A DNA stretch of 54,448 nt, from assembly GCA_018714625.1 (NCBI GenBank), contig DVNE01000042.1, positions 1 to 54,448 on the forward strand, given 5' to 3'. Made by a program: the position numbers and the translations under genes. Positions 1 through 54,448 of the stretch are shown here, piece by piece (position 1 is the first letter of the stretch; each line of letters opens with the position of its first letter). A model generated the notes under the pieces. The model was not told where the DNA came from, searched no databases, and was given only the letters and a program-made list of their open reading frames with translations. This stretch comes from Candidatus Coproplasma excrementigallinarum (GTDB lineage: Bacteria; Bacillota; Clostridia; Christensenellales; Borkfalkiaceae).

Positions 1-310
1 TCCGCCGCGCGCCCGCGCTGTTTATATTATTTTACGGTAAATGCGGCATATATGCCGTGCAATTAATCTTGTATGCCCGCTTCAGGCAACCTGCCGCGCC
101 CAAATCTGCTGCCTGACAATGCCTGCAAAACACGCAACCTTGCAAAATGTCGCGCGCGCAAAAACAATCAGGCCGTGCCCTCAAAAATGCCGAGCGGCCA
201 AAAACACCCCGCCCCCCATAAAATGTTGCGTGCGCAAAGAACAGTCAGGCCTCACAGACCACGCCCCCATAAAACGCCGCATAAAGCGCCCGCCGATTGC
301 CATCAGCCGC
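1..310. other. Intergenic, GC-rich degenerate direct repeats
   Basis: No convincing gene is seen here; the reading frames that cross it have no ribosome binding site and no recognisable protein. Two imperfect direct repeats of about 35 bp lie near 144-180 and 220-255, sharing an AAAATGT-GCG core, a GCGCAAA stretch and TCAGGCC. A further related piece with a CCCCCATAAAA core follows near 266-276. A 16-bp palindrome GCGGCATATATGCCGT sits at 43-58 and recurs almost exactly at 26739-26754. The function is unknown. Confidence 0.4.
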
Positions 311-517
311 TCAATATTCGCTCCTGCCGAACAGATAGTCGAGCGAAACTTCAAAATACTCGCTCAGTTTCAGCAGCGCCGCCATAGAGGGCTCCTGCTT
401 GTCGCTCTCCCAGCAGTGCACCGTGTTTCCGCTCACGCTCAGTATCTCTGCAAGCTGCTTCTGCGTAAGCCCTTTGGCCGACCTCAGCTCCTTTAATCTC
501 TCTCCGAATGCTTTCAT
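311..517 (-). CDS. XRE-family HTH transcriptional regulator
   Basis: This 68-residue protein is a single Cro/CI-type helix-turn-helix domain. Residues 8-60 match the family, with the recognition helix around SGNTVHCWE and the typical end ALLKLSEYFEVSLDYLFG. It has no sensory domain, so it is probably a simple DNA-binding repressor. It is transcribed away from the SHOCT membrane protein gene at 659. Two matching operator-like palindromes lie in the shared 141-bp control region, which suggests that it represses both itself and the divergent gene. No strong Shine-Dalgarno sequence precedes the ATG. A TATTGT hexamer lies six bases upstream of it, so a leaderless or very short mRNA is possible. 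Confidence 0.88.
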   Translation of the reverse strand: MKAFGERLKELRSAKGLTQKQLAEILSVSGNTVHCWESDKQEPSMAALLKLSEYFEVSLDYLFGRSEY

Positions 518-529
518 AACTCAACAATA

Positions 530-542
530 CACGAATTTCGTG
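530..542. promoter_or_regulatory. Operator-like palindrome O1
   Basis: The 13-bp sequence CACGAATTTCGTG is a near-perfect palindrome with CACGA-N3-TCGTG arms. It abuts a possible -10 element (TATTGT, complement of 524-529) of the XRE gene on the minus strand. It shares both arms with O2 at 559-571, with the two centres 29 bp apart. Binding by the adjacent XRE protein is an inference. Confidence 0.7.
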
Positions 543-550
543 ATTTATGG

Positions 551-579
551 TTGACTTTCACGAAAATCGTGATTATACT
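551..579 (+). promoter_or_regulatory. Promoter of the SHOCT membrane protein gene with operator O2
   Basis: A TTGACT -35 (551-556) and a TATACT -10 (574-579) are separated by 17 bp. The second palindrome, CACGAAAATCGTG (559-571), fills the spacer, so a protein bound there would block RNA polymerase. The arms CACGA and TCGTG are identical to those of O1. Confidence 0.75.
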
Positions 580-658
580 ATAATATGAGAATATATTCTA
601 TAATATATTCACAAGAGGCAGCAGGGCTAAGAATAGCCAGAGCCTCTAAGGGAGAATT

Positions 659-2020
659 ATGGAAGAAGAGAAAAAAAGTATTTCAGAGGGGGTGCGTCTG
701 CGCGGCTTTATTGCCATATTTGCAGCCATCCTGTCACTATGGCGCTACCTGTTCCTCGAGCAGACTGTTACCTTTTTCGGTTTCGAAGGCGGAGGGTACA
801 AGGCGGCGTACATAGTGCTGATGTGCCTTTCGGCTGTGATGCTCATACTGTCGCTTGTGGCGCACCTTGTGTTTGAAGGAGGCAGGCGCGCTGCGGTGCA
901 GACGGGCGTTCTGTGCCTTTCGGGCGCGCTTGCGTTGGTACATTTCATATTGGTCTGCTGCGGCTATCCGCGCGGTACCCTGCCCGTAACAGTGCCGGCA
1001 AACATAGCCTGCTCGGCCATTATACTTGCCGCGCTTGCCGCGTGCATGGCGCTTTACTTCTATTTTATGGGGCGGGGCAGGAATAGGGAGTTTTCCGGTA
1101 GAGATTTGTCGGGAAATTTCATAAGCGGCGCTATTTCGCTCCTTGCATTGCTGGTATTTATCCCCGTCATAAATTTTAAAGAGCGAATAGGCATATTTGC
1201 CTTTATATGCCTGCTTTTTGCGGTCATCGGTATGGCGGCGGGCGTGGTTTCCATTATAAAAAAGGGTGTGTTCAACCGCAATTCAACGCTTGCTTGCGCC
1301 TTTGTCTGCAGTCTCTTCCTTACAGTTTATAGCATATATCTGTTGGTGGTTATGGCGGATACGAACGATAGCTTTTATGCTGATTTGTATGCTGTTGAAT
1401 TATTTGCCTATTTGTTTATGTCGGTGGCGTTCAGCGCATATCTCGTCATGCTCTACGATAACGGTAAGCTGCCGCTTATCGTACACGCGTTGGCATATAT
1501 ATTCTTCGGAATATGGATGTTGGTGTGGGTGTACATAACTACCAGAAAGCTCAACACAGAGGGCGAGGAGTACCGCAGTCCGCTCGGCAAAACGCTGCTC
1601 TGTGCAATTATACCCTTCTATCATATCTACTGGATGTACCGCACGGCAAAAGCCACCGATAATCTTGCCCATAAATTCGGTGTGCAGTCGGAATTGCAGA
1701 CGTTGTGCACCGTGGTGGAAATATTTCTGCCGATTGTTTCGTCGCTGTTAATACAGAATAAGCTCAACACCATTGTCGATGCGATGCCGCAGGGCGGATT
1801 TGAACAGCTCAGACAGCGCAGTTTTGCCGTTGCCGCAAAGCCTTCAGGTTCATATAATAAGCCCCGCAGGATTTATTCTCCTGCTTCCAATATGAAGGGG
1901 GATGAATGGCATATCCGCGCGCAAAAGCTTGCAGAGCTTAAAGAGCAGCTGGAAAAAGGCGAGATTACCGAGGAGGAGTATAACCTCCGCCGCGCTGACA
2001 TACTCAGCGGCAAACAATAA
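659..2020 (+). CDS. Multi-pass membrane protein with C-terminal SHOCT domain
   Basis: This 453-residue protein has about eight to nine hydrophobic segments in roughly its first 300 residues. A soluble, basic region of about 90 residues follows, and the last 33 or so residues form a SHOCT-type two-helix motif (ELKEQLEKGEITEEEYNLRR). SHOCT domains are short oligomerisation or membrane-associated modules in many unrelated bacterial proteins. The specific function of this one is unknown. The ATG at 659 was chosen because AAGGGAG lies six bases upstream; an earlier start would have to lie in the promoter region. The divergent XRE regulator and operator O2 suggest that the gene is repressed until an unknown signal appears. 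Confidence 0.75.
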   Translation: MEEEKKSISEGVRLRGFIAIFAAILSLWRYLFLEQTVTFFGFEGGGYKAAYIVLMCLSAVMLILSLVAHLVFEGGRRAAVQTGVLCLSGALALVHFILVCCGYPRGTLPVTVPANIACSAIILAALAACMALYFYFMGRGRNREFSGRDLSGNFISGAISLLALLVFIPVINFKERIGIFAFICLLFAVIGMAAGVVSIIKKGVFNRNSTLACAFVCSLFLTVYSIYLLVVMADTNDSFYADLYAVELFAYLFMSVAFSAYLVMLYDNGKLPLIVHALAYIFFGIWMLVWVYITTRKLNTEGEEYRSPLGKTLLCAIIPFYHIYWMYRTAKATDNLAHKFGVQSELQTLCTVVEIFLPIVSSLLIQNKLNTIVDAMPQGGFEQLRQRSFAVAAKPSGSYNKPRRIYSPASNMKGDEWHIRAQKLAELKEQLEKGEITEEEYNLRRADILSGKQ

Positions 2021-2172
2021 AGGTGCTGCCTGAATGTTGGCTTAATGCAGCGGGATAACAGGCGCCCCCAGACTACGGCAGTTTAATTTTAAATTGCAGA
2101 TATTTGCAGCTGTCTGTAAAATACGCTTATATTTGTAAGAGTAAAATCTGTTTGTCTATATTTATAAAACTG

Positions 2173-2207
2173 CCTGCGGGCGTATCGCCCGCAGGCCGTT
2201 TTTATAT
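2173..2207 (+). terminator. Rho-independent terminator
   Basis: A perfect 10-bp stem, CCTGCGGGCG with CGCCCGCAGG, encloses a TAT loop and is followed by CCGTTTTTATATTTT. It ends the SHOCT gene transcript. Confidence 0.85.
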
Positions 2208-2428
2208 TTTGCCAAAAATTAAAAAATGCGCCGCGCCCTGCCAACCTTGCACCCCGCCGCCCGTCAACGCCGCCTACCGTGTGCCTGCGCCACTGTCAAC
2301 GCCGCCAGCTCACGCCGCGCCCTGCCAAGCTTGCACCCCGTCGCCTGCCGCGCCCCGCCAACCCTCACCCCGTCGCCCGCCGTGTGCCTGCGTCGACAAC
2401 TTTCCGCCGCCTACGCAAAAATTGGGTA
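2208..2428. repeat. C-rich degenerate direct repeats, no gene
   Basis: This strongly C-rich stretch has no supported gene. The block CGCCGCGCCCTGCCAA followed by TTGCACCCCG occurs near 2228 and again near 2313. CCGTGTGCCTGCG occurs at about 2279 and 2380. Similar imperfect C-rich repetition is seen at 144-290. The origin is unknown; slippage decay or a family of intergenic repeats are both possible. Confidence 0.5.
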
Positions 2429-2457
2429 TTGATTTTTTTTGCGTTATACTGTATAAT
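2429..2457 (+). promoter_or_regulatory. Promoter of the EF-G-like gene
   Basis: TTGATT (2429-2434), a 17-bp spacer and a perfect TATAAT (2452-2457). Transcription would start near 2464, 70 bases before the ATG at 2534. Confidence 0.7.
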
Positions 2458-2533
2458 TAAATTACGCGCGGCATTTAACTTGCGCGGCAAGGCGCTCGGA
2501 AGGCGTCAAATAACCGATAAGGGACAGAAAATC

Positions 2534-4576
2534 ATGAGTATCAAGGCTAAAAACATTCACAACATTGCAATCATCGGGCACAGCGGCGAGGGTAAAACCA
2601 CCCTGTGCGAGGCTATCCTGTTCAACGGCCGTTCCATAGACCGAATGGGCAAGGTTGACGCGGGCACTACGGTCAGCGACTTCGACAGCGAGGAAATCGC
2701 CCGCAAAATGTCGGTTTCGCTTTCCGTCTCTTACACCGTCTGGAAGGAGACAAAGATAAACCTTCTGGATGTGCCCGGATTTTACGACTTCGAGGGCGAG
2801 TTCAACGAGGCCATGCGTGCCTGCGGCGGCGCACTCGTGGTAATGGGTGCAAGCGGCACCGTAACCGTGGGCGCAGAAAAGGCTATAAACGCCTGCCTCA
2901 AGGCCAAAAAGCCCATGGTAATTTTTATAAACGGCATGGATAAGGAAAATGCCGACTACAACGGCACCGTCGCCGCTCTGGAAGAAAAGTATCACGGCAA
3001 GATAGCGCCCATTCAGATACCTATAATGGAGGGCAACAAGATGACGGGCATGATAAACGCCCTCACCGAGCGCGCCTACCACTTCACGGGAACGGGCCCC
3101 GAAGAGATACCTATGCCCGAGGATAAGCGCGAGGAGCTCACCGCAATGCAGCTTTCGCTCACTGAAACTGCGGCGGAGAACGACGACGTCCTGCTCGAAA
3201 AATACTTCGAAAACGGCTCGCTTGAACGCGAGGAGATAATACACGGCATAAGGAAGGGTATTCAGAGCATAAATACCGTGCCCGTAATGGCGGGCAGCGC
3301 CCTCAATAACCGCGGCATAATCAATCTTATGAACGAGATTGTAAAGTATATGCCCGACGCCTCCGAACGCGGCGATATGCTCGCAACCGACATAACCAAG
3401 GACGAGGTCGTGCAGATAGAGTGCGACGACGAGCAGCCCTTTGCCGCGCAGGTATTCAAAACGGCCGTCGATTCCTTTGTGGGCAAAATGAACTACTTAA
3501 GGGTATGCCGCGGCGTTTTAAAGGCGGGCATGGCCGTGCTCAACTCAACCACCGGTCAGACCGAGCGTATTAACGCCATCTACCTTGTAAAGGGCAAAAA
3601 GCAGGAGCCCGTCTCCGAGCTCACCGCGGGCGATATAGGCGCGGTATCCAAGCTTACAAACACCAACACGGGCGATACGCTGTGCGATGACGCGCACCCC
3701 GTCAGGTTCGACCCCATACTTTTCCCCCGCCCCGTACTCTATATGTCGGTATATGCAAAGGTCAAGGGCACGGAAGACAAGGTCTTCTCCGGCCTTGCCA
3801 AGCTTGAGGAGGAGGATAAGTCGTTCTGCGTGCGCAAGATTACTGACACGGGCGAAACGCAGATAGGCGGCCAGGGCGAGGTACACCTCGACATAATAAA
3901 TAAAAAGTTAAAGGCCAAGTTCGGCGCGGATGCCGACCTGCGCACGCCGCTCATAAACTATAAAGAGACCATTTTAGGCACGGCGGTGGCCGAAGGCAAG
4001 TATAAAAAGCAGTCGGGCGGACACGGCCAGTACGGACACTGCAAAATTCGATTCGAGCCCTGCGAGCAGAATTTTGAGTTCGCGGAAGAGGTTGTTGGCG
4101 GTGCTGTGCCCAAACAGTACATACCCGCCGTCGAAAAGGGACTTATCGAGTGCCTTCCCCACGGTGTTATAGCGGGCTATCCTGTAATCCGTATGCGTGC
4201 CGTGCTGGTGGACGGCAGCTATCACGAGGTAGACAGCTCCGAGGCGGCGTTCAAGTCGGCAGCGGAAATAGCGTTCAAAGAGGGCATGAAGGCGGCCAAA
4301 CCCGCCATATTGGAGCCCTATTCCAAACTGCGCATAGGCGTGCCCGAGCAGTATCTCGGCGACGTCCTCGGCGATTTGAATAAGCGCCGCGGAAGAATTA
4401 TAGGCATGGACGCGCAGGAGGGCTTGCAGGTAATAACGGCGGAAGCGCCCAAGGCAGAGCTTTTAACCTACGCCACAACGCTCCGCTCGCTCACGCAGGG
4501 CAGAGGCAAGTTCATAGAGACGTTCGAACGGTTCGAGCTCGCGCCCGAAAATGTAATTCAGTCGCTCAAAAAGTAA
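2534..4576 (+). CDS. Elongation factor G-like translational GTPase
   Basis: This 680-residue protein has the full EF-G domain series: a GTPase domain at the N-terminus, then domain II, a domain III/IV region with a KQSGGHGQYGHC-type loop, and a domain V ending in the RGKF-ETFERFE region. It belongs to the second, EF-G-like (FusA2-type) subfamily rather than housekeeping FusA. The P-loop GHSGEGKT is at residues 15-22. The switch II motif reads DVPGFYDF, so the DTPGH histidine used for GTP hydrolysis is replaced. The base-recognition motif reads NGMD instead of NKMD. The reading frame is open from 2279, but the ATG at 2534 starts at the conserved domain edge and has AAGGGA about ten bases upstream. 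The cellular role of this subfamily is poorly defined. Confidence 0.88.
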   Translation: MSIKAKNIHNIAIIGHSGEGKTTLCEAILFNGRSIDRMGKVDAGTTVSDFDSEEIARKMSVSLSVSYTVWKETKINLLDVPGFYDFEGEFNEAMRACGGALVVMGASGTVTVGAEKAINACLKAKKPMVIFINGMDKENADYNGTVAALEEKYHGKIAPIQIPIMEGNKMTGMINALTERAYHFTGTGPEEIPMPEDKREELTAMQLSLTETAAENDDVLLEKYFENGSLEREEIIHGIRKGIQSINTVPVMAGSALNNRGIINLMNEIVKYMPDASERGDMLATDITKDEVVQIECDDEQPFAAQVFKTAVDSFVGKMNYLRVCRGVLKAGMAVLNSTTGQTERINAIYLVKGKKQEPVSELTAGDIGAVSKLTNTNTGDTLCDDAHPVRFDPILFPRPVLYMSVYAKVKGTEDKVFSGLAKLEEEDKSFCVRKITDTGETQIGGQGEVHLDIINKKLKAKFGADADLRTPLINYKETILGTAVAEGKYKKQSGGHGQYGHCKIRFEPCEQNFEFAEEVVGGAVPKQYIPAVEKGLIECLPHGVIAGYPVIRMRAVLVDGSYHEVDSSEAAFKSAAEIAFKEGMKAAKPAILEPYSKLRIGVPEQYLGDVLGDLNKRRGRIIGMDAQEGLQVITAEAPKAELLTYATTLRSLTQGRGKFIETFERFELAPENVIQSLKK

Positions 4577-4582
4577 TTGCAA

Positions 4583-4620
4583 TACGGAATTTTCCGCTTT
4601 TGCGGAAAATTCCGTACTTT
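4583..4620 (+). terminator. Rho-independent terminator
   Basis: A perfect 15-bp inverted repeat, TACGGAATTTTCCGC with its complement, encloses a TTTT loop and is followed by a short CTTT run. It ends the EF-G-like transcript. Confidence 0.75.
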
Positions 4621-4870
4621 CACTTAAAAAGCCCCATAAAAAACGGCACTCAACTGGCGCAGCGCTTGCTTTTTAAATGTGCAGGCAACCCAAGCGGCGA
4701 AAAAACAACAAAAACTTGTTTTTAAAAGCAGCATTTCTGGCGTTAAATTTATCGCGTGCAACAAAATTTTGTACGCTGTGCGCGCCGCGCCCGCGTGGCT
4801 GTAATCTGCGGCATACTTATAATGAATGCGCCATAGTCGGCACTTTATCAGACCAAATTTTGCCGCGCAC
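4621..4870. other. Intergenic, nothing recognised
   Basis: The stretch lies between the EF-G-like terminator and the next promoter. It has no ribosome binding site followed by a plausible frame and no clear repeat or structured element. Confidence 0.5.
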
Positions 4871-4898
4871 TTGACTTTTTAACTATTTCTGATATAAT
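4871..4898 (+). promoter_or_regulatory. Promoter of the DUF2188 gene
   Basis: TTGACT (4871-4876), a 16-bp spacer and a perfect TATAAT (4893-4898). It is followed 61 bases later by a GTG start with a strong GGAGG. Confidence 0.75.
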
Positions 4899-4959
4899 TT
4901 AATTAAGAAAATAAATTTTAAATCGTTTTAAGGTTTAAATTATGTAACGGAGGTATATC

Positions 4960-5649
4960 GTGAACCTGTTGTTTTCATTTACCGATAAGTGGCTCTCTCT
5001 CCCTATATGGGCGTGGATAGTTATTGCCGCCGTGGTACTCATATTAATCATAGTTATAGCGGTAGTGGCCGCCAAGGCCGCCCGCGCTAAAAAGCAGAGC
5101 GCCGCTTCTGAAGAGCTGCCCGAACCTGCCGCTCTCGCAGAAGAGGAGGAAAGTTCGCTAGACGAGGAGTATGTCCCTGAAGACAAGGCCGCCCCCGTTG
5201 CCCAGAGTTCGGCAGAGCCTGTCCCTGCAGAGCCCGCAAAGGCTGCCCCCGCAAGTGCGGAAAGCTCTTCTGCTCCCGCAGAGGAGGAAAAGCCCGTTGC
5301 CAAGGTAAGGACGGAATTTGTTCGCAAGACCCCCGTACAGCCTAAACCCGTGCAGCAGTCCCAGCCCGTGCAGCAGACACAGCCTGAAGCTCAGCCCGCT
5401 CAGACGGCGGCTCAGGCAGATGCCGCAAAGCTTGGCGGCATAAAGGTGTACCACATAACCAAGCGCAAGCTTGACGGCAAGTGGCAGATAAAGTTCAACA
5501 ACGGCAAAAAGGCCATAAAACTGTTCGATACGCAGCTCCAGGCGATAGATTACGCCAAGGCGCTTGCCATAAACCAGGAAGCCAGCATAATGATACATAA
5601 GGAGGACGGAACTTTCCGTAAACTCCGCTACGACAAGCCCAATAAATAA
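4960..5649 (+). CDS. Membrane-anchored DUF2188 protein
   Basis: The 229-residue protein has three parts. One N-terminal transmembrane helix covers about residues 15-40. A low-complexity linker rich in Ala, Glu, Pro and Gln covers about 41-155. The C-terminal domain (about 157-227) looks like DUF2188, a small domain with a KVYHITKRKLDGKWQIK strand pair and a later DTQLQAIDYAKALA helix. The role of DUF2188 is not established. The linker suggests that the domain is held away from the membrane on a flexible tether, probably in the cytoplasm. The start is GTG at 4960, supported by GGAGG six bases upstream. Its own promoter and terminator make it a single-gene unit. Confidence 0.8.
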   Translation: MNLLFSFTDKWLSLPIWAWIVIAAVVLILIIVIAVVAAKAARAKKQSAASEELPEPAALAEEEESSLDEEYVPEDKAAPVAQSSAEPVPAEPAKAAPASAESSSAPAEEEKPVAKVRTEFVRKTPVQPKPVQQSQPVQQTQPEAQPAQTAAQADAAKLGGIKVYHITKRKLDGKWQIKFNNGKKAIKLFDTQLQAIDYAKALAINQEASIMIHKEDGTFRKLRYDKPNK

Positions 5650-5721
5650 GGCTGTTTCGCAGGCGCAGGCGGCCGTGCTCTTGTACGCGGTCTCGCCCCG
5701 CGCTCCCAATCAGAATTATCA

Positions 5722-5750
5722 GTATCCCGTGCAACGCACGGGATACTTTT
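5722..5750 (+). terminator. Rho-independent terminator
   Basis: An 11-bp perfect stem, GTATCCCGTGC with GCACGGGATAC, has an AAC loop and is followed by TTTT. Confidence 0.85.
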
Positions 5751-6032
5751 GAATTTTGCCGTATGCGCGCAATTACAAGGCAATAGTTAAGCTATATTGC
5801 GGGGCAATGAGGTTTTTTGTGGGGCGCGACGGCGAAAGCCGCGGCAGCGTGAAATGCAGCTGCTTATATAAAATTTTCAAGGCATAGTTTGCTTAAAGCA
5901 AATAAGGGTTATATATTATTGTAAGGGGAGAAATTCCCGTTTTCTGTCAGTTTTAATAAATAATACAGACTAAATTTAACAGCCGCCTGGTATCGGATCT
6001 AATAGCTGATCTGTTCAGCTGCGCAAGAAAAA

Positions 6033-6131
6033 AATAATTAAATAATTCATTTAATTATTCTGGCGGCGATTTAATTTAAATAATTAAAATAAAAAATAAA
6101 TTAAATAATTAAATTAAATAAATATTTTTTA
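6033..6131. repeat. A/T-only tract with inverted repeats upstream of the CobW gene
   Basis: About 100 bp consist almost only of A and T in AATTAAAT/ATTTAATT words. They include a perfect 11-bp inverted repeat (AATAATTAAAT at 6033-6043 and its complement at 6049-6059). A GC-containing patch (CTGGCGGCGA) interrupts the tract at about 6060-6069. Very similar tracts stand in front of the genes at 21074 and 22113. The preceding 5751-6032 holds no gene that I can support. Confidence 0.5.
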
Positions 6132-6147
6132 AGGAAGTGATTTTATT

Positions 6148-7212
6148 ATGACTAAAATCGACATATTCTCAGGGTTTCTCGGCGCAGGCAAGACTACCCT
6201 TATCAAAAAGTTAATTAAAGAGGCCTATGCGGGCGAAAAGCTCGTGCTAATTGAAAACGAATTCGGCGACATAGGCATAGACGGCGGCTTTTTGCAGGAC
6301 GCGGGCATAAAGATTAACGAGCTCAACTCAGGCTGCATATGCTGCTCGCTTGTGGGCGACTTTGCCAAGGCGCTCAAAAAGGTGTGCGAAGAGTATCACC
6401 CCGACAGAATTCTGATTGAGCCTTCAGGTGTGGGCAAGCTCTCCGATGTAATCCGCGCCGTGTACAGCGCCGAACTCAAGGACTGCGTAATCAATACCTA
6501 CACTGCCATAGTCGACGCCGCAAAGTGCAAGATGTACATGAAGAACTTCGGCGAATTTTTCAACGACCAGATAGAGACGGCCAACTGCATAATCTTCACT
6601 CATGCCGACATTGCGGGCGAGGAAAAGCTCAAAAAGGCGGTCGAACTTGTGCGCGAGCACAACACTAAGGCCACCCTTGTTACTACGCCCTGGCAGCAGC
6701 TTACGGGCAAGGAAATACTCTCTGCAATGGAGCACAGCGATACGCTTGAAGAGCAGATGGCAAGCCTGAAGGCCGCCGCCCTCGAACATCACCACGAAGA
6801 CGAGGACGAGGAAGACGAGCACGAACATTGCTGCCACCATCACCACGACGATGACGACGAGGACGAGCACGAACATCACCACGAACACGGCGAGGAGTGC
6901 GGCTGCGGACATCACCATCACCACCACGCCGACGAGGTATTTGAAAGCTGGGGCGTAGAGACGCCCAAGACATACACTAAGGAGGAGCTGACGGCCATTC
7001 TTTCGCAGCTCACCAATGCCGTGGAGTACGGCACCGTACTGCGTGCAAAGGGCATAGTGCCTTCAAAGGACGGCAAGTGGCTGCACTTCGACTACAACCC
7101 CGGCGAACCCGACGTGCACGAAGGCTGCGCTTCCTACACGGGCCGTCTGTGCGTAATAGGCAGCAAGCTCGATAAAGAGGAGCTTGCGGAGCTGTTCGGA
7201 GTAAACGAATAA
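6148..7212 (+). CDS. CobW/COG0523 G3E-family GTPase with His-rich metal-binding insert
   Basis: The 354-residue protein is a G3E GTPase of the COG0523 family, whose members insert metals such as zinc into target proteins. The Walker A GFLGAGKT is at residues 9-16, ENEFGDIGID follows, and the family CxCC motif (Cys63, Cys65, Cys66) is intact. The usual NKxD position reads THAD. Residues of about 213-260 are a linker dominated by His, Asp and Glu with extra Cys, typical of metal-storing or metal-sensing loops. A CobW C-terminal domain closes the protein. AAGGAAGTG precedes the ATG. Zinc is the likeliest metal, but this is inferred from the family. The next gene is a related GTPase 35 bases away and is probably co-transcribed. 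Confidence 0.88.
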   Translation: MTKIDIFSGFLGAGKTTLIKKLIKEAYAGEKLVLIENEFGDIGIDGGFLQDAGIKINELNSGCICCSLVGDFAKALKKVCEEYHPDRILIEPSGVGKLSDVIRAVYSAELKDCVINTYTAIVDAAKCKMYMKNFGEFFNDQIETANCIIFTHADIAGEEKLKKAVELVREHNTKATLVTTPWQQLTGKEILSAMEHSDTLEEQMASLKAAALEHHHEDEDEEDEHEHCCHHHHDDDDEDEHEHHHEHGEECGCGHHHHHHADEVFESWGVETPKTYTKEELTAILSQLTNAVEYGTVLRAKGIVPSKDGKWLHFDYNPGEPDVHEGCASYTGRLCVIGSKLDKEELAELFGVNE

Positions 7213-7247
7213 GGCAACTGAATTTATAAAAACTTTGGTGAAGTATT

Positions 7248-8195
7248 ATGCCGGAAGAAATTTCTGTATATATGTTCCTCGGCTTTCTGGAGTCGGGCAA
7301 AACTAAATTCATTCAGGAGACGTTTGAAGACCCCCGCATGGAGAACGGTGAAAATACCCTTCTGCTCGTCTGCGAGGAGGGCGAGGAGGAGTACGACCCG
7401 CATCTCTTCAAGGTAAAAAACGTCTTTATAGAGTACATTGAAAAGGCCGACCTGAACGCCGCGCACCTCACCGAACTTGTGCAGAAGTATAAGTGCGGCA
7501 GGGTGGTAGTGGAGTACAACGGCACCTGGCTGTTGCAGGACTTCTTCGACGCCATGCCCGAGGACTGGGTTATCAACCAGATGATGACCTTCTTCGATTC
7601 GGCTACTTTCCTCAATTACAACCGCAATATGCGTCAGCTTGTGTACGATAAAATACAGCTTACGCAGATGGTGGTATTCAACCGCTTCAAGGGTGAGTAT
7701 GAAAAGATGGCCTTCCACAAGGTCGTCCGCGCAATATCGCGCCGCCCTGACATAGTATATGAATATATAGGAGGCAAGGCGGAGTTTGACGATATAGAGG
7801 ACCCCATGCCCTTCGACGTAAATGCGCCCGTAATAGAGATAGAGGACAAGGATTACGCGCTGTTCTACCGCGACGTATCGGAAAAGCTCAAGGAATATAT
7901 AGGCAAGACGGTGCGCTTTAAGGGTATGGCGGCCGTAAATAAAAAGGTGCCTGCGGGCTATATAGTGCTCGGCAGGTATATAATGACCTGCTGCGAGGCG
8001 GACATTGCCTACGACGGCTTTGCTGTGCGTTGCGGCAAGCTGGCCGAGGGCGTAAAGACTCGCGACTGGCTGACCGTCACGGGCAAGATAATGTATGAAT
8101 ACAACTCTGTGTACCGCTCAAAGGGTCCCGTGATTTTAGCGGAGAAGATAGAGCCCGCGCAAAAGCCCGAGCAGGAAGTCGCCACTTTCTATTGA
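7248..8195 (+). CDS. CobW-like P-loop protein fused to a YcgQ/TIGR03943-type C-terminal domain
   Basis: The 315-residue protein starts with a G3E-like fold containing Walker A GFLESGKT (residues 12-19), but it lacks the CxCC motif and the His-rich loop of its upstream neighbour. Residues of about 205-300 resemble the C-terminal domain of YcgQ/TIGR03943 proteins. This part has a segment with an IGKTVRFKG strand, a GRYIMTCCEAD motif (Cys248-Cys249) and a WLTVTGKI strand. YcgQ normally partners a YcgR/DUF318 permease, and no permease is seen here. The fusion and its position behind a metal-chaperone GTPase point to metal or metallocofactor handling. Whether it hydrolyses GTP is unclear. Confidence 0.75.
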   Translation: MPEEISVYMFLGFLESGKTKFIQETFEDPRMENGENTLLLVCEEGEEEYDPHLFKVKNVFIEYIEKADLNAAHLTELVQKYKCGRVVVEYNGTWLLQDFFDAMPEDWVINQMMTFFDSATFLNYNRNMRQLVYDKIQLTQMVVFNRFKGEYEKMAFHKVVRAISRRPDIVYEYIGGKAEFDDIEDPMPFDVNAPVIEIEDKDYALFYRDVSEKLKEYIGKTVRFKGMAAVNKKVPAGYIVLGRYIMTCCEADIAYDGFAVRCGKLAEGVKTRDWLTVTGKIMYEYNSVYRSKGPVILAEKIEPAQKPEQEVATFY

Positions 8196-8340
8196 TGCTC
8201 TCTGCCGAGGTCAAGCGCTTTAAAGGCTTTGTCTAAACGCCTTTATATGCGGCGGTAAACAGATTGTTTGCGGCATAGTGCCGCACCAATTCATTATCGG
8301 GATAAAATTATTGAAGTAAATAAAATTATCGTGGTAGATA

Positions 8341-8383
8341 AAAGCCCGCGGGCGCACAGTTTGTGCGCCCGCGGGCTTTTTTT
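8341..8383. terminator. Strong bidirectional terminator
   Basis: An 18-bp perfect stem (8341-8358 with 8362-8379) has a GTT loop and is followed by a T7 run on the plus strand. The minus strand has TTTTAT after the stem. It separates the convergent CobW pair and AEC transporter genes. Confidence 0.9.
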
Positions 8384-8498
8384 CAATATTCGGCGTGCAC
8401 TGCGCAATTTTGCACAGCGCACGCCGCTGAAATTTAAAGATAGTCAGCTTTTAAAATGAAACTATATTACTGCTGTATGGACGGATTTCTGCCGTCGC

Positions 8499-9527
8499 TT
8501 AAATTATAAGTCCCCAGAGGTAGGTTATAAGCGTCAGGATTGAGGGTACGGTGATTATCGAGAACAACGTGTTGAGTATGAACGCGGCCGAGGCAAGTTT
8601 TGTCTCCGTCTTATACAGTTCCGCCATGGCTACAACGGTGGCCGCAGGCGACATTGCCATACCAACCACGGGCGCGAGGAAGATGTACTCGTTAAAGCTT
8701 TCCTGGCTGATGCAGCCTGCGAATATCACATATGCAAGAAGCGCTATTGCAAAGGTGATAATGGGCGCGGCTATAAGCCTGAGCGCACCTGCTATGTACG
8801 AGCCGCGCTCGCAGAAGAGCGCTTTGGGCGACTGGTCGGCAAGCGATATGCCCACTATTATCATTGAAAGGGGCGCAGTTGCCGAGGAGAGGTATTCTGG
8901 TAAAATTCTTATTTCGCTTACGGCGTCGTACATAAATATGTTTATTTCGGGCACAAAGAAGAGTATCAGCGCCAGCACTGTGGCAATTATTGTGGGGTTA
9001 AGCAACACCTTTTTTGCGCTTATGTTCTTTATGCTGCCCGTCATAAGGTACACGCCCAACGTCCACACCATAACGGCGAACACAAGGTTGAATACCATAA
9101 GGTATAAAAGCGCCATAACGTTTCCGTCGGTGGAGACCTCTATAAAGGGCACACCCAGGAATGCGCAGTTTGAAAAGGTGGCTATGTAGGTGAATATGCG
9201 CGATTTATCCTTGTTCTGCGCCTTTATGAATATCAGCTTGCATACAAGGAATATTGCAAAAAATGCCACAACCGAAAGCAGAGCCGTTATGGCAAAGTTT
9301 ATAAGTATGTCAACTCTGTCGGTTGCGCGTATAACAGTCCATTCTTCCTCTTCAAATATGCAGAGGGATGAGAGTATCATTGCGGGCTGGCACACATAGA
9401 GCAATATCGTACTGAGGGTGTTTTTTGATTCGCTGCTCACAAGTTTCATCTTTTTGAGGATGAAGCCGGGTATCATAAATGCAATAAGCACCACTATCGT
9501 GAGCATAAGCTTAAAAAATATGGGCAT
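8499..9527 (-). CDS. AEC-family (auxin efflux carrier-type) transporter
   Basis: This 342-residue integral membrane protein has about ten hydrophobic helices in the five-plus-five arrangement of the auxin efflux carrier family. Bacterial members move small organic anions such as malate or amino-acid-like compounds; the substrate here cannot be told. The N-terminus has the family pattern MIPGFILKKMKLVS, followed by LSTILLYVCQPAMILSS. AAGGAAA lies about nine bases upstream of the ATG, with a TTGACA-type promoter behind it. It is a monocistronic gene facing the bidirectional terminator at 8341. Confidence 0.88.
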   Translation of the reverse strand: MPIFFKLMLTIVVLIAFMIPGFILKKMKLVSSESKNTLSTILLYVCQPAMILSSLCIFEEEEWTVIRATDRVDILINFAITALLSVVAFFAIFLVCKLIFIKAQNKDKSRIFTYIATFSNCAFLGVPFIEVSTDGNVMALLYLMVFNLVFAVMVWTLGVYLMTGSIKNISAKKVLLNPTIIATVLALILFFVPEINIFMYDAVSEIRILPEYLSSATAPLSMIIVGISLADQSPKALFCERGSYIAGALRLIAAPIITFAIALLAYVIFAGCISQESFNEYIFLAPVVGMAMSPAATVVAMAELYKTETKLASAAFILNTLFSIITVPSILTLITYLWGLII

Positions 9528-9581
9528 TGTTTTTGATTTCCTTTAAAAAATTCCGCTAACATATTATCACTTTATCGCGCA

Positions 9582-9610
9582 TTTAAAAAGCTATTTAAAA
9601 AATTTGTCAA
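9582..9610 (-). promoter_or_regulatory. Promoter of the AEC transporter gene
   Basis: On the minus strand, TTGACA (complement of 9605-9610), a 17-bp spacer and TTTAAA (complement of 9582-9587). The -35 is a perfect match and the -10 matches four of six positions. Confidence 0.55.
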
Positions 9611-9680
9611 AGTTTTTTTAATTGCGCTATTTTTTAACACTTTTTTGCAAAACTGTGCGGAATTTTTTACATTCCCGTAG

Positions 9681-9898
9681 TATAATCAGATTGTAACAGA
9701 GGGACGGCAAAGTCCTTTTTGTTGCACCGCGCAGATTGTCGCGACGCACGGGCGCACGGTTTTGCGCAGAGTAAACTTTCATCTTTTTCCCCTTATTATC
9801 CGGGCGGACTGCTGTGGTGGTCTGTTCGGGTATTTCCTTTTTTGTCGTTTGGTAAAGTTGGTGGGGGGAGCGCGGCAAAATGCCGCGCTCCCCCCACC
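9681..9898 (+). ncRNA. Possible small RNA ending in a GC-rich hairpin
   Basis: A TATAAT hexamer at 9681-9686, without a clear -35, is followed by about 170 bases with no supported gene. They end in an 18-bp perfect stem (9860-9877 with 9881-9898, AAA loop) followed by TTTAAA. The run GGGACGGCAAAGTCC near its start could form a small hairpin. It could equally be a terminator-only spacer. It matches no RNA family I recognise. Confidence 0.2.
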
Positions 9899-9971
9899 TT
9901 TAAACACTCTGTAAGCAGCTTAAAAATAAGCGTTCCCGCGCGGCCGTGTGTTTTATATTAAATCTGAGCAT

Positions 9972-10001
9972 AAAAAAGGTCTGTACAAACCCGTACAGAC
10001 C
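9972..10001 (-). terminator. Terminator of the GNAT gene
   Basis: On the minus strand a 9-bp stem, GGTCTGTAC with GTACAGACC (9978-9986 and 9993-10001), is followed by a T6 run (9972-9977). Confidence 0.8.
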
Positions 10002-10095
10002 ATACTTTTATATTAATGTATATAGGGCGCTCTTTTGCTGACCGCCCATTAAAGTTTCACCGTCCGCATACGGCGGCAAAATGACTTTTTTCGCA

Positions 10096-10578
10096 TTACT
10101 TGCAACAAACCTTTTTCGCGCTCTTTGCGAATACGTTGCACTCAAGTTCGGCGCATTCCTCGCCCGTCAGCTCGTAGCCGCAGTCGGCAAAAAAGTTGGC
10201 GGCCTCGCCGTCGGCAAGCGCATAGATGTTTTCAACGCCGCTTTCGCGCAGCTTCATTTCGGCCGTGTACAGCAAAAATTTGCCCAGCCCCTTGCGCCGC
10301 TTGCTCATTACTATGTAAATTTCGCGTATGTCGCCCCAACCGTCTTTAAAATTCCAGTCGTTGCCAGGTTCGTCCGTCTGGTATATGCAGAACCCGCACA
10401 CATTGTCGTCCTCTTCAATAAGGTCAATGCGCAAAAGCCCGGCCAGCAGGTCGGGTATAATGTACTCGTCTACAAGGTGAACGGGGTCTTCGTCGCAGCC
10501 CAGCTCCTCGTAATAGTCGGCAAACATCTTGCCGAAGATTTCTTTATATTTGTCATTAAGCGGAAAAACTCGTACCAT
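10096..10578 (-). CDS. GNAT-family N-acetyltransferase
   Basis: The 160-residue protein is a GCN5-related acetyltransferase. A central strand, DIREIYIVMSKRRKG, leads into the acetyl-CoA-binding turn (RRKGLGKF), followed by the amphipathic helix LLYTAEMKLRESGVENIYAL and a C-terminal FFADCGYELTGEE segment. These features match motifs A and B of the family. The acceptor substrate cannot be predicted. The frame is open for a further 80 codons upstream, but that part looks non-coding. The ATG at 10578 falls at the domain edge, with AGGAAAGG about 12 bases before it. The gene is followed by its own terminator. Confidence 0.82.
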   Translation of the reverse strand: MVRVFPLNDKYKEIFGKMFADYYEELGCDEDPVHLVDEYIIPDLLAGLLRIDLIEEDDNVCGFCIYQTDEPGNDWNFKDGWGDIREIYIVMSKRRKGLGKFLLYTAEMKLRESGVENIYALADGEAANFFADCGYELTGEECAELECNVFAKSAKKVCCK

Positions 10579-10819
10579 AATTTTATTATACACCTTTCCT
10601 CTGGCAAAATCAACAATAATTTTTGCAAGTAGAGTGTGGGGCTTCGGACGCGGCTGAATAGCAGCTTCTTTTATTTTTTTGGATGATATGTTTTGAGCGT
10701 ACACTTTTAAGCGGTTGAGCGGGTGCAGCCCGATAAAATGATTGAGTTCAGCGCATTTTATACAGCGGAGGGAGCGGACAAGAAATTGTTTATATATTCT
10801 CAATGAGGGTGCAGGCAAT

Positions 10820-10846
10820 AAAAAACGGCACGCTTTTGCGTGCCGT
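10820..10846 (-). terminator. Terminator of the rplU-rpmA operon
   Basis: On the minus strand a 9-bp stem, ACGGCACGC with GCGTGCCGT (10825-10833 and 10838-10846), is followed by T6 (10820-10825). Confidence 0.85.
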
Positions 10847-10864
10847 AATTTTATGCGGTCTTAA

Positions 10865-11137
10865 TTATTCAGCGTAAACGGAAACCTGCTTGCCGTCTTT
10901 GCCTACTCTCTCAAACTTGACAGTGCCGTCTATGAGCGCGAAAAGTGTATCGTCCTTGCCCATGCCGACGCCGTTGCCGGGCTTGAACTTAGAGCCGCGC
11001 TGCCTTACAAGAATATTGCCTGCAAGCACGAACTGTCCGTCAGAGCGCTTAACGCCAAGTCTTTTTGCCTCACTGTCCCTGCCGTTGTGCGAGGAACCGG
11101 TACCTTTTTTATGGGCGAATAAATTTAAAAGTAACAT
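10865..11137 (-). CDS. rpmA: 50S ribosomal protein L27
   Basis: This 90-residue protein is bacterial L27, whose N-terminal tail reaches the peptidyl transferase centre of the large subunit. The family sequence [20 protein letters not shown] and [15 protein letters not shown] are clear. It starts with the short extension MLLLNLFA before HKKG. In Firmicutes such an extension is removed by the protease Prp, cutting after the FA pair. It lies 20 bases downstream of rplU. The prp (ysxB) gene that usually sits between the two in Firmicutes is absent. The pair is followed by a terminator. Confidence 0.96.
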
Positions 11138-11157
11138 TTCTTTTTGCCTCCCTCGGT

Positions 11158-11490
11158 TTATTCAGCCTTAGCATCGGCTGCCTTGTTGGCGCCTATGGCC
11201 GTCACCTTAACTTCGCTGAAGGGCTGTCTGTGACCCTGCTTCTTGCGTTCGTTCTTCTTGGCCTTGTACTTGAATACAATTATCTTCTTGGCCTTGCCCT
11301 GGGCGGTAACGGTGGCGGTAACCTTGGTGTTTGCAACCTCTGCGCCAACCATAATGCCCTTTTCGTCTGCAACAAGAACAACAGGGAATTCAACGGTATC
11401 GCCTACGTTTGCGTTGAGCTTTTCAAGCTTAACGGTATCGCCTTCGCTTACCCTGTACTGCTTGCTGCCATTTTCAAAAATAGCGTACAT
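11158..11490 (-). CDS. rplU: 50S ribosomal protein L21
   Basis: This 110-residue protein is L21, a 23S rRNA-binding protein of the large subunit. [18 protein letters not shown] and the basic patch [16 protein letters not shown] followed by PF are diagnostic. The C-terminus carries a short Ala/Asp/Lys tail typical of Clostridia. GAGGAGG lies about ten bases upstream of the ATG. The gene is the first of the rplU-rpmA operon and has a 112-base leader containing possible regulatory structure. Confidence 0.96.
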
Positions 11491-11602
11491 GTGGAAAATT
11501 GCCTCCTCAAACCAGTCTCGCCGGGATTGCGTCCTGAAAGGTACGCGGGCGGCCTGCTGAAAATTTCAGGCACTTCAAAAAGAGCCCGTCCCGAGCGGCT
11601 CG
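11491..11602 (-). promoter_or_regulatory. Structured 5' leader of rplU (L21-leader-like)
   Basis: The transcript leader begins with a hairpin (GAGCC with GGCTC, 11582-11586 and 11597-11601) followed by a short T run, like an early attenuator. Further down, CCTGAAA can pair either with its neighbour or with the later TTTCAGG. L21 leaders are known autoregulatory elements in Firmicutes. Assignment to that family is inferred from position and the presence of stems, not from a model match. Confidence 0.4.
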
Positions 11603-11608
11603 CAATAT

Positions 11609-11637
11609 ACTTTATCATACACTGACTTTTAAGTCAA
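11609..11637 (-). promoter_or_regulatory. Promoter of rplU-rpmA
   Basis: On the minus strand, TTGACT (complement of 11632-11637), a 17-bp spacer and TAAAGT (complement of 11609-11614). The -35 is part of the palindrome TGACTT-AA-AAGTCA. Confidence 0.55.
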
Positions 11638-11848
11638 CTGATTTTTGCGGGAATGTGCGTTTTTTTATTTAAAACAGCTGCATTTTGCACTAAAAATTAG
11701 CTTTTTCTGAGATAAGCTATGTAAAACAGCAGTGCTGTTTCGCTCCCTTTCTGCAGTAAGTCCTGTTTATGCCGCGGCACATTCTGCGCGCCATTTGTCA
11801 TTGCATAAAAATTTTCTGTGGCGGCATACTTTTAAAAAAGGAGGAAGT

Positions 11849-12289
11849 ATGGAAAAGACCAAGAGCGATTACGAAATTCTTTCCGAAGTTTACCGCAACG
11901 CACAGCTTGCGCTTCAGTCAATATCAGACATTCTGCCCGAGATAGACGACGTGCAGATAAAGGAGGAGATTGAGCGCGAGCACGAGGAGTACGAAAAAAT
12001 CTGCGGCCGCGCGGCGCAGCTTGCAAAGAAGTACGGCACGGAGCTTAAAGAACCCAACCCCATAAAAAAGGCAATGATGTGGTCGGCGATTAAAATGAAT
12101 ACCGTGGCCGATAACTCCGCGCAGCACATTGCGCAGATGATGATAAGGGAAACGGTCACGGGCATAACCAGTTTAAGGACCACCCTCACCGACGGCGGCG
12201 AAAATATAGATGAAGAGATAAAGGAACTTCTCAATAACCTCATTGCCGTTGAAGAGGACTTCGAGCGCAAGTTAAAGCGTTTTCTGTAA
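11849..12289 (+). CDS. Conserved small helical protein of Clostridia, function unknown
   Basis: The 146-residue protein is almost entirely helical and charged, with a central amphipathic segment NPIKKAMMWSAIKMNTVADN and the pattern HIAQMMIRETVTGITSL. Proteins of this size and pattern occur widely in Clostridia without a known role; the layout suggests a ferritin-like or four-helix bundle. No metal-ligand set typical of ferritins is evident. The ATG at 11849 has AAGGAGG six bases upstream. The frame extends further upstream, but that part lacks a binding site and is not conserved-looking. Confidence 0.7.
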   Translation: MEKTKSDYEILSEVYRNAQLALQSISDILPEIDDVQIKEEIEREHEEYEKICGRAAQLAKKYGTELKEPNPIKKAMMWSAIKMNTVADNSAQHIAQMMIRETVTGITSLRTTLTDGGENIDEEIKELLNNLIAVEEDFERKLKRFL

Positions 12290-12535
12290 AGCAGTTTAAG
12301 AGCGTTGGTGCGGACATATGGCGTAACGAATGCAGTTTTTTGGGCTTTGGCGCAAGGCGATGCCAGCGCTTAATAATAATTTTGCAGAATTTGCGCCTTT
12401 ATTTGCGGCCTTGCACTTTATGTAAGCGCGCAGCCGCTTATGATGTCTGAACTATAAAATTTTAATTGGCATAGCAATATGCGCCGACTATGCTCATTTT
12501 AATTAAAAAAACGGATAGCGGAGCGGAAGTGCAGT
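12290..12535. other. Intergenic, nothing recognised
   Basis: The stretch lies between the helical-protein gene and a terminator hairpin. It contains no supported gene, repeat or structured site. Confidence 0.5.
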
Positions 12536-12577
12536 AGCGCGCCGCGCGGCTTTCAGCCGCGCGGCGCGCTTTAATTT
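12536..12577 (+). terminator. GC-rich terminator
   Basis: A 16-bp perfect stem (12536-12551 with 12555-12570) has a TTC loop and is followed by TTAATTT. Confidence 0.65.
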
Positions 12578-12704
12578 AATAAATGCGGTAAGGAGATAAA
12601 AATAAATATATCGTACAACAATGCAGGGCTCATCGTGTTGTTGCAGATAGTGTGCACAGCCCGACTGTTTTGCCGCCTGCATTTCAGAACTTGTAAAAAA
12701 CCAC

Positions 12705-12733
12705 TTGTCAGACGCCGTATTGCGTGTTACAAT
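12705..12733 (+). promoter_or_regulatory. Promoter of the LytTR/GHKL two-component operon
   Basis: TTGTCA (12705-12710), a 17-bp spacer and TACAAT (12728-12733), 36 bases before the regulator's ATG. Confidence 0.7.
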
Positions 12734-12768
12734 AAATTTAAACTTTTTATAACGCATGAGAGGGGAAG

Positions 12769-13473
12769 ATGATAAAAATTGCCATAGTGGAGGATGAACC
12801 TTCAGAGTCCGATAAGTTGCGGGAATACATAGACAGGTATTGCACAGAGAACGAATGTGCCGCCCAGACCGAGGTCTTTTCCAACCCGAACGCTTTTCTG
12901 CAGAAATTCCGCTGCAACTATAATCTTATACTGCTGGATATAGAGATGCCTGAGCTTGACGGGCTGAGCCTTGCGGGCCGAATACGCGAGAGCGACGGAA
13001 TTGTGCCCATAGTCTTTGTAACGAACATGAAAAAGCTTGCGATAGGCGGCTATAAAGTAAATGCACTCGATTTTATAGTCAAACCTGTCAGCTATTATGG
13101 CTTTGCGCTCACATTCAAAAAGGCGCTTTCTTATATCTCGCATTTCGGCGAACAGCAGATAACAATACCCATCAAATTCGGGGAAAGACGCGTAAATGTA
13201 TCCGATATAAAATATGTAGAGACCTCTGCCCGCAAACTTATTTTTCATATGGTGAATGAAGAGATAGTGGCTTTCGGCACAATGCGCGACCTTGAAGAAA
13301 GGCTTCGCAGCTGCAATTTCAGCCGTTGCAACAGCTGCTATCTTGTAAATTTGCGCCACGTCAGCAAAATCTATCGCGACGATGTGTATGTGGGCGAGGA
13401 ACAGCTTGCCATAAGCCGCTCTAAAAAGAAGAGTTTTCTCGATGACATAACAAACTATTGGGGGCAGCACTGA
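12769..13473 (+). CDS. LytTR-family response regulator
   Basis: The 234-residue protein has an N-terminal receiver domain and a C-terminal LytTR DNA-binding domain (about residues 130-232), the layout of AgrA-type regulators. In the receiver, the acidic trio is E8, D9 and E10, the phosphoacceptor is Asp57 in LILLDIEMPELDG, and the conserved Lys is K105 in FIVKPVS. The LytTR part shows VSDIKYVETSARKLIFH and SRCNSCYLVNLRHVSKIY. A GAGGGGAAG sequence precedes the ATG. The stop overlaps the kinase start by one base. LytTR-like half-sites lie upstream of the next operon (GH3), which is the probable target. Confidence 0.93.
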   Translation: MIKIAIVEDEPSESDKLREYIDRYCTENECAAQTEVFSNPNAFLQKFRCNYNLILLDIEMPELDGLSLAGRIRESDGIVPIVFVTNMKKLAIGGYKVNALDFIVKPVSYYGFALTFKKALSYISHFGEQQITIPIKFGERRVNVSDIKYVETSARKLIFHMVNEEIVAFGTMRDLEERLRSCNFSRCNSCYLVNLRHVSKIYRDDVYVGEEQLAISRSKKKSFLDDITNYWGQH

Positions 13474-14786
13474 TGTGGCAGGCAATAGTTGATTTTATCT
13501 TTGACAGCGAATATATACTGCAGCTTATAGTTGCTGAAATACTCTGTACTCTCGGTTTCAGACGAAGAAAATACTTCATAGTCTCCGCCATAGCCGGCAT
13601 CGTTGTAAGCGTGGCCTTCTATTACGGTCTGATGTATACAATACCGTATTTCTCCCCGTTTGAGTTCAATTCCATGCTGAACAGGGCTCTGTGGGGCTGG
13701 AGATGGCTGCTCTCGCTCGTCGTCACCGCGCTGTTTTTAAAGCTCTGTTTTAAGGAGTCGTGGTGGAGCATACTCTTTGTAACGTCCGCTGCCCAGGCAT
13801 CGCAGCATTTCGGACATCGGCTTCGCAACCTGTTTATGACGGCGTCCGGCATAGATACAACGCCTTTGAACTACCTGCTTTGCGGCCTTGGCGTTTTTGC
13901 CGTTGTCTATGCCGCCCTCTATTTTCTGTTCTTCCGTGAGCTCAACAAAAAGCAGATACCCAACCTCAACAACACTAAACTCATATTCACCGTTACGGCG
14001 TGCGTGATATTGTGTCTGTTCATAGGCGTTCACAGCGTGTTTGACGATACCTTTACGCAGTGCCTTTTCGACATTGCAATGATACTGCTCTGCTTCTTTA
14101 TACTTTGTTACCAATTCGGCTTTTTGGGTGAATCGCTGCGCAGCGCCGAACTTAAAAATCTTGAATGGCTGCTCAAAGAGACGCAAAAGCAGTATGCAGT
14201 CAGAAGCGAAAACATAGACCTTATAAACGTAAAATGTCACGATATAAGGAAGCAGGTGCGCGATATGGCGGGGCGCATACAGCTCAGTCGGGAATATGCC
14301 AAGGAAATTACCGACATAGTGCAGATATACGACTCCACCATAGACACAAAGAACCGCACTCTTGATACCATACTCACCGATAAATCGCTGTACTGCGAAG
14401 CGCACGGCATAAAACTGAACTGCATTATAGATGGTGAAAAACTTTCCTTCATTGACCCTGCCGACCTGTATGCGTTGTTTTGCAACCTTCTGGACAATGC
14501 GATAGAGGCCGTGCTCAAGCTTCCCGAGCGAGAGAAGGCAATCATATCCCTTAAAGTCACTTCAAGCGGCGAGGCCGTCGTCATTCACTGCGCCAATTAT
14601 TTTACCGGCAAGCTGGAGTTTGAGGACGGGCTTCCCGGCACAAGCAAGGGCGATACGCGCTATCACGGCTACGGCATTAAGTCTATGCGCTTTGTCGCCC
14701 ATAAGTACGGCGGCAACGTTACCATACTGCCGCAGGACGACGTATTCAATGTCAACATAGCAATTCCGCTCCCTCAAAACAGCTGA
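13473..14786 (+). CDS. GHKL-domain sensor histidine kinase (AgrC-like)
   Basis: The 437-residue protein has about six hydrophobic segments in residues 1-205, then a coiled dimerisation helix and a GHKL ATPase domain. His256 in NVKCHDIRKQ is the likely phosphorylation site. The N box is FCNLLDNAIEAV and the G-box region is GYGIKSMRFVAHKYGG. This layout matches peptide-sensing AgrC-like kinases, but no peptide precursor or processing gene lies nearby, so the signal is unknown. The start is the ATG at 13473, embedded in the stop of the regulator gene, with GGGGGC seven bases upstream. It is translationally coupled to the regulator. Confidence 0.9.
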   Translation: MWQAIVDFIFDSEYILQLIVAEILCTLGFRRRKYFIVSAIAGIVVSVAFYYGLMYTIPYFSPFEFNSMLNRALWGWRWLLSLVVTALFLKLCFKESWWSILFVTSAAQASQHFGHRLRNLFMTASGIDTTPLNYLLCGLGVFAVVYAALYFLFFRELNKKQIPNLNNTKLIFTVTACVILCLFIGVHSVFDDTFTQCLFDIAMILLCFFILCYQFGFLGESLRSAELKNLEWLLKETQKQYAVRSENIDLINVKCHDIRKQVRDMAGRIQLSREYAKEITDIVQIYDSTIDTKNRTLDTILTDKSLYCEAHGIKLNCIIDGEKLSFIDPADLYALFCNLLDNAIEAVLKLPEREKAIISLKVTSSGEAVVIHCANYFTGKLEFEDGLPGTSKGDTRYHGYGIKSMRFVAHKYGGNVTILPQDDVFNVNIAIPLPQNS

Positions 14787-14790
14787 CTTC

Positions 14791-14822
14791 ACCCGCCGCA
14801 GACAGCGGCGGGTAATTTTTTG
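14791..14822 (+). terminator. Rho-independent terminator of the two-component operon
   Basis: A 9-bp stem, ACCCGCCGC with GCGGCGGGT, has an AGACA loop and is followed by AATTTTTTG. Confidence 0.9.
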
Positions 14823-14853
14823 CATTTTTTGTTCGGATGCAACAAAAAGTTTG

Positions 14854-14884
14854 CAAGTTAATCATTTTTTTGACACAGTTATAC
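14854..14884 (+). promoter_or_regulatory. Candidate LytTR-binding direct repeat upstream of the GH3 gene
   Basis: CAAGTTAAT (14854-14862) and ACAGTTATA (14875-14883) resemble the LytTR half-site pattern. Their GTT cores (14857 and 14878) are exactly 21 bp apart, two helical turns, as in known AgrA-type sites. The second ends about ten bases before the -35 of the GH3 promoter, a normal activator position. The cognate regulator gene is the neighbouring operon. Confidence 0.5.
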
Positions 14885-14892
14885 AGAAAGTC

Positions 14893-14921
14893 TTGAAAAT
14901 GCTTTTTCTCCGCAATATCAT
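14893..14921 (+). promoter_or_regulatory. Promoter of the GH3 operon
   Basis: TTGAAA (14893-14898), a 17-bp spacer and TATCAT (14916-14921). Transcription would start near 14928, about 65 bases before the ATG. The moderate match fits an activator-dependent promoter. Confidence 0.55.
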
Positions 14922-14992
14922 TTATGCCGAAAAACGGGCGCGGAAAAATGCCGGCAAACAATGCGCCTGAAAATCAGGATTCGGAGGAAATA

Positions 14993-17900
14993 ATGCAAAA
15001 AAAGAAAATTTTTACGGGTTTGAGTACCGTTTTCGCAACTCTTCTGGCGCTTGTGGCCGGAGGAACTTCGATTGCGTACCAGTACGAGGGGGCAATAAAC
15101 ACCTTCCTTGACGTGCAGCTTACAGAGATTGTTCAGAAAGACGACGGGGGAGAGGCTGTTGATACCGAATATTTCAAGAGCGACTTCGGCGCAAGAAACG
15201 AGGCCAATGCAAAAAAAACTTGTTGAGGCGGGGTTTGACCAGACAATTCAGGAGGAAATAGAGGGTGCCGTTCTTCTTAAGAACGAAAATAACGCCCTGC
15301 CGCTCGATAAGTCAAGCGAGCGCATATCCTTCTTCGGACACGCCTCGGTAGACCCTATACATAAGGGCAATTCGGCGGGCGTAGACCCTATGGAGGGCTA
15401 CCGCCTGAATTTCCCCGACGCAATGCGCATGTCGGGGTTTACGCTCAATGAAGAGCTTGTAAGACATCTCGAAGCTTCGCCCACCACGCGTGCAAAGAGC
15501 AATTACTTCTGGATGGACTGCACCAACGCCACCAACGGCATAGCCGACGGCGAGGACAAAATTGAATACTATACTCCTGAAATACGCCAGACGTGGGAGA
15601 GTGAAAGGGGCGGAACGGCGATAATGGTTCTCACCCGCTGCGGCCAGGAGAATTACGATATGCTCATAGACAATGTCGCCGGATTTGTTAAAGGTGACGG
15701 AATGATGGATCCGCCCAAGGACCAGGGCCACAAGACGGGGCGCAGTTCCCTTGCGCTCATCGATGAAGAAATTGCCATACTCGAAATGATAAAGGAGGCC
15801 AAGGACGCGGGGTACTTCGATAAGTTTATCGTTCTTCTGAATACCGGCAACACTATGGAAGTCAACTGGCTGGACAAGTACGGCGTTGACGCGTGCGTAT
15901 ATACCGGTCTCATAGGCGGCGTCGGCGCTCTCGGAACGGCGCAGCTGCTCGCAGGTGAGGCAAACTTCTCCGGCAAGAGCGTTGATACATACGCCTATGA
16001 TTCGCTCTCTGCTCCTGCGGTGGTAAATGCCAACGAAAATTCTCCCGTGTATACCAACGGCGATGCGGTGGAGGCGGCTGTAATAGGCACGCAGAGCCCG
16101 TTTGCCGATACGGGCAGGTACTTCACATTCCAGGCCGAGGGCATATATGTGGGATATAAATATTACGAAACGCGTTACGAGGACTATGTGCTCGGTCAGG
16201 GCAATGCCGACAGTACCGCAGGTGCGCGTAGCGGAATGAGCGAATGGAACTATAACAATGAAGTTTCATATCCGTTCGGATACGGGCTTTCGTATACCTC
16301 ATTCTCGCAGACGCTTGACGACGTGAAATATAACGCGGAGACCGACAAATTCGAGGCCACCGTTACGGTGAAGAACACGGGCAGCGTTGCAGGCAAATCG
16401 GTAATTCAGCTCTACGCTCAGACGCCATACGGCGAGTATGAACGCGAAAACCTTGTGGAAAAGTCGGCTATACAGCTCGTCGGGTTTGATAAGACGGATA
16501 TGCTCGAGCCCGGTGAAGATCAGACCATGACCGTCGAGGCCGAGAGGTATCTTCTTGCGTCTTACGACTATACCAATGCAAAGACTTATATTTTAAGCGA
16601 GGGCGACTATTACCTTGCAATAGGCGACGACGCGCACGACGCGCTCAACAATATAATTTGCGCAAAACAGCCCGATGCGCAGGGACTGGTAAACGTTGAC
16701 GGAACTGCTGCAACGGGCGACGCTGATAAGACGTATAAATTTACCTACGACACCCTCGATGATAAAACGTATTCCACAACGGAGACGGGCGCAGAGGTGA
16801 CAAACCGCTTTGATAACTGCGACCTGAATTACTGGGTGGAGGGCGCAGGTACATACCTTTCCCGTCAGGACTGGGAGGGAACCTATCCCGTAAAACTTTC
16901 CAACGTAACAGCCACTGCGGATATGATAGAAATACTTGCCGGGCACAACTATACAAAGCCTGAAGGCGCGCCCACCGTTGCGGAGGCAACCGAGGGTTTT
17001 GGTACCGATTCAGGGCTTAAGCTGGTGGATATGCGCAACATATCCTACGACGGCAGCCTTGAAGATATCGAGTTGTGGAGCAAGTTTATAAATCAGCTCA
17101 CCTTCGACGAAATGCTCAACGTGCTTGACGACGCGCAGGGCAACGCCTGGGCGGCAAATGAAAAGATTGCCGCGCCCGCAATGAAGCTGGGCGACGGCGT
17201 GGACGGTCCTAACGGCACAAGTATAGGTTTCCCCTATGAAGATACAACGGGTAAATACGGCTCAGGCAAGGTGGATAACGCGTCTATGTGCTGCTTTACC
17301 GGCAAGGCTGTGCTCACGGGCACGTTCAACCGCGACCTCTATGCGGAGCGCGGCAGGCTGATAGGCGAATTCGGCCTTTGGGGCGGTAAACAGATGTTCT
17401 GGACGCTTGGCGTAGACTATCACAAGACGCCTTTCGGAGGCAGAAACTTCGAATACTGCTCTGAAGACTCCAACCTCTCGTATATGGCGCTCGTGCCCGA
17501 AGCGATAGAAATGGAAAAGAAGGGCGTAATCTGCGTGGCCAAGCACGCCGCAGGCAACGACCAGGAGACAATCCGCATAGGCATTGCCACATTCTTCAAC
17601 GAGCAGGGCTGGCGTGAAGGCTCTCTCAGAGCCAGCGAAGGAGCTCTGCGCGTGGCCGACATCAAGGGCTATATGCAGAACTATCAGCGCCTCGGCCTTG
17701 AAAGCACTATGAATTCCGATGCATTTAACATAGATGTATGTATGGACGAATGGGGCTTCCGCGGCTATGCAATAACCGACTGCACGAACGCCAGGCTGGA
17801 TGGCTATCAGGGCGACTATATTGACCAACTTGTTTCAGGCACGGACGGCTTCTGTATGACCAATGCCCAGATAGCAAAGCAGACTGTACTTGACTACGTC

Positions 17901-18143
17901 AACAAAACGGACGACGGCTCGATTGTTGAGTATGTGGTAAATGCGGCAAAAGATTATTACTATGCCCTCAGCCGCTCTAACGCCATAAACGGTTTTGATT
18001 CCAACACAGAGATAATAAAGCTCACCCCCTGGTGGCAGACGGCGCTCACTGCTGCGATAGTAGTAACGGCTGTGCTTACGGCTGGCAGCGTTGCAATGCT
18101 GACCTGGACGGTAATCAGAAACAAGAAAAAGGAGGTTAAGTAA
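14993..18143 (+). CDS. GH3 glycoside hydrolase (beta-glucosidase type), permuted, with a +1 frameshift
   Basis: The product joined across the shift would be 1049 residues. It has an N-terminal membrane helix (about 5-35), a GH3 C-terminal-type domain, a fibronectin III-like domain following YPFGYGLSYTSF, then the GH3 N-terminal-type catalytic barrel and a C-terminal membrane helix before a KKK tail. The domain order is thus swapped relative to classical GH3 enzymes, as known in some ruminococcal beta-glucosidases. The likely nucleophile is Asp929 in YAITDC, and CVAKHAAGNDQE supplies the Lys-His pair. The first frame (14993-15226) ends in a stop just after an A8 run at 15211-15218. Dropping one A joins it exactly to the 3' frame. 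ATG at 14993 has CGGAGGA upstream. The sugar specificity is unknown. Confidence 0.85.
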
Positions 18144-18559
18144 TGGCACCCGCATTATTCAAAAACAAGTCGGTAGGTTTTTACCTGCAGTTTGCGGCGT
18201 CTGCGCTTGCAGTTGTGGCGCTAATCGCATATATTTTCGGCGCGGCCTCGCATACTTTTCTGGCATCCATATTTGTATGTCTGCTCATAGGCGTAGCGGT
18301 AGGGGTGCTGCTAGTGTTCTATCGCGGCACATTCTCTGTATATGCAATGGTGGCAATGGCTGTGATTATGGCAGTCTCATTCATATTGCTTGCCAATGAT
18401 TCAATCGACGATATAACGGCAATGATGGTTGGTATGGGCGATTATTTCGGCAACGCCGAAAATGTTGGTCCCCGCTTTGCGGTTGCGGTATTCATACTGC
18501 TGAGTGTCATACTTGATGTGGTGGCCTCGTTTATGGGCAGGACCAGGGATAACGCATAA
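18143..18559 (+). CDS. Small membrane protein partner of the GH3 enzyme
   Basis: The 138-residue protein has four hydrophobic segments (about residues 10-30, 36-58, 64-88 and 108-132) and a short charged loop, DDITAMMVGMGDYFGNAENV, before the last helix. Its ATG overlaps the TAA of the GH3 gene by one base, with AGGAGG upstream, so the two are translationally coupled. No family was recognised. The coupling suggests that it assembles with, stabilises or localises the membrane-anchored GH3 enzyme. This is inference from context only. Confidence 0.72.
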   Translation: MAPALFKNKSVGFYLQFAASALAVVALIAYIFGAASHTFLASIFVCLLIGVAVGVLLVFYRGTFSVYAMVAMAVIMAVSFILLANDSIDDITAMMVGMGDYFGNAENVGPRFAVAVFILLSVILDVVASFMGRTRDNA

Positions 18560-18620
18560 ATTATAAGCGTTTTATTTCACTGCAACGCGTGTTTTATAAT
18601 TTAATGGTAACAAATATTAT

Positions 18621-18654
18621 AGCGGCCCGTCGCCTTACAAGGCGACGGGCCGCT
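18621..18654. terminator. GC-rich hairpin after the GH3 operon
   Basis: A 16-bp inverted repeat, AGCGGCCCGTCGCC-type arms at 18621-18636 and 18639-18654, has a minimal loop. There is no T run on either side, so intrinsic termination is uncertain. Confidence 0.45.
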
Positions 18655-18713
18655 TGCCATATAGTGAATTGTGCAATTGAAATCAACAGAGCATATATGT
18701 TTTGGCGAAATAA

Positions 18714-18851
18714 TATTTAAGGCAAAGCCATTCCGGGCGCTTTTTGAAAACAGAGTGGAACGACTACATCCAAGATTTCAAATCCGGCCTCCGTCTTGCC
18801 GTGGAATGTTTCGACCTTTCCGACATCACTGACGACCTTGACGAACAGTAG
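18714..18851 (+). pseudogene. 3' remnant of an unrecognised gene
   Basis: A frame open from 18714 to the TAG at 18849-18851 encodes protein-like sequence ending in EWNDYIQDFKSGLRLAVE and then FDLSDITDDLDEQ. It has no ATG or GTG start and no ribosome binding site. It therefore looks like the 3' end of a gene that lost its beginning. It is part of the decayed element next to tRNA-Gln. The family was not recognised. Confidence 0.4.
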
Positions 18852-18890
18852 TGGAGGGAAGAGGCAGGATACAGTAACTTTCAAATAATA

Positions 18891-18929
18891 AAGGAGGCAG
18901 ATCAATTCTGACCTGCCTCCTTGCTTTTA
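18891..18929. terminator. Terminator within the decayed element
   Basis: A 10-bp perfect stem, AAGGAGGCAG with CTGCCTCCTT (18891-18900 and 18913-18922), has a 12-base loop and is followed by GCTTTTATTT on the plus strand. On the minus strand it follows the end of the glycosyltransferase-type fragment. Confidence 0.6.
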
Positions 18930-18938
18930 TTTATAAAA

Positions 18939-19300
18939 TTATTTTTTCTTGGGTTTCAATAAATCCCTTATTTTTCTAGGGAAATATGTAATAACTCTAC
19001 CAACCTTATAGGAAATTGAAGTTTTAATTGCCTGGACATCCTCTTTTGCTGAATCACGCTCTGCCGTCAGAGTAACACTTTTTTCTTTAAGTTGCCTGAT
19101 ATTTTCGTTTATCTCGGAAATATATCGTCTAAGACCTACATTATCTTTTTTGACTTCAGCTACATTTTCAGCGAGGACAGAGTTTTCTTCCTGCGTCTTA
19201 ACAACAGTTTTTTGAAGTATATCATTTGCGGCTTTTATTTGAATAATTTGATTCTGCAGAGCAATGTTATCATTCTCAGCTTTTGCTACGACCAACAGAA
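18939..19300 (-). pseudogene. 3' fragment of a glycosyltransferase-type coiled-coil gene
   Basis: The minus-strand frame encodes about 120 residues of coiled coil (repeated NDNIALQNQIIQIKAAND-like heptads). It ends in SISYKVGRVITYFPRKIRDL, a tail typical of large cell-surface glycosyltransferases. The catalytic part is missing: the frame runs into the antisense of an integrase at about 19290. The sequence is more AT-rich than its surroundings. It is read here as the truncated end of an element-borne or rearranged gene, not a functional protein. Confidence 0.6.
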
Positions 19301-20168
19301 TTCGCAACAAAACGCCCAGCCGACATATTCTCGCTCAGGCAGGAGTGTTACCTTTGCAAGGGTTGCAGAAAACTGGCTGAAGATTAAGGAGCGCACTACA
19401 AAACCTTCAACATACATGGAATATTTACGCTCCTATACGGTAAACTTAAAGCCCGCGTTCGGCAAGTACGGCATAGGTGAAATCACCCGTCAAATGATAC
19501 AGGACTATCTGTTCAGTATTATAGACAGGGGCAGACACCGCACGGCGGAAAAGCTTAAACTTCTGCTCAATTGCATATTCGATTTGGCCGCCGAAGATTA
19601 CGGCATACAGTCGCCGATGAAAAAAATTGTGCTGCCCTACCGCGAAACCAAGAAAGGTATGGCATTCACCAAGGCGGAGGAGAGGAAGCTTGTCGACTTC
19701 TGCATTCAGAAGCAGGACAACGCCGCAAGCTCGGCGCTTTTGGTGCTTCTATACTTCGGACTGAGGCAGAGCGAGCTTAAAACGCTAAGGATTACCGAGG
19801 ACGGGCAGCTCGAGTGCGAAACGAGCAAGGAGCGCATGGGGAGGAATGTTTCCATACGCAGAATACCCTTTACGCCGGTATTCAGAAGGGTTAAGAGCTA
19901 TGTGGATTTTGACAGGGCGCGCGACGCCAACACGCGGACGGTTGCCACAACTTTAAAGCGGTTATTTCCCAATCACCACCCGGACGAACTCAGATATACC
20001 TTTATAAACAGGTGCAAGGAGGCGGGTGTCAACCAGGAATTTGTTATGCTGTGGGATGGGCACTCCTTCGATAAGGATGTTAAAACTTCTGCCGTGGACA
20101 GAGGGTATACAACCTATTCGAAAGAGTACTTAAAGGCCGAAGCTGAAAAGGTAAACTATGAATTTTAG
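19284..20168 (+). pseudogene. Tyrosine recombinase (phage-type integrase), N-terminally truncated
   Basis: A core-binding domain (about TFARVAENWLKIKERT onward) and a catalytic domain are present. The catalytic domain has FGLRQSELK (first Arg), DELRYTF (second Arg), WDGHS (His) and TTYSKEYL (Tyr). The HxxR box has Asp instead of the first His. The N-terminal arm-binding domain is gone. The open frame continues upstream to 19092, but only through the antisense of the glycosyltransferase fragment, and no start with a binding site is seen. It lies beside tRNA-Gln with arm-type repeats in between. It is probably inactive, though a shortened recombinase cannot be ruled out. Confidence 0.75.
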
Positions 20169-20178
20169 GATTAAAAAT

Positions 20179-20241
20179 GGGAACAAAATTCAGGGGCTAA
20201 AGCCGCCTTTAAAGGTTCCCGAATAGTTCCCAAAAGTTCCC
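20179..20241. repeat. Phased integrase arm-type repeats
   Basis: GTTCCC occurs at 20215-20220, 20226-20231 and 20236-20241, 10-11 bp apart, each followed by A-rich sequence. An inverted copy, GGGAAC, lies at 20179-20184. Phased short repeats between an integrase stop codon and the attachment site are typical integrase or excisionase arm sites. Confidence 0.6.
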
Positions 20242-20314
20242 AAACTTATAAAATATTGTTGTTTTTGTCATAAAAAAGGCCTTTTTGCGCCTGAAATCAG
20301 GGCTGAAGGGCACG

Positions 20315-20371
20315 AAAAAAGCACTATAATTATGTAAGAAAAGCTTTCAAACTACAATATATAGTGCTTTT
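20315..20371 (-). terminator. Terminator of tRNA-Gln
   Basis: On the minus strand a 12-bp perfect inverted repeat, AAAAGCACTATA with its complement (20360-20371 and 20317-20328), has a 31-base loop. A T6 run (20315-20320) follows the stem base. It begins directly at the tRNA 3' end. Confidence 0.55.
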
Positions 20372-20445
20372 GGCTGGGGCGAAGTGATTTGAACACCCGA
20401 ATGACGGAGTCAGAGTCCGTTGCCTTACCGCTTGGCGACGCCCCA
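20371..20445 (-). tRNA. tRNA-Gln (anticodon CUG)
   Basis: The 75-base gene folds into a normal cloverleaf with an acceptor stem TGGGGCG/CGCCCCA, discriminator G and an encoded CCA. The D arm is GCC/GGC, the anticodon stem is ACGGA/TCCGT around CTCTGAC (anticodon CUG, reading CAG), and the T loop is TTCAAAT. The T stem has two G-U pairs. A decayed integrase lies next to its 3' end, as expected if this tRNA served as the attachment site. Confidence 0.95.
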
Positions 20446-20477
20446 ATAACTATTAAATTTTTCACGGAATATCTACG

Positions 20478-20536
20478 AAAAAAAACACCCGAAGGTGAGT
20501 AAGCGCGAAACCTGCGCAACGCTCCACCCAAGATGC
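20478..20536 (-). ncRNA. Candidate ~60-nt small RNA upstream of tRNA-Gln
   Basis: A good promoter lies just upstream on the minus strand. The transcript would contain a GGGTG arm able to pair with CTCACC around an inner GCGC/GCGC stem. It ends in a short CACC-TTCG-GGTG hairpin followed by a T8 run (complement of 20478-20485). The CACC arm can join either structure, so it resembles an attenuator. tRNA-Gln begins 33 bases further on. The terminator stem is only four base pairs, which weakens the call. It matches no RNA family I recognise. Confidence 0.35.
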
Positions 20537-20542
20537 TTAAAT

Positions 20543-20571
20543 ATTATATAAAACAATGCGCAAAATTACAA
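20543..20571 (-). promoter_or_regulatory. Promoter of the small RNA / tRNA-Gln
   Basis: On the minus strand, TTGTAA (complement of 20566-20571), a 17-bp spacer and a perfect TATAAT (complement of 20543-20548). Confidence 0.65.
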
Positions 20572-20657
20572 GCATTTTCGCACGGTAAATTTAAGATTTT
20601 TAAAAAATTTGTGTTTTGAGGCGGTTTTGTCTTGTGTGGCTGTTTTTGTTGTGAGGC

Positions 20658-20686
20658 GGCGCACGGCTTAAGCCGTGCGCCTTTTT
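20658..20686 (+). terminator. Rho-independent terminator
   Basis: A palindromic stem, GGCGCACGGCTT with AAGCCGTGCGCC (20658-20681), is followed by T5. No plus-strand gene directly upstream explains it. From here to 21000 no gene is seen. Confidence 0.7.
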
Positions 20687-21000
20687 GTCCGTACGGTCCA
20701 AAGCTAATGCAAAGGTAGGGCAGTTTTTGGTTTGGTCGGAAAAGGATGCCTCGGCGGGTGCTGGATTTTAACTATTGATTTATTACGCGCTCTGTGCTAT
20801 AATCTTTTTGCAGACAGCGGCAATCAGCTTAAGTTTCCGTACACGGCGTGCTGCGGCATATATTGTGCACGGGCAGCGCTGTTTGCCTTTGCAATAAGTT
20901 TTTCCTTTAATGGCGGTAGGTGCATATCTTTTATAACTTTTGTAAATAACTAATTTTCAATTTTACGGCAATTCGAATGGCTAAATTTATTTAAATTGAG

Positions 21001-21073
21001 TATTTTTCTGCAATAATTTAACAATAAATAAATCAAATAATAAAAAAATAATTAGATTAAATAATTAAATTTT
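21001..21073. repeat. A/T-only tract upstream of the HExxH membrane protein
   Basis: The 73 bp before the start codon are almost entirely A and T in AATAAATAAATC and AATTAAATTTT words. They resemble the tracts at 6033-6131 and 21901-22094. Confidence 0.5.
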
Positions 21074-21874
21074 ATGGATTTTGTAAGTTTTATTTTAAGC
21101 TTTGCCCTTCAGATGTTGTTTACGCTGGGCGTAATATTTATTTTTGGTCTGCTGCTTGCCCTCTGCAACGGTACATTTTACCGCAACCTCGGTTCAAAGG
21201 GCAGGGCGGTGTGCTATATAACGGGCTTTATAGGTACGCCCGTGCACGAGGCTTCGCATGCGCTCATGTGTCTTGTTTTCGGGCACAAAATAATTGAGGT
21301 TAAATTTTTTCAGATTAACTCGTCTGACGGTGTTCTTGGCTACGTGCGCCACTCATATAATCCCAAAAGTCTTTATCAGAAGGTGGGCTGTCTGTTCATA
21401 GGCATAGCGCCCGTGCTTGTGGGTGCGCTCATACTTGCAGGTATTCTGTATCTGTTGTTGCCAGCCGTATTCTCCGATGTGTGGGGCGAGCTTTCGGCAG
21501 TCAATTTTTCACAGAATGTATCGGCCTCATTCGGGCATATATGGGAGGCTTTCAGCCTTATGTTCTCCTATATAACAAGCTGGCAATGGTGGGTATTCGT
21601 GCTGTGCGGAATGTTCATAGCCCTGCATATGACGCTCAGCCGCGAAGACATAAAGGGGGCCCTTTCTGGCATAGTGGCGTATGTGCTCGTGTTTATTATA
21701 GTTGACCTGGTTCTGGCGCTTGTCGGCGGCAACCTGCTCTCGGCATTCACGGGCGGTGTTATCGCCTGCGGCACATTTCTTCTGTTCTTTCTCTGCATAT
21801 TCCTCGTCATAGCGCTCGTGCTTATGGGAATTTCCTATATCGTGCGCGCTGTGCGCAGACGTAGGGCTCTGTAA
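21074..21874 (+). CDS. Polytopic membrane protein with an HExxH motif
   Basis: The 266-residue protein has about six hydrophobic segments. GTPVHEASHALMCLVFGH places an HExxH motif at His58-His62, at the edge of the second membrane segment. This is the classic zinc-metalloprotease signature and its position recalls intramembrane M50-type proteases. A clear third metal ligand motif is not obvious, so activity is uncertain. The family was not recognised. No Shine-Dalgarno sequence precedes the ATG: the upstream 70 bases are almost pure A and T. Translation may rely on an unstructured AT-rich leader. Confidence 0.72.
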   Translation: MDFVSFILSFALQMLFTLGVIFIFGLLLALCNGTFYRNLGSKGRAVCYITGFIGTPVHEASHALMCLVFGHKIIEVKFFQINSSDGVLGYVRHSYNPKSLYQKVGCLFIGIAPVLVGALILAGILYLLLPAVFSDVWGELSAVNFSQNVSASFGHIWEAFSLMFSYITSWQWWVFVLCGMFIALHMTLSREDIKGALSGIVAYVLVFIIVDLVLALVGGNLLSAFTGGVIACGTFLLFFLCIFLVIALVLMGISYIVRAVRRRRAL

Positions 21875-21900
21875 GGTTGCGCTGTAACCCCGTATTTATC

Positions 21901-22094
21901 AAGGCAAATATAAAATTAAATTTTATTTAATTAAAATATAATTTTCACAATTTTAAAATATAATGTTTAAAAGATGGTGCGAAAAATGTATTATAAATAT
22001 TATATAAATAAAGCTGCGCGGTAAAACTCGCAAATAAAATTTTATTTATTTTAAATTAAATAAATTATTTCAAATAAATTAAATTAAATAAATT
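21901..22094. repeat. A/T-rich tract upstream of the phosphoesterase gene
   Basis: Long runs of AAATTAAATAAATTA-type words (21906-21963 and 22030-22094) contain near-palindromes such as AAATAAAATTTTATTT. The tract ends next to a near-perfect ribosome binding site (GGCGGTGATC, 22097-22106). Confidence 0.5.
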
Positions 22095-22112
22095 ATGGCG
22101 GTGATCTGCTGA

Positions 22113-22643
22113 ATGATTTTTTATACTTCTGACCTTCATTTCGGACACGAAAACATAATAAAGTCGTGCGGGCGTCCGTTTTCTTCGGCAGACGAGATGG
22201 ACGAGGCGCTGATTGCGGCGTGGAATGCCCGCGTGACGCGCGCCGACACCGTATATATTCTGGGTGACCTTATCTACAAGGCTGAGCGCCCGCCCGAATA
22301 CTACCTGAAAAGGCTCAAGGGCAAAAAATGTCTCATTGTCGGCAATCACGACTCGTTCTGGCTGGACAAGGTAAATTGCGAGGACTATTTTGAAGACGTA
22401 TCGCCGCTAAAAGTGATAAACAGCGGGGCAGGAATTGCCACACTCTGCCACTTCCCAATGCTCGATTTCGAGGGCAGGTGGCACATACACGGCCACATCC
22501 ACAACAATACCGTCCGACCTTACTGGCCGGTACTCCGCTCTATGCCCGCCGCGCTCAATGCTGGGGCGGATATAAACAATTTTGTGCCCGTAACATTTGA
22601 AGAGCTGGTTGAAAATAATGCGTCTTTCAAGGCCTCGCATTGA
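22113..22643 (+). CDS. Calcineurin-like metallophosphoesterase
   Basis: The 176-residue protein has the metal-binding motif series of the family in order: DLHFGH (residues 7-12), GDL (about 51-53), GNHD (about 77-80), a later CHFP and GHIHNN. All predicted metal ligands are present, so it is probably active. Small stand-alone members of this kind hydrolyse phosphodiesters or nucleotides; the substrate is not evident. A near-perfect ribosome binding site (GGCGGTGATC) lies six bases before the ATG. It has an A/T-only tract upstream and no operon partner downstream. Confidence 0.9.
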   Translation: MIFYTSDLHFGHENIIKSCGRPFSSADEMDEALIAAWNARVTRADTVYILGDLIYKAERPPEYYLKRLKGKKCLIVGNHDSFWLDKVNCEDYFEDVSPLKVINSGAGIATLCHFPMLDFEGRWHIHGHIHNNTVRPYWPVLRSMPAALNAGADINNFVPVTFEELVENNASFKASH

Positions 22644-22836
22644 TTTGATGCTACGCACGTCGTTCATTTATCAGGGCAAGGCGTTTTACTAAATTTTATT
22701 AAACCGCCAATACGCAAATACAATATATATTCATTATTTCCCGATTTTTATTAAATCGGCCATATCTGCGGGGCAATTTCAAGGTAAAGCTCATTGCCCA
22801 AGCCAATATGCCCTGCAAAATATCTCAATATAATCG

Positions 22837-22865
22837 TTGACAAAACAACAAGTTTGTTATAAAAT
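22837..22865 (+). promoter_or_regulatory. Promoter of the YhhN-ADH/ALDH operon
   Basis: A perfect TTGACA (22837-22842), a 17-bp spacer and TAAAAT (22860-22865), about 75 bases before the ATG. Confidence 0.8.
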
Positions 22866-22940
22866 GACTTTTGTCGCTCTTTAAAAGGGAGCGGCGCAAA
22901 TAAGTGTTCGGGCATAACTTTCCGCCCGAAGGAGTAACTT

Positions 22941-24839
22941 ATGAAGAACAAGTCAGTATTTGTAACGGTCTTTGCTGTTGTATATCTTTTAGTTACGGCG
23001 GTCTTTGCCGCACTGTACATAGTGCTGGACGGCGTCCCTCTCAAGGCGGCGGCAAGCGCGGTATTTCTGTTGTTTTCGGCGGCCATCGTGCTTGCGGCGC
23101 ATAAGCTGAAGTTCAATGGCTACGGTGCGTATAAATTTCTGGTGCTGGCGGCGGCCGCGCTCTGCTTTGCGGGCGACTGCTCGATAGACGCAAACTTCAT
23201 TGCGGGTATGGCTTTGTTCGGCGCGGGGCATATATTCTACATATCGGCGTTCTCCGCGCTCAACGGCGTAGGCTGGCGCACGGTACTGCCCGCCGCAGCC
23301 GTCGGCGCGTTTGGCGTGCTGTGGCTGCTCTTGTACCCTGAGTACAACTTCGGCGCAATACTTCCCGCGGTGATTGTATACGCGGTAATAATAAGCATAA
23401 TGCTCGGCAGAGCGGCGGGAGCGGCATTGGATGGCACTCTGCCCGTGCGCCTTCGCGCGTGCGTAATCGGCGGTGCAGTGCTCTTCTTTATCTCTGATTT
23501 TTTCCTCACTCTCAATACTTTTGCGGGTGGCGGAGAGGTTTACAGGGGGCTCTGCCTTGCAACTTACTATGCGGCGCAGTATCTGCTCACCATTTCCGCC
23601 CTCACGGCGGCCGTAAGCGGAGGGCGCAGGATAAAGCCGCAGATGAATGTGTTTTCAAGGCTGTACTGCCGCGCCTTTCAGGCGGCGTTCAGACTGGTTA
23701 TACCTCTGTTGCCTTACAGACAGCCCACGCCCCTGTCGGGCAGTGCCGAGGTTGCTTTGCTTTTAAAGCAGAACGGAAAGAGGCGCGCGCTCATAGTTAC
23801 CGATAAAAATATATACGCTCTCGGTCTGTGCGAGCCCATAAAGGCCGCGCTTGCGGCGGAGGGAGTGGCGGCAAGCGTCTACTTTGGTACGGTTGCAAAC
23901 CCCACGACTTCCAACTGTGCCGATGCTGCAAAACTCTACCGTGAGGACGGCTGCGACTGTATAATAGCCGTAGGCGGCGGCAGCGCGATGGACTGTGCAA
24001 AGGGCGCAGGATTGCTAATAATAAAGCCGAAACGCACTTTAAAGAGTATGCGCGGCGTTCTCAAAGTATTTGGCAGGCTTCCGCTCTTCATAGCCGTACC
24101 CACCACGGCAGGTACTGGCAGCGAAACGACCATTGCCGCAGTAATAACCGAGGACGAGACGCGCGACAAGTTCACCATAATCTCGTTCTGCCTTGCGCCG
24201 CACTATGCCATGCTCGACCCCGAAATGACGGTGGGACTGCCTCCGCACATAACGTCAACCACGGGTATGGACGCGCTCACTCACGCGGTGGAGGCGTACA
24301 TAGGCCGCTCGACCACCAGCTTTACGCGCAAAATGGCAGTGGAGGCTGTGAGCATAATCCGCACCAATCTGCCCGCGGCATACGCAGACGGACACAACCG
24401 TGAGGCGCGCAGGCAAATGCAGTACGCTGCATATTGCGCGGGCATTGCGTTCACAATATCTTATGTAGGGTATGTGCATGCCGTCGCCCATTCGCTCGGC
24501 GGAAAGTACAACACCCCGCACGGCCTGGCAAACGCCGTCATTCTTCCGTATGTCTTAAGGGAGTACGGCCCCGCCTGCACTAAAAAACTTGCCCGTCTTG
24601 CGCGCAAGAGCGGCGTAGCCCAAGCTAACCTTGGCGACAGCGAGGCGGCAGAACAGTTTATACGCTTTGTTGAAGAGCTCAACAAAAGCATGAATATACC
24701 AGAAAAGCTTAAGGTGGACGAGGCTGACATCCCCGCCCTCGCCGCCCATGCCGATAAAGAGGCCAATCCTCTTTACCCCGTGCCTGCGCTGATGGACGCA
24801 AAGGCACTCAGAAAGATATATTACCTTATCAAGGAGTAA
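22941..24839 (+). CDS. Fusion: YhhN-type lysoplasmalogenase + iron-containing alcohol dehydrogenase
   Basis: Residues 1 to about 225 form an eight-helix YhhN/TMEM86 membrane domain, with the family patterns GHIFYISAF and GAVLFFISDFFLTLNTF. Known members cleave the vinyl-ether bond of lysoplasmalogens and release a fatty aldehyde. Residues of about 255-632 form a group III iron alcohol dehydrogenase. GGGSAMDCAKG (345-355) binds the nicotinamide cofactor and PTTAGTGSE is at 387-395. The metal ligands Asp444, His448, His513 and His527 are all present with the spacing of the Zymomonas enzyme. The fused ADH could convert the released aldehyde to an alcohol at the membrane. AAGGAG precedes the ATG. 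The next gene, an aldehyde dehydrogenase, starts six bases after the stop. Confidence 0.9.
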   Translation: MKNKSVFVTVFAVVYLLVTAVFAALYIVLDGVPLKAAASAVFLLFSAAIVLAAHKLKFNGYGAYKFLVLAAAALCFAGDCSIDANFIAGMALFGAGHIFYISAFSALNGVGWRTVLPAAAVGAFGVLWLLLYPEYNFGAILPAVIVYAVIISIMLGRAAGAALDGTLPVRLRACVIGGAVLFFISDFFLTLNTFAGGGEVYRGLCLATYYAAQYLLTISALTAAVSGGRRIKPQMNVFSRLYCRAFQAAFRLVIPLLPYRQPTPLSGSAEVALLLKQNGKRRALIVTDKNIYALGLCEPIKAALAAEGVAASVYFGTVANPTTSNCADAAKLYREDGCDCIIAVGGGSAMDCAKGAGLLIIKPKRTLKSMRGVLKVFGRLPLFIAVPTTAGTGSETTIAAVITEDETRDKFTIISFCLAPHYAMLDPEMTVGLPPHITSTTGMDALTHAVEAYIGRSTTSFTRKMAVEAVSIIRTNLPAAYADGHNREARRQMQYAAYCAGIAFTISYVGYVHAVAHSLGGKYNTPHGLANAVILPYVLREYGPACTKKLARLARKSGVAQANLGDSEAAEQFIRFVEELNKSMNIPEKLKVDEADIPALAAHADKEANPLYPVPALMDAKALRKIYYLIKE

Positions 24840-24845
24840 CATATT

Positions 24846-26225
24846 ATGGAAAAATCCCAGATAGAGGAGTTGCTTGAAAAACAGCGCGAGTACTTCTCGT
24901 CGGGCGCAACGCTGCCCGCAGGCGCGCGCATAGCCGCCCTAAAAAAGCTTAAATCTACAATAATTGCAAGGGAGAAGGACATCTTCGAAGCTTTGAAAAT
25001 AGACCTCGGCAAGAGCGGGTTCGAAAGTTATATGTGCGAGGTCGGAATGACGCTTTCAGAAATCTCGTATATGCTCAAGCATATCCGCAGTTTTTCGCGC
25101 GATAAGCGCGTACCCACGCCGCCCGCGCAGTATGTGGCCAAGAGCTATATAAAAAAATGTCCCTACGGCTGCACGCTTATAATGAGCCCCTGGAACTATC
25201 CGTTCATGCTCTCGCTCGACCCGCTTGTAGACGCCGTTGCCGCCGGCAATACCGTCATACTCAAGCCTTCGGCGTACTCGCCCGCGACGAGCGCGCTGCT
25301 CGCTGAAATAATCTCGGAGACATTCCCCGAGAAGTACGTGGCAGTCGTCCTCGGCGGCAGGGCAGAAAATTCCGCGCTGCTCGATATGCCGTTTGATAAA
25401 ATTTTCTTCACTGGCAGCGTAGCGGTGGGCAAGGAAGTTATGCGCCGCGCCGCCGAACGCCTTGTGCCCGTCACGCTCGAGCTGGGCGGCAAGAGTCCCT
25501 GCATCGTGGACAAGACGGCCAATATACCCCTTGCCGCAAGGCGCATAGTTTTCGGCAAGTTTTTAAACTGCGGGCAGACCTGCGTCGCGCCCGACTATAT
25601 AGTCGTTCATTCCTCCGTCAAGGATAAGCTCATATCGCAGATTATAGCCGAAATAAAAAGGCAGTACGGCGAGCGCCCGCTTGAAAACGAGGCGTACGGC
25701 AAAATAATCTCGCAAAAGCACTACAACAGAATATGTTCGCTGATAGACGATAAAAAAGTAGTGTTCGGCGGCGAGCGCGAGCCTCAGTCTCAGCGCATTG
25801 CGCCCACCGTTATGGACGGAGTAACGCGCCGGGACGCCGTTATGGGCGAGGAGATTTTTGGTCCGCTGCTGCCCGTGCTCACGTATGACGACGATGAGGC
25901 GCTCATAGCCGACATAAACTCGCAGCCCCATCCGCTCGCGTTCTATGTTTTCTCTTCAGACAAGGCGTTTGTGGAAAAGCTCACAACGCGTTGTCCGTTC
26001 GGCGGCGGCTGTGTAAACGATACAATAATCCACCTTGCCACCTCGCACATGGGCTTCGGCGGCGTGGGTATGAGCGGCATGGGCTCTTACCACGGTAAGG
26101 ACGGCTTCGATTGCTTTACCCACAACAAGTCTATAATGTCAAAGAGTACTATGTTCGACCTGCCCGTGCGCTATCAGCCCTATACCAAAAAGAAGGAAAA
26201 GCTCTTAAGAGGTGTCCTTAAGTAA
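24846..26225 (+). CDS. Aldehyde dehydrogenase (class 3 / fatty aldehyde dehydrogenase-like)
   Basis: The 459-residue protein is an NAD(P)-dependent aldehyde dehydrogenase. Its length and sequence fit the class 3 group, which contains membrane-associated fatty aldehyde dehydrogenases. The general base is Glu212 in ELGGKSP and the catalytic nucleophile is Cys246 in GQTCVAPDY; SPWNYPF and FTGSVAVGK are also typical. It would oxidise an aldehyde to the acid. It starts six bases after the YhhN-ADH fusion gene, with AAGGAGTAA at the end of that gene serving as its ribosome binding site. Together the two genes offer both fates for an aldehyde released from lysoplasmalogen. A strong terminator follows. 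Confidence 0.93.
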   Translation: MEKSQIEELLEKQREYFSSGATLPAGARIAALKKLKSTIIAREKDIFEALKIDLGKSGFESYMCEVGMTLSEISYMLKHIRSFSRDKRVPTPPAQYVAKSYIKKCPYGCTLIMSPWNYPFMLSLDPLVDAVAAGNTVILKPSAYSPATSALLAEIISETFPEKYVAVVLGGRAENSALLDMPFDKIFFTGSVAVGKEVMRRAAERLVPVTLELGGKSPCIVDKTANIPLAARRIVFGKFLNCGQTCVAPDYIVVHSSVKDKLISQIIAEIKRQYGERPLENEAYGKIISQKHYNRICSLIDDKKVVFGGEREPQSQRIAPTVMDGVTRRDAVMGEEIFGPLLPVLTYDDDEALIADINSQPHPLAFYVFSSDKAFVEKLTTRCPFGGGCVNDTIIHLATSHMGFGGVGMSGMGSYHGKDGFDCFTHNKSIMSKSTMFDLPVRYQPYTKKKEKLLRGVLK

Positions 26226-26340
26226 TTTTTCCGCGCAAAAAGTGCAGTTTGCGCGGCGTGTAAAACTGTGTAAAATGGCGCAGACGTAAACTTTTGTGTC
26301 GGTGCGCTGATATGGTTTTGCCGTGGTTATATTTTAATTA

Positions 26341-26377
26341 AAGCGTGCGGCGCGCAATATGCGCGCCGCACGCTTTT
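26341..26377 (+). terminator. Terminator of the YhhN-ADH/ALDH operon
   Basis: A 13-bp perfect stem (26343-26355 with 26361-26373) has an AATAT loop and is followed by TTTT. Confidence 0.8.
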
Positions 26378-26392
26378 AAGTATATTCTGTGC

Positions 26393-26421
26393 TTGCAAAG
26401 GCCGTCTGCGTATGGTATACT
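26393..26421 (+). promoter_or_regulatory. Promoter of the structured 26.4-26.8 kb unit
   Basis: TTGCAA (26393-26398), a 17-bp spacer and TATACT (26416-26421). No gene begins for 360 bases downstream. Confidence 0.6.
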
Positions 26422-26760
26422 GGAAAGGATTAGTACAAGCCCGATTTAAAGCAAAAATCTGAAGGCATCTGCATTGTTAAAGTCCTTGAACGTGCTACCG
26501 GGCACGCTCTGCGGCCTTTGCCTCGTATCTGCCGCCATCTTTTTGCTTTAAATTGCTGCGCACCATTAAAGCGCGTATTTTGCGGTAAATTGTCGCTGCC
26601 GACGAAGGGACAATTCCCATTTTTGTATTGCAATGAGGATTGAGGAACAAGGCATACAAAATCCGTCTTTAATGGCGAGTTCGTTTTATTCCCTTTCAGT
26701 ATACTGGAAGGGCAATATATGCGGTGCGGCCGTTGATTGCGGCATATATGCCGCCCTTTT
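26415..26760 (+). ncRNA. Candidate structured RNA or MITE-like element
   Basis: No protein gene fits this region, but it is full of inverted repeats. These are ATTTAAAGCAAAAA (26444-26457) with its perfect 14-bp complement at 26540-26553, CGTGC-TACCGG-GCACG between them, CCATTAAAG (26563-26571) with CTTTAATGG (26667-26675), and inside that TTTTGTAT with ATACAAAA. The ends are similar inverted sequences, GTATACTGGAAAGG (from 26415) and CCTTTCAGTATAC (to about 26705). A GGGC...GCCC hairpin with TTTT at 26757-26760 could end a transcript from the promoter at 26393. Either a ~340-nt RNA or a small inverted-repeat element would explain this. Confidence 0.35.
26739..26754. repeat. 16-bp palindrome shared with 43-58
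   Basis: GCGGCATATATGCCGC is a perfect palindrome and differs by one base from the copy at 43-58. Related CCGCATATATGCGG occurs at 48997-49010. Confidence 0.45.
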
Positions 26761-26781
26761 AAAAAAATTTTCGGTGGATTT

Positions 26782-27099
26782 ATGACTTACAGACAAATTT
26801 CAAAACTTACGCGTGCGGACATCCCCGCAGGCAGAGAGGCGGAGTATGCCGCCCTCATTCAGAAGTATATCATTCGTAAAAACAAGCTCATACGCGCATT
26901 TATGATAGCTTTCAGCGCGGTGTTTGCGGCGCTTTTAATATTTGTGTTCATAGGCCGCGGCGCAGAGCTGCATACAGATTACCCCGCCGTGTTCTGGTCG
27001 GTCATAGGCGTTCTGGGTGCGGCGGCGCTTGCCCTTGCCGTGTGCGTGGGCGTAAACATGTACGGCTTTCATAAATTTTTAAAGCGGTTCGGCGTCTGA
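26782..27099 (+). CDS. Small two-helix membrane protein, function unknown
   Basis: The 105-residue protein has a basic, soluble N-terminus (MTYRQISKLTRADIPAGRE onward) and two transmembrane helices at about residues 38-58 and 70-93. A short basic tail, NMYGFHKFLKRFGV, follows. No family was recognised. The ATG at 26782 is supported by GGTGG six bases upstream. It is the first of three small membrane-associated genes before the PLD gene and has the structured unit directly upstream. Confidence 0.6.
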   Translation: MTYRQISKLTRADIPAGREAEYAALIQKYIIRKNKLIRAFMIAFSAVFAALLIFVFIGRGAELHTDYPAVFWSVIGVLGAAALALAVCVGVNMYGFHKFLKRFGV

Positions 27100-27213
27100 T
27101 GTTTATCGCAGCATTTTAAGGGCAGTTTTTCAATGCGGCCTTTTAGCGCAATCTTTAAGGCAGTCTTTTAATGCAATAGGCGTCTGAAATTTCTTTAAAT
27201 TTTTTCTGAATTG

Positions 27214-27242
27214 TTGGACATTGTTCGTTTAAAGGGTATAAT
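27214..27242 (+). promoter_or_regulatory. Promoter of the 27.2-29.9 kb operon
   Basis: TTGGAC (27214-27219), a 17-bp spacer and a perfect TATAAT (27237-27242). Confidence 0.7.
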
Positions 27243-27270
27243 AAGGATATCGGATAAAATTTTAAGGACT

Positions 27271-27402
27271 TTGTATGGCGCGGCGATAGCGGGCTTTGCA
27301 AAGCTTGTGTATAACTTTTTTGCCCGCAAGATGCGCAAAAAGTACAGCGGAAAAATTTTAAAACTTACAGAGGAACTTCTGGGCGAGGAGCGCCCGCAGT
27401 GA
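27271..27402 (+). CDS. Small basic ORF at the operon start, function unknown
   Basis: The frame ends in protein-like basic sequence (KLVYNFFARKMRKKYSGKI, then LKLTEELLGEE). It stops 18 bases before the next gene. The frame is open from before the promoter, so the start must lie inside the transcript. The only candidate near an AAGGA is the TTG at 27271, giving 43 residues, but that spacing is only two bases. It may be a real short membrane-associated protein or simply untranslated leader. Confidence 0.35.
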   Translation: MYGAAIAGFAKLVYNFFARKMRKKYSGKILKLTEELLGEERPQ

Positions 27403-27420
27403 GGAGCGTAAAGGGTACCT

Positions 27421-27993
27421 ATGGCAGACGGGCTGCAGTTTGAAGATGACAAGCTCGCCATAACGGCAAAGGCCGGGATGGCAGACGAAATTCTGAATAT
27501 CTACAAGGTTTTCGGCTGGGAAGTAAAGGGCAGATATGACGACGGGCAATATGGCGATATCGTGCATATCAATTTTTCGCGCCCTCACCGCATTGCGGGC
27601 AAGGACAGGCTTCAGCTCCTTCAGGTGCGGTTTGAAGTAGCTTTAAACTTCCTCGGCCGCGCCCACAGAATGATATTCCTGCGCGCCGTGATTTTCGGGG
27701 TGCTTATAGCGCTCGTCGGGCTGGCTCTTGCTGTCTACGGTGCGTTCGTTATGGCATATTCCACTACCAATCTGTTTTTTGCAGGCGGAATAGTGCTGAT
27801 ATGCGCGGGCGTGCTTTTCTTTGTGATAGCAGGACTTACGGCCAACAAGCTGTATGTGCAGGACGGGCAGAAGTACGGCGTTCTCGCCACAGTTTTAAAG
27901 GAAAATATTACATCCATTGTCAACGAGGCCTCGCTCATAACGGGCATAACCGCAGGCCGGGACGGCGGAAAGGGGGCGGAAGATGCGCATTGA
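27421..27993 (+). CDS. Membrane protein with N-terminal soluble domain, function unknown
   Basis: The 190-residue protein has a soluble N-terminal part of about 80 residues, two transmembrane helices (about 83-105 and 117-139) and a soluble C-terminal part of about 50 residues. The order resembles a membrane hairpin presenting two cytoplasmic domains. No family was recognised. It overlaps the PLD gene by 11 bases, which indicates coupled translation and a possible functional link to phospholipid synthesis. GAGGAG and AAAGGG precede the ATG. Confidence 0.65.
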   Translation: MADGLQFEDDKLAITAKAGMADEILNIYKVFGWEVKGRYDDGQYGDIVHINFSRPHRIAGKDRLQLLQVRFEVALNFLGRAHRMIFLRAVIFGVLIALVGLALAVYGAFVMAYSTTNLFFAGGIVLICAGVLFFVIAGLTANKLYVQDGQKYGVLATVLKENITSIVNEASLITGITAGRDGGKGAEDAH

Positions 27994-29911
27994 AAACAGA
28001 AAACTAAAGCGTCAGTACGCCGCTCATATGCCCAAGTCGCCCGACGGCGACATAATAAGAATAAAGACCGAGCGCAAGGGCATAGGCAAAATGAAGGGTA
28101 TGCTCATACTGCTTGTTGCCCTCCTTCAGCTGGGTTTGCTCGTCTTTCTGCACCTGCAGCTGGTAAACGCCTTCCGCTGGTATCTGATTTTTTCCGTCGT
28201 TATGGACATTGTCACCTGCCTGTATCTTCTCGGCTCTTCAAAGAACGGCCGCGCCAAAGCGGTGTGGATAATGCTCATACTCGTACTCTTCCCCGTAGGT
28301 TTTTTAATCTTTTTTCTTTCGGACGAAAGAATATTTTTCCGCTCTTCGCGCAAGCGTTACAAAAAAATACTTATTGCCTCTTCAGACCTCCCGCTTAAAA
28401 AATGGGAGGGGGATATGCCCAAATTAACGGCGCTTGCCTGCGCTTATATCAAAAACACCACGGGATATATGCCCGTAAAAAACACCGCTGCAAAATACTA
28501 CCCCTCCGGCGCGTCCGCATTTGACGATATGCTTGCCGACTGTGCCTCGGCGCAGAGGTTCATTTTCATAGAATACTTTATAATAGCCGAAGGCGCGCTC
28601 TTTTCGCGGCTGTTCGGCGTGCTTAAGGAGCGTGCCGCCGCGGGCGTTGACGTGCGCATAATTTACGACGATATGGGCTCGAGCGGCCGACTTCCCCGCT
28701 CGCTCAAAAAGCAGGTGCGCGCCGCGGGCATACAGATGTACACATTCAACAAGCTTGTGCCGCTTTATAAAATAGGCATGAACTACCGCGACCACCGCAA
28801 AATAACAGTTGTTGACGGCAGAATAGCCTATACGGGCGGTATAAACATAGCCGACGAGTATGTCAATGAAAAGCGCCTCTACGGCTACTGGAAGGATAAC
28901 GCCGTGCGCATGGAGGGCGACGCAGCCCAGGGCTTTACGCTCATGTTTTTAAGGCAGTGGGAGTTCGTCACCAGAAAACGCTTCGACTATCTTCCATTCC
29001 TTCAGTCTGCGGAGGAGGGCGTTTCTTCTGCGGAGCAAAATACGGCAGAGGGCGTGGAAAATCTGCCCGACAGTGCCGAAGACCTGCCAGACTATTTGGA
29101 AAGCGCGGCTGAAAAGACTTTTATAAATGCAGAGGCTACCTGCAAAACGCAATCCGACGGCCTGGAAAACCCGCCAAAACCCTGTACAGAGGAGCTGCCC
29201 GAGGGCGCAGAAAGGGCGGCAGAACCCTGCATAGAGACCCTGCCCGACATTGCTGAAAATCTTTCAGACCGTTTGAAAAACCCGCCCGCAGTTTGCGCGG
29301 AAAGCTCGCCCGACAGTGCCGAAGACCTGCCCGCGGCAGAGACCTCTTTAAAAAGCACAGAGCAGGAGAGCGGAATATTTCTTCCATATGCCTCGGGGCT
29401 TGAATACCGCGACCCTGTCGTGCGTGACGTGTATGCGGGCGTACTCTCTCAGGCAAGGGAGCGGCTGTGGATAATGACGCCCTACTTCGTCCCCGACGAA
29501 ACCATAACCAACATGCTCACATCAAAGGCGCGCAGCGGAGTAGATGTGCGCATAGTACTCCCCGGTGTGCCCGATAAGGCATATGTCTACCTCATTTCGC
29601 TCGACAATGCCGATAAACTCACGCGGAGCGGCGTAAAGGTGTACACAATGTCCGACGCGTTTGTGCATACAAAATCTGTGCTCATAGAAAATTGCGCGGT
29701 AATAGGCTCTGCCAACTTCGACCTCCGTTCCTTCTTTCAGCAGTACGAAAACGCCGTCTATACAGACGATAAAACGGTTATGCGCGGTCTGGAGGCCGAC
29801 TTTGAGGCGACCTTCCCCGAGTGTGTTCAGCGCAATTATGTAAAAGGCAAAACCCGTCCGCTGCGCACATTGCTCACGGCGATATTGCAGATTTTTGCAC
29901 CTATGATGTAG
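27983..29911 (+). CDS. Cardiolipin synthase-like phospholipase D protein with a long acidic insert
   Basis: The 642-residue protein has two N-terminal membrane helices and two phospholipase D domains, the layout of cardiolipin synthase, which joins two phosphatidylglycerols. The first HKD motif is intact (His271, Lys273, Asp278). The second reads HTKSVLIE (His562, Lys564, Glu569), with Glu in place of Asp. Between the domains, residues of about 345-455 form an acidic Glu/Ser/Pro/Ala-rich insert made of degenerate repeats. Its DNA has a 24-bp exact direct repeat (from 29065 and from 29308), 243 bp apart and in frame. This explains why the protein is about 130 residues longer than usual. Its start overlaps the upstream membrane protein gene. 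Confidence 0.85.
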   Translation: MRIENRKLKRQYAAHMPKSPDGDIIRIKTERKGIGKMKGMLILLVALLQLGLLVFLHLQLVNAFRWYLIFSVVMDIVTCLYLLGSSKNGRAKAVWIMLILVLFPVGFLIFFLSDERIFFRSSRKRYKKILIASSDLPLKKWEGDMPKLTALACAYIKNTTGYMPVKNTAAKYYPSGASAFDDMLADCASAQRFIFIEYFIIAEGALFSRLFGVLKERAAAGVDVRIIYDDMGSSGRLPRSLKKQVRAAGIQMYTFNKLVPLYKIGMNYRDHRKITVVDGRIAYTGGINIADEYVNEKRLYGYWKDNAVRMEGDAAQGFTLMFLRQWEFVTRKRFDYLPFLQSAEEGVSSAEQNTAEGVENLPDSAEDLPDYLESAAEKTFINAEATCKTQSDGLENPPKPCTEELPEGAERAAEPCIETLPDIAENLSDRLKNPPAVCAESSPDSAEDLPAAETSLKSTEQESGIFLPYASGLEYRDPVVRDVYAGVLSQARERLWIMTPYFVPDETITNMLTSKARSGVDVRIVLPGVPDKAYVYLISLDNADKLTRSGVKVYTMSDAFVHTKSVLIENCAVIGSANFDLRSFFQQYENAVYTDDKTVMRGLEADFEATFPECVQRNYVKGKTRPLRTLLTAILQIFAPMM

Positions 29912-30005
29912 CCTTGTCCGCCAATGCGGAGCGGTAAACGCAAACAGCTATTTTTAATCTGAAAGCCGCGTAAAATTTCTTTTATCTTTTTTTTAAATTA
30001 CGCTT

Positions 30006-30084
30006 ATAAAAACCTCAATATACGGCGCATATAATATAGTAAATTGTATCTCTGAAAGAGAAGTACTGTAAGTGAGGTTTTTAT
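30006..30084. repeat. 12-bp inverted repeat around the control region of the 30086 gene
   Basis: ATAAAAACCTCA (30006-30017) and its perfect complement TGAGGTTTTTAT (30073-30084) flank a TATAAT (30030-30035). The right arm contains the gene's ribosome binding site (GAGG). It could be an operator, or a hairpin hiding the binding site if transcription starts further upstream. Confidence 0.5.
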
Positions 30085-30085
30085 A

Positions 30086-30349
30086 ATGAAGGTCTACGAA
30101 CTTGAAGAGCGCGACGGGGTGATGTATGCGGAGCAGCCGCGTGTTCATTTCCGTCGTAAAGACACAGCATTCCGCGCGGAACGCAAGGCCGGCGGAGCGG
30201 GCGTAAAAAAAGTTTTTGCCGCCGCAGCTGCCGCAGTGGGCGTTGCGTTTGAGGCGGTAATAGGGCTTCCCGTATATGCCGTGATAGCCGCAGTAGCTCT
30301 GCCTGCCGCTTTAATCGCGCTGTTTTCGCGCAGGGCAAAAAATCGCTGA
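30086..30349 (+). CDS. Small membrane protein, function unknown
   Basis: The 87-residue protein has a charged N-terminal half (MKVYELEERDGVMYAEQPR onward, rich in Arg and Lys). Two closely spaced hydrophobic segments (about 41-61 and 63-80) follow, then a basic tail RRAKNR. No family was recognised. The ATG follows GAGG by seven bases. The start region lies in a 12-bp inverted repeat, which suggests post-transcriptional or repressor control. It is a single-gene unit. Confidence 0.6.
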   Translation: MKVYELEERDGVMYAEQPRVHFRRKDTAFRAERKAGGAGVKKVFAAAAAAVGVAFEAVIGLPVYAVIAAVALPAALIALFSRRAKNR

Positions 30350-30515
30350 GCGCCACTCAGCGCTATATACATATCCTGCCGCCGTTGATTTTAGCGCAAA
30401 ACGTTGAAGTTGTTTTTGATTTTAGCCGCAAAACTCTGATACAGTATGTGGCTTTCGCCGCATAGCTCTAATGTGCGCGCCATTTTCCGTAGGGCGGTGA
30501 GCCAAAAAAATGTTA
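30350..30515. other. Intergenic, nothing recognised
   Basis: The stretch between the small membrane protein gene and the P-ATPase promoter shows no supported gene. CGCTGAGCGCCACTCAGCG at 30346-30364 can form a short hairpin directly after the upstream stop. Confidence 0.45.
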
Positions 30516-30544
30516 TTGACAGCCCGCCATATTTATGCTATAAT
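30516..30544 (+). promoter_or_regulatory. Consensus promoter of the P-ATPase leader
   Basis: A perfect TTGACA (30516-30521), a 17-bp spacer and a perfect TATAAT (30539-30544). A full-consensus promoter implies strong initiation, so control must come later, in the leader. Confidence 0.92.
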
Positions 30545-30576
30545 ACTACACATAATAAACGCAAGGGGATTTAAAA

Positions 30577-30666
30577 ATGCCTGAAGGTGTGGGCGACTGT
30601 AAAGACGCCAACCCACGAATGAATAACAACAGCATAAAAAATTTTGCAGGCATGGCCATAGGTTGA
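30577..30666 (+). CDS. 29-residue leader ORF of the P-ATPase gene
   Basis: An ATG at 30577 has AAGGGG eight bases upstream and opens a 29-codon frame, MPEGVGDCKDANPRMNNN and then SIKNFAGMAIG. Its TGA (30664-30666) lies in the apex of the terminator hairpin, so a ribosome reaching the stop would keep the hairpin open. The peptide has one Cys, a run of three Asn codons and no hydrophobic segment. It may be a regulatory leader peptide, or a by-product of a structured RNA. No similar peptide is known to me. Confidence 0.45.
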   Translation: MPEGVGDCKDANPRMNNNSIKNFAGMAIG

Positions 30667-30689
30667 TAACCTTATGGTTATGCCTTTTT
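30649..30689 (+). terminator. Leader terminator (attenuator) of the P-ATPase gene
   Basis: Stem: GGCAT with ATGCC, two G-U pairs, CCATA with TATGG, then GGTT with AACC around a three-base apex. T5 follows at 30685-30689. It stands 44 bases before the P-ATPase start codon, so read-through is needed for expression. Confidence 0.8.
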
Positions 30690-30732
30690 GCGTTTAAAAA
30701 TTTTTAATTCAGGAGGATTTTTTAAGCACTTT

Positions 30733-33450
30733 ATGGAAGAGCAGCAACGACGGCCCTGGCACGCCATGACCTATCAGGATGTCGAAAAGACGCTTGAAAC
30801 GAGCGAGGAGGGGCTTTCAGACGAAGAGGCGGCTGCCCGTCTTGAAAAGTATGGCAAAAACGTACTTCGCGAGGTCAGACAAAAGAGCATCTGGAAGATG
30901 ATTTTGGAGCAGATCTCCGATATAATGGTCATAATTTTATTTGTCGCCATGGTATTCTCGCTCGTCATGCAGTTCATAGACGGCGAGGGTCTTGCCGAGG
31001 CGATAGTAATATTCTGTGTAATAGTCCTCAACGCCACCGTCGGCGTGGTGCAGGAAAAGAAGGCGGCGGACGCGCTTGCCGCGCTGAAAAAGATGACCGC
31101 TCCCAACGCCCGCGTTCTGAGGAACGGCGAAGAGAGCATCGTCCCCGCAAGCGACATCGTCCCCGGCGACATAGTCTATCTTGAAGACGGCGCCATCGTT
31201 CCCGCAGATATAAGAATTATAAACGACAACAACATGAGCGTGCAGGAGGCCTCGCTCACGGGCGAAAGCGTTCCTTCGGCAAAGGACGGCCCTACCGTAT
31301 TGCCCGAGGACGCTCCGCTTGGCGACAGGGTGAATATGGCATACTCCTCGTCGGTGGTAATGTACGGCAACGCCGTGGGCGTGGTTGTCGGCACGGGTAT
31401 GAATACCGAAGTCGGCAAAATAGCCGATATGCTCAAAAAGCAGGACGACTTCCAGACGCCCATAAAGCGCAAGCTCAACTCCGTCGGCAAAATACTCACG
31501 CTGGTCGGACTTATAGTGTGCGTGGTTATAATGGTAATAGGCCGCGCGCGAGGCAGGGAGTGGATAAACCTCATATTCCTCGGTATATCGCTGGCGATAT
31601 CGATAATTCCCGAAGGTCTGCCCGCAACGGCAACGATAATAATGGCGTTCGGCGTTCAGCGAATGGCAAAAAAGAACGCGCTGGTAAAGAGCCTGCCCGC
31701 GGTGGAAACGCTGGGCAGCGCCACGGTTATCTGCTGCGACAAGACGGGTACGCTCACGCTCAACAGAATGACGGTCACCCACGTTGCAGTCGGCAAGGAC
31801 TTTGAAACGGGCACGCCCACGCTCACCGAAAACCTCACCTCAAAGTACGGGCGTGATATATACGCGCCTCTGCTCGACGGCTGCGCGCTGTGCGGCAATG
31901 CAAAGTTCGACCCCGACCGCCCCGGCGAGACCATGGGCGACCCCACCGAGGGCGCGCTCATACTCTTTGCCGATAAGTTCGGCATAAACGCCGAAGAGTA
32001 CGAAGACGAGCACCCCCGTCTGTTTGAGCAGCCCTTCGATTCGGACAGAAAGAGAATGACCACCCTCAACAGGATGGAGAGGGGACTGATTGCCTACACC
32101 AAGGGCGCGGTAGACGAAATGCTGCCCCTCTGCACTCACCTGTACACGGAGAGCGGCGTGCGCGAAATGACGGATGCCGACAGACAGCGCATACTCGGGC
32201 TGTGCAACAAGATGTCTGACGAGGCGCTCCGCGTGCTCGGCTTTGCCGAACGCAGGCTGGATAAAGTGCCCGAGGACGAAACGGCCGACGTGGAGTTCGG
32301 GATGACTTTCGTCGGTGCAGTCGGCATGATAGACCCGCCGAGAAAGGAAGTAATAAGCGCGGTAGAGACCTGCCACGAGGCGGGTATACGCGTAATAATG
32401 ATAACGGGCGACCACAAGGTTACGGCGCTAGCCATAGCAAAACAGCTGCACATATTCAGGCAGGGCAATACGGTAATCACAGGCACGGAGCTGGACGAAA
32501 TGACGGACGAACAGCTCGACGAGGCGGTGAAAAAATGCGTGGTGTTTGCGCGCGTTTCGCCTTCGGATAAGCTGCGCATAATAAAATCGCTCAAGCGCAC
32601 GGGCGAAGTTGCGGCAATGACGGGCGACGGCGTAAACGACAGCCCCGCCCTCAAAGAGGCCGATATAGGCGTTGCGATGGGCATAACGGGCACGGACGTC
32701 GCCAAAGAGGCGGCAGATATGATTCTGCTCGACGATAACTTCACCACGATAGAGCATGCTGTGCGCGAGGGCAGGCGCGTCTACCGCAACATACAAAAGG
32801 TAATACAGTTCCTCGTTGCGGGCAACATATCAGAGATACTCACGCTCTTCCTTGCCTTCTGTTTCGGTTGGCCCGACCCTATTTTAGCAATACACGTACT
32901 GCTTATTAACCTGGCAACGGACTCGCTGCCCGCAATAGCGCTGGGCGTAGACCCCGCCGACAGAAACATAATGAAAGTGCCACCGGTAAAGAGCGGTACG
33001 CTGTTTGAAAAGGGCGTTATAATAAGGATAGTCCTGCACGGATTGTTTATAACGGCCGCATCGCTCGCGGCGTACGGTATAGCCGAGCTGTGCTTCGGCT
33101 CTACCGAGGAGGAGACGCAGGGTACTGCAATGACGATGACCTTTATGGTGCTCGCCCTCTCGCAGCTCGTGCACGCAATCAACCAGCGCTCCAATTACGA
33201 CAGCGTCTTCCGCCCCGGTCAGGGACACAACAAATTCCTCTATGGCGCAATGGTGGCTTCAGTTGCAATAGTGGCGTTTGTATCGCTTGTGCCCGGCGTG
33301 ATGGACTTCTTCAGGCTTGTATATCTTGAATGGTACCAGTATCTGATAGTGCTTGCGCTTGCGCTCTTCCCGCTCGTTGCAGTGGAAATATCCAAAATAT
33401 TTATACGCCTGTGGCGTAAGAGTAAGGCAAACCGCTCAAAGGCCGCCTGA
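30733..33450 (+). CDS. P-type ATPase, Ca2+-type (type IIA/PMCA-like)
   Basis: The 905-residue protein is a complete cation-pumping P-ATPase. It has an N-terminal cation ATPase domain, the actuator loop SLTGESVP, the phosphorylation site Asp336 in CCDKTGTLT, the GDGVNDSPALKEADIG hinge and ten membrane helices. Ion ligands typical of Ca2+ pumps are present: PEGLP in M4, GNISEI in M5 and NLATDSLPA in M6. Members export Ca2+ and sometimes Mn2+. The start is uncertain: AGGAGG lies 16 bases before the ATG at 30733, which is long, and the only upstream in-frame start is a TTG at 30688 inside the terminator. Expression appears to be controlled by the leader. Confidence 0.93.
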   Translation: MEEQQRRPWHAMTYQDVEKTLETSEEGLSDEEAAARLEKYGKNVLREVRQKSIWKMILEQISDIMVIILFVAMVFSLVMQFIDGEGLAEAIVIFCVIVLNATVGVVQEKKAADALAALKKMTAPNARVLRNGEESIVPASDIVPGDIVYLEDGAIVPADIRIINDNNMSVQEASLTGESVPSAKDGPTVLPEDAPLGDRVNMAYSSSVVMYGNAVGVVVGTGMNTEVGKIADMLKKQDDFQTPIKRKLNSVGKILTLVGLIVCVVIMVIGRARGREWINLIFLGISLAISIIPEGLPATATIIMAFGVQRMAKKNALVKSLPAVETLGSATVICCDKTGTLTLNRMTVTHVAVGKDFETGTPTLTENLTSKYGRDIYAPLLDGCALCGNAKFDPDRPGETMGDPTEGALILFADKFGINAEEYEDEHPRLFEQPFDSDRKRMTTLNRMERGLIAYTKGAVDEMLPLCTHLYTESGVREMTDADRQRILGLCNKMSDEALRVLGFAERRLDKVPEDETADVEFGMTFVGAVGMIDPPRKEVISAVETCHEAGIRVIMITGDHKVTALAIAKQLHIFRQGNTVITGTELDEMTDEQLDEAVKKCVVFARVSPSDKLRIIKSLKRTGEVAAMTGDGVNDSPALKEADIGVAMGITGTDVAKEAADMILLDDNFTTIEHAVREGRRVYRNIQKVIQFLVAGNISEILTLFLAFCFGWPDPILAIHVLLINLATDSLPAIALGVDPADRNIMKVPPVKSGTLFEKGVIIRIVLHGLFITAASLAAYGIAELCFGSTEEETQGTAMTMTFMVLALSQLVHAINQRSNYDSVFRPGQGHNKFLYGAMVASVAIVAFVSLVPGVMDFFRLVYLEWYQYLIVLALALFPLVAVEISKIFIRLWRKSKANRSKAA

Positions 33451-33506
33451 TATCGTTTGCGCTTTAGCGGTAATTTGAATATAATACTGTTTGCGGTATA
33501 TGCTGT

Positions 33507-33539
33507 ATGCGCCGCGCGCAATTTTTGCGCGCGGCGCAT
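33507..33539. terminator. GC-rich hairpin after the P-ATPase gene
   Basis: A 15-bp perfect stem of ATGCGCCGCGCGCAA-type arms (33507-33521 with 33525-33539) has a TTT loop and no T run after it. Termination is plausible but unproven. The rest of 33540-33690 holds no supported gene. Confidence 0.5.
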
Positions 33540-33695
33540 TGCTTGTTCAAAATCTGCGTGGAGGGCAGTTTCAGCGGCGCGGGTTGCCATAAAGCTTGCG
33601 CGGCGCGGCGGTTGCACGCCTGATTTTAAGGCGCGGAATTGCTTGCCGCTTTCAGCCTGCTTTAAGCCCAAAGGCTAAAAATTGCCGCAAAAAAG

Positions 33696-33776
33696 TTACT
33701 TTAACCCAATTTATTTTATAATATTTTCCAGTCTGACGCTAAAACGCTTTACAAATTTAAAGTGATAAAGTAAAAT
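33696..33776 (+). promoter_or_regulatory. Promoter and operator-like repeats of the yerC-his operon
   Basis: TTTACA (33748-33753), a 17-bp spacer and TAAAAT (33771-33776) form a good promoter. TTACTTTA (33696-33703) and its complement TAAAGTAA (33766-33773) form an inverted pair about 70 bp apart. The right member overlaps the -10. A repressor such as YerC could act here; this is inference. Confidence 0.5.
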
Positions 33777-33816
33777 AGTTGGTAACAACTTCCAAAAGAA
33801 GCGAGGCAGAAAGACT

Positions 33817-34158
33817 ATGGAAAAATCTGAAAAGGGGAAATTTGACAGGGAGCACGCCCATCGCGACCTGTGCGAGGTGTTTGCCGCCATATCCGACGCG
33901 GGCGACTTTGCGCGTCTGCTCGCCGACCTTTGCACCTATACGGAGGTGGAGCAGCTTGCCCAGCGACTGCTGTGTGCAAAACTGCTTTTAAAGGGATATA
34001 CATACAACAAGATTATAGAAATAACTGATATTTCTTCGGCTACGCTCTCGCGCGTGTCGCGCTGCATAAGACACGGCAGCGGCGGCTACCGCGAGGTGCT
34101 GGAAAAGTACGGAATGGCCGAGGAGGAAGAGGAGGCAAAAGGGGCCGATGAAGCTTAA
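33817..34158 (+). CDS. YerC/YecD-type TrpR-family regulator
   Basis: The 113-residue protein matches the TrpR-like YerC/YecD family, about 100 residues of helices with a helix-turn-helix in YNKIIEITDISSATLSRVSR. The preceding EVEQLAQRLLCAKLLLKGYTY segment is diagnostic. In Firmicutes such regulators often lead histidine biosynthesis operons and have been proposed to sense histidine. Here it heads a complete set of his genes and overlaps hisZ by 11 bases, which supports that role. An Asp/Glu-rich tail follows the domain. It probably binds the repeat pair around the promoter at 33748. Confidence 0.88.
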   Translation: MEKSEKGKFDREHAHRDLCEVFAAISDAGDFARLLADLCTYTEVEQLAQRLLCAKLLLKGYTYNKIIEITDISSATLSRVSRCIRHGSGGYREVLEKYGMAEEEEEAKGADEA

Positions 34159-35227
34159 CCTTAGCGAGGAAGAACGCCTCTATATGTATCTCAAAGGGCT
34201 GTTTGAAAGTTTTGGCTACACTCGCTTTATGATGCGGCGGTTCGAGGAGTATTCGCTGTATGCCGAAAACCTCAACTTTTTGCAGAGCAAGGATATAATC
34301 ACCTTCGGCGACAGAAGCGGCCGTCTGCTGGCGCTCAAGCCGGACGTCACGCTCTCAATCGTGCGCAACTGCAAGGGCATGAAGGACAGGTTGCGCAAGC
34401 TCTACTATCGTGAAAGCGTCTACCGCCCTTACAGTCCTGGCGGCCAGTTCAGGGAGATAGGCCAGATAGGATTGGAACTTGTCGGCGATGTGGACGCTTA
34501 CTGTCAGCTCGAGGCGCTTGCGCTTGCGGCGGAAAGCCTTAAGGCCGTGGGCGGCAAGGGCGTAATGGAAATTTCGCACATGGGCGCGCTCGGCGGAATA
34601 GCTCAAAGCTGCGGCATGGACGCGCTGCCCGAGGCGGTTATGGACTGCGTGCGTTCGCGCAATCTGCACGATATGAAGTCGGCCTGCCTCTCTTCCGGCA
34701 TATCCGAAGAGGTGGCCGAGGGTTTGCGCTCGGTGATAGGCGCGGGCGGCAGCAATACTCAGAAGATAGACGCGCTGCGCAAAAGTTTTGGCGGCTCGCC
34801 GCAGTGCATGGCCGCCGCAGACGAGCTTGAGCGCGTGCTCTCCGAGCTTGAAAAGTGCGGCAAGGGCGGTTTTGAAGTCGATTTCTCGCTCGTAAACGAT
34901 CCCGACTACTACAACGGCGTAATCTTCCAGGGCTATACCGAAAGGTCGCCGCGCGCCGTTCTTTCGGGCGGCAGGTACGATAACCTTGTAAATAAGTTCG
35001 GCGCAGGCAAAAGCGGCATAGGTTTTGCGCTCTACCCCGACGAGCTCGCCTATTACAGCGGCAGCCAGTCCGATTACGATGCGGATGTCCTGCTTTTGTA
35101 TGAAGAGGGGCAGGACGGCGCGGCTGTGTATGCCGAGGTTGAAAAGCTTGTAAAGCAGGGACTTTCGGTGCGCGCCGCAACAGAGCCGCCTGCGGGCATG
35201 AAGTTCTGCAGAACGGTAAAAATCTGA
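34148..35227 (+). CDS. hisZ: ATP phosphoribosyltransferase regulatory subunit
   Basis: The 359-residue protein is a HisRS-like paralogue without tRNA-charging activity, HisZ, which is required to activate and feedback-regulate short-form HisG. The class II synthetase-like core is visible in LLALKPDVTLSIVRN, YYRESVYRP, GQFREIGQIGLE and the late VLSGGRYDNL and GIGFAL motifs. It overlaps yerC and precedes hisG. HisG here is the short form (208 residues), which matches the need for HisZ. The length is in the lower range for the family. Confidence 0.92.
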   Translation: MKLNLSEEERLYMYLKGLFESFGYTRFMMRRFEEYSLYAENLNFLQSKDIITFGDRSGRLLALKPDVTLSIVRNCKGMKDRLRKLYYRESVYRPYSPGGQFREIGQIGLELVGDVDAYCQLEALALAAESLKAVGGKGVMEISHMGALGGIAQSCGMDALPEAVMDCVRSRNLHDMKSACLSSGISEEVAEGLRSVIGAGGSNTQKIDALRKSFGGSPQCMAAADELERVLSELEKCGKGGFEVDFSLVNDPDYYNGVIFQGYTERSPRAVLSGGRYDNLVNKFGAGKSGIGFALYPDELAYYSGSQSDYDADVLLLYEEGQDGAAVYAEVEKLVKQGLSVRAATEPPAGMKFCRTVKI

Positions 35228-35274
35228 TTGCATACAGAGCGCGGGCAGGCCGCACTCTGATGGAGAATATTTAT

Positions 35275-35901
35275 ATGCTTAACGTGGCATTGCCCAAGGG
35301 CAGACTGGGCGAAAAAGTTTATAAAATGTTGGAGAAGGCGGGATATTCCTGCGAAGATATGCTCAAAGATACGCGCAAGCTCGTATTCACGGACGAAAAG
35401 AGCGGCGTGAGCTACTTCTGGGTAAAGCCCTCGGACGTAACCGTGTATGTAGAGCACGGCGTTGCCGATATAGGCGTAGCTGGTAAGGACATTCTTGCCG
35501 AAAGCCAGGCCGACGTGTACGAGCTGCTCGACTTAAAGACGGGCAAGTGCAGAATGTGCGTGGCCTCGGTAAACGGCTTCAGGGAGGATACTTCGCGCCC
35601 CCTGCGCGTTGCAACCAAGTTCCCGAGGGTGGCGGAAAAGTTTTACGCCTCCAAGAACAGAGATATAGAGGTGATAAAGCTCTACGGCTCGATAGAGCTT
35701 GCACCCATACTCGGACTTTCCGATGTAATTGTGGATATAGTGGAGACGGGCACTACTTTAAGGGAGAACAATATGTGCGTGCTTGAGGAAATTTTCCACA
35801 TAAGCGCGCGCCTCATTGCCAACAAAGCCCGCTATAAGTTCAAGCGCAACGAGGTGGACGCCGCCGTTGCGCGCCTTAAAAAGGAGATACCCGATGATTA
35901 A
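35275..35901 (+). CDS. hisG: ATP phosphoribosyltransferase, short form
   Basis: The 208-residue catalytic subunit makes phosphoribosyl-ATP from ATP and PRPP, the first step of histidine synthesis. The short form lacks the C-terminal regulatory domain and needs HisZ, encoded just upstream. NVALPKGRLGEK at the N-terminus and DIVETGTTLRENN (PRPP loop) are diagnostic. An earlier ATG exists at 35260. The ATG at 35275 is preferred because GGAG lies nine bases before it and the protein then begins at the conserved MLNVALPKGR. It overlaps hisD by eight bases. Confidence 0.95.
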   Translation: MLNVALPKGRLGEKVYKMLEKAGYSCEDMLKDTRKLVFTDEKSGVSYFWVKPSDVTVYVEHGVADIGVAGKDILAESQADVYELLDLKTGKCRMCVASVNGFREDTSRPLRVATKFPRVAEKFYASKNRDIEVIKLYGSIELAPILGLSDVIVDIVETGTTLRENNMCVLEEIFHISARLIANKARYKFKRNEVDAAVARLKKEIPDD

Positions 35902-37165
35902 AATTTACGAAGATTACAACACGACGGAAATTTTAAGCCGCAAGATAGACGACTACGCCGAGTACGAGGCAACCGTCCGCGCGATAGTGTCGGACGTGGC
36001 AAAGCGCGGCGACAACGCGCTGTTCGACTATAACCTCAGATTCGACGGCTGCGCGGTAAAGGAGCTCGAGGTCAGCAAAGAGGAGATGGACGCGGCTGAA
36101 AGCGCGCTCTCTGAAGAATATAAAAAGATTGTGCGCGCCTCGGCGGAAAACATTGCGTTTTTCCACAAAAAGCAGGTAAAGACGGGCTTTGAAATCAAAA
36201 AGGAGGGCGGCGTGGTACTCGGGCAGAAATATACGCCCGTGGCAGTTGCCGGCGTGTACGTGCCCGGCGGCACGGCAAGCTACCCTTCCACCGTCCTGAT
36301 GGATATAATCCCTGCCAAAATTGCAGGCGTAGGTCAGGTTATAATGGTTACGCCCGTCAAGGCGGACGGCAAGGTCAAAAATGAAATTCTGTACGCCGCC
36401 AAAGTCGCAGGCGCAGACAGAATTTTCAAGGTCGGCGGTGCTCAGGCGATAGCTGCGCTTGCATACGGCACGGCAACCATTCCTAAGGCGGACGTAATAG
36501 TCGGCCCGGGCAATATCTTCGTCGCGCTCGCCAAAAAGCAGGTCTACGGCCTTGTCAACGTCGATATGATAGCAGGCCCTTCAGAGATACTCGTCATAGC
36601 CGACGGCAAGTCCAACCCCGTATATGTTGCGGCCGACCTTCTTTCACAGGCGGAACACGATAAGCTCGCCTCGGCCGTGCTCGTGACGGACAGCAAGACG
36701 CTCGCTCTCGCCGTTCAGACAGAGCTGGAAAAGCAGCTTGCCGTTATGCCTCGTGAGGCCATTGCTCGCGCCTCGATAGAGAACAACGGCAAAATAATTA
36801 TCTGCGAAAGCGTAAAAAAGGCGGTGGAAATATCCAACGAGATTGCGCCCGAACACCTCGAAGTGTGCGTGGACAACCCGTTCGACTATCTTCCGCTCAT
36901 AAAGAACGCGGGCTCGATATTCCTCGGCAGATACACGCCCGAGGCGCTCGGCGACTACTACGCAGGCCCCAACCATACCCTGCCCACGGGCGGCTCGGCC
37001 AAATTCTCTTCGCCCCTCTCGGTGGACGACTTTGTCAAAAAGTCCTCTTACATCTACTACACGGAGGCGGAGCTGGACAAGGCGGCGGATATTGTCACCG
37101 GCTTTGCCGAAAGCGAAGGGCTGTATGGCCACGCGCACTCGGTAGAGGTCAGGGTAAAAAAGTAA
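35894..37165 (+). CDS. hisD: Histidinol dehydrogenase
   Basis: The 423-residue enzyme oxidises L-histidinol to histidine in two NAD-dependent, zinc-dependent steps, the last of the pathway. VAGVYVPGGTASYPSTVLM, GGAQAIAALAYGT and the IAGPSEILV, QAEHDK and LPTGGSA segments are typical. The catalytic Glu/His pair lies in PEHLE and the GPNHTLPTGG stretch. The frame opens at 35816, but AAGGAG precedes the ATG at 35894, inside the end of hisG. Translational coupling with hisG is likely. Confidence 0.96.
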   Translation: MIKIYEDYNTTEILSRKIDDYAEYEATVRAIVSDVAKRGDNALFDYNLRFDGCAVKELEVSKEEMDAAESALSEEYKKIVRASAENIAFFHKKQVKTGFEIKKEGGVVLGQKYTPVAVAGVYVPGGTASYPSTVLMDIIPAKIAGVGQVIMVTPVKADGKVKNEILYAAKVAGADRIFKVGGAQAIAALAYGTATIPKADVIVGPGNIFVALAKKQVYGLVNVDMIAGPSEILVIADGKSNPVYVAADLLSQAEHDKLASAVLVTDSKTLALAVQTELEKQLAVMPREAIARASIENNGKIIICESVKKAVEISNEIAPEHLEVCVDNPFDYLPLIKNAGSIFLGRYTPEALGDYYAGPNHTLPTGGSAKFSSPLSVDDFVKKSSYIYYTEAELDKAADIVTGFAESEGLYGHAHSVEVRVKK

Positions 37166-37328
37166 GCTCTCGCGCGGTCAATTCCTTTGCGTGGCCAATC
37201 ATATATGGGCGGCAGGTATGGCGCAGCCATTCAAAACATTAAACCCATAAGTTGCTATATATGGCGTGAATGCAAAATATGTCGCAGAAAAAAATAAAAG
37301 AATGCGGCATATTATGGGGGTAATTGAA

Positions 37329-38393
37329 ATGTCCCGTTTTTTGTGCGATAATTTAAGGGCGCTCGAGCCCTATGTCCCCGGCGAACAGCCGCAGGATAAA
37401 AAATACATAAAGCTCAACACCAACGAAAGTCCCTTTCCGCCCTCTCCCGCGGCGGTGGCTGCGGCGGCGGAACAGGCAGAAAAGCTCAATCTCTATTCCG
37501 ACCCGTCCTGCGCTCCTTTAAAAAGTGCGGCGGCAAAAATTTACGGACTTCTGCCGCAGAATGTAAGCTGCGGCAACGGTTCGGATGAAATACTCGCCAA
37601 TATTTTCCGCGCGTTCTGTGTTCAGAAGGGAGTGGCGTTTGCCGACGTCACCTACGGGTTCTACCCTGTGCTGTGCTCGCTCATGGGCATATCTTCCACG
37701 GTCGTTCCGCTCAGGGAGGACTTTACCATAGCCGTATCCGACTATGCCTCTCTCGCCTGCCCCGTGTGCATAGCCAATCCCAACGCCCAGACGGGCATAT
37801 TCCTCCCCGTAGAAAAGGTGGAGGAGCTGGTTTTGCAGAACAAAGACCGCCTCGTCATAATTGACGAGGCCTACATAGATTTCGGCGGGCAGTCGGCCGC
37901 GCCCCTCGTAAAAAAGTACGATAACCTCATAGTCGTGCAGACTTTGTCCAAGTCGCGTTCGCTTGCGGGCGGCAGAGTAGGTTTCTGCTTTGCCTGCAAA
38001 GAGCTTGCGGCCGAGGTGGAGGCGGTGCGCTGTTCGTTAAATCCGTACAATATAAACAGAATGAGTATGTTTGCCGCGGTTGCGGCGCTGGAGGACGAGG
38101 CCTATTTCAAAAGCTGTACGGCTGAGGTACGCGCCGTGCGCGAATACACCTTTGAAGGATTAAAAGAGCTAGGCTTTGAGGTGCTGCCCTCTCTTTCAAA
38201 CTTCCTGCTCGCGCGCCGCAGCGGTACGGACGGCGGTGAGCTTTATAAACAGCTCAAGGAGCGTGGCATACTCGTCCGCCACTTCGGTGACAAAAGAATA
38301 TCTGATTTTATCCGCGTCACCATAGGTTTGCACAGACAGATGCAAAGTTTTTTGGGTGCCGTAAGGCAAATACTCGTGGAGGCAAAACAATGA
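37329..38393 (+). CDS. hisC: Histidinol-phosphate aminotransferase
   Basis: The 354-residue protein is a fold-type I PLP aminotransferase of the HisC family, which converts imidazole acetol-phosphate to histidinol-phosphate. IKLNTNESPFPPSP, NGSDEILANI, NPNAQTGIF, VIIDEAYIDF and the PLP-lysine motif TLSKSRSLAGGRVGF are present. The ATG at 37329 follows GGGGG by eight bases; an upstream ATG (37314) overlaps that binding site. A 163-bp gap separates it from hisD. It overlaps hisB by four bases. Confidence 0.95.
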   Translation: MSRFLCDNLRALEPYVPGEQPQDKKYIKLNTNESPFPPSPAAVAAAAEQAEKLNLYSDPSCAPLKSAAAKIYGLLPQNVSCGNGSDEILANIFRAFCVQKGVAFADVTYGFYPVLCSLMGISSTVVPLREDFTIAVSDYASLACPVCIANPNAQTGIFLPVEKVEELVLQNKDRLVIIDEAYIDFGGQSAAPLVKKYDNLIVVQTLSKSRSLAGGRVGFCFACKELAAEVEAVRCSLNPYNINRMSMFAAVAALEDEAYFKSCTAEVRAVREYTFEGLKELGFEVLPSLSNFLLARRSGTDGGELYKQLKERGILVRHFGDKRISDFIRVTIGLHRQMQSFLGAVRQILVEAKQ

Positions 38394-38980
38394 GAGTTGC
38401 TCGCGTTGAAAGAAAAACTTCTGAAACGGATATAAAACTTACCCTTGCAATCGGCGGCAAAGGGGGGTATAATATAAGTACGGGCTGCGGGTTTTTCGAC
38501 CACATGCTCGAACAGTTTGCCCGTCACGGCGGGTTTGAAATTTCGCTCTCCTGCGCGGGCGACCTGCGCGTGGACGGCCACCACACCGTCGAGGACTGCG
38601 GCATAGCCCTGGGTGAGGCGTTCAGAGAGGCACTCGGCGATAAGCGCGGCATACGCCGCTACGGCTGGGCGGCCCTGCCCATGGACGAGGCGCTCATACT
38701 CTGCGCCGCAGATTTAAGCGGCAGAACGGTGCTCAACTTTGATGTAAGTTTCCCCAATGAATACCGCCTCGGCGATATGGACGCCGAGCTTGTAAAGGAA
38801 TTTTTCCTTGCATTCACGCGCGCCTGTCCTATGGCTCTGCACTTCAAAAAGCTGTACGGCGAAAATAATCACCACGTGGCAGAGGGCGTGTTCAAGGCCT
38901 TTGCAAAGGTAATGGCGCAGGCCGTCTCGCTCGACGCTGAGCGCGCGGACGAGCTGCCCACAACAAAGGGGCTGTTATGA
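38390..38980 (+). CDS. hisB: Imidazoleglycerol-phosphate dehydratase
   Basis: The 196-residue protein is stand-alone HisB (dehydratase only, without a phosphatase domain), step six of the pathway. The family motifs GFFDHMLEQFARHG, DGHHTVEDCGIALG and the late ENNHHVAEGVFKAFAK are intact, carrying the His and Glu residues that bind two metal ions. The start ATG lies in the ATGA overlap with hisC. It overlaps hisH by four bases in the same way, so the three genes are tightly coupled. Confidence 0.97.
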   Translation: MRVARVERKTSETDIKLTLAIGGKGGYNISTGCGFFDHMLEQFARHGGFEISLSCAGDLRVDGHHTVEDCGIALGEAFREALGDKRGIRRYGWAALPMDEALILCAADLSGRTVLNFDVSFPNEYRLGDMDAELVKEFFLAFTRACPMALHFKKLYGENNHHVAEGVFKAFAKVMAQAVSLDAERADELPTTKGLL

Positions 38981-39588
38981 TAGCGGTTATAGATTACGGC
39001 GTTGGCAACCTTTTTTCACTCGCCGCCTCGTTGAAATACATAGGCGCAAAAAGTCTTGTCACCGCAGATGAAAAGGTTATAAAGGATAGCTCGGCAATAA
39101 TTCTGCCCGGCGTGGGCGCGTTTGCCGACGCGTACGATAAGCTTGAAAAGAGCGGCCTTATACCTGTTATTAAGGAGGAGGTTGAGGGCGGCAAGCCGCT
39201 GCTCGGCATCTGCCTGGGTATGCAGCTGCTGTTTGAAAGGAGCTTTGAATACGGCGAACACCGAGGCCTTGGTCTGATTGAGGGCGAAGTATGCCCCATC
39301 GAACCCGATTTAAAACAAAAATTAAAAGTGCCGCACATGGGTTGGAACAGCCTTTCGTTTGTGCGCCCTTCGCCCATATATAAGTACCTTACGGGCGGGG
39401 AGTATGTCTACTTTGTACATTCCTACTACGCAAAGGGTTGCAGCGGCTCTGTAACGGCAACGGCGGAGTACGGCGGCATAGATATAACGGCGTCTGTCGG
39501 GCGCGGCAACGTGTTCGGCACTCAGTTCCACCCCGAAAAGAGCGGCGCTGTCGGCCTTAAAATACTGCGCGCCTTCAGCGAGCTTTAA
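38977..39588 (+). CDS. hisH: Imidazole glycerol phosphate synthase, glutaminase subunit
   Basis: The 203-residue protein is the class I glutamine amidotransferase subunit that passes ammonia to HisF. The catalytic Cys is in GICLGMQLLFE, and the His-Glu pair is in GTQFHPEKSG. VIDYGVGNLFS at the N-terminus is typical. It overlaps hisB by four bases. A 191-bp gap separates it from hisA; no gene or clear promoter is seen there. Confidence 0.97.
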   Translation: MIAVIDYGVGNLFSLAASLKYIGAKSLVTADEKVIKDSSAIILPGVGAFADAYDKLEKSGLIPVIKEEVEGGKPLLGICLGMQLLFERSFEYGEHRGLGLIEGEVCPIEPDLKQKLKVPHMGWNSLSFVRPSPIYKYLTGGEYVYFVHSYYAKGCSGSVTATAEYGGIDITASVGRGNVFGTQFHPEKSGAVGLKILRAFSEL

Positions 39589-39779
39589 TTTGTCGTCGGG
39601 CGTATCTTTAAAGGGTTTAACTCCTGAAGTTTTTATTGTCGCGCGCGGCTTGAAATGTGCGCAGGCGCGTGTATATAGCCGCAGACAGCGGCTGTAAATC
39701 AAAAAGAGTGGCACATATGCCGCAATTATTGCGGCCTTCTTTAAAAATAAGGTAAATAAAATCTGCGAGGTCATTTGCA

Positions 39780-40502
39780 ATGAAAATTTATCCCGCAATA
39801 GATATACGCGGCGGCAACGCCGTAAGGCTGGCGCAAGGCGACTACCAGAGGGAGACGATATATTCGCTCAACCCCGTAGATGTGGCGCGCAAATTCAAGA
39901 CTGCGGGCGCAACCTGCCTGCACGTCGTCGACCTCGACGGCGCGCTCGAGGGCGAGCTCATAAATAAGGATATCATCAAAAAGATAGTCGACGCAACGGG
40001 ACTGTATGTCGAGGCGGGCGGCGGCGTCCGTTCGCTTCAGCGCATAGAGCAGTATTTAAGCGCGGGCGTAAGCAGGGTAATACTCGGCTCGGCGGCTGTG
40101 GAAAACTTTTCGCTGGTAGTCGACGCCGTAAAATTTTTCGGCGGCAAGGTGGCCGTGGGGGTAGACGCGCTTGACGGCAAAGTTGCCGTGCACGGCTGGA
40201 AGGAGGTCACCGACAAGGACGGCATCGACTTCTGCAAAAAACTGCACGAAGTGGGCGTGCATACGGTAATTTACACCGATATCTCGCGCGACGGAATGCT
40301 CGGCGGCACCAATCTCGCCGTCTATGAAGAGCTCACCAAAATCAAGGGAATGAGGATAATTGCCTCGGGCGGAATAACTCACATTGAAGAAATCAAAAAG
40401 CTCGCCGCCATGAACGTGCGCGGCGTAGTACTCGGCAAGGCACTCTACGACGGAGTGCTCAACCTTGAACAGACTATAAAAGAGTGTCAGGATGTTAGCT
40501 AA
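39780..40502 (+). CDS. hisA: ProFAR isomerase
   Basis: The 240-residue TIM-barrel enzyme isomerises ProFAR to [24 protein letters not shown] holds the first catalytic Asp. [14 protein letters not shown] holds the second. VEAGGGVRS and IASGGI are phosphate-binding loops. GAGGT lies about nine bases upstream of the ATG. The gene overlaps hisF by 11 bases, as expected for these related barrels that act in succession. Confidence 0.97.
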
Positions 40503-41250
40503 AAGAATAATCCCCTGCCTCGACGTGCGCGACGGCATGGTGGTAAAGGGAAAAAATTTCGAGGGCATAAAAGAGGTTGAGTCGCCCGTGGCGCTCGCGC
40601 AGAAGTATAATCTCTCGGGTGCGGACGAGCTGGTATTTTACGATATCACCGCCTCTGCGGAGGGGCGCTCGCTGTTCACCGATACGCTCAAAGAGGTGGC
40701 CTCCTGCATATTCATACCCCTAACCGTTGGCGGCGGCATAAATTCGCTCGCCGATTTCGACAGGGTTTTAAAGTGCGGAGCGGATAAAGTAAGCGTAAAT
40801 TCGGGCGCGATAGCCGACCCCACGCTCATAGGCCGCGCCGCCAAACTGTACGGCGACCAGTGCGTAGTGCTCTCCATGGACGTAAAGCGCGTAGACGGCA
40901 AATTCACCGTCTTTTCGCACGGCGGCAGAATCAACACCGGCATAGACGCAGAGGAGTGGGCGTACCGCGGCCAGGAAGAGGGCGCGGGCGAGCTTGTGCT
41001 CAACAGCATAGATACCGACGGCGTCAAGGGCGGTTTCGACTGCGAAATGTTGCAAAAGGTGTGCGCAAGGTTGAAAATACCCGTGATAGCCAGCGGCGGT
41101 GCGGGCAAAAAGGAAGACTTTTTGCAGCTTTTCAAAACCGTTCCCCAAGCGGATGCGGGGCTTGCGGCCTCTGTTTTCCACTTCGGCGAAATAAATATAG
41201 AGCAGCTCAAGCTCTATCTTGCCGAAAACGGCATACATATGCGCGTCTGA
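40492..41250 (+). CDS. hisF: Imidazole glycerol phosphate synthase, cyclase subunit
   Basis: The 252-residue TIM barrel is the cyclase subunit of HisH-His[17 protein letters not shown] carries the first catalytic Asp and [13 protein letters not shown] the second. VGGGI and [11 protein letters not shown] are phosphate loops. It produces IGP and AICAR, the latter feeding purine synthesis. It overlaps hisA and is followed 59 bases later by hisIE. Confidence 0.97.
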
Positions 41251-41309
41251 AAGAAAAAATAAAATTAACCCCGATATATGGCCTGACGAATAATTTTTAA
41301 GGAGCATTT

Positions 41310-41969
41310 ATGAAGCTTTTGGATCTCGATAAACTGGTGTTCGATAAAGACGGGCTCATCCCCGCCGTGGTGCAGGATTTTTACACCAAAAAGGTACTCA
41401 CCGTGGCGTATATGAACAGGGAGAGCCTTGAAATAAGCATGAAGCGCAAACTCACCTGCTTCTGGTCGCGTTCGCGCAAGGAGCTGTGGCTTAAGGGCGA
41501 AACTTCGGGCAACTTCCAGCACATAGTCTCCATCACTGCCGACTGCGATTACGACAGCCTTGTGGTGGAGGTGGTAAAGGACGGTCCCGCCTGCCATCTC
41601 GGCACGGACAGCTGCTTTTCCAACCCCGTGTTCGAGGACGAGGATTCCGATGCCGACGGTTTCAGCATAGACGGCCTCTACGAGCTGCTCGTAGGCAGAA
41701 AGGTCAATCCCAAGGAGGGCTCTTACACCTCCTACCTCTTCGATAAAGGTATAGATAAAATCCTCAAAAAGGTGGGCGAGGAGTGCACCGAGGTAGTCAT
41801 AGCCGGCAAGGGCGGCGACAAGGAGGAAACAATTTTTGAAATTTCCGACCTCGTCTACCACGTGCTTGTGCTCATGGTGGAGTACGGAATAACGCCCTCC
41901 GACATAAAGGCACAGCTGGCTTCGCGCCACGTTGTCGATAAAAAGGTAAAGCAGGAGAGGATGAAGTAA
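41310..41969 (+). CDS. hisIE: Bifunctional phosphoribosyl-AMP cyclohydrolase / phosphoribosyl-ATP pyrophosphatase
   Basis: The 219-residue protein carries both steps two and three of the pathway. The N-terminal HisI half has MNRESLEISMKRKLTCFWSRSR, GETSGN and the metal-binding DCDYDSL segment. The C-terminal HisE half (about residues 125-219) has a helical pyrophosphatase fold with KVGEECTEVVIAGK and ISDLVYHVLVLM. AAGGAG precedes the ATG. It is the ninth his gene in a row and completes the ring-opening part. Confidence 0.95.
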   Translation: MKLLDLDKLVFDKDGLIPAVVQDFYTKKVLTVAYMNRESLEISMKRKLTCFWSRSRKELWLKGETSGNFQHIVSITADCDYDSLVVEVVKDGPACHLGTDSCFSNPVFEDEDSDADGFSIDGLYELLVGRKVNPKEGSYTSYLFDKGIDKILKKVGEECTEVVIAGKGGDKEETIFEISDLVYHVLVLMVEYGITPSDIKAQLASRHVVDKKVKQERMK

Positions 41970-42000
41970 AATAAGCATAAATTTCAAAGGGGGAATATTT

Positions 42001-42801
42001 ATGTTGATAAAGTCCGACGTGCATATGCACACCACTTTCTGCGACGGCAAGAGCTCAATGGAGGATATGGTAAAGGCCGCTGTTGCCTCAGGTATGGATA
42101 CCGTTGGGATTTCCTTCCACTCATATACCGACTTCGACAGGTCTTACTGTATAAAGGATTACCCCGCATATATGCGCGAATTACTGCGTCTGCGCAGGGA
42201 ATATTCGGGTAAAATATACATACTCGGCGGCGTTGAACTCGACCTCTACGGCGAACTGCCGCCGGAATATGACTATACGATAGGTTCAGTCCACTATCTG
42301 AAGGTTGGTGACAGCTATATCCCAGTGGACGACAGCGCGGAAAAGTTTATCGAAGGCGTGAACGAATTTTTCGGCGGCGACGTGTATGCCGCGTGCGAGC
42401 GCTACTATGAAGAGGTAGAGGAGCTTGCGGACGGCATTTCGCCCAACATATACGGCCATTTTGACCTCATTACCCGTTTCAACGGCGAAAATAAACTCTT
42501 CGACGAGGGCAATCTCCGCTATAAAGCGGCCGCCCTCTCTGCGGTGGAAAATCTGCCCGCAGGCGCCGTGGTGGAGGTAAATCTCGGCAGGCTCAACCGC
42601 TATGGCGGCGGCATATACCCCTCCGACTGGCTCATACGCGAGATGGTTCTGCGCGGTTGCAGGTTTATGCTCTCTTCAGACGCGCACACTGCTTCAGGCG
42701 TAGGCGCAGGCTTCGACGAGGCGTGCGCAAAGCTCAGGCGGCTGGGCGTCAGGTCGCTCGTAAGGTTTATGGGCGACAGGCTCGTCCGCGTTGAAATATA
42801 A
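42001..42801 (+). CDS. hisJ: Histidinol-phosphatase, PHP family
   Basis: The 266-residue protein is a PHP-type metal-dependent phosphatase. DVHMHTTFCDGKSS and the later GHFDLITRF and SSDAHTASGVG segments carry the metal ligands. Its place at the end of a his operon whose HisB lacks a phosphatase domain makes histinol-phosphate phosphatase the natural function, which closes the pathway. The start ATG follows AAGGGGG by about eight bases. A terminator ends the operon at 42885. Confidence 0.92.
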   Translation: MLIKSDVHMHTTFCDGKSSMEDMVKAAVASGMDTVGISFHSYTDFDRSYCIKDYPAYMRELLRLRREYSGKIYILGGVELDLYGELPPEYDYTIGSVHYLKVGDSYIPVDDSAEKFIEGVNEFFGGDVYAACERYYEEVEELADGISPNIYGHFDLITRFNGENKLFDEGNLRYKAAALSAVENLPAGAVVEVNLGRLNRYGGGIYPSDWLIREMVLRGCRFMLSSDAHTASGVGAGFDEACAKLRRLGVRSLVRFMGDRLVRVEI

Positions 42802-42884
42802 AGCCGCTGCGCAGTTTTTGCAGCAATTTTATGGCTTTTGCGCCTTAACGGTATGTGCATAACTTTAGTTCAGAATTTTTAAGC

Positions 42885-42907
42885 AAAGGGGCGTCTGCCC
42901 CTTTTTT
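42885..42907 (+). terminator. Terminator of the his operon
   Basis: An 8-bp stem, AAAGGGGC with GCCCCTTT, has a GTCT loop and is followed by a T run to 42907. Confidence 0.92.
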
Positions 42908-43005
42908 ATTTTCAGTCCTATCGGCTTTTGCTGACGGAATTTTCGCCATAAACCGCGCAGTTTTTTGTGCAAAAAGGTGAAAGCGCGGTGTAATTTTGGG
43001 TTAAC

Positions 43006-43068
43006 TTTGGTGATTGTACCAAAAGAGTGAAAAATAGCGTTGCTTTTTACGCTTTACTATGCTAAAAT
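43006..43068 (+). promoter_or_regulatory. Promoter of trpS with an upstream palindrome
   Basis: TTGCTT (43040-43045), a 17-bp spacer and TAAAAT (43063-43068). A perfect inverted repeat, TTTGGT-N6-ACCAAA (43006-43023), ends 16 bp before the -35 and may be an operator. No T-box element is seen in the short leader. Confidence 0.55.
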
Positions 43069-43133
43069 ATTTTCATATAGTAAAAATTTTACATTGCCGA
43101 TTTTAATTTTTTTTATTTAAAGTGTGTAATATT

Positions 43134-44159
43134 ATGGAAGAAGTTACTTTATCGCCCGAAGGGCAGGCAAAAAAGGCGCTCTATTCTGCAGTGCAGCCCA
43201 CCAACGCGCTCACCATAGGCAACTACATCGGCGCAATACGCAATATGGTTGCAATGCAGGACGAATACAACTGCTACTTTGCAGTGGCCAACATGCACGC
43301 CATAACGGTGAGGCAGGTGCCCGCGGAGCTGCGCAAAAATACCCTTGCAGTGCTCGCGCTGTATATGGCGTGCGGCATAGACCCAAAAAAATGCACGCTG
43401 TACGTGCAGTCGCACGTGCCCTGCCACGCAGAGCTTGCGTGGGTGCTCAATACCTTCACCTATGTCGGCGAAATGGAGCGTATGACGCAGTTCAAGGATA
43501 AGAGTGCAAAACACGCCGATAATATAAACATGGGGCTTATGGATTACCCCGTCCTCATGGCGGCGGACATCCTTCTCTACAAGGCGGACGTCGTGCCCGT
43601 GGGCATAGACCAGCGCCAGCACCTTGAAATCACGCGCGATATTGCCACGCGTTTCAACAACATATATTCCCCCACGTTTGTCGTGCCCGAGGGCGTATAT
43701 CCCAAGGTCGGCGCAAAGATAGGCGACCTTTTAGAGCCCACCAAGAAGATGAGCAAGTCCTCTGAAATTCAGACGGGCACGGTATTTTTAAGCGACGATA
43801 AGGATACGGTTCTACGCAAGTTCCGCCGCGCCGTGACCGACAGCGAAAACGAAATACGCTACGACCCCGACAACAAGCCCGGCGTAAGCAATCTTATCTC
43901 TATATACACTGCCTTTACGGGCAAGAGCATAGAGGAGACCGAGCGCGAATTTGCAGGCGTGGGCTACGGCGATTTCAAGCTTGCCGTAGGCGAGGCCGTC
44001 GCAGAAAAGACCGTACCTCTGCAGAAGGAGCAGGCACGTCTGCTTGCCGATAAGGATTACTTAAGCTCCGTGCTCAAAGAGGGCGCGGCCAAGGCATATA
44101 AAGTGGCTTCGTCCACGCTTGCAAAGGTATACCGCAAAATAGGTTTTTACCAGCTTTAA
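43134..44159 (+). CDS. trpS: Tryptophanyl-tRNA synthetase
   Basis: The 341-residue class I synthetase charges tRNA-Trp. The HIGH-type motif reads TIGNYIGA, the KMSKS loop is TKKMSKSS, and GMDQ-type sequence reads GIDQRQHLEITRDIA. Length is normal for the family. The ATG at 43134 is chosen since the frame's earlier start (43122) is a non-ATG codon without support. No strong Shine-Dalgarno sequence is present, only AAAGTG. It probably starts a transcript continuing into the DUF5685 gene nine bases downstream. Confidence 0.97.
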   Translation: MEEVTLSPEGQAKKALYSAVQPTNALTIGNYIGAIRNMVAMQDEYNCYFAVANMHAITVRQVPAELRKNTLAVLALYMACGIDPKKCTLYVQSHVPCHAELAWVLNTFTYVGEMERMTQFKDKSAKHADNINMGLMDYPVLMAADILLYKADVVPVGIDQRQHLEITRDIATRFNNIYSPTFVVPEGVYPKVGAKIGDLLEPTKKMSKSSEIQTGTVFLSDDKDTVLRKFRRAVTDSENEIRYDPDNKPGVSNLISIYTAFTGKSIEETEREFAGVGYGDFKLAVGEAVAEKTVPLQKEQARLLADKDYLSSVLKEGAAKAYKVASSTLAKVYRKIGFYQL

Positions 44160-44168
44160 GGTGTTAAT

Positions 44169-45053
44169 ATGTTCGGATATATCGGACCAGACAGACCATA
44201 CCTCTTCATAAAGGACGAAACGCTGTATAAGGCGCTGTACTGCGGGGTATGCAGGTCAATCAGCGCAGAGTGCGGCCAGCTTGCGCGCACGGCGCTCACA
44301 TACGATATAGCCTTTATGTCTGCCCTTATGCACAACATAATGGGCAAGGACGTAAAAATAGTAAAAAGGCGCTGTCCCCTTCACCCCATAGTCAGGCGGC
44401 CTATGACCGAGCGCGACGAAGTGACCCGTCTGCTGGCCTGCGTGAACACGGCGCTTGCGTACCAGAAGTTTTCTGACGACAAGGCCGACGGCGAAGCGCG
44501 CGGCGTACTCAGATTTCTTTACAGTAAGGGCTATAAGCGCGCGCTTAAAAAGCATCCGCGCGTAATAAGCATAATAGAGGAGGGCATGGCTGCGCAGGCC
44601 GCGCTCGAAAAGGATGGCTGCGCCATTATAGATATGGCGTGCGAACCTTCGGCGGTTATGATGCAGAAGCTCTCTGAATACGTACTCGGCGAATACGCAA
44701 CCGAGCATACCTCGGCGCTGATGTACGCGATAGGCAAGTGGATATACCTTGCGGACGCGCTCGACGACTACGATAAAGACGTAAAAAAAGGCAGGTATAA
44801 CGTGTTGCACATTGCCTACGGAGCAAAGACCAGGGCGGAGGCTGTAAAAAAACAGGAGAGCGAGCTGATTTTTATTTTCGACAGTCTGTTTGCGGATATG
44901 CGCTATCGCCTGGCGAACATAAAATTTTATTTCAATCACGACCTGACCGATAATATAATTCTGCGCGGCATACCGCTAAAAACGCGCGAACTTGTATACG
45001 GTGCGGCCGCCTGCGGGAGAACAGAGAAAAAAAATGAAGAAGTCCAATCTTGA
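44169..45053 (+). CDS. DUF5685 family protein
   Basis: The 294-residue protein matches DUF5685, a Clostridia family of unknown role. The N-terminus MFGYIGPDRPYLFIKDETL leads into YKALYCGVCRSISAECGQLARTALTYD. Conserved Cys residues (CGVC, RCPLHP) and the later DALDDYDKDVKKGRYN motif recall Asp-rich helical enzymes such as isoprenoid synthases, but this is only a resemblance. It overlaps the next gene, a J-domain-like protein, by 20 bases. This pairing suggests that the two act together. Confidence 0.85.
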   Translation: MFGYIGPDRPYLFIKDETLYKALYCGVCRSISAECGQLARTALTYDIAFMSALMHNIMGKDVKIVKRRCPLHPIVRRPMTERDEVTRLLACVNTALAYQKFSDDKADGEARGVLRFLYSKGYKRALKKHPRVISIIEEGMAAQAALEKDGCAIIDMACEPSAVMMQKLSEYVLGEYATEHTSALMYAIGKWIYLADALDDYDKDVKKGRYNVLHIAYGAKTRAEAVKKQESELIFIFDSLFADMRYRLANIKFYFNHDLTDNIILRGIPLKTRELVYGAAACGRTEKKNEEVQS

Positions 45054-45657
45054 ACTTTTAGGCCTTACTGAAGGCGCAACTGAAGACGATATAAAGGAGG
45101 CGTATTCGCGCCTCCGCGCAAAATATCTTGAAGACCGTTTCAAGGACGGCGAAGAGGGCAACGAGGCTGCCCGTATGCTAACCAAGCTCGATACAGCATA
45201 CAACGAGCTTATGAGCGAACTTTCTGAAGACCCGAACATGTCCGGCGGCGGCACTTCATTCGAAAAAGTGGAGGAGTGCATCCGTTCGGGTGATATTCAG
45301 GAAGCGCAGCGCGTGCTCGACTCTTTCAACGAAAGAAACGGCCGCTGGCACTATCTGCAGAGCGTGGTATTCTATAAAAAGAGCTGGATGAACGAAAGTA
45401 AAAAACAGCTCGAAATCGCTATGCAGCTCGAGCCGGACAACGAAAAATACAAGGACGCATACCGCAAACTCAACGAAAGGCTGAAGAGCACTTCGCAGCA
45501 GGCGCAAAACCCCACGGGCGGGCAGCAGGGCGTATACCAGGGTCAGACAATGCAGTCGCCCTCAGACGAGCAGATGGGCGGAAACTTCTGCTCGTGGTGC
45601 ATACAGTGCTGCGCGCTCAATATGTGCCTCAATATGCTGTGCAGCTGTTGCAGATAA
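45034..45657 (+). CDS. J-domain-like protein with TPR-like repeat and Cys-rich tail
   Basis: The 207-residue protein starts with a DnaJ-like region (LLGLTEGATEDDIKEAYSRL, then RAKYLEDRF), but the HPD tripeptide that stimulates Hsp70 is replaced by LED. A TPR-like segment follows at about 70-155 (IQEAQRVLDSFNERN and KKQLEIAMQLEPDNEKYKDA). Residues 190-207 contain eight cysteines in NFCSWCIQCC and later NMLCSCCR. The tail may bind metal or be lipidated or membrane-associated. The start at 45034 lies inside the upstream DUF5685 gene, with GGGAG upstream. Without HPD, canonical co-chaperone action is unlikely. Confidence 0.8.
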   Translation: MKKSNLELLGLTEGATEDDIKEAYSRLRAKYLEDRFKDGEEGNEAARMLTKLDTAYNELMSELSEDPNMSGGGTSFEKVEECIRSGDIQEAQRVLDSFNERNGRWHYLQSVVFYKKSWMNESKKQLEIAMQLEPDNEKYKDAYRKLNERLKSTSQQAQNPTGGQQGVYQGQTMQSPSDEQMGGNFCSWCIQCCALNMCLNMLCSCCR

Positions 45658-45707
45658 GCTGGCTGCCCAGGCGCCTTTTCTGAGTGCGCGCGTGCCGCAA
45701 TGGCAGT

Positions 45708-46742
45708 ATGGAAAATAAAAATTCAGACAAGGGAAGCGGACTGTCCGAAGAAAAACACCGCTCTCCCGAATATGATAAAAACAGCCGCAACAATAAAAAC
45801 GATGCGGAATATGCCGCAACTGATGGGCAGGACGGCGCACAGTCAACCGATGTGAACGGTGCAGACGGTGCGGCTAAGTCAACCGAAAGTCGCGGGCAGG
45901 ACGGCGCTGTACAGCAGGAAACGTCCGAGGCGGTCGGCGCACAGCCTTCAGAGGAGCGCGGGCTCAAAAAAGACAGCGGCGCGGAAAAAAGTACCGTTCA
46001 GCCGTTGCCGCCCGCAAATTCTGCGGACGACCCCTTCGGGGGCGAGTTCGGCCTGCTTGAAAGCAGTACGCAAATTAAAGGGAAAGGGTCTGCAAATTCC
46101 CATACAGACGGACAGAAGTCTGAGGGTGAGCAGCTGCGCGGCGGAAAAAAGCGCAGGTTTGTGCTGTGGGAAAGGCCGCAGCCGCTGCCAAAGCAAAAGT
46201 ATTCGCGCTCTTTTATGATTGCGCTCTCGGCAATCTCCTGCGCGTTTGCGGCAATCTTTCTATCGCTCGGCGTGCTCAGCAACGTGCTTGTTGCCACTGG
46301 CTACATAATAGCCGAAGTTGCGCTGATGGCGCCCCTTTCAAAGCGGTTTTATCTGGGCGATTTCCTCGCCTATCTCGGCACGGTGTTGCTTGCCGTGCTG
46401 CTCGGCGCGCTCGGCCAGTTCTGGTCGCTCGTGCCGTTCGTCATGTTTTTCGGACTGCACCCTATGTTCAACGCCTTTCAGCTCCGCTTTAAGCTCAACA
46501 GGTGGATAGCGCTGGTATTCAAAATGTTATGGTTCGACGCAACGCTGTATGTGGCATATCTCGTTGTATTCAAAGGCGTGCTCGGGGCGGGTTCGGATTA
46601 CTCGGCATTCTTTGACTTTGTAAATAAATACATCTGGCTGTTCATAGCCGTATTGGGTTCGCTCTTTTTATGGTTCTACGACTACGTCATGTTCAAAACG
46701 CAGGTGTGGGTGAACAGACTGGTCGGCAAAATAAAAAAGTAA
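45708..46742 (+). CDS. Membrane protein with long disordered N-terminus, function unknown
   Basis: The 344-residue protein has a disordered, Gly/Ser/Asp/Gln-rich N-terminus of about 150 residues with repeated GQDGA and TESRGQ motifs. Five to six membrane helices follow, with charged loops such as PLSKRFYLGDFLA, and a basic end, NRLVGKIKK. The membrane half resembles small substrate-binding membrane proteins, but no family was recognised. The ATG at 45708 lacks a clear Shine-Dalgarno. It is followed by a strong hairpin at 46770. Confidence 0.65.
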   Translation: MENKNSDKGSGLSEEKHRSPEYDKNSRNNKNDAEYAATDGQDGAQSTDVNGADGAAKSTESRGQDGAVQQETSEAVGAQPSEERGLKKDSGAEKSTVQPLPPANSADDPFGGEFGLLESSTQIKGKGSANSHTDGQKSEGEQLRGGKKRRFVLWERPQPLPKQKYSRSFMIALSAISCAFAAIFLSLGVLSNVLVATGYIIAEVALMAPLSKRFYLGDFLAYLGTVLLAVLLGALGQFWSLVPFVMFFGLHPMFNAFQLRFKLNRWIALVFKMLWFDATLYVAYLVVFKGVLGAGSDYSAFFDFVNKYIWLFIAVLGSLFLWFYDYVMFKTQVWVNRLVGKIKK

Positions 46743-46769
46743 CGGCGGCGGAATTTCAGCAAATAATGT

Positions 46770-46801
46770 GCCGCCCTGCGCGGCACGCGCAGGGCGGCTT
46801 T
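46770..46801 (+). terminator. Hairpin terminator just before the RlmD-type gene
   Basis: A 13-bp perfect stem (46770-46782 with 46786-46798) has a GCA loop and is followed by TTTATATA. It lies only seven bases before the next gene's ATG. Confidence 0.7.
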
Positions 46802-46805
46802 ATAT

Positions 46806-48197
46806 ATGCAAAAAAATCAGGTATTCATTTCAACTGCATCGGGCTACGGCACGGAGGGAGAGGCGGTCTTCCGCCAGGATGGCACTTCGGTGTTCGTCCC
46901 CTTCTGTATCGACGGCGAGGAGGCCGAGGTAAAGGTGCTCGCCGTAAAGGGCGGGGCGGCGTACGGCAAGTGTATGCGCGTAATAAAGCCCTCGCCCCAC
47001 CGCGTAACGCCCGAGTGCGGCGTGTTCGGCAAGTGCGGCGGCTGCCGCCTTCAGCATATGGACTACCCCTCGCAGCTGGCTTTCAAAACGCTGCTCGTAA
47101 AAAACGCGCTCAAAAAAATAGGCGGAATAGATACCGAAGTGCTGCCCGCCCGTCCGAGCGGTGCGCAGTATGCCTACCGCAACAAGCTTGTACTGCCCGT
47201 CGGCAGGGATGAGGACGGCAATACGGTAATCGGATTTTACGCCGCGCGCAGCCACCGCATTGTCCCCGTGAGCGACTGTCCCATTCAGGCAGGCTGGTGC
47301 GCAGACGTAATCTCCGCCATGAAGAGGTATTTAGGCGACGCGAGCCTCACAGGCTATGACGAGCTCACCCGCAGGGGCGATATACGCCGCATTGCGGTAA
47401 GGGAGGCGGACGGAAAGTTTATTGCCGTGCTCGTTGCCGCGCACAAGGTTGACGCAAGACCTCTCGCTGAAATTTTAAAGAGCCGCCTGGGCGACGTAAC
47501 GCTGCTGCTCAACATAAACAACTCTGAGGGCAACGTCATATTCGGTGAAGAGTTTACCGCCGTCTGCGGAGACGGATTTTTCGAGGCCGAGGATATGGGC
47601 ATAAAGTTCCGTGCGGGGGCAAACACCTTTTTGCAGGTGAACGACGGCGTAAGAACGGAGCTTTACCAAAAGATTGTTGAGGAGGCGGGAGGCGACTGCG
47701 TTGCCGCCGACCTTTACAGCGGAGGCGGAATGCTCACGGTGCTGCTTGCGCGCGCCTGCACCGCGGCCTACGGAATAGAGGTCGTGCCCGAGGCCTCGGC
47801 ATGCGCGGACGAGCTGAAAGAGCTCAACGGCCTCTCGGACAGAATGTTCAACATCTGCGGCACGGTGGAGGAAAAGCTGCCTGCGCTCTTTTCACAGCTT
47901 GCTGGCAGGAAAAAAGTTATCGTGTGCGACCCTCCCAGAAAGGGCATGGAGCGCTCCGTGTGCGAGGCGGTCAGGGCAAGCGATGCCGACAAGGTCATAC
48001 TCGTATCCTGCAACCCCGCAACGCTTGCGCGCGACCTCGGAATAATACTCGGCACTTTGAAGGAAGAGGGCGGCGTACTCAAAAAGACCCCCGAATATGC
48101 CGCAAATACTCCCTATACTTTAAAGTATGTTCAGCCGTACGATATGTTCCCGCAGACAAAGTGGTGCGAAACTGTTGCCGTGCTTTCTAAGAATTGA
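46806..48197 (+). CDS. rlmD: 23S rRNA (uracil-5)-methyltransferase, RlmD/RlmCD type
   Basis: The 463-residue protein has a TRAM domain at the N-terminus, an iron-sulphur cluster motif (CGVFGKCGGC plus a later SDCPI) and a SAM-binding methyltransferase core with DLYSGGGMLTVLLA. The catalytic Cys is in VSCNPATLARDL and the DPPRKGME motif is intact. It methylates uridines of 23S rRNA (positions 747 or 1939 in E. coli numbering). No Shine-Dalgarno sequence is visible: the stem of a strong hairpin occupies the region 8-36 bases upstream of the ATG. This suggests a leaderless or structure-controlled start. Confidence 0.88.
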   Translation: MQKNQVFISTASGYGTEGEAVFRQDGTSVFVPFCIDGEEAEVKVLAVKGGAAYGKCMRVIKPSPHRVTPECGVFGKCGGCRLQHMDYPSQLAFKTLLVKNALKKIGGIDTEVLPARPSGAQYAYRNKLVLPVGRDEDGNTVIGFYAARSHRIVPVSDCPIQAGWCADVISAMKRYLGDASLTGYDELTRRGDIRRIAVREADGKFIAVLVAAHKVDARPLAEILKSRLGDVTLLLNINNSEGNVIFGEEFTAVCGDGFFEAEDMGIKFRAGANTFLQVNDGVRTELYQKIVEEAGGDCVAADLYSGGGMLTVLLARACTAAYGIEVVPEASACADELKELNGLSDRMFNICGTVEEKLPALFSQLAGRKKVIVCDPPRKGMERSVCEAVRASDADKVILVSCNPATLARDLGIILGTLKEEGGVLKKTPEYAANTPYTLKYVQPYDMFPQTKWCETVAVLSKN

Positions 48198-48236
48198 TGT
48201 AAGCATAAAAAATTACTGCGGTGAGGGAGAAAGAAC

Positions 48237-48707
48237 GTGATAGAATTTTATGGTTATGTAAACGGACAAGCTATTGCGGTCAATAATCATAAAAATCTTA
48301 TAAATATTTTTTATGTGTTGCTTTTGCCTGCAATCATTCTTTCGGTATTTGCCATTCTGTTTTATCCGCTTGCTATGATTGTGATATGGCTGGCTCCCGC
48401 TTTGTTTTTAATTTTTTCATATCTGGCTTTTGCGTTTCAACGGTATGACGATAAATATTTTCTCGCAGGAACGAAGAAGGTACATACCATCCGAATGGAA
48501 AACGGGTGCGTTTATGTGGATAAAAAGCAATGCAAGCACATCAAAAAATGCCTGTTATATAAGTATAAAAAATACATACTTTTCATTCTGAACGATAGAT
48601 TTTACCTCGTTCCGAATGAGGCTTATACTGTAGGCGGAAAAAACGAATTTTTTCTTCTATTCAAAAGGCAGGTTCTGAATAAATTTGTTTTAAAAAGTAA
48701 ATCATAA
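48237..48707 (+). CDS. Small membrane protein with PH-like C-terminal half, AT-rich
   Basis: The 156-residue protein has two adjacent transmembrane helices (about 25-47 and 49-69) followed by a soluble domain of about 85 residues with KKVHTIRMENGCVYVDKKQC. This layout fits YcxB-like proteins, but the match is not certain. It starts at GTG with GAGGGAG ten bases upstream. The codon choice is clearly more AT-rich than that of neighbouring genes (many tat, ttt and aaa codons), so it may have been acquired recently. It has no evident operon partner. Confidence 0.6.
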   Translation: MIEFYGYVNGQAIAVNNHKNLINIFYVLLLPAIILSVFAILFYPLAMIVIWLAPALFLIFSYLAFAFQRYDDKYFLAGTKKVHTIRMENGCVYVDKKQCKHIKKCLLYKYKKYILFILNDRFYLVPNEAYTVGGKNEFFLLFKRQVLNKFVLKSKS

Positions 48708-49037
48708 CCCGCAGACTATGTCTGAAATGTGGTTTGACAGTGAGTTGACATTAAAATTAATTACTTATTTTCAAGTAAAAATATATTTTGGAATAAAAAT
48801 TTGCCGTCACAACACTAGCCGTGCTTAAAAGGAAGTAAACGCGCTTTAACGGCGCGCCGAATAAAAATAGCGCGGCGCAAAAACGCGATTGCTTAATTGC
48901 ACCCAGGAGATAAAGTAAACCAAACCAAAAAGCAATACAGCCGCGTGAAATTGCGCGGGCAAAATATAGTTTATATGTCTGCAAACAACTTGTTTGCCGC
49001 ATATATGCGGGCGGATTTGCCTTAATGAGGAGAGGAT
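48708..49037. other. Intergenic region with tandem TTGACA and short hairpins
   Basis: TTGACA occurs twice, at 48734-48739 and 48745-48750, eleven bases apart. No clear -10 follows either copy. Short palindromes GCAAAC-N5-GTTTGC (48981-48997) and CCGCATATATGCGG (48997-49010) lie before the next gene. No protein gene is seen. Confidence 0.4.
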
Positions 49038-51230
49038 ATGGTAGCCGTAAACATAATAACAGCGCTGTGCTTTGCACTGCTTACAGCAGAGGTGCTGTAC
49101 GTCATAATAAGCTACGCCATAAAAAACAGGGCGGGCAGAATAGCCTTCATACGCGGCTTCAAAAAGGGCAAATGTGCCATAATCTACATAATAGCCATAC
49201 CGCTCTTCTGTATGGGGCAGCTGTATGCGGGTACAGACTTCTTTGAGGCCTTCTTCGGCGCGGTCAATCAGATAATCAACCTCGTCGTGTTGAAGTACTC
49301 CACATCAACCATCACCGCACTCATGCAGGACAGCCTGTTTTTTAAGGTCACCATATACTACTGCTTTACGCTCGTCGGCATAAACGCCCTGCTGTTCACT
49401 TTATCGGTGGCAGGTCAGCGGCTGTGGCAGTTCAAAGAGGCCGTCGCGGCAAGGTTTACCCGCAAAAACAAGCTCTACATCTTCGGCTGCAACAAAAACA
49501 GCATAAACATTTATAAAAGCGATAAACAGCGCAGCAAGATTATCGTGGACGACATCCCCTCGGCAGAGCGTTCCGCGCTCTATTCCGACAAGGTGTGCTT
49601 TTTATCTGCCAAAAAGTCCGACGGCGCAATAAAGCGCGTCTTTTCCGACCTTGAAAGGGATGGAAGGGAGTGCGTTGCCGTCATCAATACCGAAAGCGAA
49701 GAGCGCAATATAGCCATATGTATGGCGTTTATAGATGGCATTAAGCGCATTTCAGACGGAAAGGACTTCCATTCCCGCCTCAAAATATTTGTGTTCGGCG
49801 ACCCCCGTTACGAGGCGATATACTCCGACGTAATCTCCAGCGCCTTCGGTTGCATACATTATGTAAACAAGTACCAAAAGATGGCCGTCAACTTTATAGA
49901 GCGCTATCCTCTTGCGCGCTTTATGGACGGCGGAAAGATAGACTATAACACGGCGCTAATGGGCGAAGATACGCAGATAAACGTGTGCATGATAGGCTTC
50001 GGCAATACGGGCAGACAGATGTTCTTGACCTCCGTCGCAAACAACCAGTTTTTGTGCAGGGACGGGGAGGAGCTTGCGCTCAAAAAGGTGCGCTATCATA
50101 TATTCGATAAGGACCACGCCGAAAGTAACAAAAATCTCAATCATACATACTTCCGCTTCAAAAACGGTCTGGACGATATAGACAAGGCCGACTATCTCCC
50201 CCTGCCGTCGCTGCCTGCGGAGGAGATATTCCATTGTCTGGACATAAACGACGCCGATTTCTATACCTCTATAAAGCACGTGGTCACGCGCAGCAAAAAG
50301 GACGCAAACTTTATAATAATAGCCTTCGGCACCGACCTTGAAAATATAGATATGGCGCAGAAACTTGTGGAAAAGCGCCAGGAGTGGGGAGCGGACGGGC
50401 TTATAATATTTGTAAAAGTGCGCGGCTGCCGCAAGGAGCAGACGCTTTTGGAGGAAGAAGGCTGCTACTTCATAGCCAACGAGGCCGACGACGTATATAA
50501 TATAGACGAAATAACGGGCGACGCGCTCTTCCGTATGGCGCATATGCGCAACGAGGTGTACGACCTTGAGTATGCCATAACCAATGCAGGCGGGCACGTC
50601 GACGAGGCGCTGATTGAAAACTGCAGGGTGCAGGCGGACAGAAACTGGTTTATTAAAAAATCGCAGCTCGAGAGGGAGTCCAGTATGTACTGTTGCCTCA
50701 GCCTGCGCTCAAAACTGAATATGATAGGCCTTGACTACTGCCGCGCAGGAGATGAGGGCGCGCCGCTCTCTGAAGAGCAGTACATGTCCGTCTATGCAAA
50801 GGGCGATATGCCCGACACGGCAACGCTCGGACTGGAGGCGGACGGCAAAAAGATAGTGTACTATACGCTGGACTTCAGACCCTCACTGCGCACCACGCTG
50901 GCCGTGCAGGAGCATTACAGGTGGAATTCCTTTATGCTCAGCAAGGGAATGATACCCGCCACAAAGGACTGTATTCTGAACGAGACTGTGCTACGCGATG
51001 GCAAGCTCCGCCACACCAACGGCAAAAACTATAAACTTCGCCGTCACGGCAACCTCACCACATTCGAGGGGCTTGTACAATTCAGGGAGATGGTGGCCGC
51101 GCGCGACAATGTGCCTGAGGAACAGTGCGACGTAATAAAGTACGACTATCAGCTTATGGACGACGCCTACTGGCTGCTGAGCGCCTGCGGCTATAAAATA
51201 ATAGTAAAACCCGAAAAGCTACCCGTATAA
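49038..51230 (+). CDS. Membrane protein with two NAD-binding (TrkA-N/RCK-like) Rossmann domains
   Basis: The 730-residue protein begins with about three membrane helices (residues 5-27, 48-70 and 105-130). Then come two nucleotide-binding folds, starting at about 143 (KLYIFGCNKNSINIY) and about 314 (VCMIGFGNTGRQMF), the latter with a clear GxGxxG. A distinctive conserved C-terminal domain includes QEHYRWNSFMLSKG and then YKLRRHGNLTTFEGLV. The pattern resembles RCK-gated ion channel subunits, but the pore segment of a K+ channel is not recognised. It may be a sensor or channel regulator. AGGAGAGG lies two bases before the ATG. Confidence 0.6.
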   Translation: MVAVNIITALCFALLTAEVLYVIISYAIKNRAGRIAFIRGFKKGKCAIIYIIAIPLFCMGQLYAGTDFFEAFFGAVNQIINLVVLKYSTSTITALMQDSLFFKVTIYYCFTLVGINALLFTLSVAGQRLWQFKEAVAARFTRKNKLYIFGCNKNSINIYKSDKQRSKIIVDDIPSAERSALYSDKVCFLSAKKSDGAIKRVFSDLERDGRECVAVINTESEERNIAICMAFIDGIKRISDGKDFHSRLKIFVFGDPRYEAIYSDVISSAFGCIHYVNKYQKMAVNFIERYPLARFMDGGKIDYNTALMGEDTQINVCMIGFGNTGRQMFLTSVANNQFLCRDGEELALKKVRYHIFDKDHAESNKNLNHTYFRFKNGLDDIDKADYLPLPSLPAEEIFHCLDINDADFYTSIKHVVTRSKKDANFIIIAFGTDLENIDMAQKLVEKRQEWGADGLIIFVKVRGCRKEQTLLEEEGCYFIANEADDVYNIDEITGDALFRMAHMRNEVYDLEYAITNAGGHVDEALIENCRVQADRNWFIKKSQLERESSMYCCLSLRSKLNMIGLDYCRAGDEGAPLSEEQYMSVYAKGDMPDTATLGLEADGKKIVYYTLDFRPSLRTTLAVQEHYRWNSFMLSKGMIPATKDCILNETVLRDGKLRHTNGKNYKLRRHGNLTTFEGLVQFREMVAARDNVPEEQCDVIKYDYQLMDDAYWLLSACGYKIIVKPEKLPV

Positions 51231-51556
51231 AGTTAATCCGTATAAAACTGCCTGATAAAGTTGCCAGTAAAAATTATTGGTATTAAGGTGTGCGGACGGT
51301 GTGTATATTCCGTCTGCTTTGCAGAAGATATCTGCCTTCCGCAAAAAAGTTTTAATAATATGCCATATAAATGACGGCGGAGCGCGCAACGCGCGCTCCG
51401 CCGTCATTATGTTCAGATTGTCTTCGGATGCACGCATTGGTTATAAGTTTGCGCAAAAGTGCGGCGCAGGTGTTGGGTACGGAATTATTTGACGGCAAGT
51501 ATTGCGCAAAAAGCGGCGTATTACAAATTTTTTACGCCTGCAAAGCGTTTAATTGC
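51231..51556. other. Intergenic region with a GC-rich hairpin
   Basis: A 17-bp perfect stem (51371-51387 with 51391-51407) has an AAC loop. It has no T run after it; termination of the upstream gene is the simplest reading. Otherwise no gene, repeat or site is recognised. Confidence 0.5.
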
Positions 51557-51585
51557 TTGATAAAGCCCTTAAAAGTATGTAAAAT
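51557..51585 (+). promoter_or_regulatory. Promoter of the HAD phosphatase gene
   Basis: TTGATA (51557-51562), a 17-bp spacer and TAAAAT (51580-51585), 55 bases before the ATG. Confidence 0.65.
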
Positions 51586-51640
51586 TGATGTGCAATTCAA
51601 AAATAATGTTTGTGCGCGGGTGCGCACGGAAAGAGGAAGT

Positions 51641-52303
51641 ATGAAGGCTGTAATTTTCGATCTCGACGGAACTTTACTCGATTCTATGGGGCTGTGGCGC
51701 AATGCCCCTGCAAAATATCTAAAAAGCCTGGGAGTGGAGGCTGCGCCCGACCTTGCAGAGCATTTTCTGCCTAAAACAGTGCGCGGCGGCGCGGAGTACC
51801 TAAAAGAGGAGTACTCGCTTTCAGTGGGCCTTGACGAGATTGCCGACGGCGTAAACGGAATTATGGAGGACGGTTACCGCAGAACAATACCGCTCAAAGA
51901 GGGCGTTGAACAACTTTTGAAGGCGCTTTCAGAGCGCGGAATACCTATGGCCATTGCCACCGCTACGGACAGGTACCTTGCCGAGGCGGCTTTAAAAAGA
52001 CTGGACATTGCACACTATTTCAAAGCTTTATGCACCTGCACAGAGCTTGGCGTGAGCAAGAGCGACGGCCCTGACGTGTACTTTGCCGCACAGAAACTTC
52101 TGGGCGTGCCGGCAGACCAATGCGCCGTCATTGAAGATTCGCCCCACGCCGCGCGTATGGCCAGGTCGGCAGGATTTTTTACCGTCGGTGTAAAGGACGT
52201 TGGCGGCGGGAACGACCAGAACAAACTCATTGCGGCAAGCAGCGTGTATACGCAGTCCTTTGTGCCCACAGAGAACGTTTTAAAACTTTTAGGCATTGAT
52301 TAA
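51641..52303 (+). CDS. HAD-superfamily phosphatase (subfamily IA)
   Basis: The 220-residue protein is a haloacid dehalogenase-like phosphatase of the beta-phosphoglucomutase/phosphatase group. The nucleophile motif FDLDGTLLDSMGLW is at residues 6-19. MAIATATDR is motif II, the conserved Lys is in SKSDGPDVYF and VIEDSPHAA is motif IV. A helical cap lies between motifs I and II. The substrate, probably a sugar phosphate, is not evident. AGAGGAAG precedes the ATG at 51641; the upstream open frame is not coding. Confidence 0.9.
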   Translation: MKAVIFDLDGTLLDSMGLWRNAPAKYLKSLGVEAAPDLAEHFLPKTVRGGAEYLKEEYSLSVGLDEIADGVNGIMEDGYRRTIPLKEGVEQLLKALSERGIPMAIATATDRYLAEAALKRLDIAHYFKALCTCTELGVSKSDGPDVYFAAQKLLGVPADQCAVIEDSPHAARMARSAGFFTVGVKDVGGGNDQNKLIAASSVYTQSFVPTENVLKLLGID

Positions 52304-52345
52304 GGCATATCTGCCGCTGTTTTTGAAATTTTATGTAGATAAGTG

Positions 52346-52388
52346 ATATGTGCGGGGCAATTTTAATTGCCCCGCACATATGCTTTAA
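52346..52388. terminator. Bidirectional terminator
   Basis: A 17-bp perfect stem (52346-52362 with 52365-52381) is followed by GCTTTAATT. It lies between convergent genes. Confidence 0.75.
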
Positions 52389-52703
52389 TTATTCTATGTT
52401 TTTTCGGTACATTTTGCAGTAGAGCGGCACGCGCGTCCTGCCGCTGCGCTTTTCTGCGCTCAGGGCTATAAACTCGCTCCCCTCAGCGCCCTCGGGCGAG
52501 GTAAAGCATTGCAGCTTTACATAAGCGCCGTCCGTCTTGTGTCTGAATGAAGTGTGTTTTTCGCGCGATTTGAATATGGTCATAAGCGAAAGCCCTTCTT
52601 CGCCGCTCTCTTCAAACGGTACAAAGCCTGCGGCCTCCAGGTCGGCCTCCACGCCGTCCGCGGTTTTTGCCGAGTTAAGTTTTTTAAGAGCAAAAGTTTT
52701 CAT
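52389..52703 (-). CDS. Small hypothetical protein, probably leaderless mRNA
   Basis: The 104-residue protein is soluble and charged, with MKTFALKKLNSAKTADGVEA at the start, a LSLMTIFKSREKHTSF strand pair and a basic end, PLYCKMYRKNIE. No family was recognised. A perfect TATAAT (complement of 52710-52715) lies six bases before the ATG. No Shine-Dalgarno sequence fits, so the transcript probably begins at or next to the start codon. Confidence 0.6.
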   Translation of the reverse strand: MKTFALKKLNSAKTADGVEADLEAAGFVPFEESGEEGLSLMTIFKSREKHTSFRHKTDGAYVKLQCFTSPEGAEGSEFIALSAEKRSGRTRVPLYCKMYRKNIE

Positions 52704-52709
52704 GGCACA

Positions 52710-52715
52710 ATTATA
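52710..52715 (-). promoter_or_regulatory. -10 element of the leaderless gene
   Basis: Minus-strand TATAAT six bases before the ATG at 52703. A typical start seven bases downstream of the -10 falls on the A of ATG. The -35 region is weak. Confidence 0.5.
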
Positions 52716-52920
52716 TCATATTTTTTGCAAAAATAAAAGCGGGTATGCCTTTTTTATGAATGTTGTGTTTTTGTGCCTGGCATTGCGTGCAGGTTGCGCT
52801 TAAAATGACCATAAATTTTGCATTGCCTTATAAGTATGTGGAGCTGAGCCGCGGTTTTCCGTTGTCCGTAGGCTGTGATGTATGGATAAAAATAATTTTT
52901 CGGCAAAAATTATAATTATA

Positions 52921-52949
52921 TTGCCTTGGCAGATATTTTATGCTAAACT
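52921..52949 (+). promoter_or_regulatory. Promoter of the mscS operon
   Basis: TTGCCT (52921-52926), a 17-bp spacer and TAAACT (52944-52949), 39 bases before the TTG start. Confidence 0.5.
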
Positions 52950-52988
52950 TAAAAAGCGGGCGCGTTTTGCCCGAAAGGAGAAAATGCC

Positions 52989-53834
52989 TTGGAAGAATTT
53001 TTAAAGGCGGTAAAAGATTTCTTTTCCAACTTTGCATACGAAGGCGGACTTGTAATTGTCCGCGCCGTCGCGTTCGCACTGCTCGGACTTGTGGTTTTAA
53101 AGCTGGTGCAGATGATAACGCGCCGCGCCGTACTTAGAAGCAAGCTGGATAATGCCGCCGCAACCTTTGTAATTTCCATAATCACGGTAATTTTATATAT
53201 AGCGCTTGTAATAGTAGTTGTCAGCGCGCTGGGTCTCTCTGCGGCGGGCATAATAGCCGCGTTCTCGGCAATAGCTCTTGCTGTGGCGCTCGCTCTGCAG
53301 AACAGCCTTGCCAGCCTCGCAAACGGCGTTATAATAATCTTCACAAAGCCGTTCAAAAAGGGCGATACCATAATGATTAACGGCTACGAAGGCACTGTGC
53401 AGGATATCCGCCTTTTCAATACCAAAATACTCACATTCAACAACGAAGAGGTCATAATCCCCAACAGCGATGTGCTTTCAGAGACGCTGGTAAACGAAAG
53501 CAATATGCCTCTCCGCCGCGTCGAGTTGCCTTTTTTCATATCGTACAGCGCCGACGCTTCAAAGGTGCGCGAATGTATCCTCAAAAAGCTGAGCGAGAGG
53601 GAGGAGATACTCAATACGCCCGAACCGTTTGTTACTTTCGATAGTTTCGGCGAAACTTGCGTGCGTTGCACGGCTTACGCATGGTCTGTCGTGGAAACAT
53701 ATTCCGGCGCCAAAAATGCCGTAAAGGAGATAATTTATTCGGCGATAAGGCAGTACAGCGCCGAACCTTCAATGCGCAGGATAAATGTGGTTGGCGGTAC
53801 CGAGAATAGTAAGGGAGGTGACGGCAATGTTTAA
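52989..53834 (+). CDS. Small-conductance mechanosensitive channel (MscS family)
   Basis: The 281-residue protein is a standard-length MscS channel. It has three membrane helices, the pore-lining third helix at AFSAIALAVALALQNSLAS, and the beta domain with FKKGDTIMINGYEGTVQDI and NEEVIIPNSDVLSETLVN. The alpha-beta C-terminal domain follows. MscS channels open on membrane tension and release solutes during hypo-osmotic shock. The start is TTG at 52989, with AGGAG eight bases upstream. The stop overlaps the next gene by eight bases. Confidence 0.95.
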   Translation: MEEFLKAVKDFFSNFAYEGGLVIVRAVAFALLGLVVLKLVQMITRRAVLRSKLDNAAATFVISIITVILYIALVIVVVSALGLSAAGIIAAFSAIALAVALALQNSLASLANGVIIIFTKPFKKGDTIMINGYEGTVQDIRLFNTKILTFNNEEVIIPNSDVLSETLVNESNMPLRRVELPFFISYSADASKVRECILKKLSEREEILNTPEPFVTFDSFGETCVRCTAYAWSVVETYSGAKNAVKEIIYSAIRQYSAEPSMRRINVVGGTENSKGGDGNV

Positions 53835-54351
53835 TTTGCTTGCAGCGCTCCTCTCGCAGGAGCAGCCCTCAGAACAGCCCGAAGTCTCGCCCGACGTCGC
53901 CGCGCTCGTAGTGCAGTATGTCGTATATGCCGTGATAATAGCTGTCAGCATACTGCTTCTCATACTCATAAGAAAAAAGACGCGTCTTCCCAGGCACGCC
54001 GAAGTAATGCGCAGGCTGAACGCCCTGCTTGAAGATATAAAGTCGCTTGCGACTAAATCAGGCGAAGGCAGGACTGAGTTTTTAAAGAGCGTCGCAAGTA
54101 CGCTCTACCGCGCCGATAACCTCGCCTATGCCTGCACGCTTCTGGCAAGCAAGGAGAGGTATGCCGATATAGGAAGAGTGGCCTCGATGGTAGAGGAGGC
54201 GCGCGCGCAGATAGCGCAGTACAGAAACGGCAAAAGGGAGGCGGACGAGCCCGAAGGGCTTGATGCGGCGGCGCAGACCGTTGAAGAGGCTATCGTCGTC
54301 ATGAACAGGGTGATAGAGCGCGATGCCGAAATTAAAAAACTTAAGGATTAA
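53827..54351 (+). CDS. Membrane-anchored helical protein coupled to mscS, function unknown
   Basis: The 174-residue protein has a short N-terminus, one transmembrane helix (about residues 28-50) and a soluble, mostly helical region of about 120 residues with charged heptads (RLNALLEDIKSLATKSGEG and VEEAIVVMNRVIERD). A C-terminal coiled coil is likely. No family was recognised. GGAGGTGA precedes the ATG at 53827, and the start lies inside mscS, so the proteins are probably made together and may interact. Confidence 0.65.
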   Translation: MFNLLAALLSQEQPSEQPEVSPDVAALVVQYVVYAVIIAVSILLLILIRKKTRLPRHAEVMRRLNALLEDIKSLATKSGEGRTEFLKSVASTLYRADNLAYACTLLASKERYADIGRVASMVEEARAQIAQYRNGKREADEPEGLDAAAQTVEEAIVVMNRVIERDAEIKKLKD

Positions 54352-54448
54352 AAGTTTTAAGCGGTACTTTGAATTGTATGCGCTTATGTAAACAAGTTGA
54401 AAGTTGCTGCCCGTAACGGGCGGGGAGAAAAAAGGGTTTCGGCCGCGG

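Follow-up and report, generated by a model that had tools for sequence, protein, structure and literature searches.

A lysoplasmalogenase-family membrane domain fused to an iron alcohol dehydrogenase and followed by a class-3 aldehyde dehydrogenase: a candidate unit for plasmalogen-aldehyde processing in Candidatus Coproplasma and its relatives

Lysoplasmalogenase activity of YhhN proteins has been established for human and bacterial members (available parts of PMC11994398 and PMC9052158), and the former source lists eight residues relevant for the activity of TMEM86A/B, of which the first Gly is of little importance. Among class-3 aldehyde dehydrogenases (ALDHs), AldE was reported for cyanobacterial fatty aldehydes (PMC3594298, in its available part). 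Plasmalogen synthesis in anaerobes is carried out by PlsA/PlsR. An ALDH and an alcohol dehydrogenase (ADH) are joined in AdhE, where the N-terminal CoA-acylating ALDH is followed by the ADH. The literature searched, mostly outside subscription journals and partly available as excerpts, mentions no YhhN lysoplasmalogenase fused to an oxidoreductase, and an earlier sequence-only reading was likewise aware of no described pathway with such a fusion. The terms YhhN, alcohol dehydrogenase and fusion co-occurred only in PMC9052158, where fusion, in the text available, refers to GFP or to membranes.

We analysed a stretch of 54,448 nucleotides from Candidatus Coproplasma excrementigallinarum (hereafter the window). 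Its YhhN resembles TMEM86A/B and the YhhN proteins of Legionella and Mycobacterium in the Pfam domain, the eight long helices and the eight residues, but it carries an iron ADH in the same chain and, in relatives, an ALDH as well. The ADH part matches AdhE at residues of about 450–870. In contrast to AdhE, a class-3 ALDH follows the ADH, and a membrane hydrolase stands ahead of both; ADH precedes ALDH in all 12 chains holding both (10 triple fusions and two ADH–ALDH fusions). Membership in AdhE was rejected on the order of the domains, as N-terminal ALDH followed by iron ADH was not found. The ALDH belongs with the human fatty aldehyde dehydrogenase and cyanobacterial AldE in class 3, but differs from the class-3 fatty aldehyde dehydrogenases by the missing membrane-spanning tail and by its place in an operon with YhhN-ADH. 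As for PlsA/PlsR, a two-gene pair in the same genome is like it in domain order; unlike the unit described here, it would represent the opposite, synthetic arm and lies on another contig.

All features of the locus are on the forward strand. The fusion gene (22941..24839) is a single open frame of 632 aa with Pfam domains of both enzymes, so YhhN and iron ADH do share one polypeptide, as the sequence-only reading had claimed. It is preceded by an AGGAG ribosome-binding site (22930..22934), read from the sequence, and by a sigma-70-like promoter, TTGACA-17-TAAAAT (22837..22865), which is a consensus match only, with 11 of 12 positions agreeing. The class 3-like ALDH announced by the same reading begins six bases after the fusion frame (24846..26225, 459 aa), and its own AGGAG site (24832..24836) lies immediately 5′ of the fusion's stop codon. 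A 17-pair hairpin followed by a short T run (26340..26376; −34.3 kcal/mol, z −6.1) is the probable end of the two-gene operon; the list from the terminator scan does not contain it.

The YhhN part (aa 1–234; 22941..23642) matches PF07947 at aa 47–219 with 88.2 bits against the curated cut-off of 25.6. A confident AlphaFold2 model of the fusion (pLDDT 88.9, pTM 0.79) contains the eight YhhN helices, a linking helix and the ADH fold, and thus all eight membrane helices of the family (2–29, 32–55, 62–81, 86–107, 112–131, 138–163, 169–194 and 198–226); a sequence search found no solved YhhN structure. The sequence-only reading had made its proposal depend on the YhhN catalytic residues being intact. 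All eight are present, namely K35 (outside the Pfam match), G78, D79, H97, G178, S185, D186 and Y209, where positions were matched to TMEM86A by spacing and motif and not by aligning TMEM86A itself. In the alignment they are kept in 24 of 24 rows including the window, except H97, which is kept in 22 and replaced by N in G002 and G116. The window's genome also encodes a second, divergent YhhN outside the unit (G000:C16), in which G78, H97 and S185 are replaced by A, Q and C, respectively.

Regarding the ADH part (aa 235–632; 23643..24836), Pfam matches were obtained for Fe-ADH (aa 270–427, 141 bits) and ADH_Fe_C (aa 439–626, 160.7 bits), and structural comparison over residues 248–632 identified an iron-dependent (group III) ADH fold. 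Residues D444, H448, H513 and H527, which we take from FucO to be the metal ligands, stand where the earlier reading had placed them and are conserved in 44 of the 45 rows aligned, counting the window, with a gap in the other; one ADH of the set, that of G013, is truncated by a contig end. Met235 corresponds to the start of unfused ADHs and is directly followed by an amphipathic helix (aa 237–256; 23649..23708). The segment aa 236–253 has a hydrophobic moment of 0.66, whereas the 95th percentile among the ADH's 18-mers is 0.49, and the helix is found in the window and in all 29 unfused rows reaching that region. By model and hydrophobic moment, this helix would place the ADH at the membrane, where aldehyde handling had been proposed to occur.

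The second protein is an Aldedh member (312.5 bits, Pfam). It matches 3sza, a dimeric NADP-preferring enzyme, with 383.6 bits and 4qgk, a fatty aldehyde dehydrogenase, with 379 bits; we take these chains to be human ALDH3A1 and ALDH3A2. Class-3-type chains (3sza, 4qgk and 1ad3) lie at 368–384 bits and the top match overall is 6k0z with 454, whereas steroid, salicylaldehyde and betaine types reach at most 228 bits. The window ALDH is therefore class 3 by sequence. Cys246, Glu212 and Asn117 of this enzyme are conserved throughout all 43 rows, among them the window. There is no strongly hydrophobic segment in this protein (19-residue maximum 1.35), hence no membrane-spanning tail.

We searched for YhhN-ADH fusions and their neighbours, as had been suggested, and found the three enzymes recurring both as fusions and as adjacent genes in several orders. 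In the genus, 42 of 93 genomes have the ADH at E ≤ 1e-80, and in all 42 an ALDH adjoins or is fused to it: 15 loci have YhhN-ADH plus ALDH, six have YhhN-ADH-ALDH triple fusions, two have ADH-ALDH fusions, of which one is truncated by its contig, and 19 have ADH plus ALDH as separate genes. YhhN is thus fused in 21 of the 42 loci; the other 21, which include the G022 locus, cut by its contig at the 5′ end, indicate that the ADH-ALDH pair is useful without YhhN. In G003, where ADH and ALDH are fused, visual inspection showed no YhhN in the three forward frames of the 429 upstream bases, at which the contig starts. In two genomes (L015 and L016) a scan matched the ADH part only. Counting the window and one locus cut by a contig end, the YhhN-ADH join occurs in 22 genus loci, and it recurs in a second genus of this family as well as in families f28 and f32. 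Outside the family the three enzymes are neighbouring genes in varying orders, or fused.

In a sample of 396 genomes from the order, YhhN of the window type (>170 bits) was present in 27, fused to ADH in 12, adjoining ADH and/or ALDH genes in eight and three genes away from ADH in one; the remaining six had neither enzyme in the stretch examined. In G469 and G399 the sole neighbour of the two was ALDH, and in G274, G373 and G295 it was ADH. Apart from the window, a phylum sample of 398 genomes gave six weak YhhN matches, and no ADH or ALDH lay within 1.5 kb of any of them. On an ADH tree of 60 rows, built by a quick method, the YhhN-fused state changes at least 10 times and the ALDH-fused state at least four times, or at least nine and three times once two rows truncated by their contigs are left out (G022 at the 5′ end and G013 at the 3′ end). 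These results support YhhN, window-type ADH and window-type ALDH as a recurrent unit.

Genes of the PlsA/PlsR type, proposed as a further thing to look for, have a counterpart on another contig of the window's genome (L111). A 978-aa PlsA-like protein, in which DUF2229 (245 bits) accompanies two BcrAD_BadFG stretches, is followed by a PlsR-like protein (424 aa) that matches DUF2229 weakly, at 21.7 bits and thus below the cut-off; this corresponds to the PlsA/PlsR order of two activase domains plus DUF2229 and then a second reductase-type protein. The pair is a predicted anaerobic plasmalogen (or alkyl-ether) synthase, as PlsA and the alkyl-ether enzyme Ger are not separable by sequence (PMC13274423, in the part available). 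The cells of the genus probably make their own ether lipid. PF09989 matches 87 of 93 genus genomes and 21 of the 22 with fused YhhN, the missing one being G009, which has a triple fusion and 93% completeness; the domain is not specific to plasmalogen makers, because its control also gave matches in Thermus composti and Deinobacterium chartae. It was nevertheless a better PlsA probe than PF06050 (HGD-D family), which had no match in the window's genome and weak ones in 12 of 93 genus genomes. In six genomes (G025, G001, G028, G113, G089 and G062) the ADH locus and the plsA-like gene lie 9–16 kb apart on one contig, which is probably shared synteny and is given no weight here. A full-length PlsA-like gene is absent from all 15 f28 genomes with window-type YhhN, G335 having only a 312-aa activase, so the plasmalogen used in this family may come from outside the cell. 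With PF09989 near-universal in the genus and the full-length form missing in f28, no general association between unit and PlsA was found.

Of 22 genomes with window-type YhhN, 21 lacked the FabF-type domain PF02801, which was detected in 10 of 14 controls; this concerns one domain, completeness of the window's genome is 75.7%, and the 22 include three genomes whose YhhN has no ADH or ALDH nearby (G307, G335 and G390). The host bacteria thus appear unable to make fatty acids, which suggests a need for salvaged fatty chains. Around the unit, DegV was found in five of 68 loci (co-directional inside the cluster in G009, G460 and G469) and a MarR-like regulator in nine. A C45/choloylglycine-hydrolase-like gene, which the salvage reading does not explain, was beside it in 11.

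Given the directly observed architecture, residues, recurrence, PlsA/PlsR-like pair and missing FabF-type domain, we consider it rather probable that the unit processes plasmalogen aldehydes at the membrane, from lysoplasmalogen through fatty aldehyde to recovered fatty acid, with the ADH balancing redox. For each catalytic step, for channelling and for the course of the flux, we infer the following. Judging from family and residues, YhhN would split lysoplasmalogen at its vinyl-ether bond by hydrolysis, setting free a long-chain fatty aldehyde and leaving the glycerophospho-headgroup, and the aldehyde would move along the membrane surface to the tethered ADH and the class-3 ALDH of the same operon. 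The ALDH would oxidise it to fatty acid while the ADH would reduce part of it to fatty alcohol; with NAD(P)H recycled between the two, the anaerobe could dismutate the aldehyde at no net redox cost. A laboratory assay likewise pairs a YhhN protein, TMEM86B, with an ADH, that of yeast (available text of PMC11994398). Between alcohol and acid the sequence-only reading had made no choice; oxidation to fatty acid is favoured as the useful outcome by the missing FabF-type domain and the DegV neighbours, and the acid would be reused, probably after activation by FakB (DegV)/FakA, since fatty acid synthesis appears to be beyond these bacteria. In the window's genus, which has the PlsA/PlsR-like pair, the cells' own plasmalogen can serve as substrate, whereas in f28 it would have to come from the surroundings. 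The earlier idea of plasmalogen salvage is supported in part, by the recurrent unit, the YhhN residues, the PlsA/PlsR-like pair and the amphipathic helix of the ADH. Two of the conditions that would have refuted it, loss of the YhhN residues and an organism without plasmalogens, do not apply so far. Strict self-salvage is opposed by f28 and by the half of the genus ADH-ALDH loci that have no fused YhhN. A more far-reaching version, possible but tentative, is a metabolon assembled repeatedly by fusion, in which lysoplasmalogen is cut and the aldehyde dismutated in place, redox-neutrally, to recoverable acid and alcohol that feed auxotroph membranes, plasmalogen makers closing the cycle with PlsA/PlsR and non-makers scavenging the plasmalogens of others.

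It is unlikely, though worth weighing, that the unit is chiefly protective, clearing toxic lysoplasmalogen of the host or of neighbours and detoxifying the aldehyde, with fatty acid recovery incidental. Reduction of an aldehyde to the alcohol by an ADH is standard detoxification, in f28 the unit occurs where a full-length PlsA-like gene is absent, and the MarR-like regulator would also suit this role. Moreover, in the part of PMC9052158 available, MtbYhhN cleaves lysoplasmalogen in a species without plasmalogens of its own and membrane protection is proposed. However, the DegV neighbours and the missing FabF-type domain are better explained by nutrient recovery, and the window's genus probably makes ether lipid itself.

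We regard it as quite improbable that YhhN serves as a membrane anchor, or hydrolyses some other lipid, with ADH-ALDH oxidising fatty alcohols or aldehydes from elsewhere (alkyl ethers, wax esters or lipid peroxidation). This would accommodate the 19 of 42 genus loci with separate ADH and ALDH genes and no fused YhhN, and the PlsA-like protein with two activation domains may be Ger, the alkyl-ether enzyme (PMC13274423, same part). The amphipathic helix of the ADH cuts both ways: it would tether the unfused enzymes too, but an eight-helix anchor is superfluous for an ADH with its own membrane helix. The conserved activity-relevant residues of the fused YhhN, not expected of an anchor, weaken the idea of a dead domain, and YhhN accompanies ADH-ALDH in several gene orders.

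A synthetic direction, with fatty alcohol from outside oxidised by the ADH and a reversed YhhN building ether lipid from the resulting aldehyde, is very improbable, as YhhN is to our knowledge known only as a hydrolase and forming a vinyl ether from an aldehyde in water is unfavourable. Bacterial plasmalogen synthesis did use long-chain aldehydes, but the same source, in its available part, says that alcohols were not used (PMC9702350), and PlsA/PlsR makes plasmalogen from diacyl lipid. Finally, the genome behind the window is a draft in 60 contigs, but an assembly chimera or mis-joined frame can practically be dismissed, because the join recurs in 21 other genus loci, f28 and f32, and both halves keep their key residues.

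Salvage at the membrane therefore stays the preferred reading, and the architecture points to an undescribed lipid-recycling machine. In the literature searched, as far as available, bacterial plasmalogen synthesis has recently been explained by PlsA/PlsR, and no account was found of plasmalogen breakdown and the fate of the aldehyde in anaerobes. With this unit, three enzymes are put forward together and the question becomes accessible to existing assays, the triple fusion of the relatives offering a single chain of about 1,090 aa to purify. If the hosts are fatty-acid auxotrophs, this suggests that plasmalogens are a lipid resource shared among anaerobes, and perhaps with their surroundings.

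The two genes form a compact operon in the window. The first, of 632 aa (22941-24839), encodes the fusion of a lysoplasmalogenase-family YhhN domain with an iron-type alcohol dehydrogenase (ADH), and a class-3 aldehyde dehydrogenase (ALDH) gene of 459 aa (24846-26225) follows six bases later. Pfam assigns YhhN, Fe-ADH and ADH_Fe_C to the fusion protein and Aldedh to its neighbour, each above its cut-off. Upstream, at 22837-22865, lies a sigma-70-like promoter that agrees with the consensus at 11 of 12 positions. An AGGAG ribosome site precedes each gene, and the one for the ALDH gene ends immediately 5′ of the fusion-gene stop codon. A 17-pair hairpin (26340-26376; -34.3 kcal/mol, z -6.1) lies 3′ of the ALDH gene and was not among the terminator-scan results. 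The operon sequence and Pfam searches confirm the sequence-only reading of a YhhN-ADH fusion adjoining an ALDH, including its coordinates, spacing and named residues. No description of this type of fusion was found in the literature searched. Elsewhere in the window, a phage-type integrase gene (19092-20168, +) lies 2.8 kb upstream of the operon and may belong to a small mobile element around it. About 1.8 kb downstream, a cardiolipin-synthase-like phospholipase D protein (27983-29911, +; 272.7 bits against a cut-off of 290) has its two PLD regions separated by a long insert rich in Ser, Glu and Ala.

Searches for such fusions and their neighbours, which had been proposed along with the original observation, recovered the fusion in the genus of the window, in another genus and in families f28 and f32 of the order. 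Using the ADH part as query (E<=1e-80), we found matches in 42 of 93 genus genomes and examined the stretches around all of them, several being cut by contig ends. ALDH was adjacent or fused to ADH in 42/42 loci. YhhN-ADH is fused beside a separate ALDH in 15, all three parts form a single chain in six (G009, G076, G103, G098, G081 and G093), and ADH-ALDH form one chain in two (G003, and G022 with its 5′ end cut). The other 19 have separate ADH and ALDH genes without fused YhhN; in one of these genomes, G020, a YhhN gene lies elsewhere. G013 adds a 43rd locus, a YhhN-ADH cut by its contig end.

In the order sample (396 genomes), 27 had a YhhN of this type (>170 bits; next best score 97 bits). 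It is fused to ADH in 12 (G000, G081, G068, G019, G417, G270, G302, G475, G364, G229, G241 and G252) and adjoins separate ADH and/or ALDH genes in eight, in the orders ADH-ALDH-YhhN (G325, G314, G460), YhhN-ADH-ALDH (G443) and ADH-YhhN (G373, G295), or as ALDH with YhhN (G469, G399). Three genes separate YhhN from ADH in G274, and in six (G307, G335, G374, G461, G356, G390) no ADH or ALDH was found within the fetched stretch, about 1-7 kb a side and shorter at contig ends. The phylum sample (398 genomes) gave, besides the window's genome, only six weak YhhN hits, and no ADH or ALDH lay within 1.5 kb of any of these six. In alignments, E. coli MG1655 yhhN (L029:5752-6378) has Asn at the second catalytic Asp of lysoplasmalogenases (ISN vs ISD), and the protein may be inactive or serve another role. 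A second, divergent YhhN gene of the window's genome (L028:4700-5446, contig G000:C16) has several of eight activity residues altered.

A 60-row ADH tree, built by a quick method with SH-aLRT as its only support measure, requires at least 10 changes of the YhhN-fused state and at least four of the ALDH-fused state, losses included; without G022 and G013, both cut by contig ends, the counts are at least nine and three. Three-part chains occur at three places: G302 with G475, G009, and a group around G093, G081 and G103. This last group otherwise consists of the window's genus; G417, from f32, and G270, from another genus, are nested inside it, pointing to transfer of the gene as a whole. The G417 triple fusion (L171:5340-8615), with CBAH-like and MarR-like neighbours, falls in a clade whose other members belong to the window's family; an entire lipid module was likely exchanged horizontally between families. 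Because the same three enzymes are repeatedly joined while their order is shuffled, we infer, as our main argument, that they share one metabolite, and a long-chain aldehyde would fit all three.

YhhN would release the aldehyde and ALDH would oxidise it to a fatty acid for reuse. ADH would reduce part of it to the alcohol, returning oxidised cofactor, so that the anaerobe would need no electron sink for the step. Yeast alcohol dehydrogenase serves as the coupling enzyme for TMEM86B in a laboratory assay (PMC11994398); because it pairs these two activities, the fusion resembles that assay joined in one chain. In relatives lacking fused YhhN, the ADH N-terminus is a conserved stretch whose usual form is MN-hydrophobic-KK-YCR-FQ...LPYR. 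In the window this stretch begins directly at Met235, so the fusion point lies immediately before the former ADH start. It is strongly amphipathic (moment 0.66 vs 0.49 for the 95th percentile of ADH 18-mers), and the 29 rows that reach it and carry no fused YhhN give moments of 0.40-0.68. Since the unfused rows share it, ADH looks membrane-associated even without YhhN, which would suit a long-chain substrate.

The sequence-only reading of a plasmalogen salvage system is partly supported and strengthened, its link to plasmalogen itself being a proposal. Among the synthesis genes sought, contig G000:C8 of the window's genome encodes a protein of 978 aa that combines two BcrAD_BadFG stretches with DUF2229, and a 424-aa partner comes next. 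By its domain order the pair is a candidate PlsA/PlsR, resembling plsA-plsR, which forms a two-gene operon in C. perfringens (PMC8788747) and is divided into Act1, Act2, Red1 and Red2 in PMC12838417. The PlsA-like probe PF09989 matched 87 of 93 genus genomes, and in PMC13274423 PlsA is described as inseparable by sequence from the alkyl-ether enzyme Ger, validated Ger proteins also showing two activation domains. A purely internal plasmalogen cycle is disfavoured because a full-length PlsA-like gene is lacking in 15/15 f28 genomes with this YhhN (G335 has only a 312-aa activase) and G009, with its triple fusion, has no PF09989 match. Action of a YhhN enzyme on foreign lysoplasmalogen in a species without plasmalogens of its own has a precedent (PMC9052158).

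A choloylglycine-hydrolase/C45-like gene adjoins 11 of 68 loci, YhhN-fused and YhhN-less alike (counted by similarity cluster, Pfam check on two). Ntn hydrolases of this type with an N-terminal hydrophobic stretch lie at L023:9977-11257 (-), L025:4864-6123 (-) and L171:4067-5323 (+), and the gene stands beside ADH-ALDH or YhhN-ADH in eight more loci. The protein is possibly a lipid-amide hydrolase of the same pathway. A MarR-like gene is near nine of 68 loci (Pfam check on three); the window's operon has neither gene beside it. DegV genes are close to the YhhN, ADH and ALDH unit in five of 68 loci (216-240 bits to PF02645 in the five scanned), co-directional within the cluster in G009, G460 and G469, divergent in G252 and four genes off in G006. 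FakB, which hands over fatty acids for activation, belongs to the DegV proteins. As DegV genes often occur in several copies, this neighbourhood is only suggestive of fatty acid reuse.

We searched for the FabF-type domain PF02801 in 22 genomes with this YhhN, from the genus, g27 (another genus), f32 and f28. ADH and/or ALDH is linked in 19 and absent near YhhN in three (G307, G335, G390); 18 of the 22 were >=97% complete, and the control search was positive in 10 of 14 known genomes. The domain was not found in 21 of the 22 (G000, G029, G081, G270, G475, G307 and 15 f28 genomes). The only hit, in G417, occurs twice within one frame of 803 aa, unlike a normal FabF. This suggests loss of fatty acid synthesis in the families tested, and should the bacteria be unable to elongate fatty acids, every alkenyl chain would be worth recovering.
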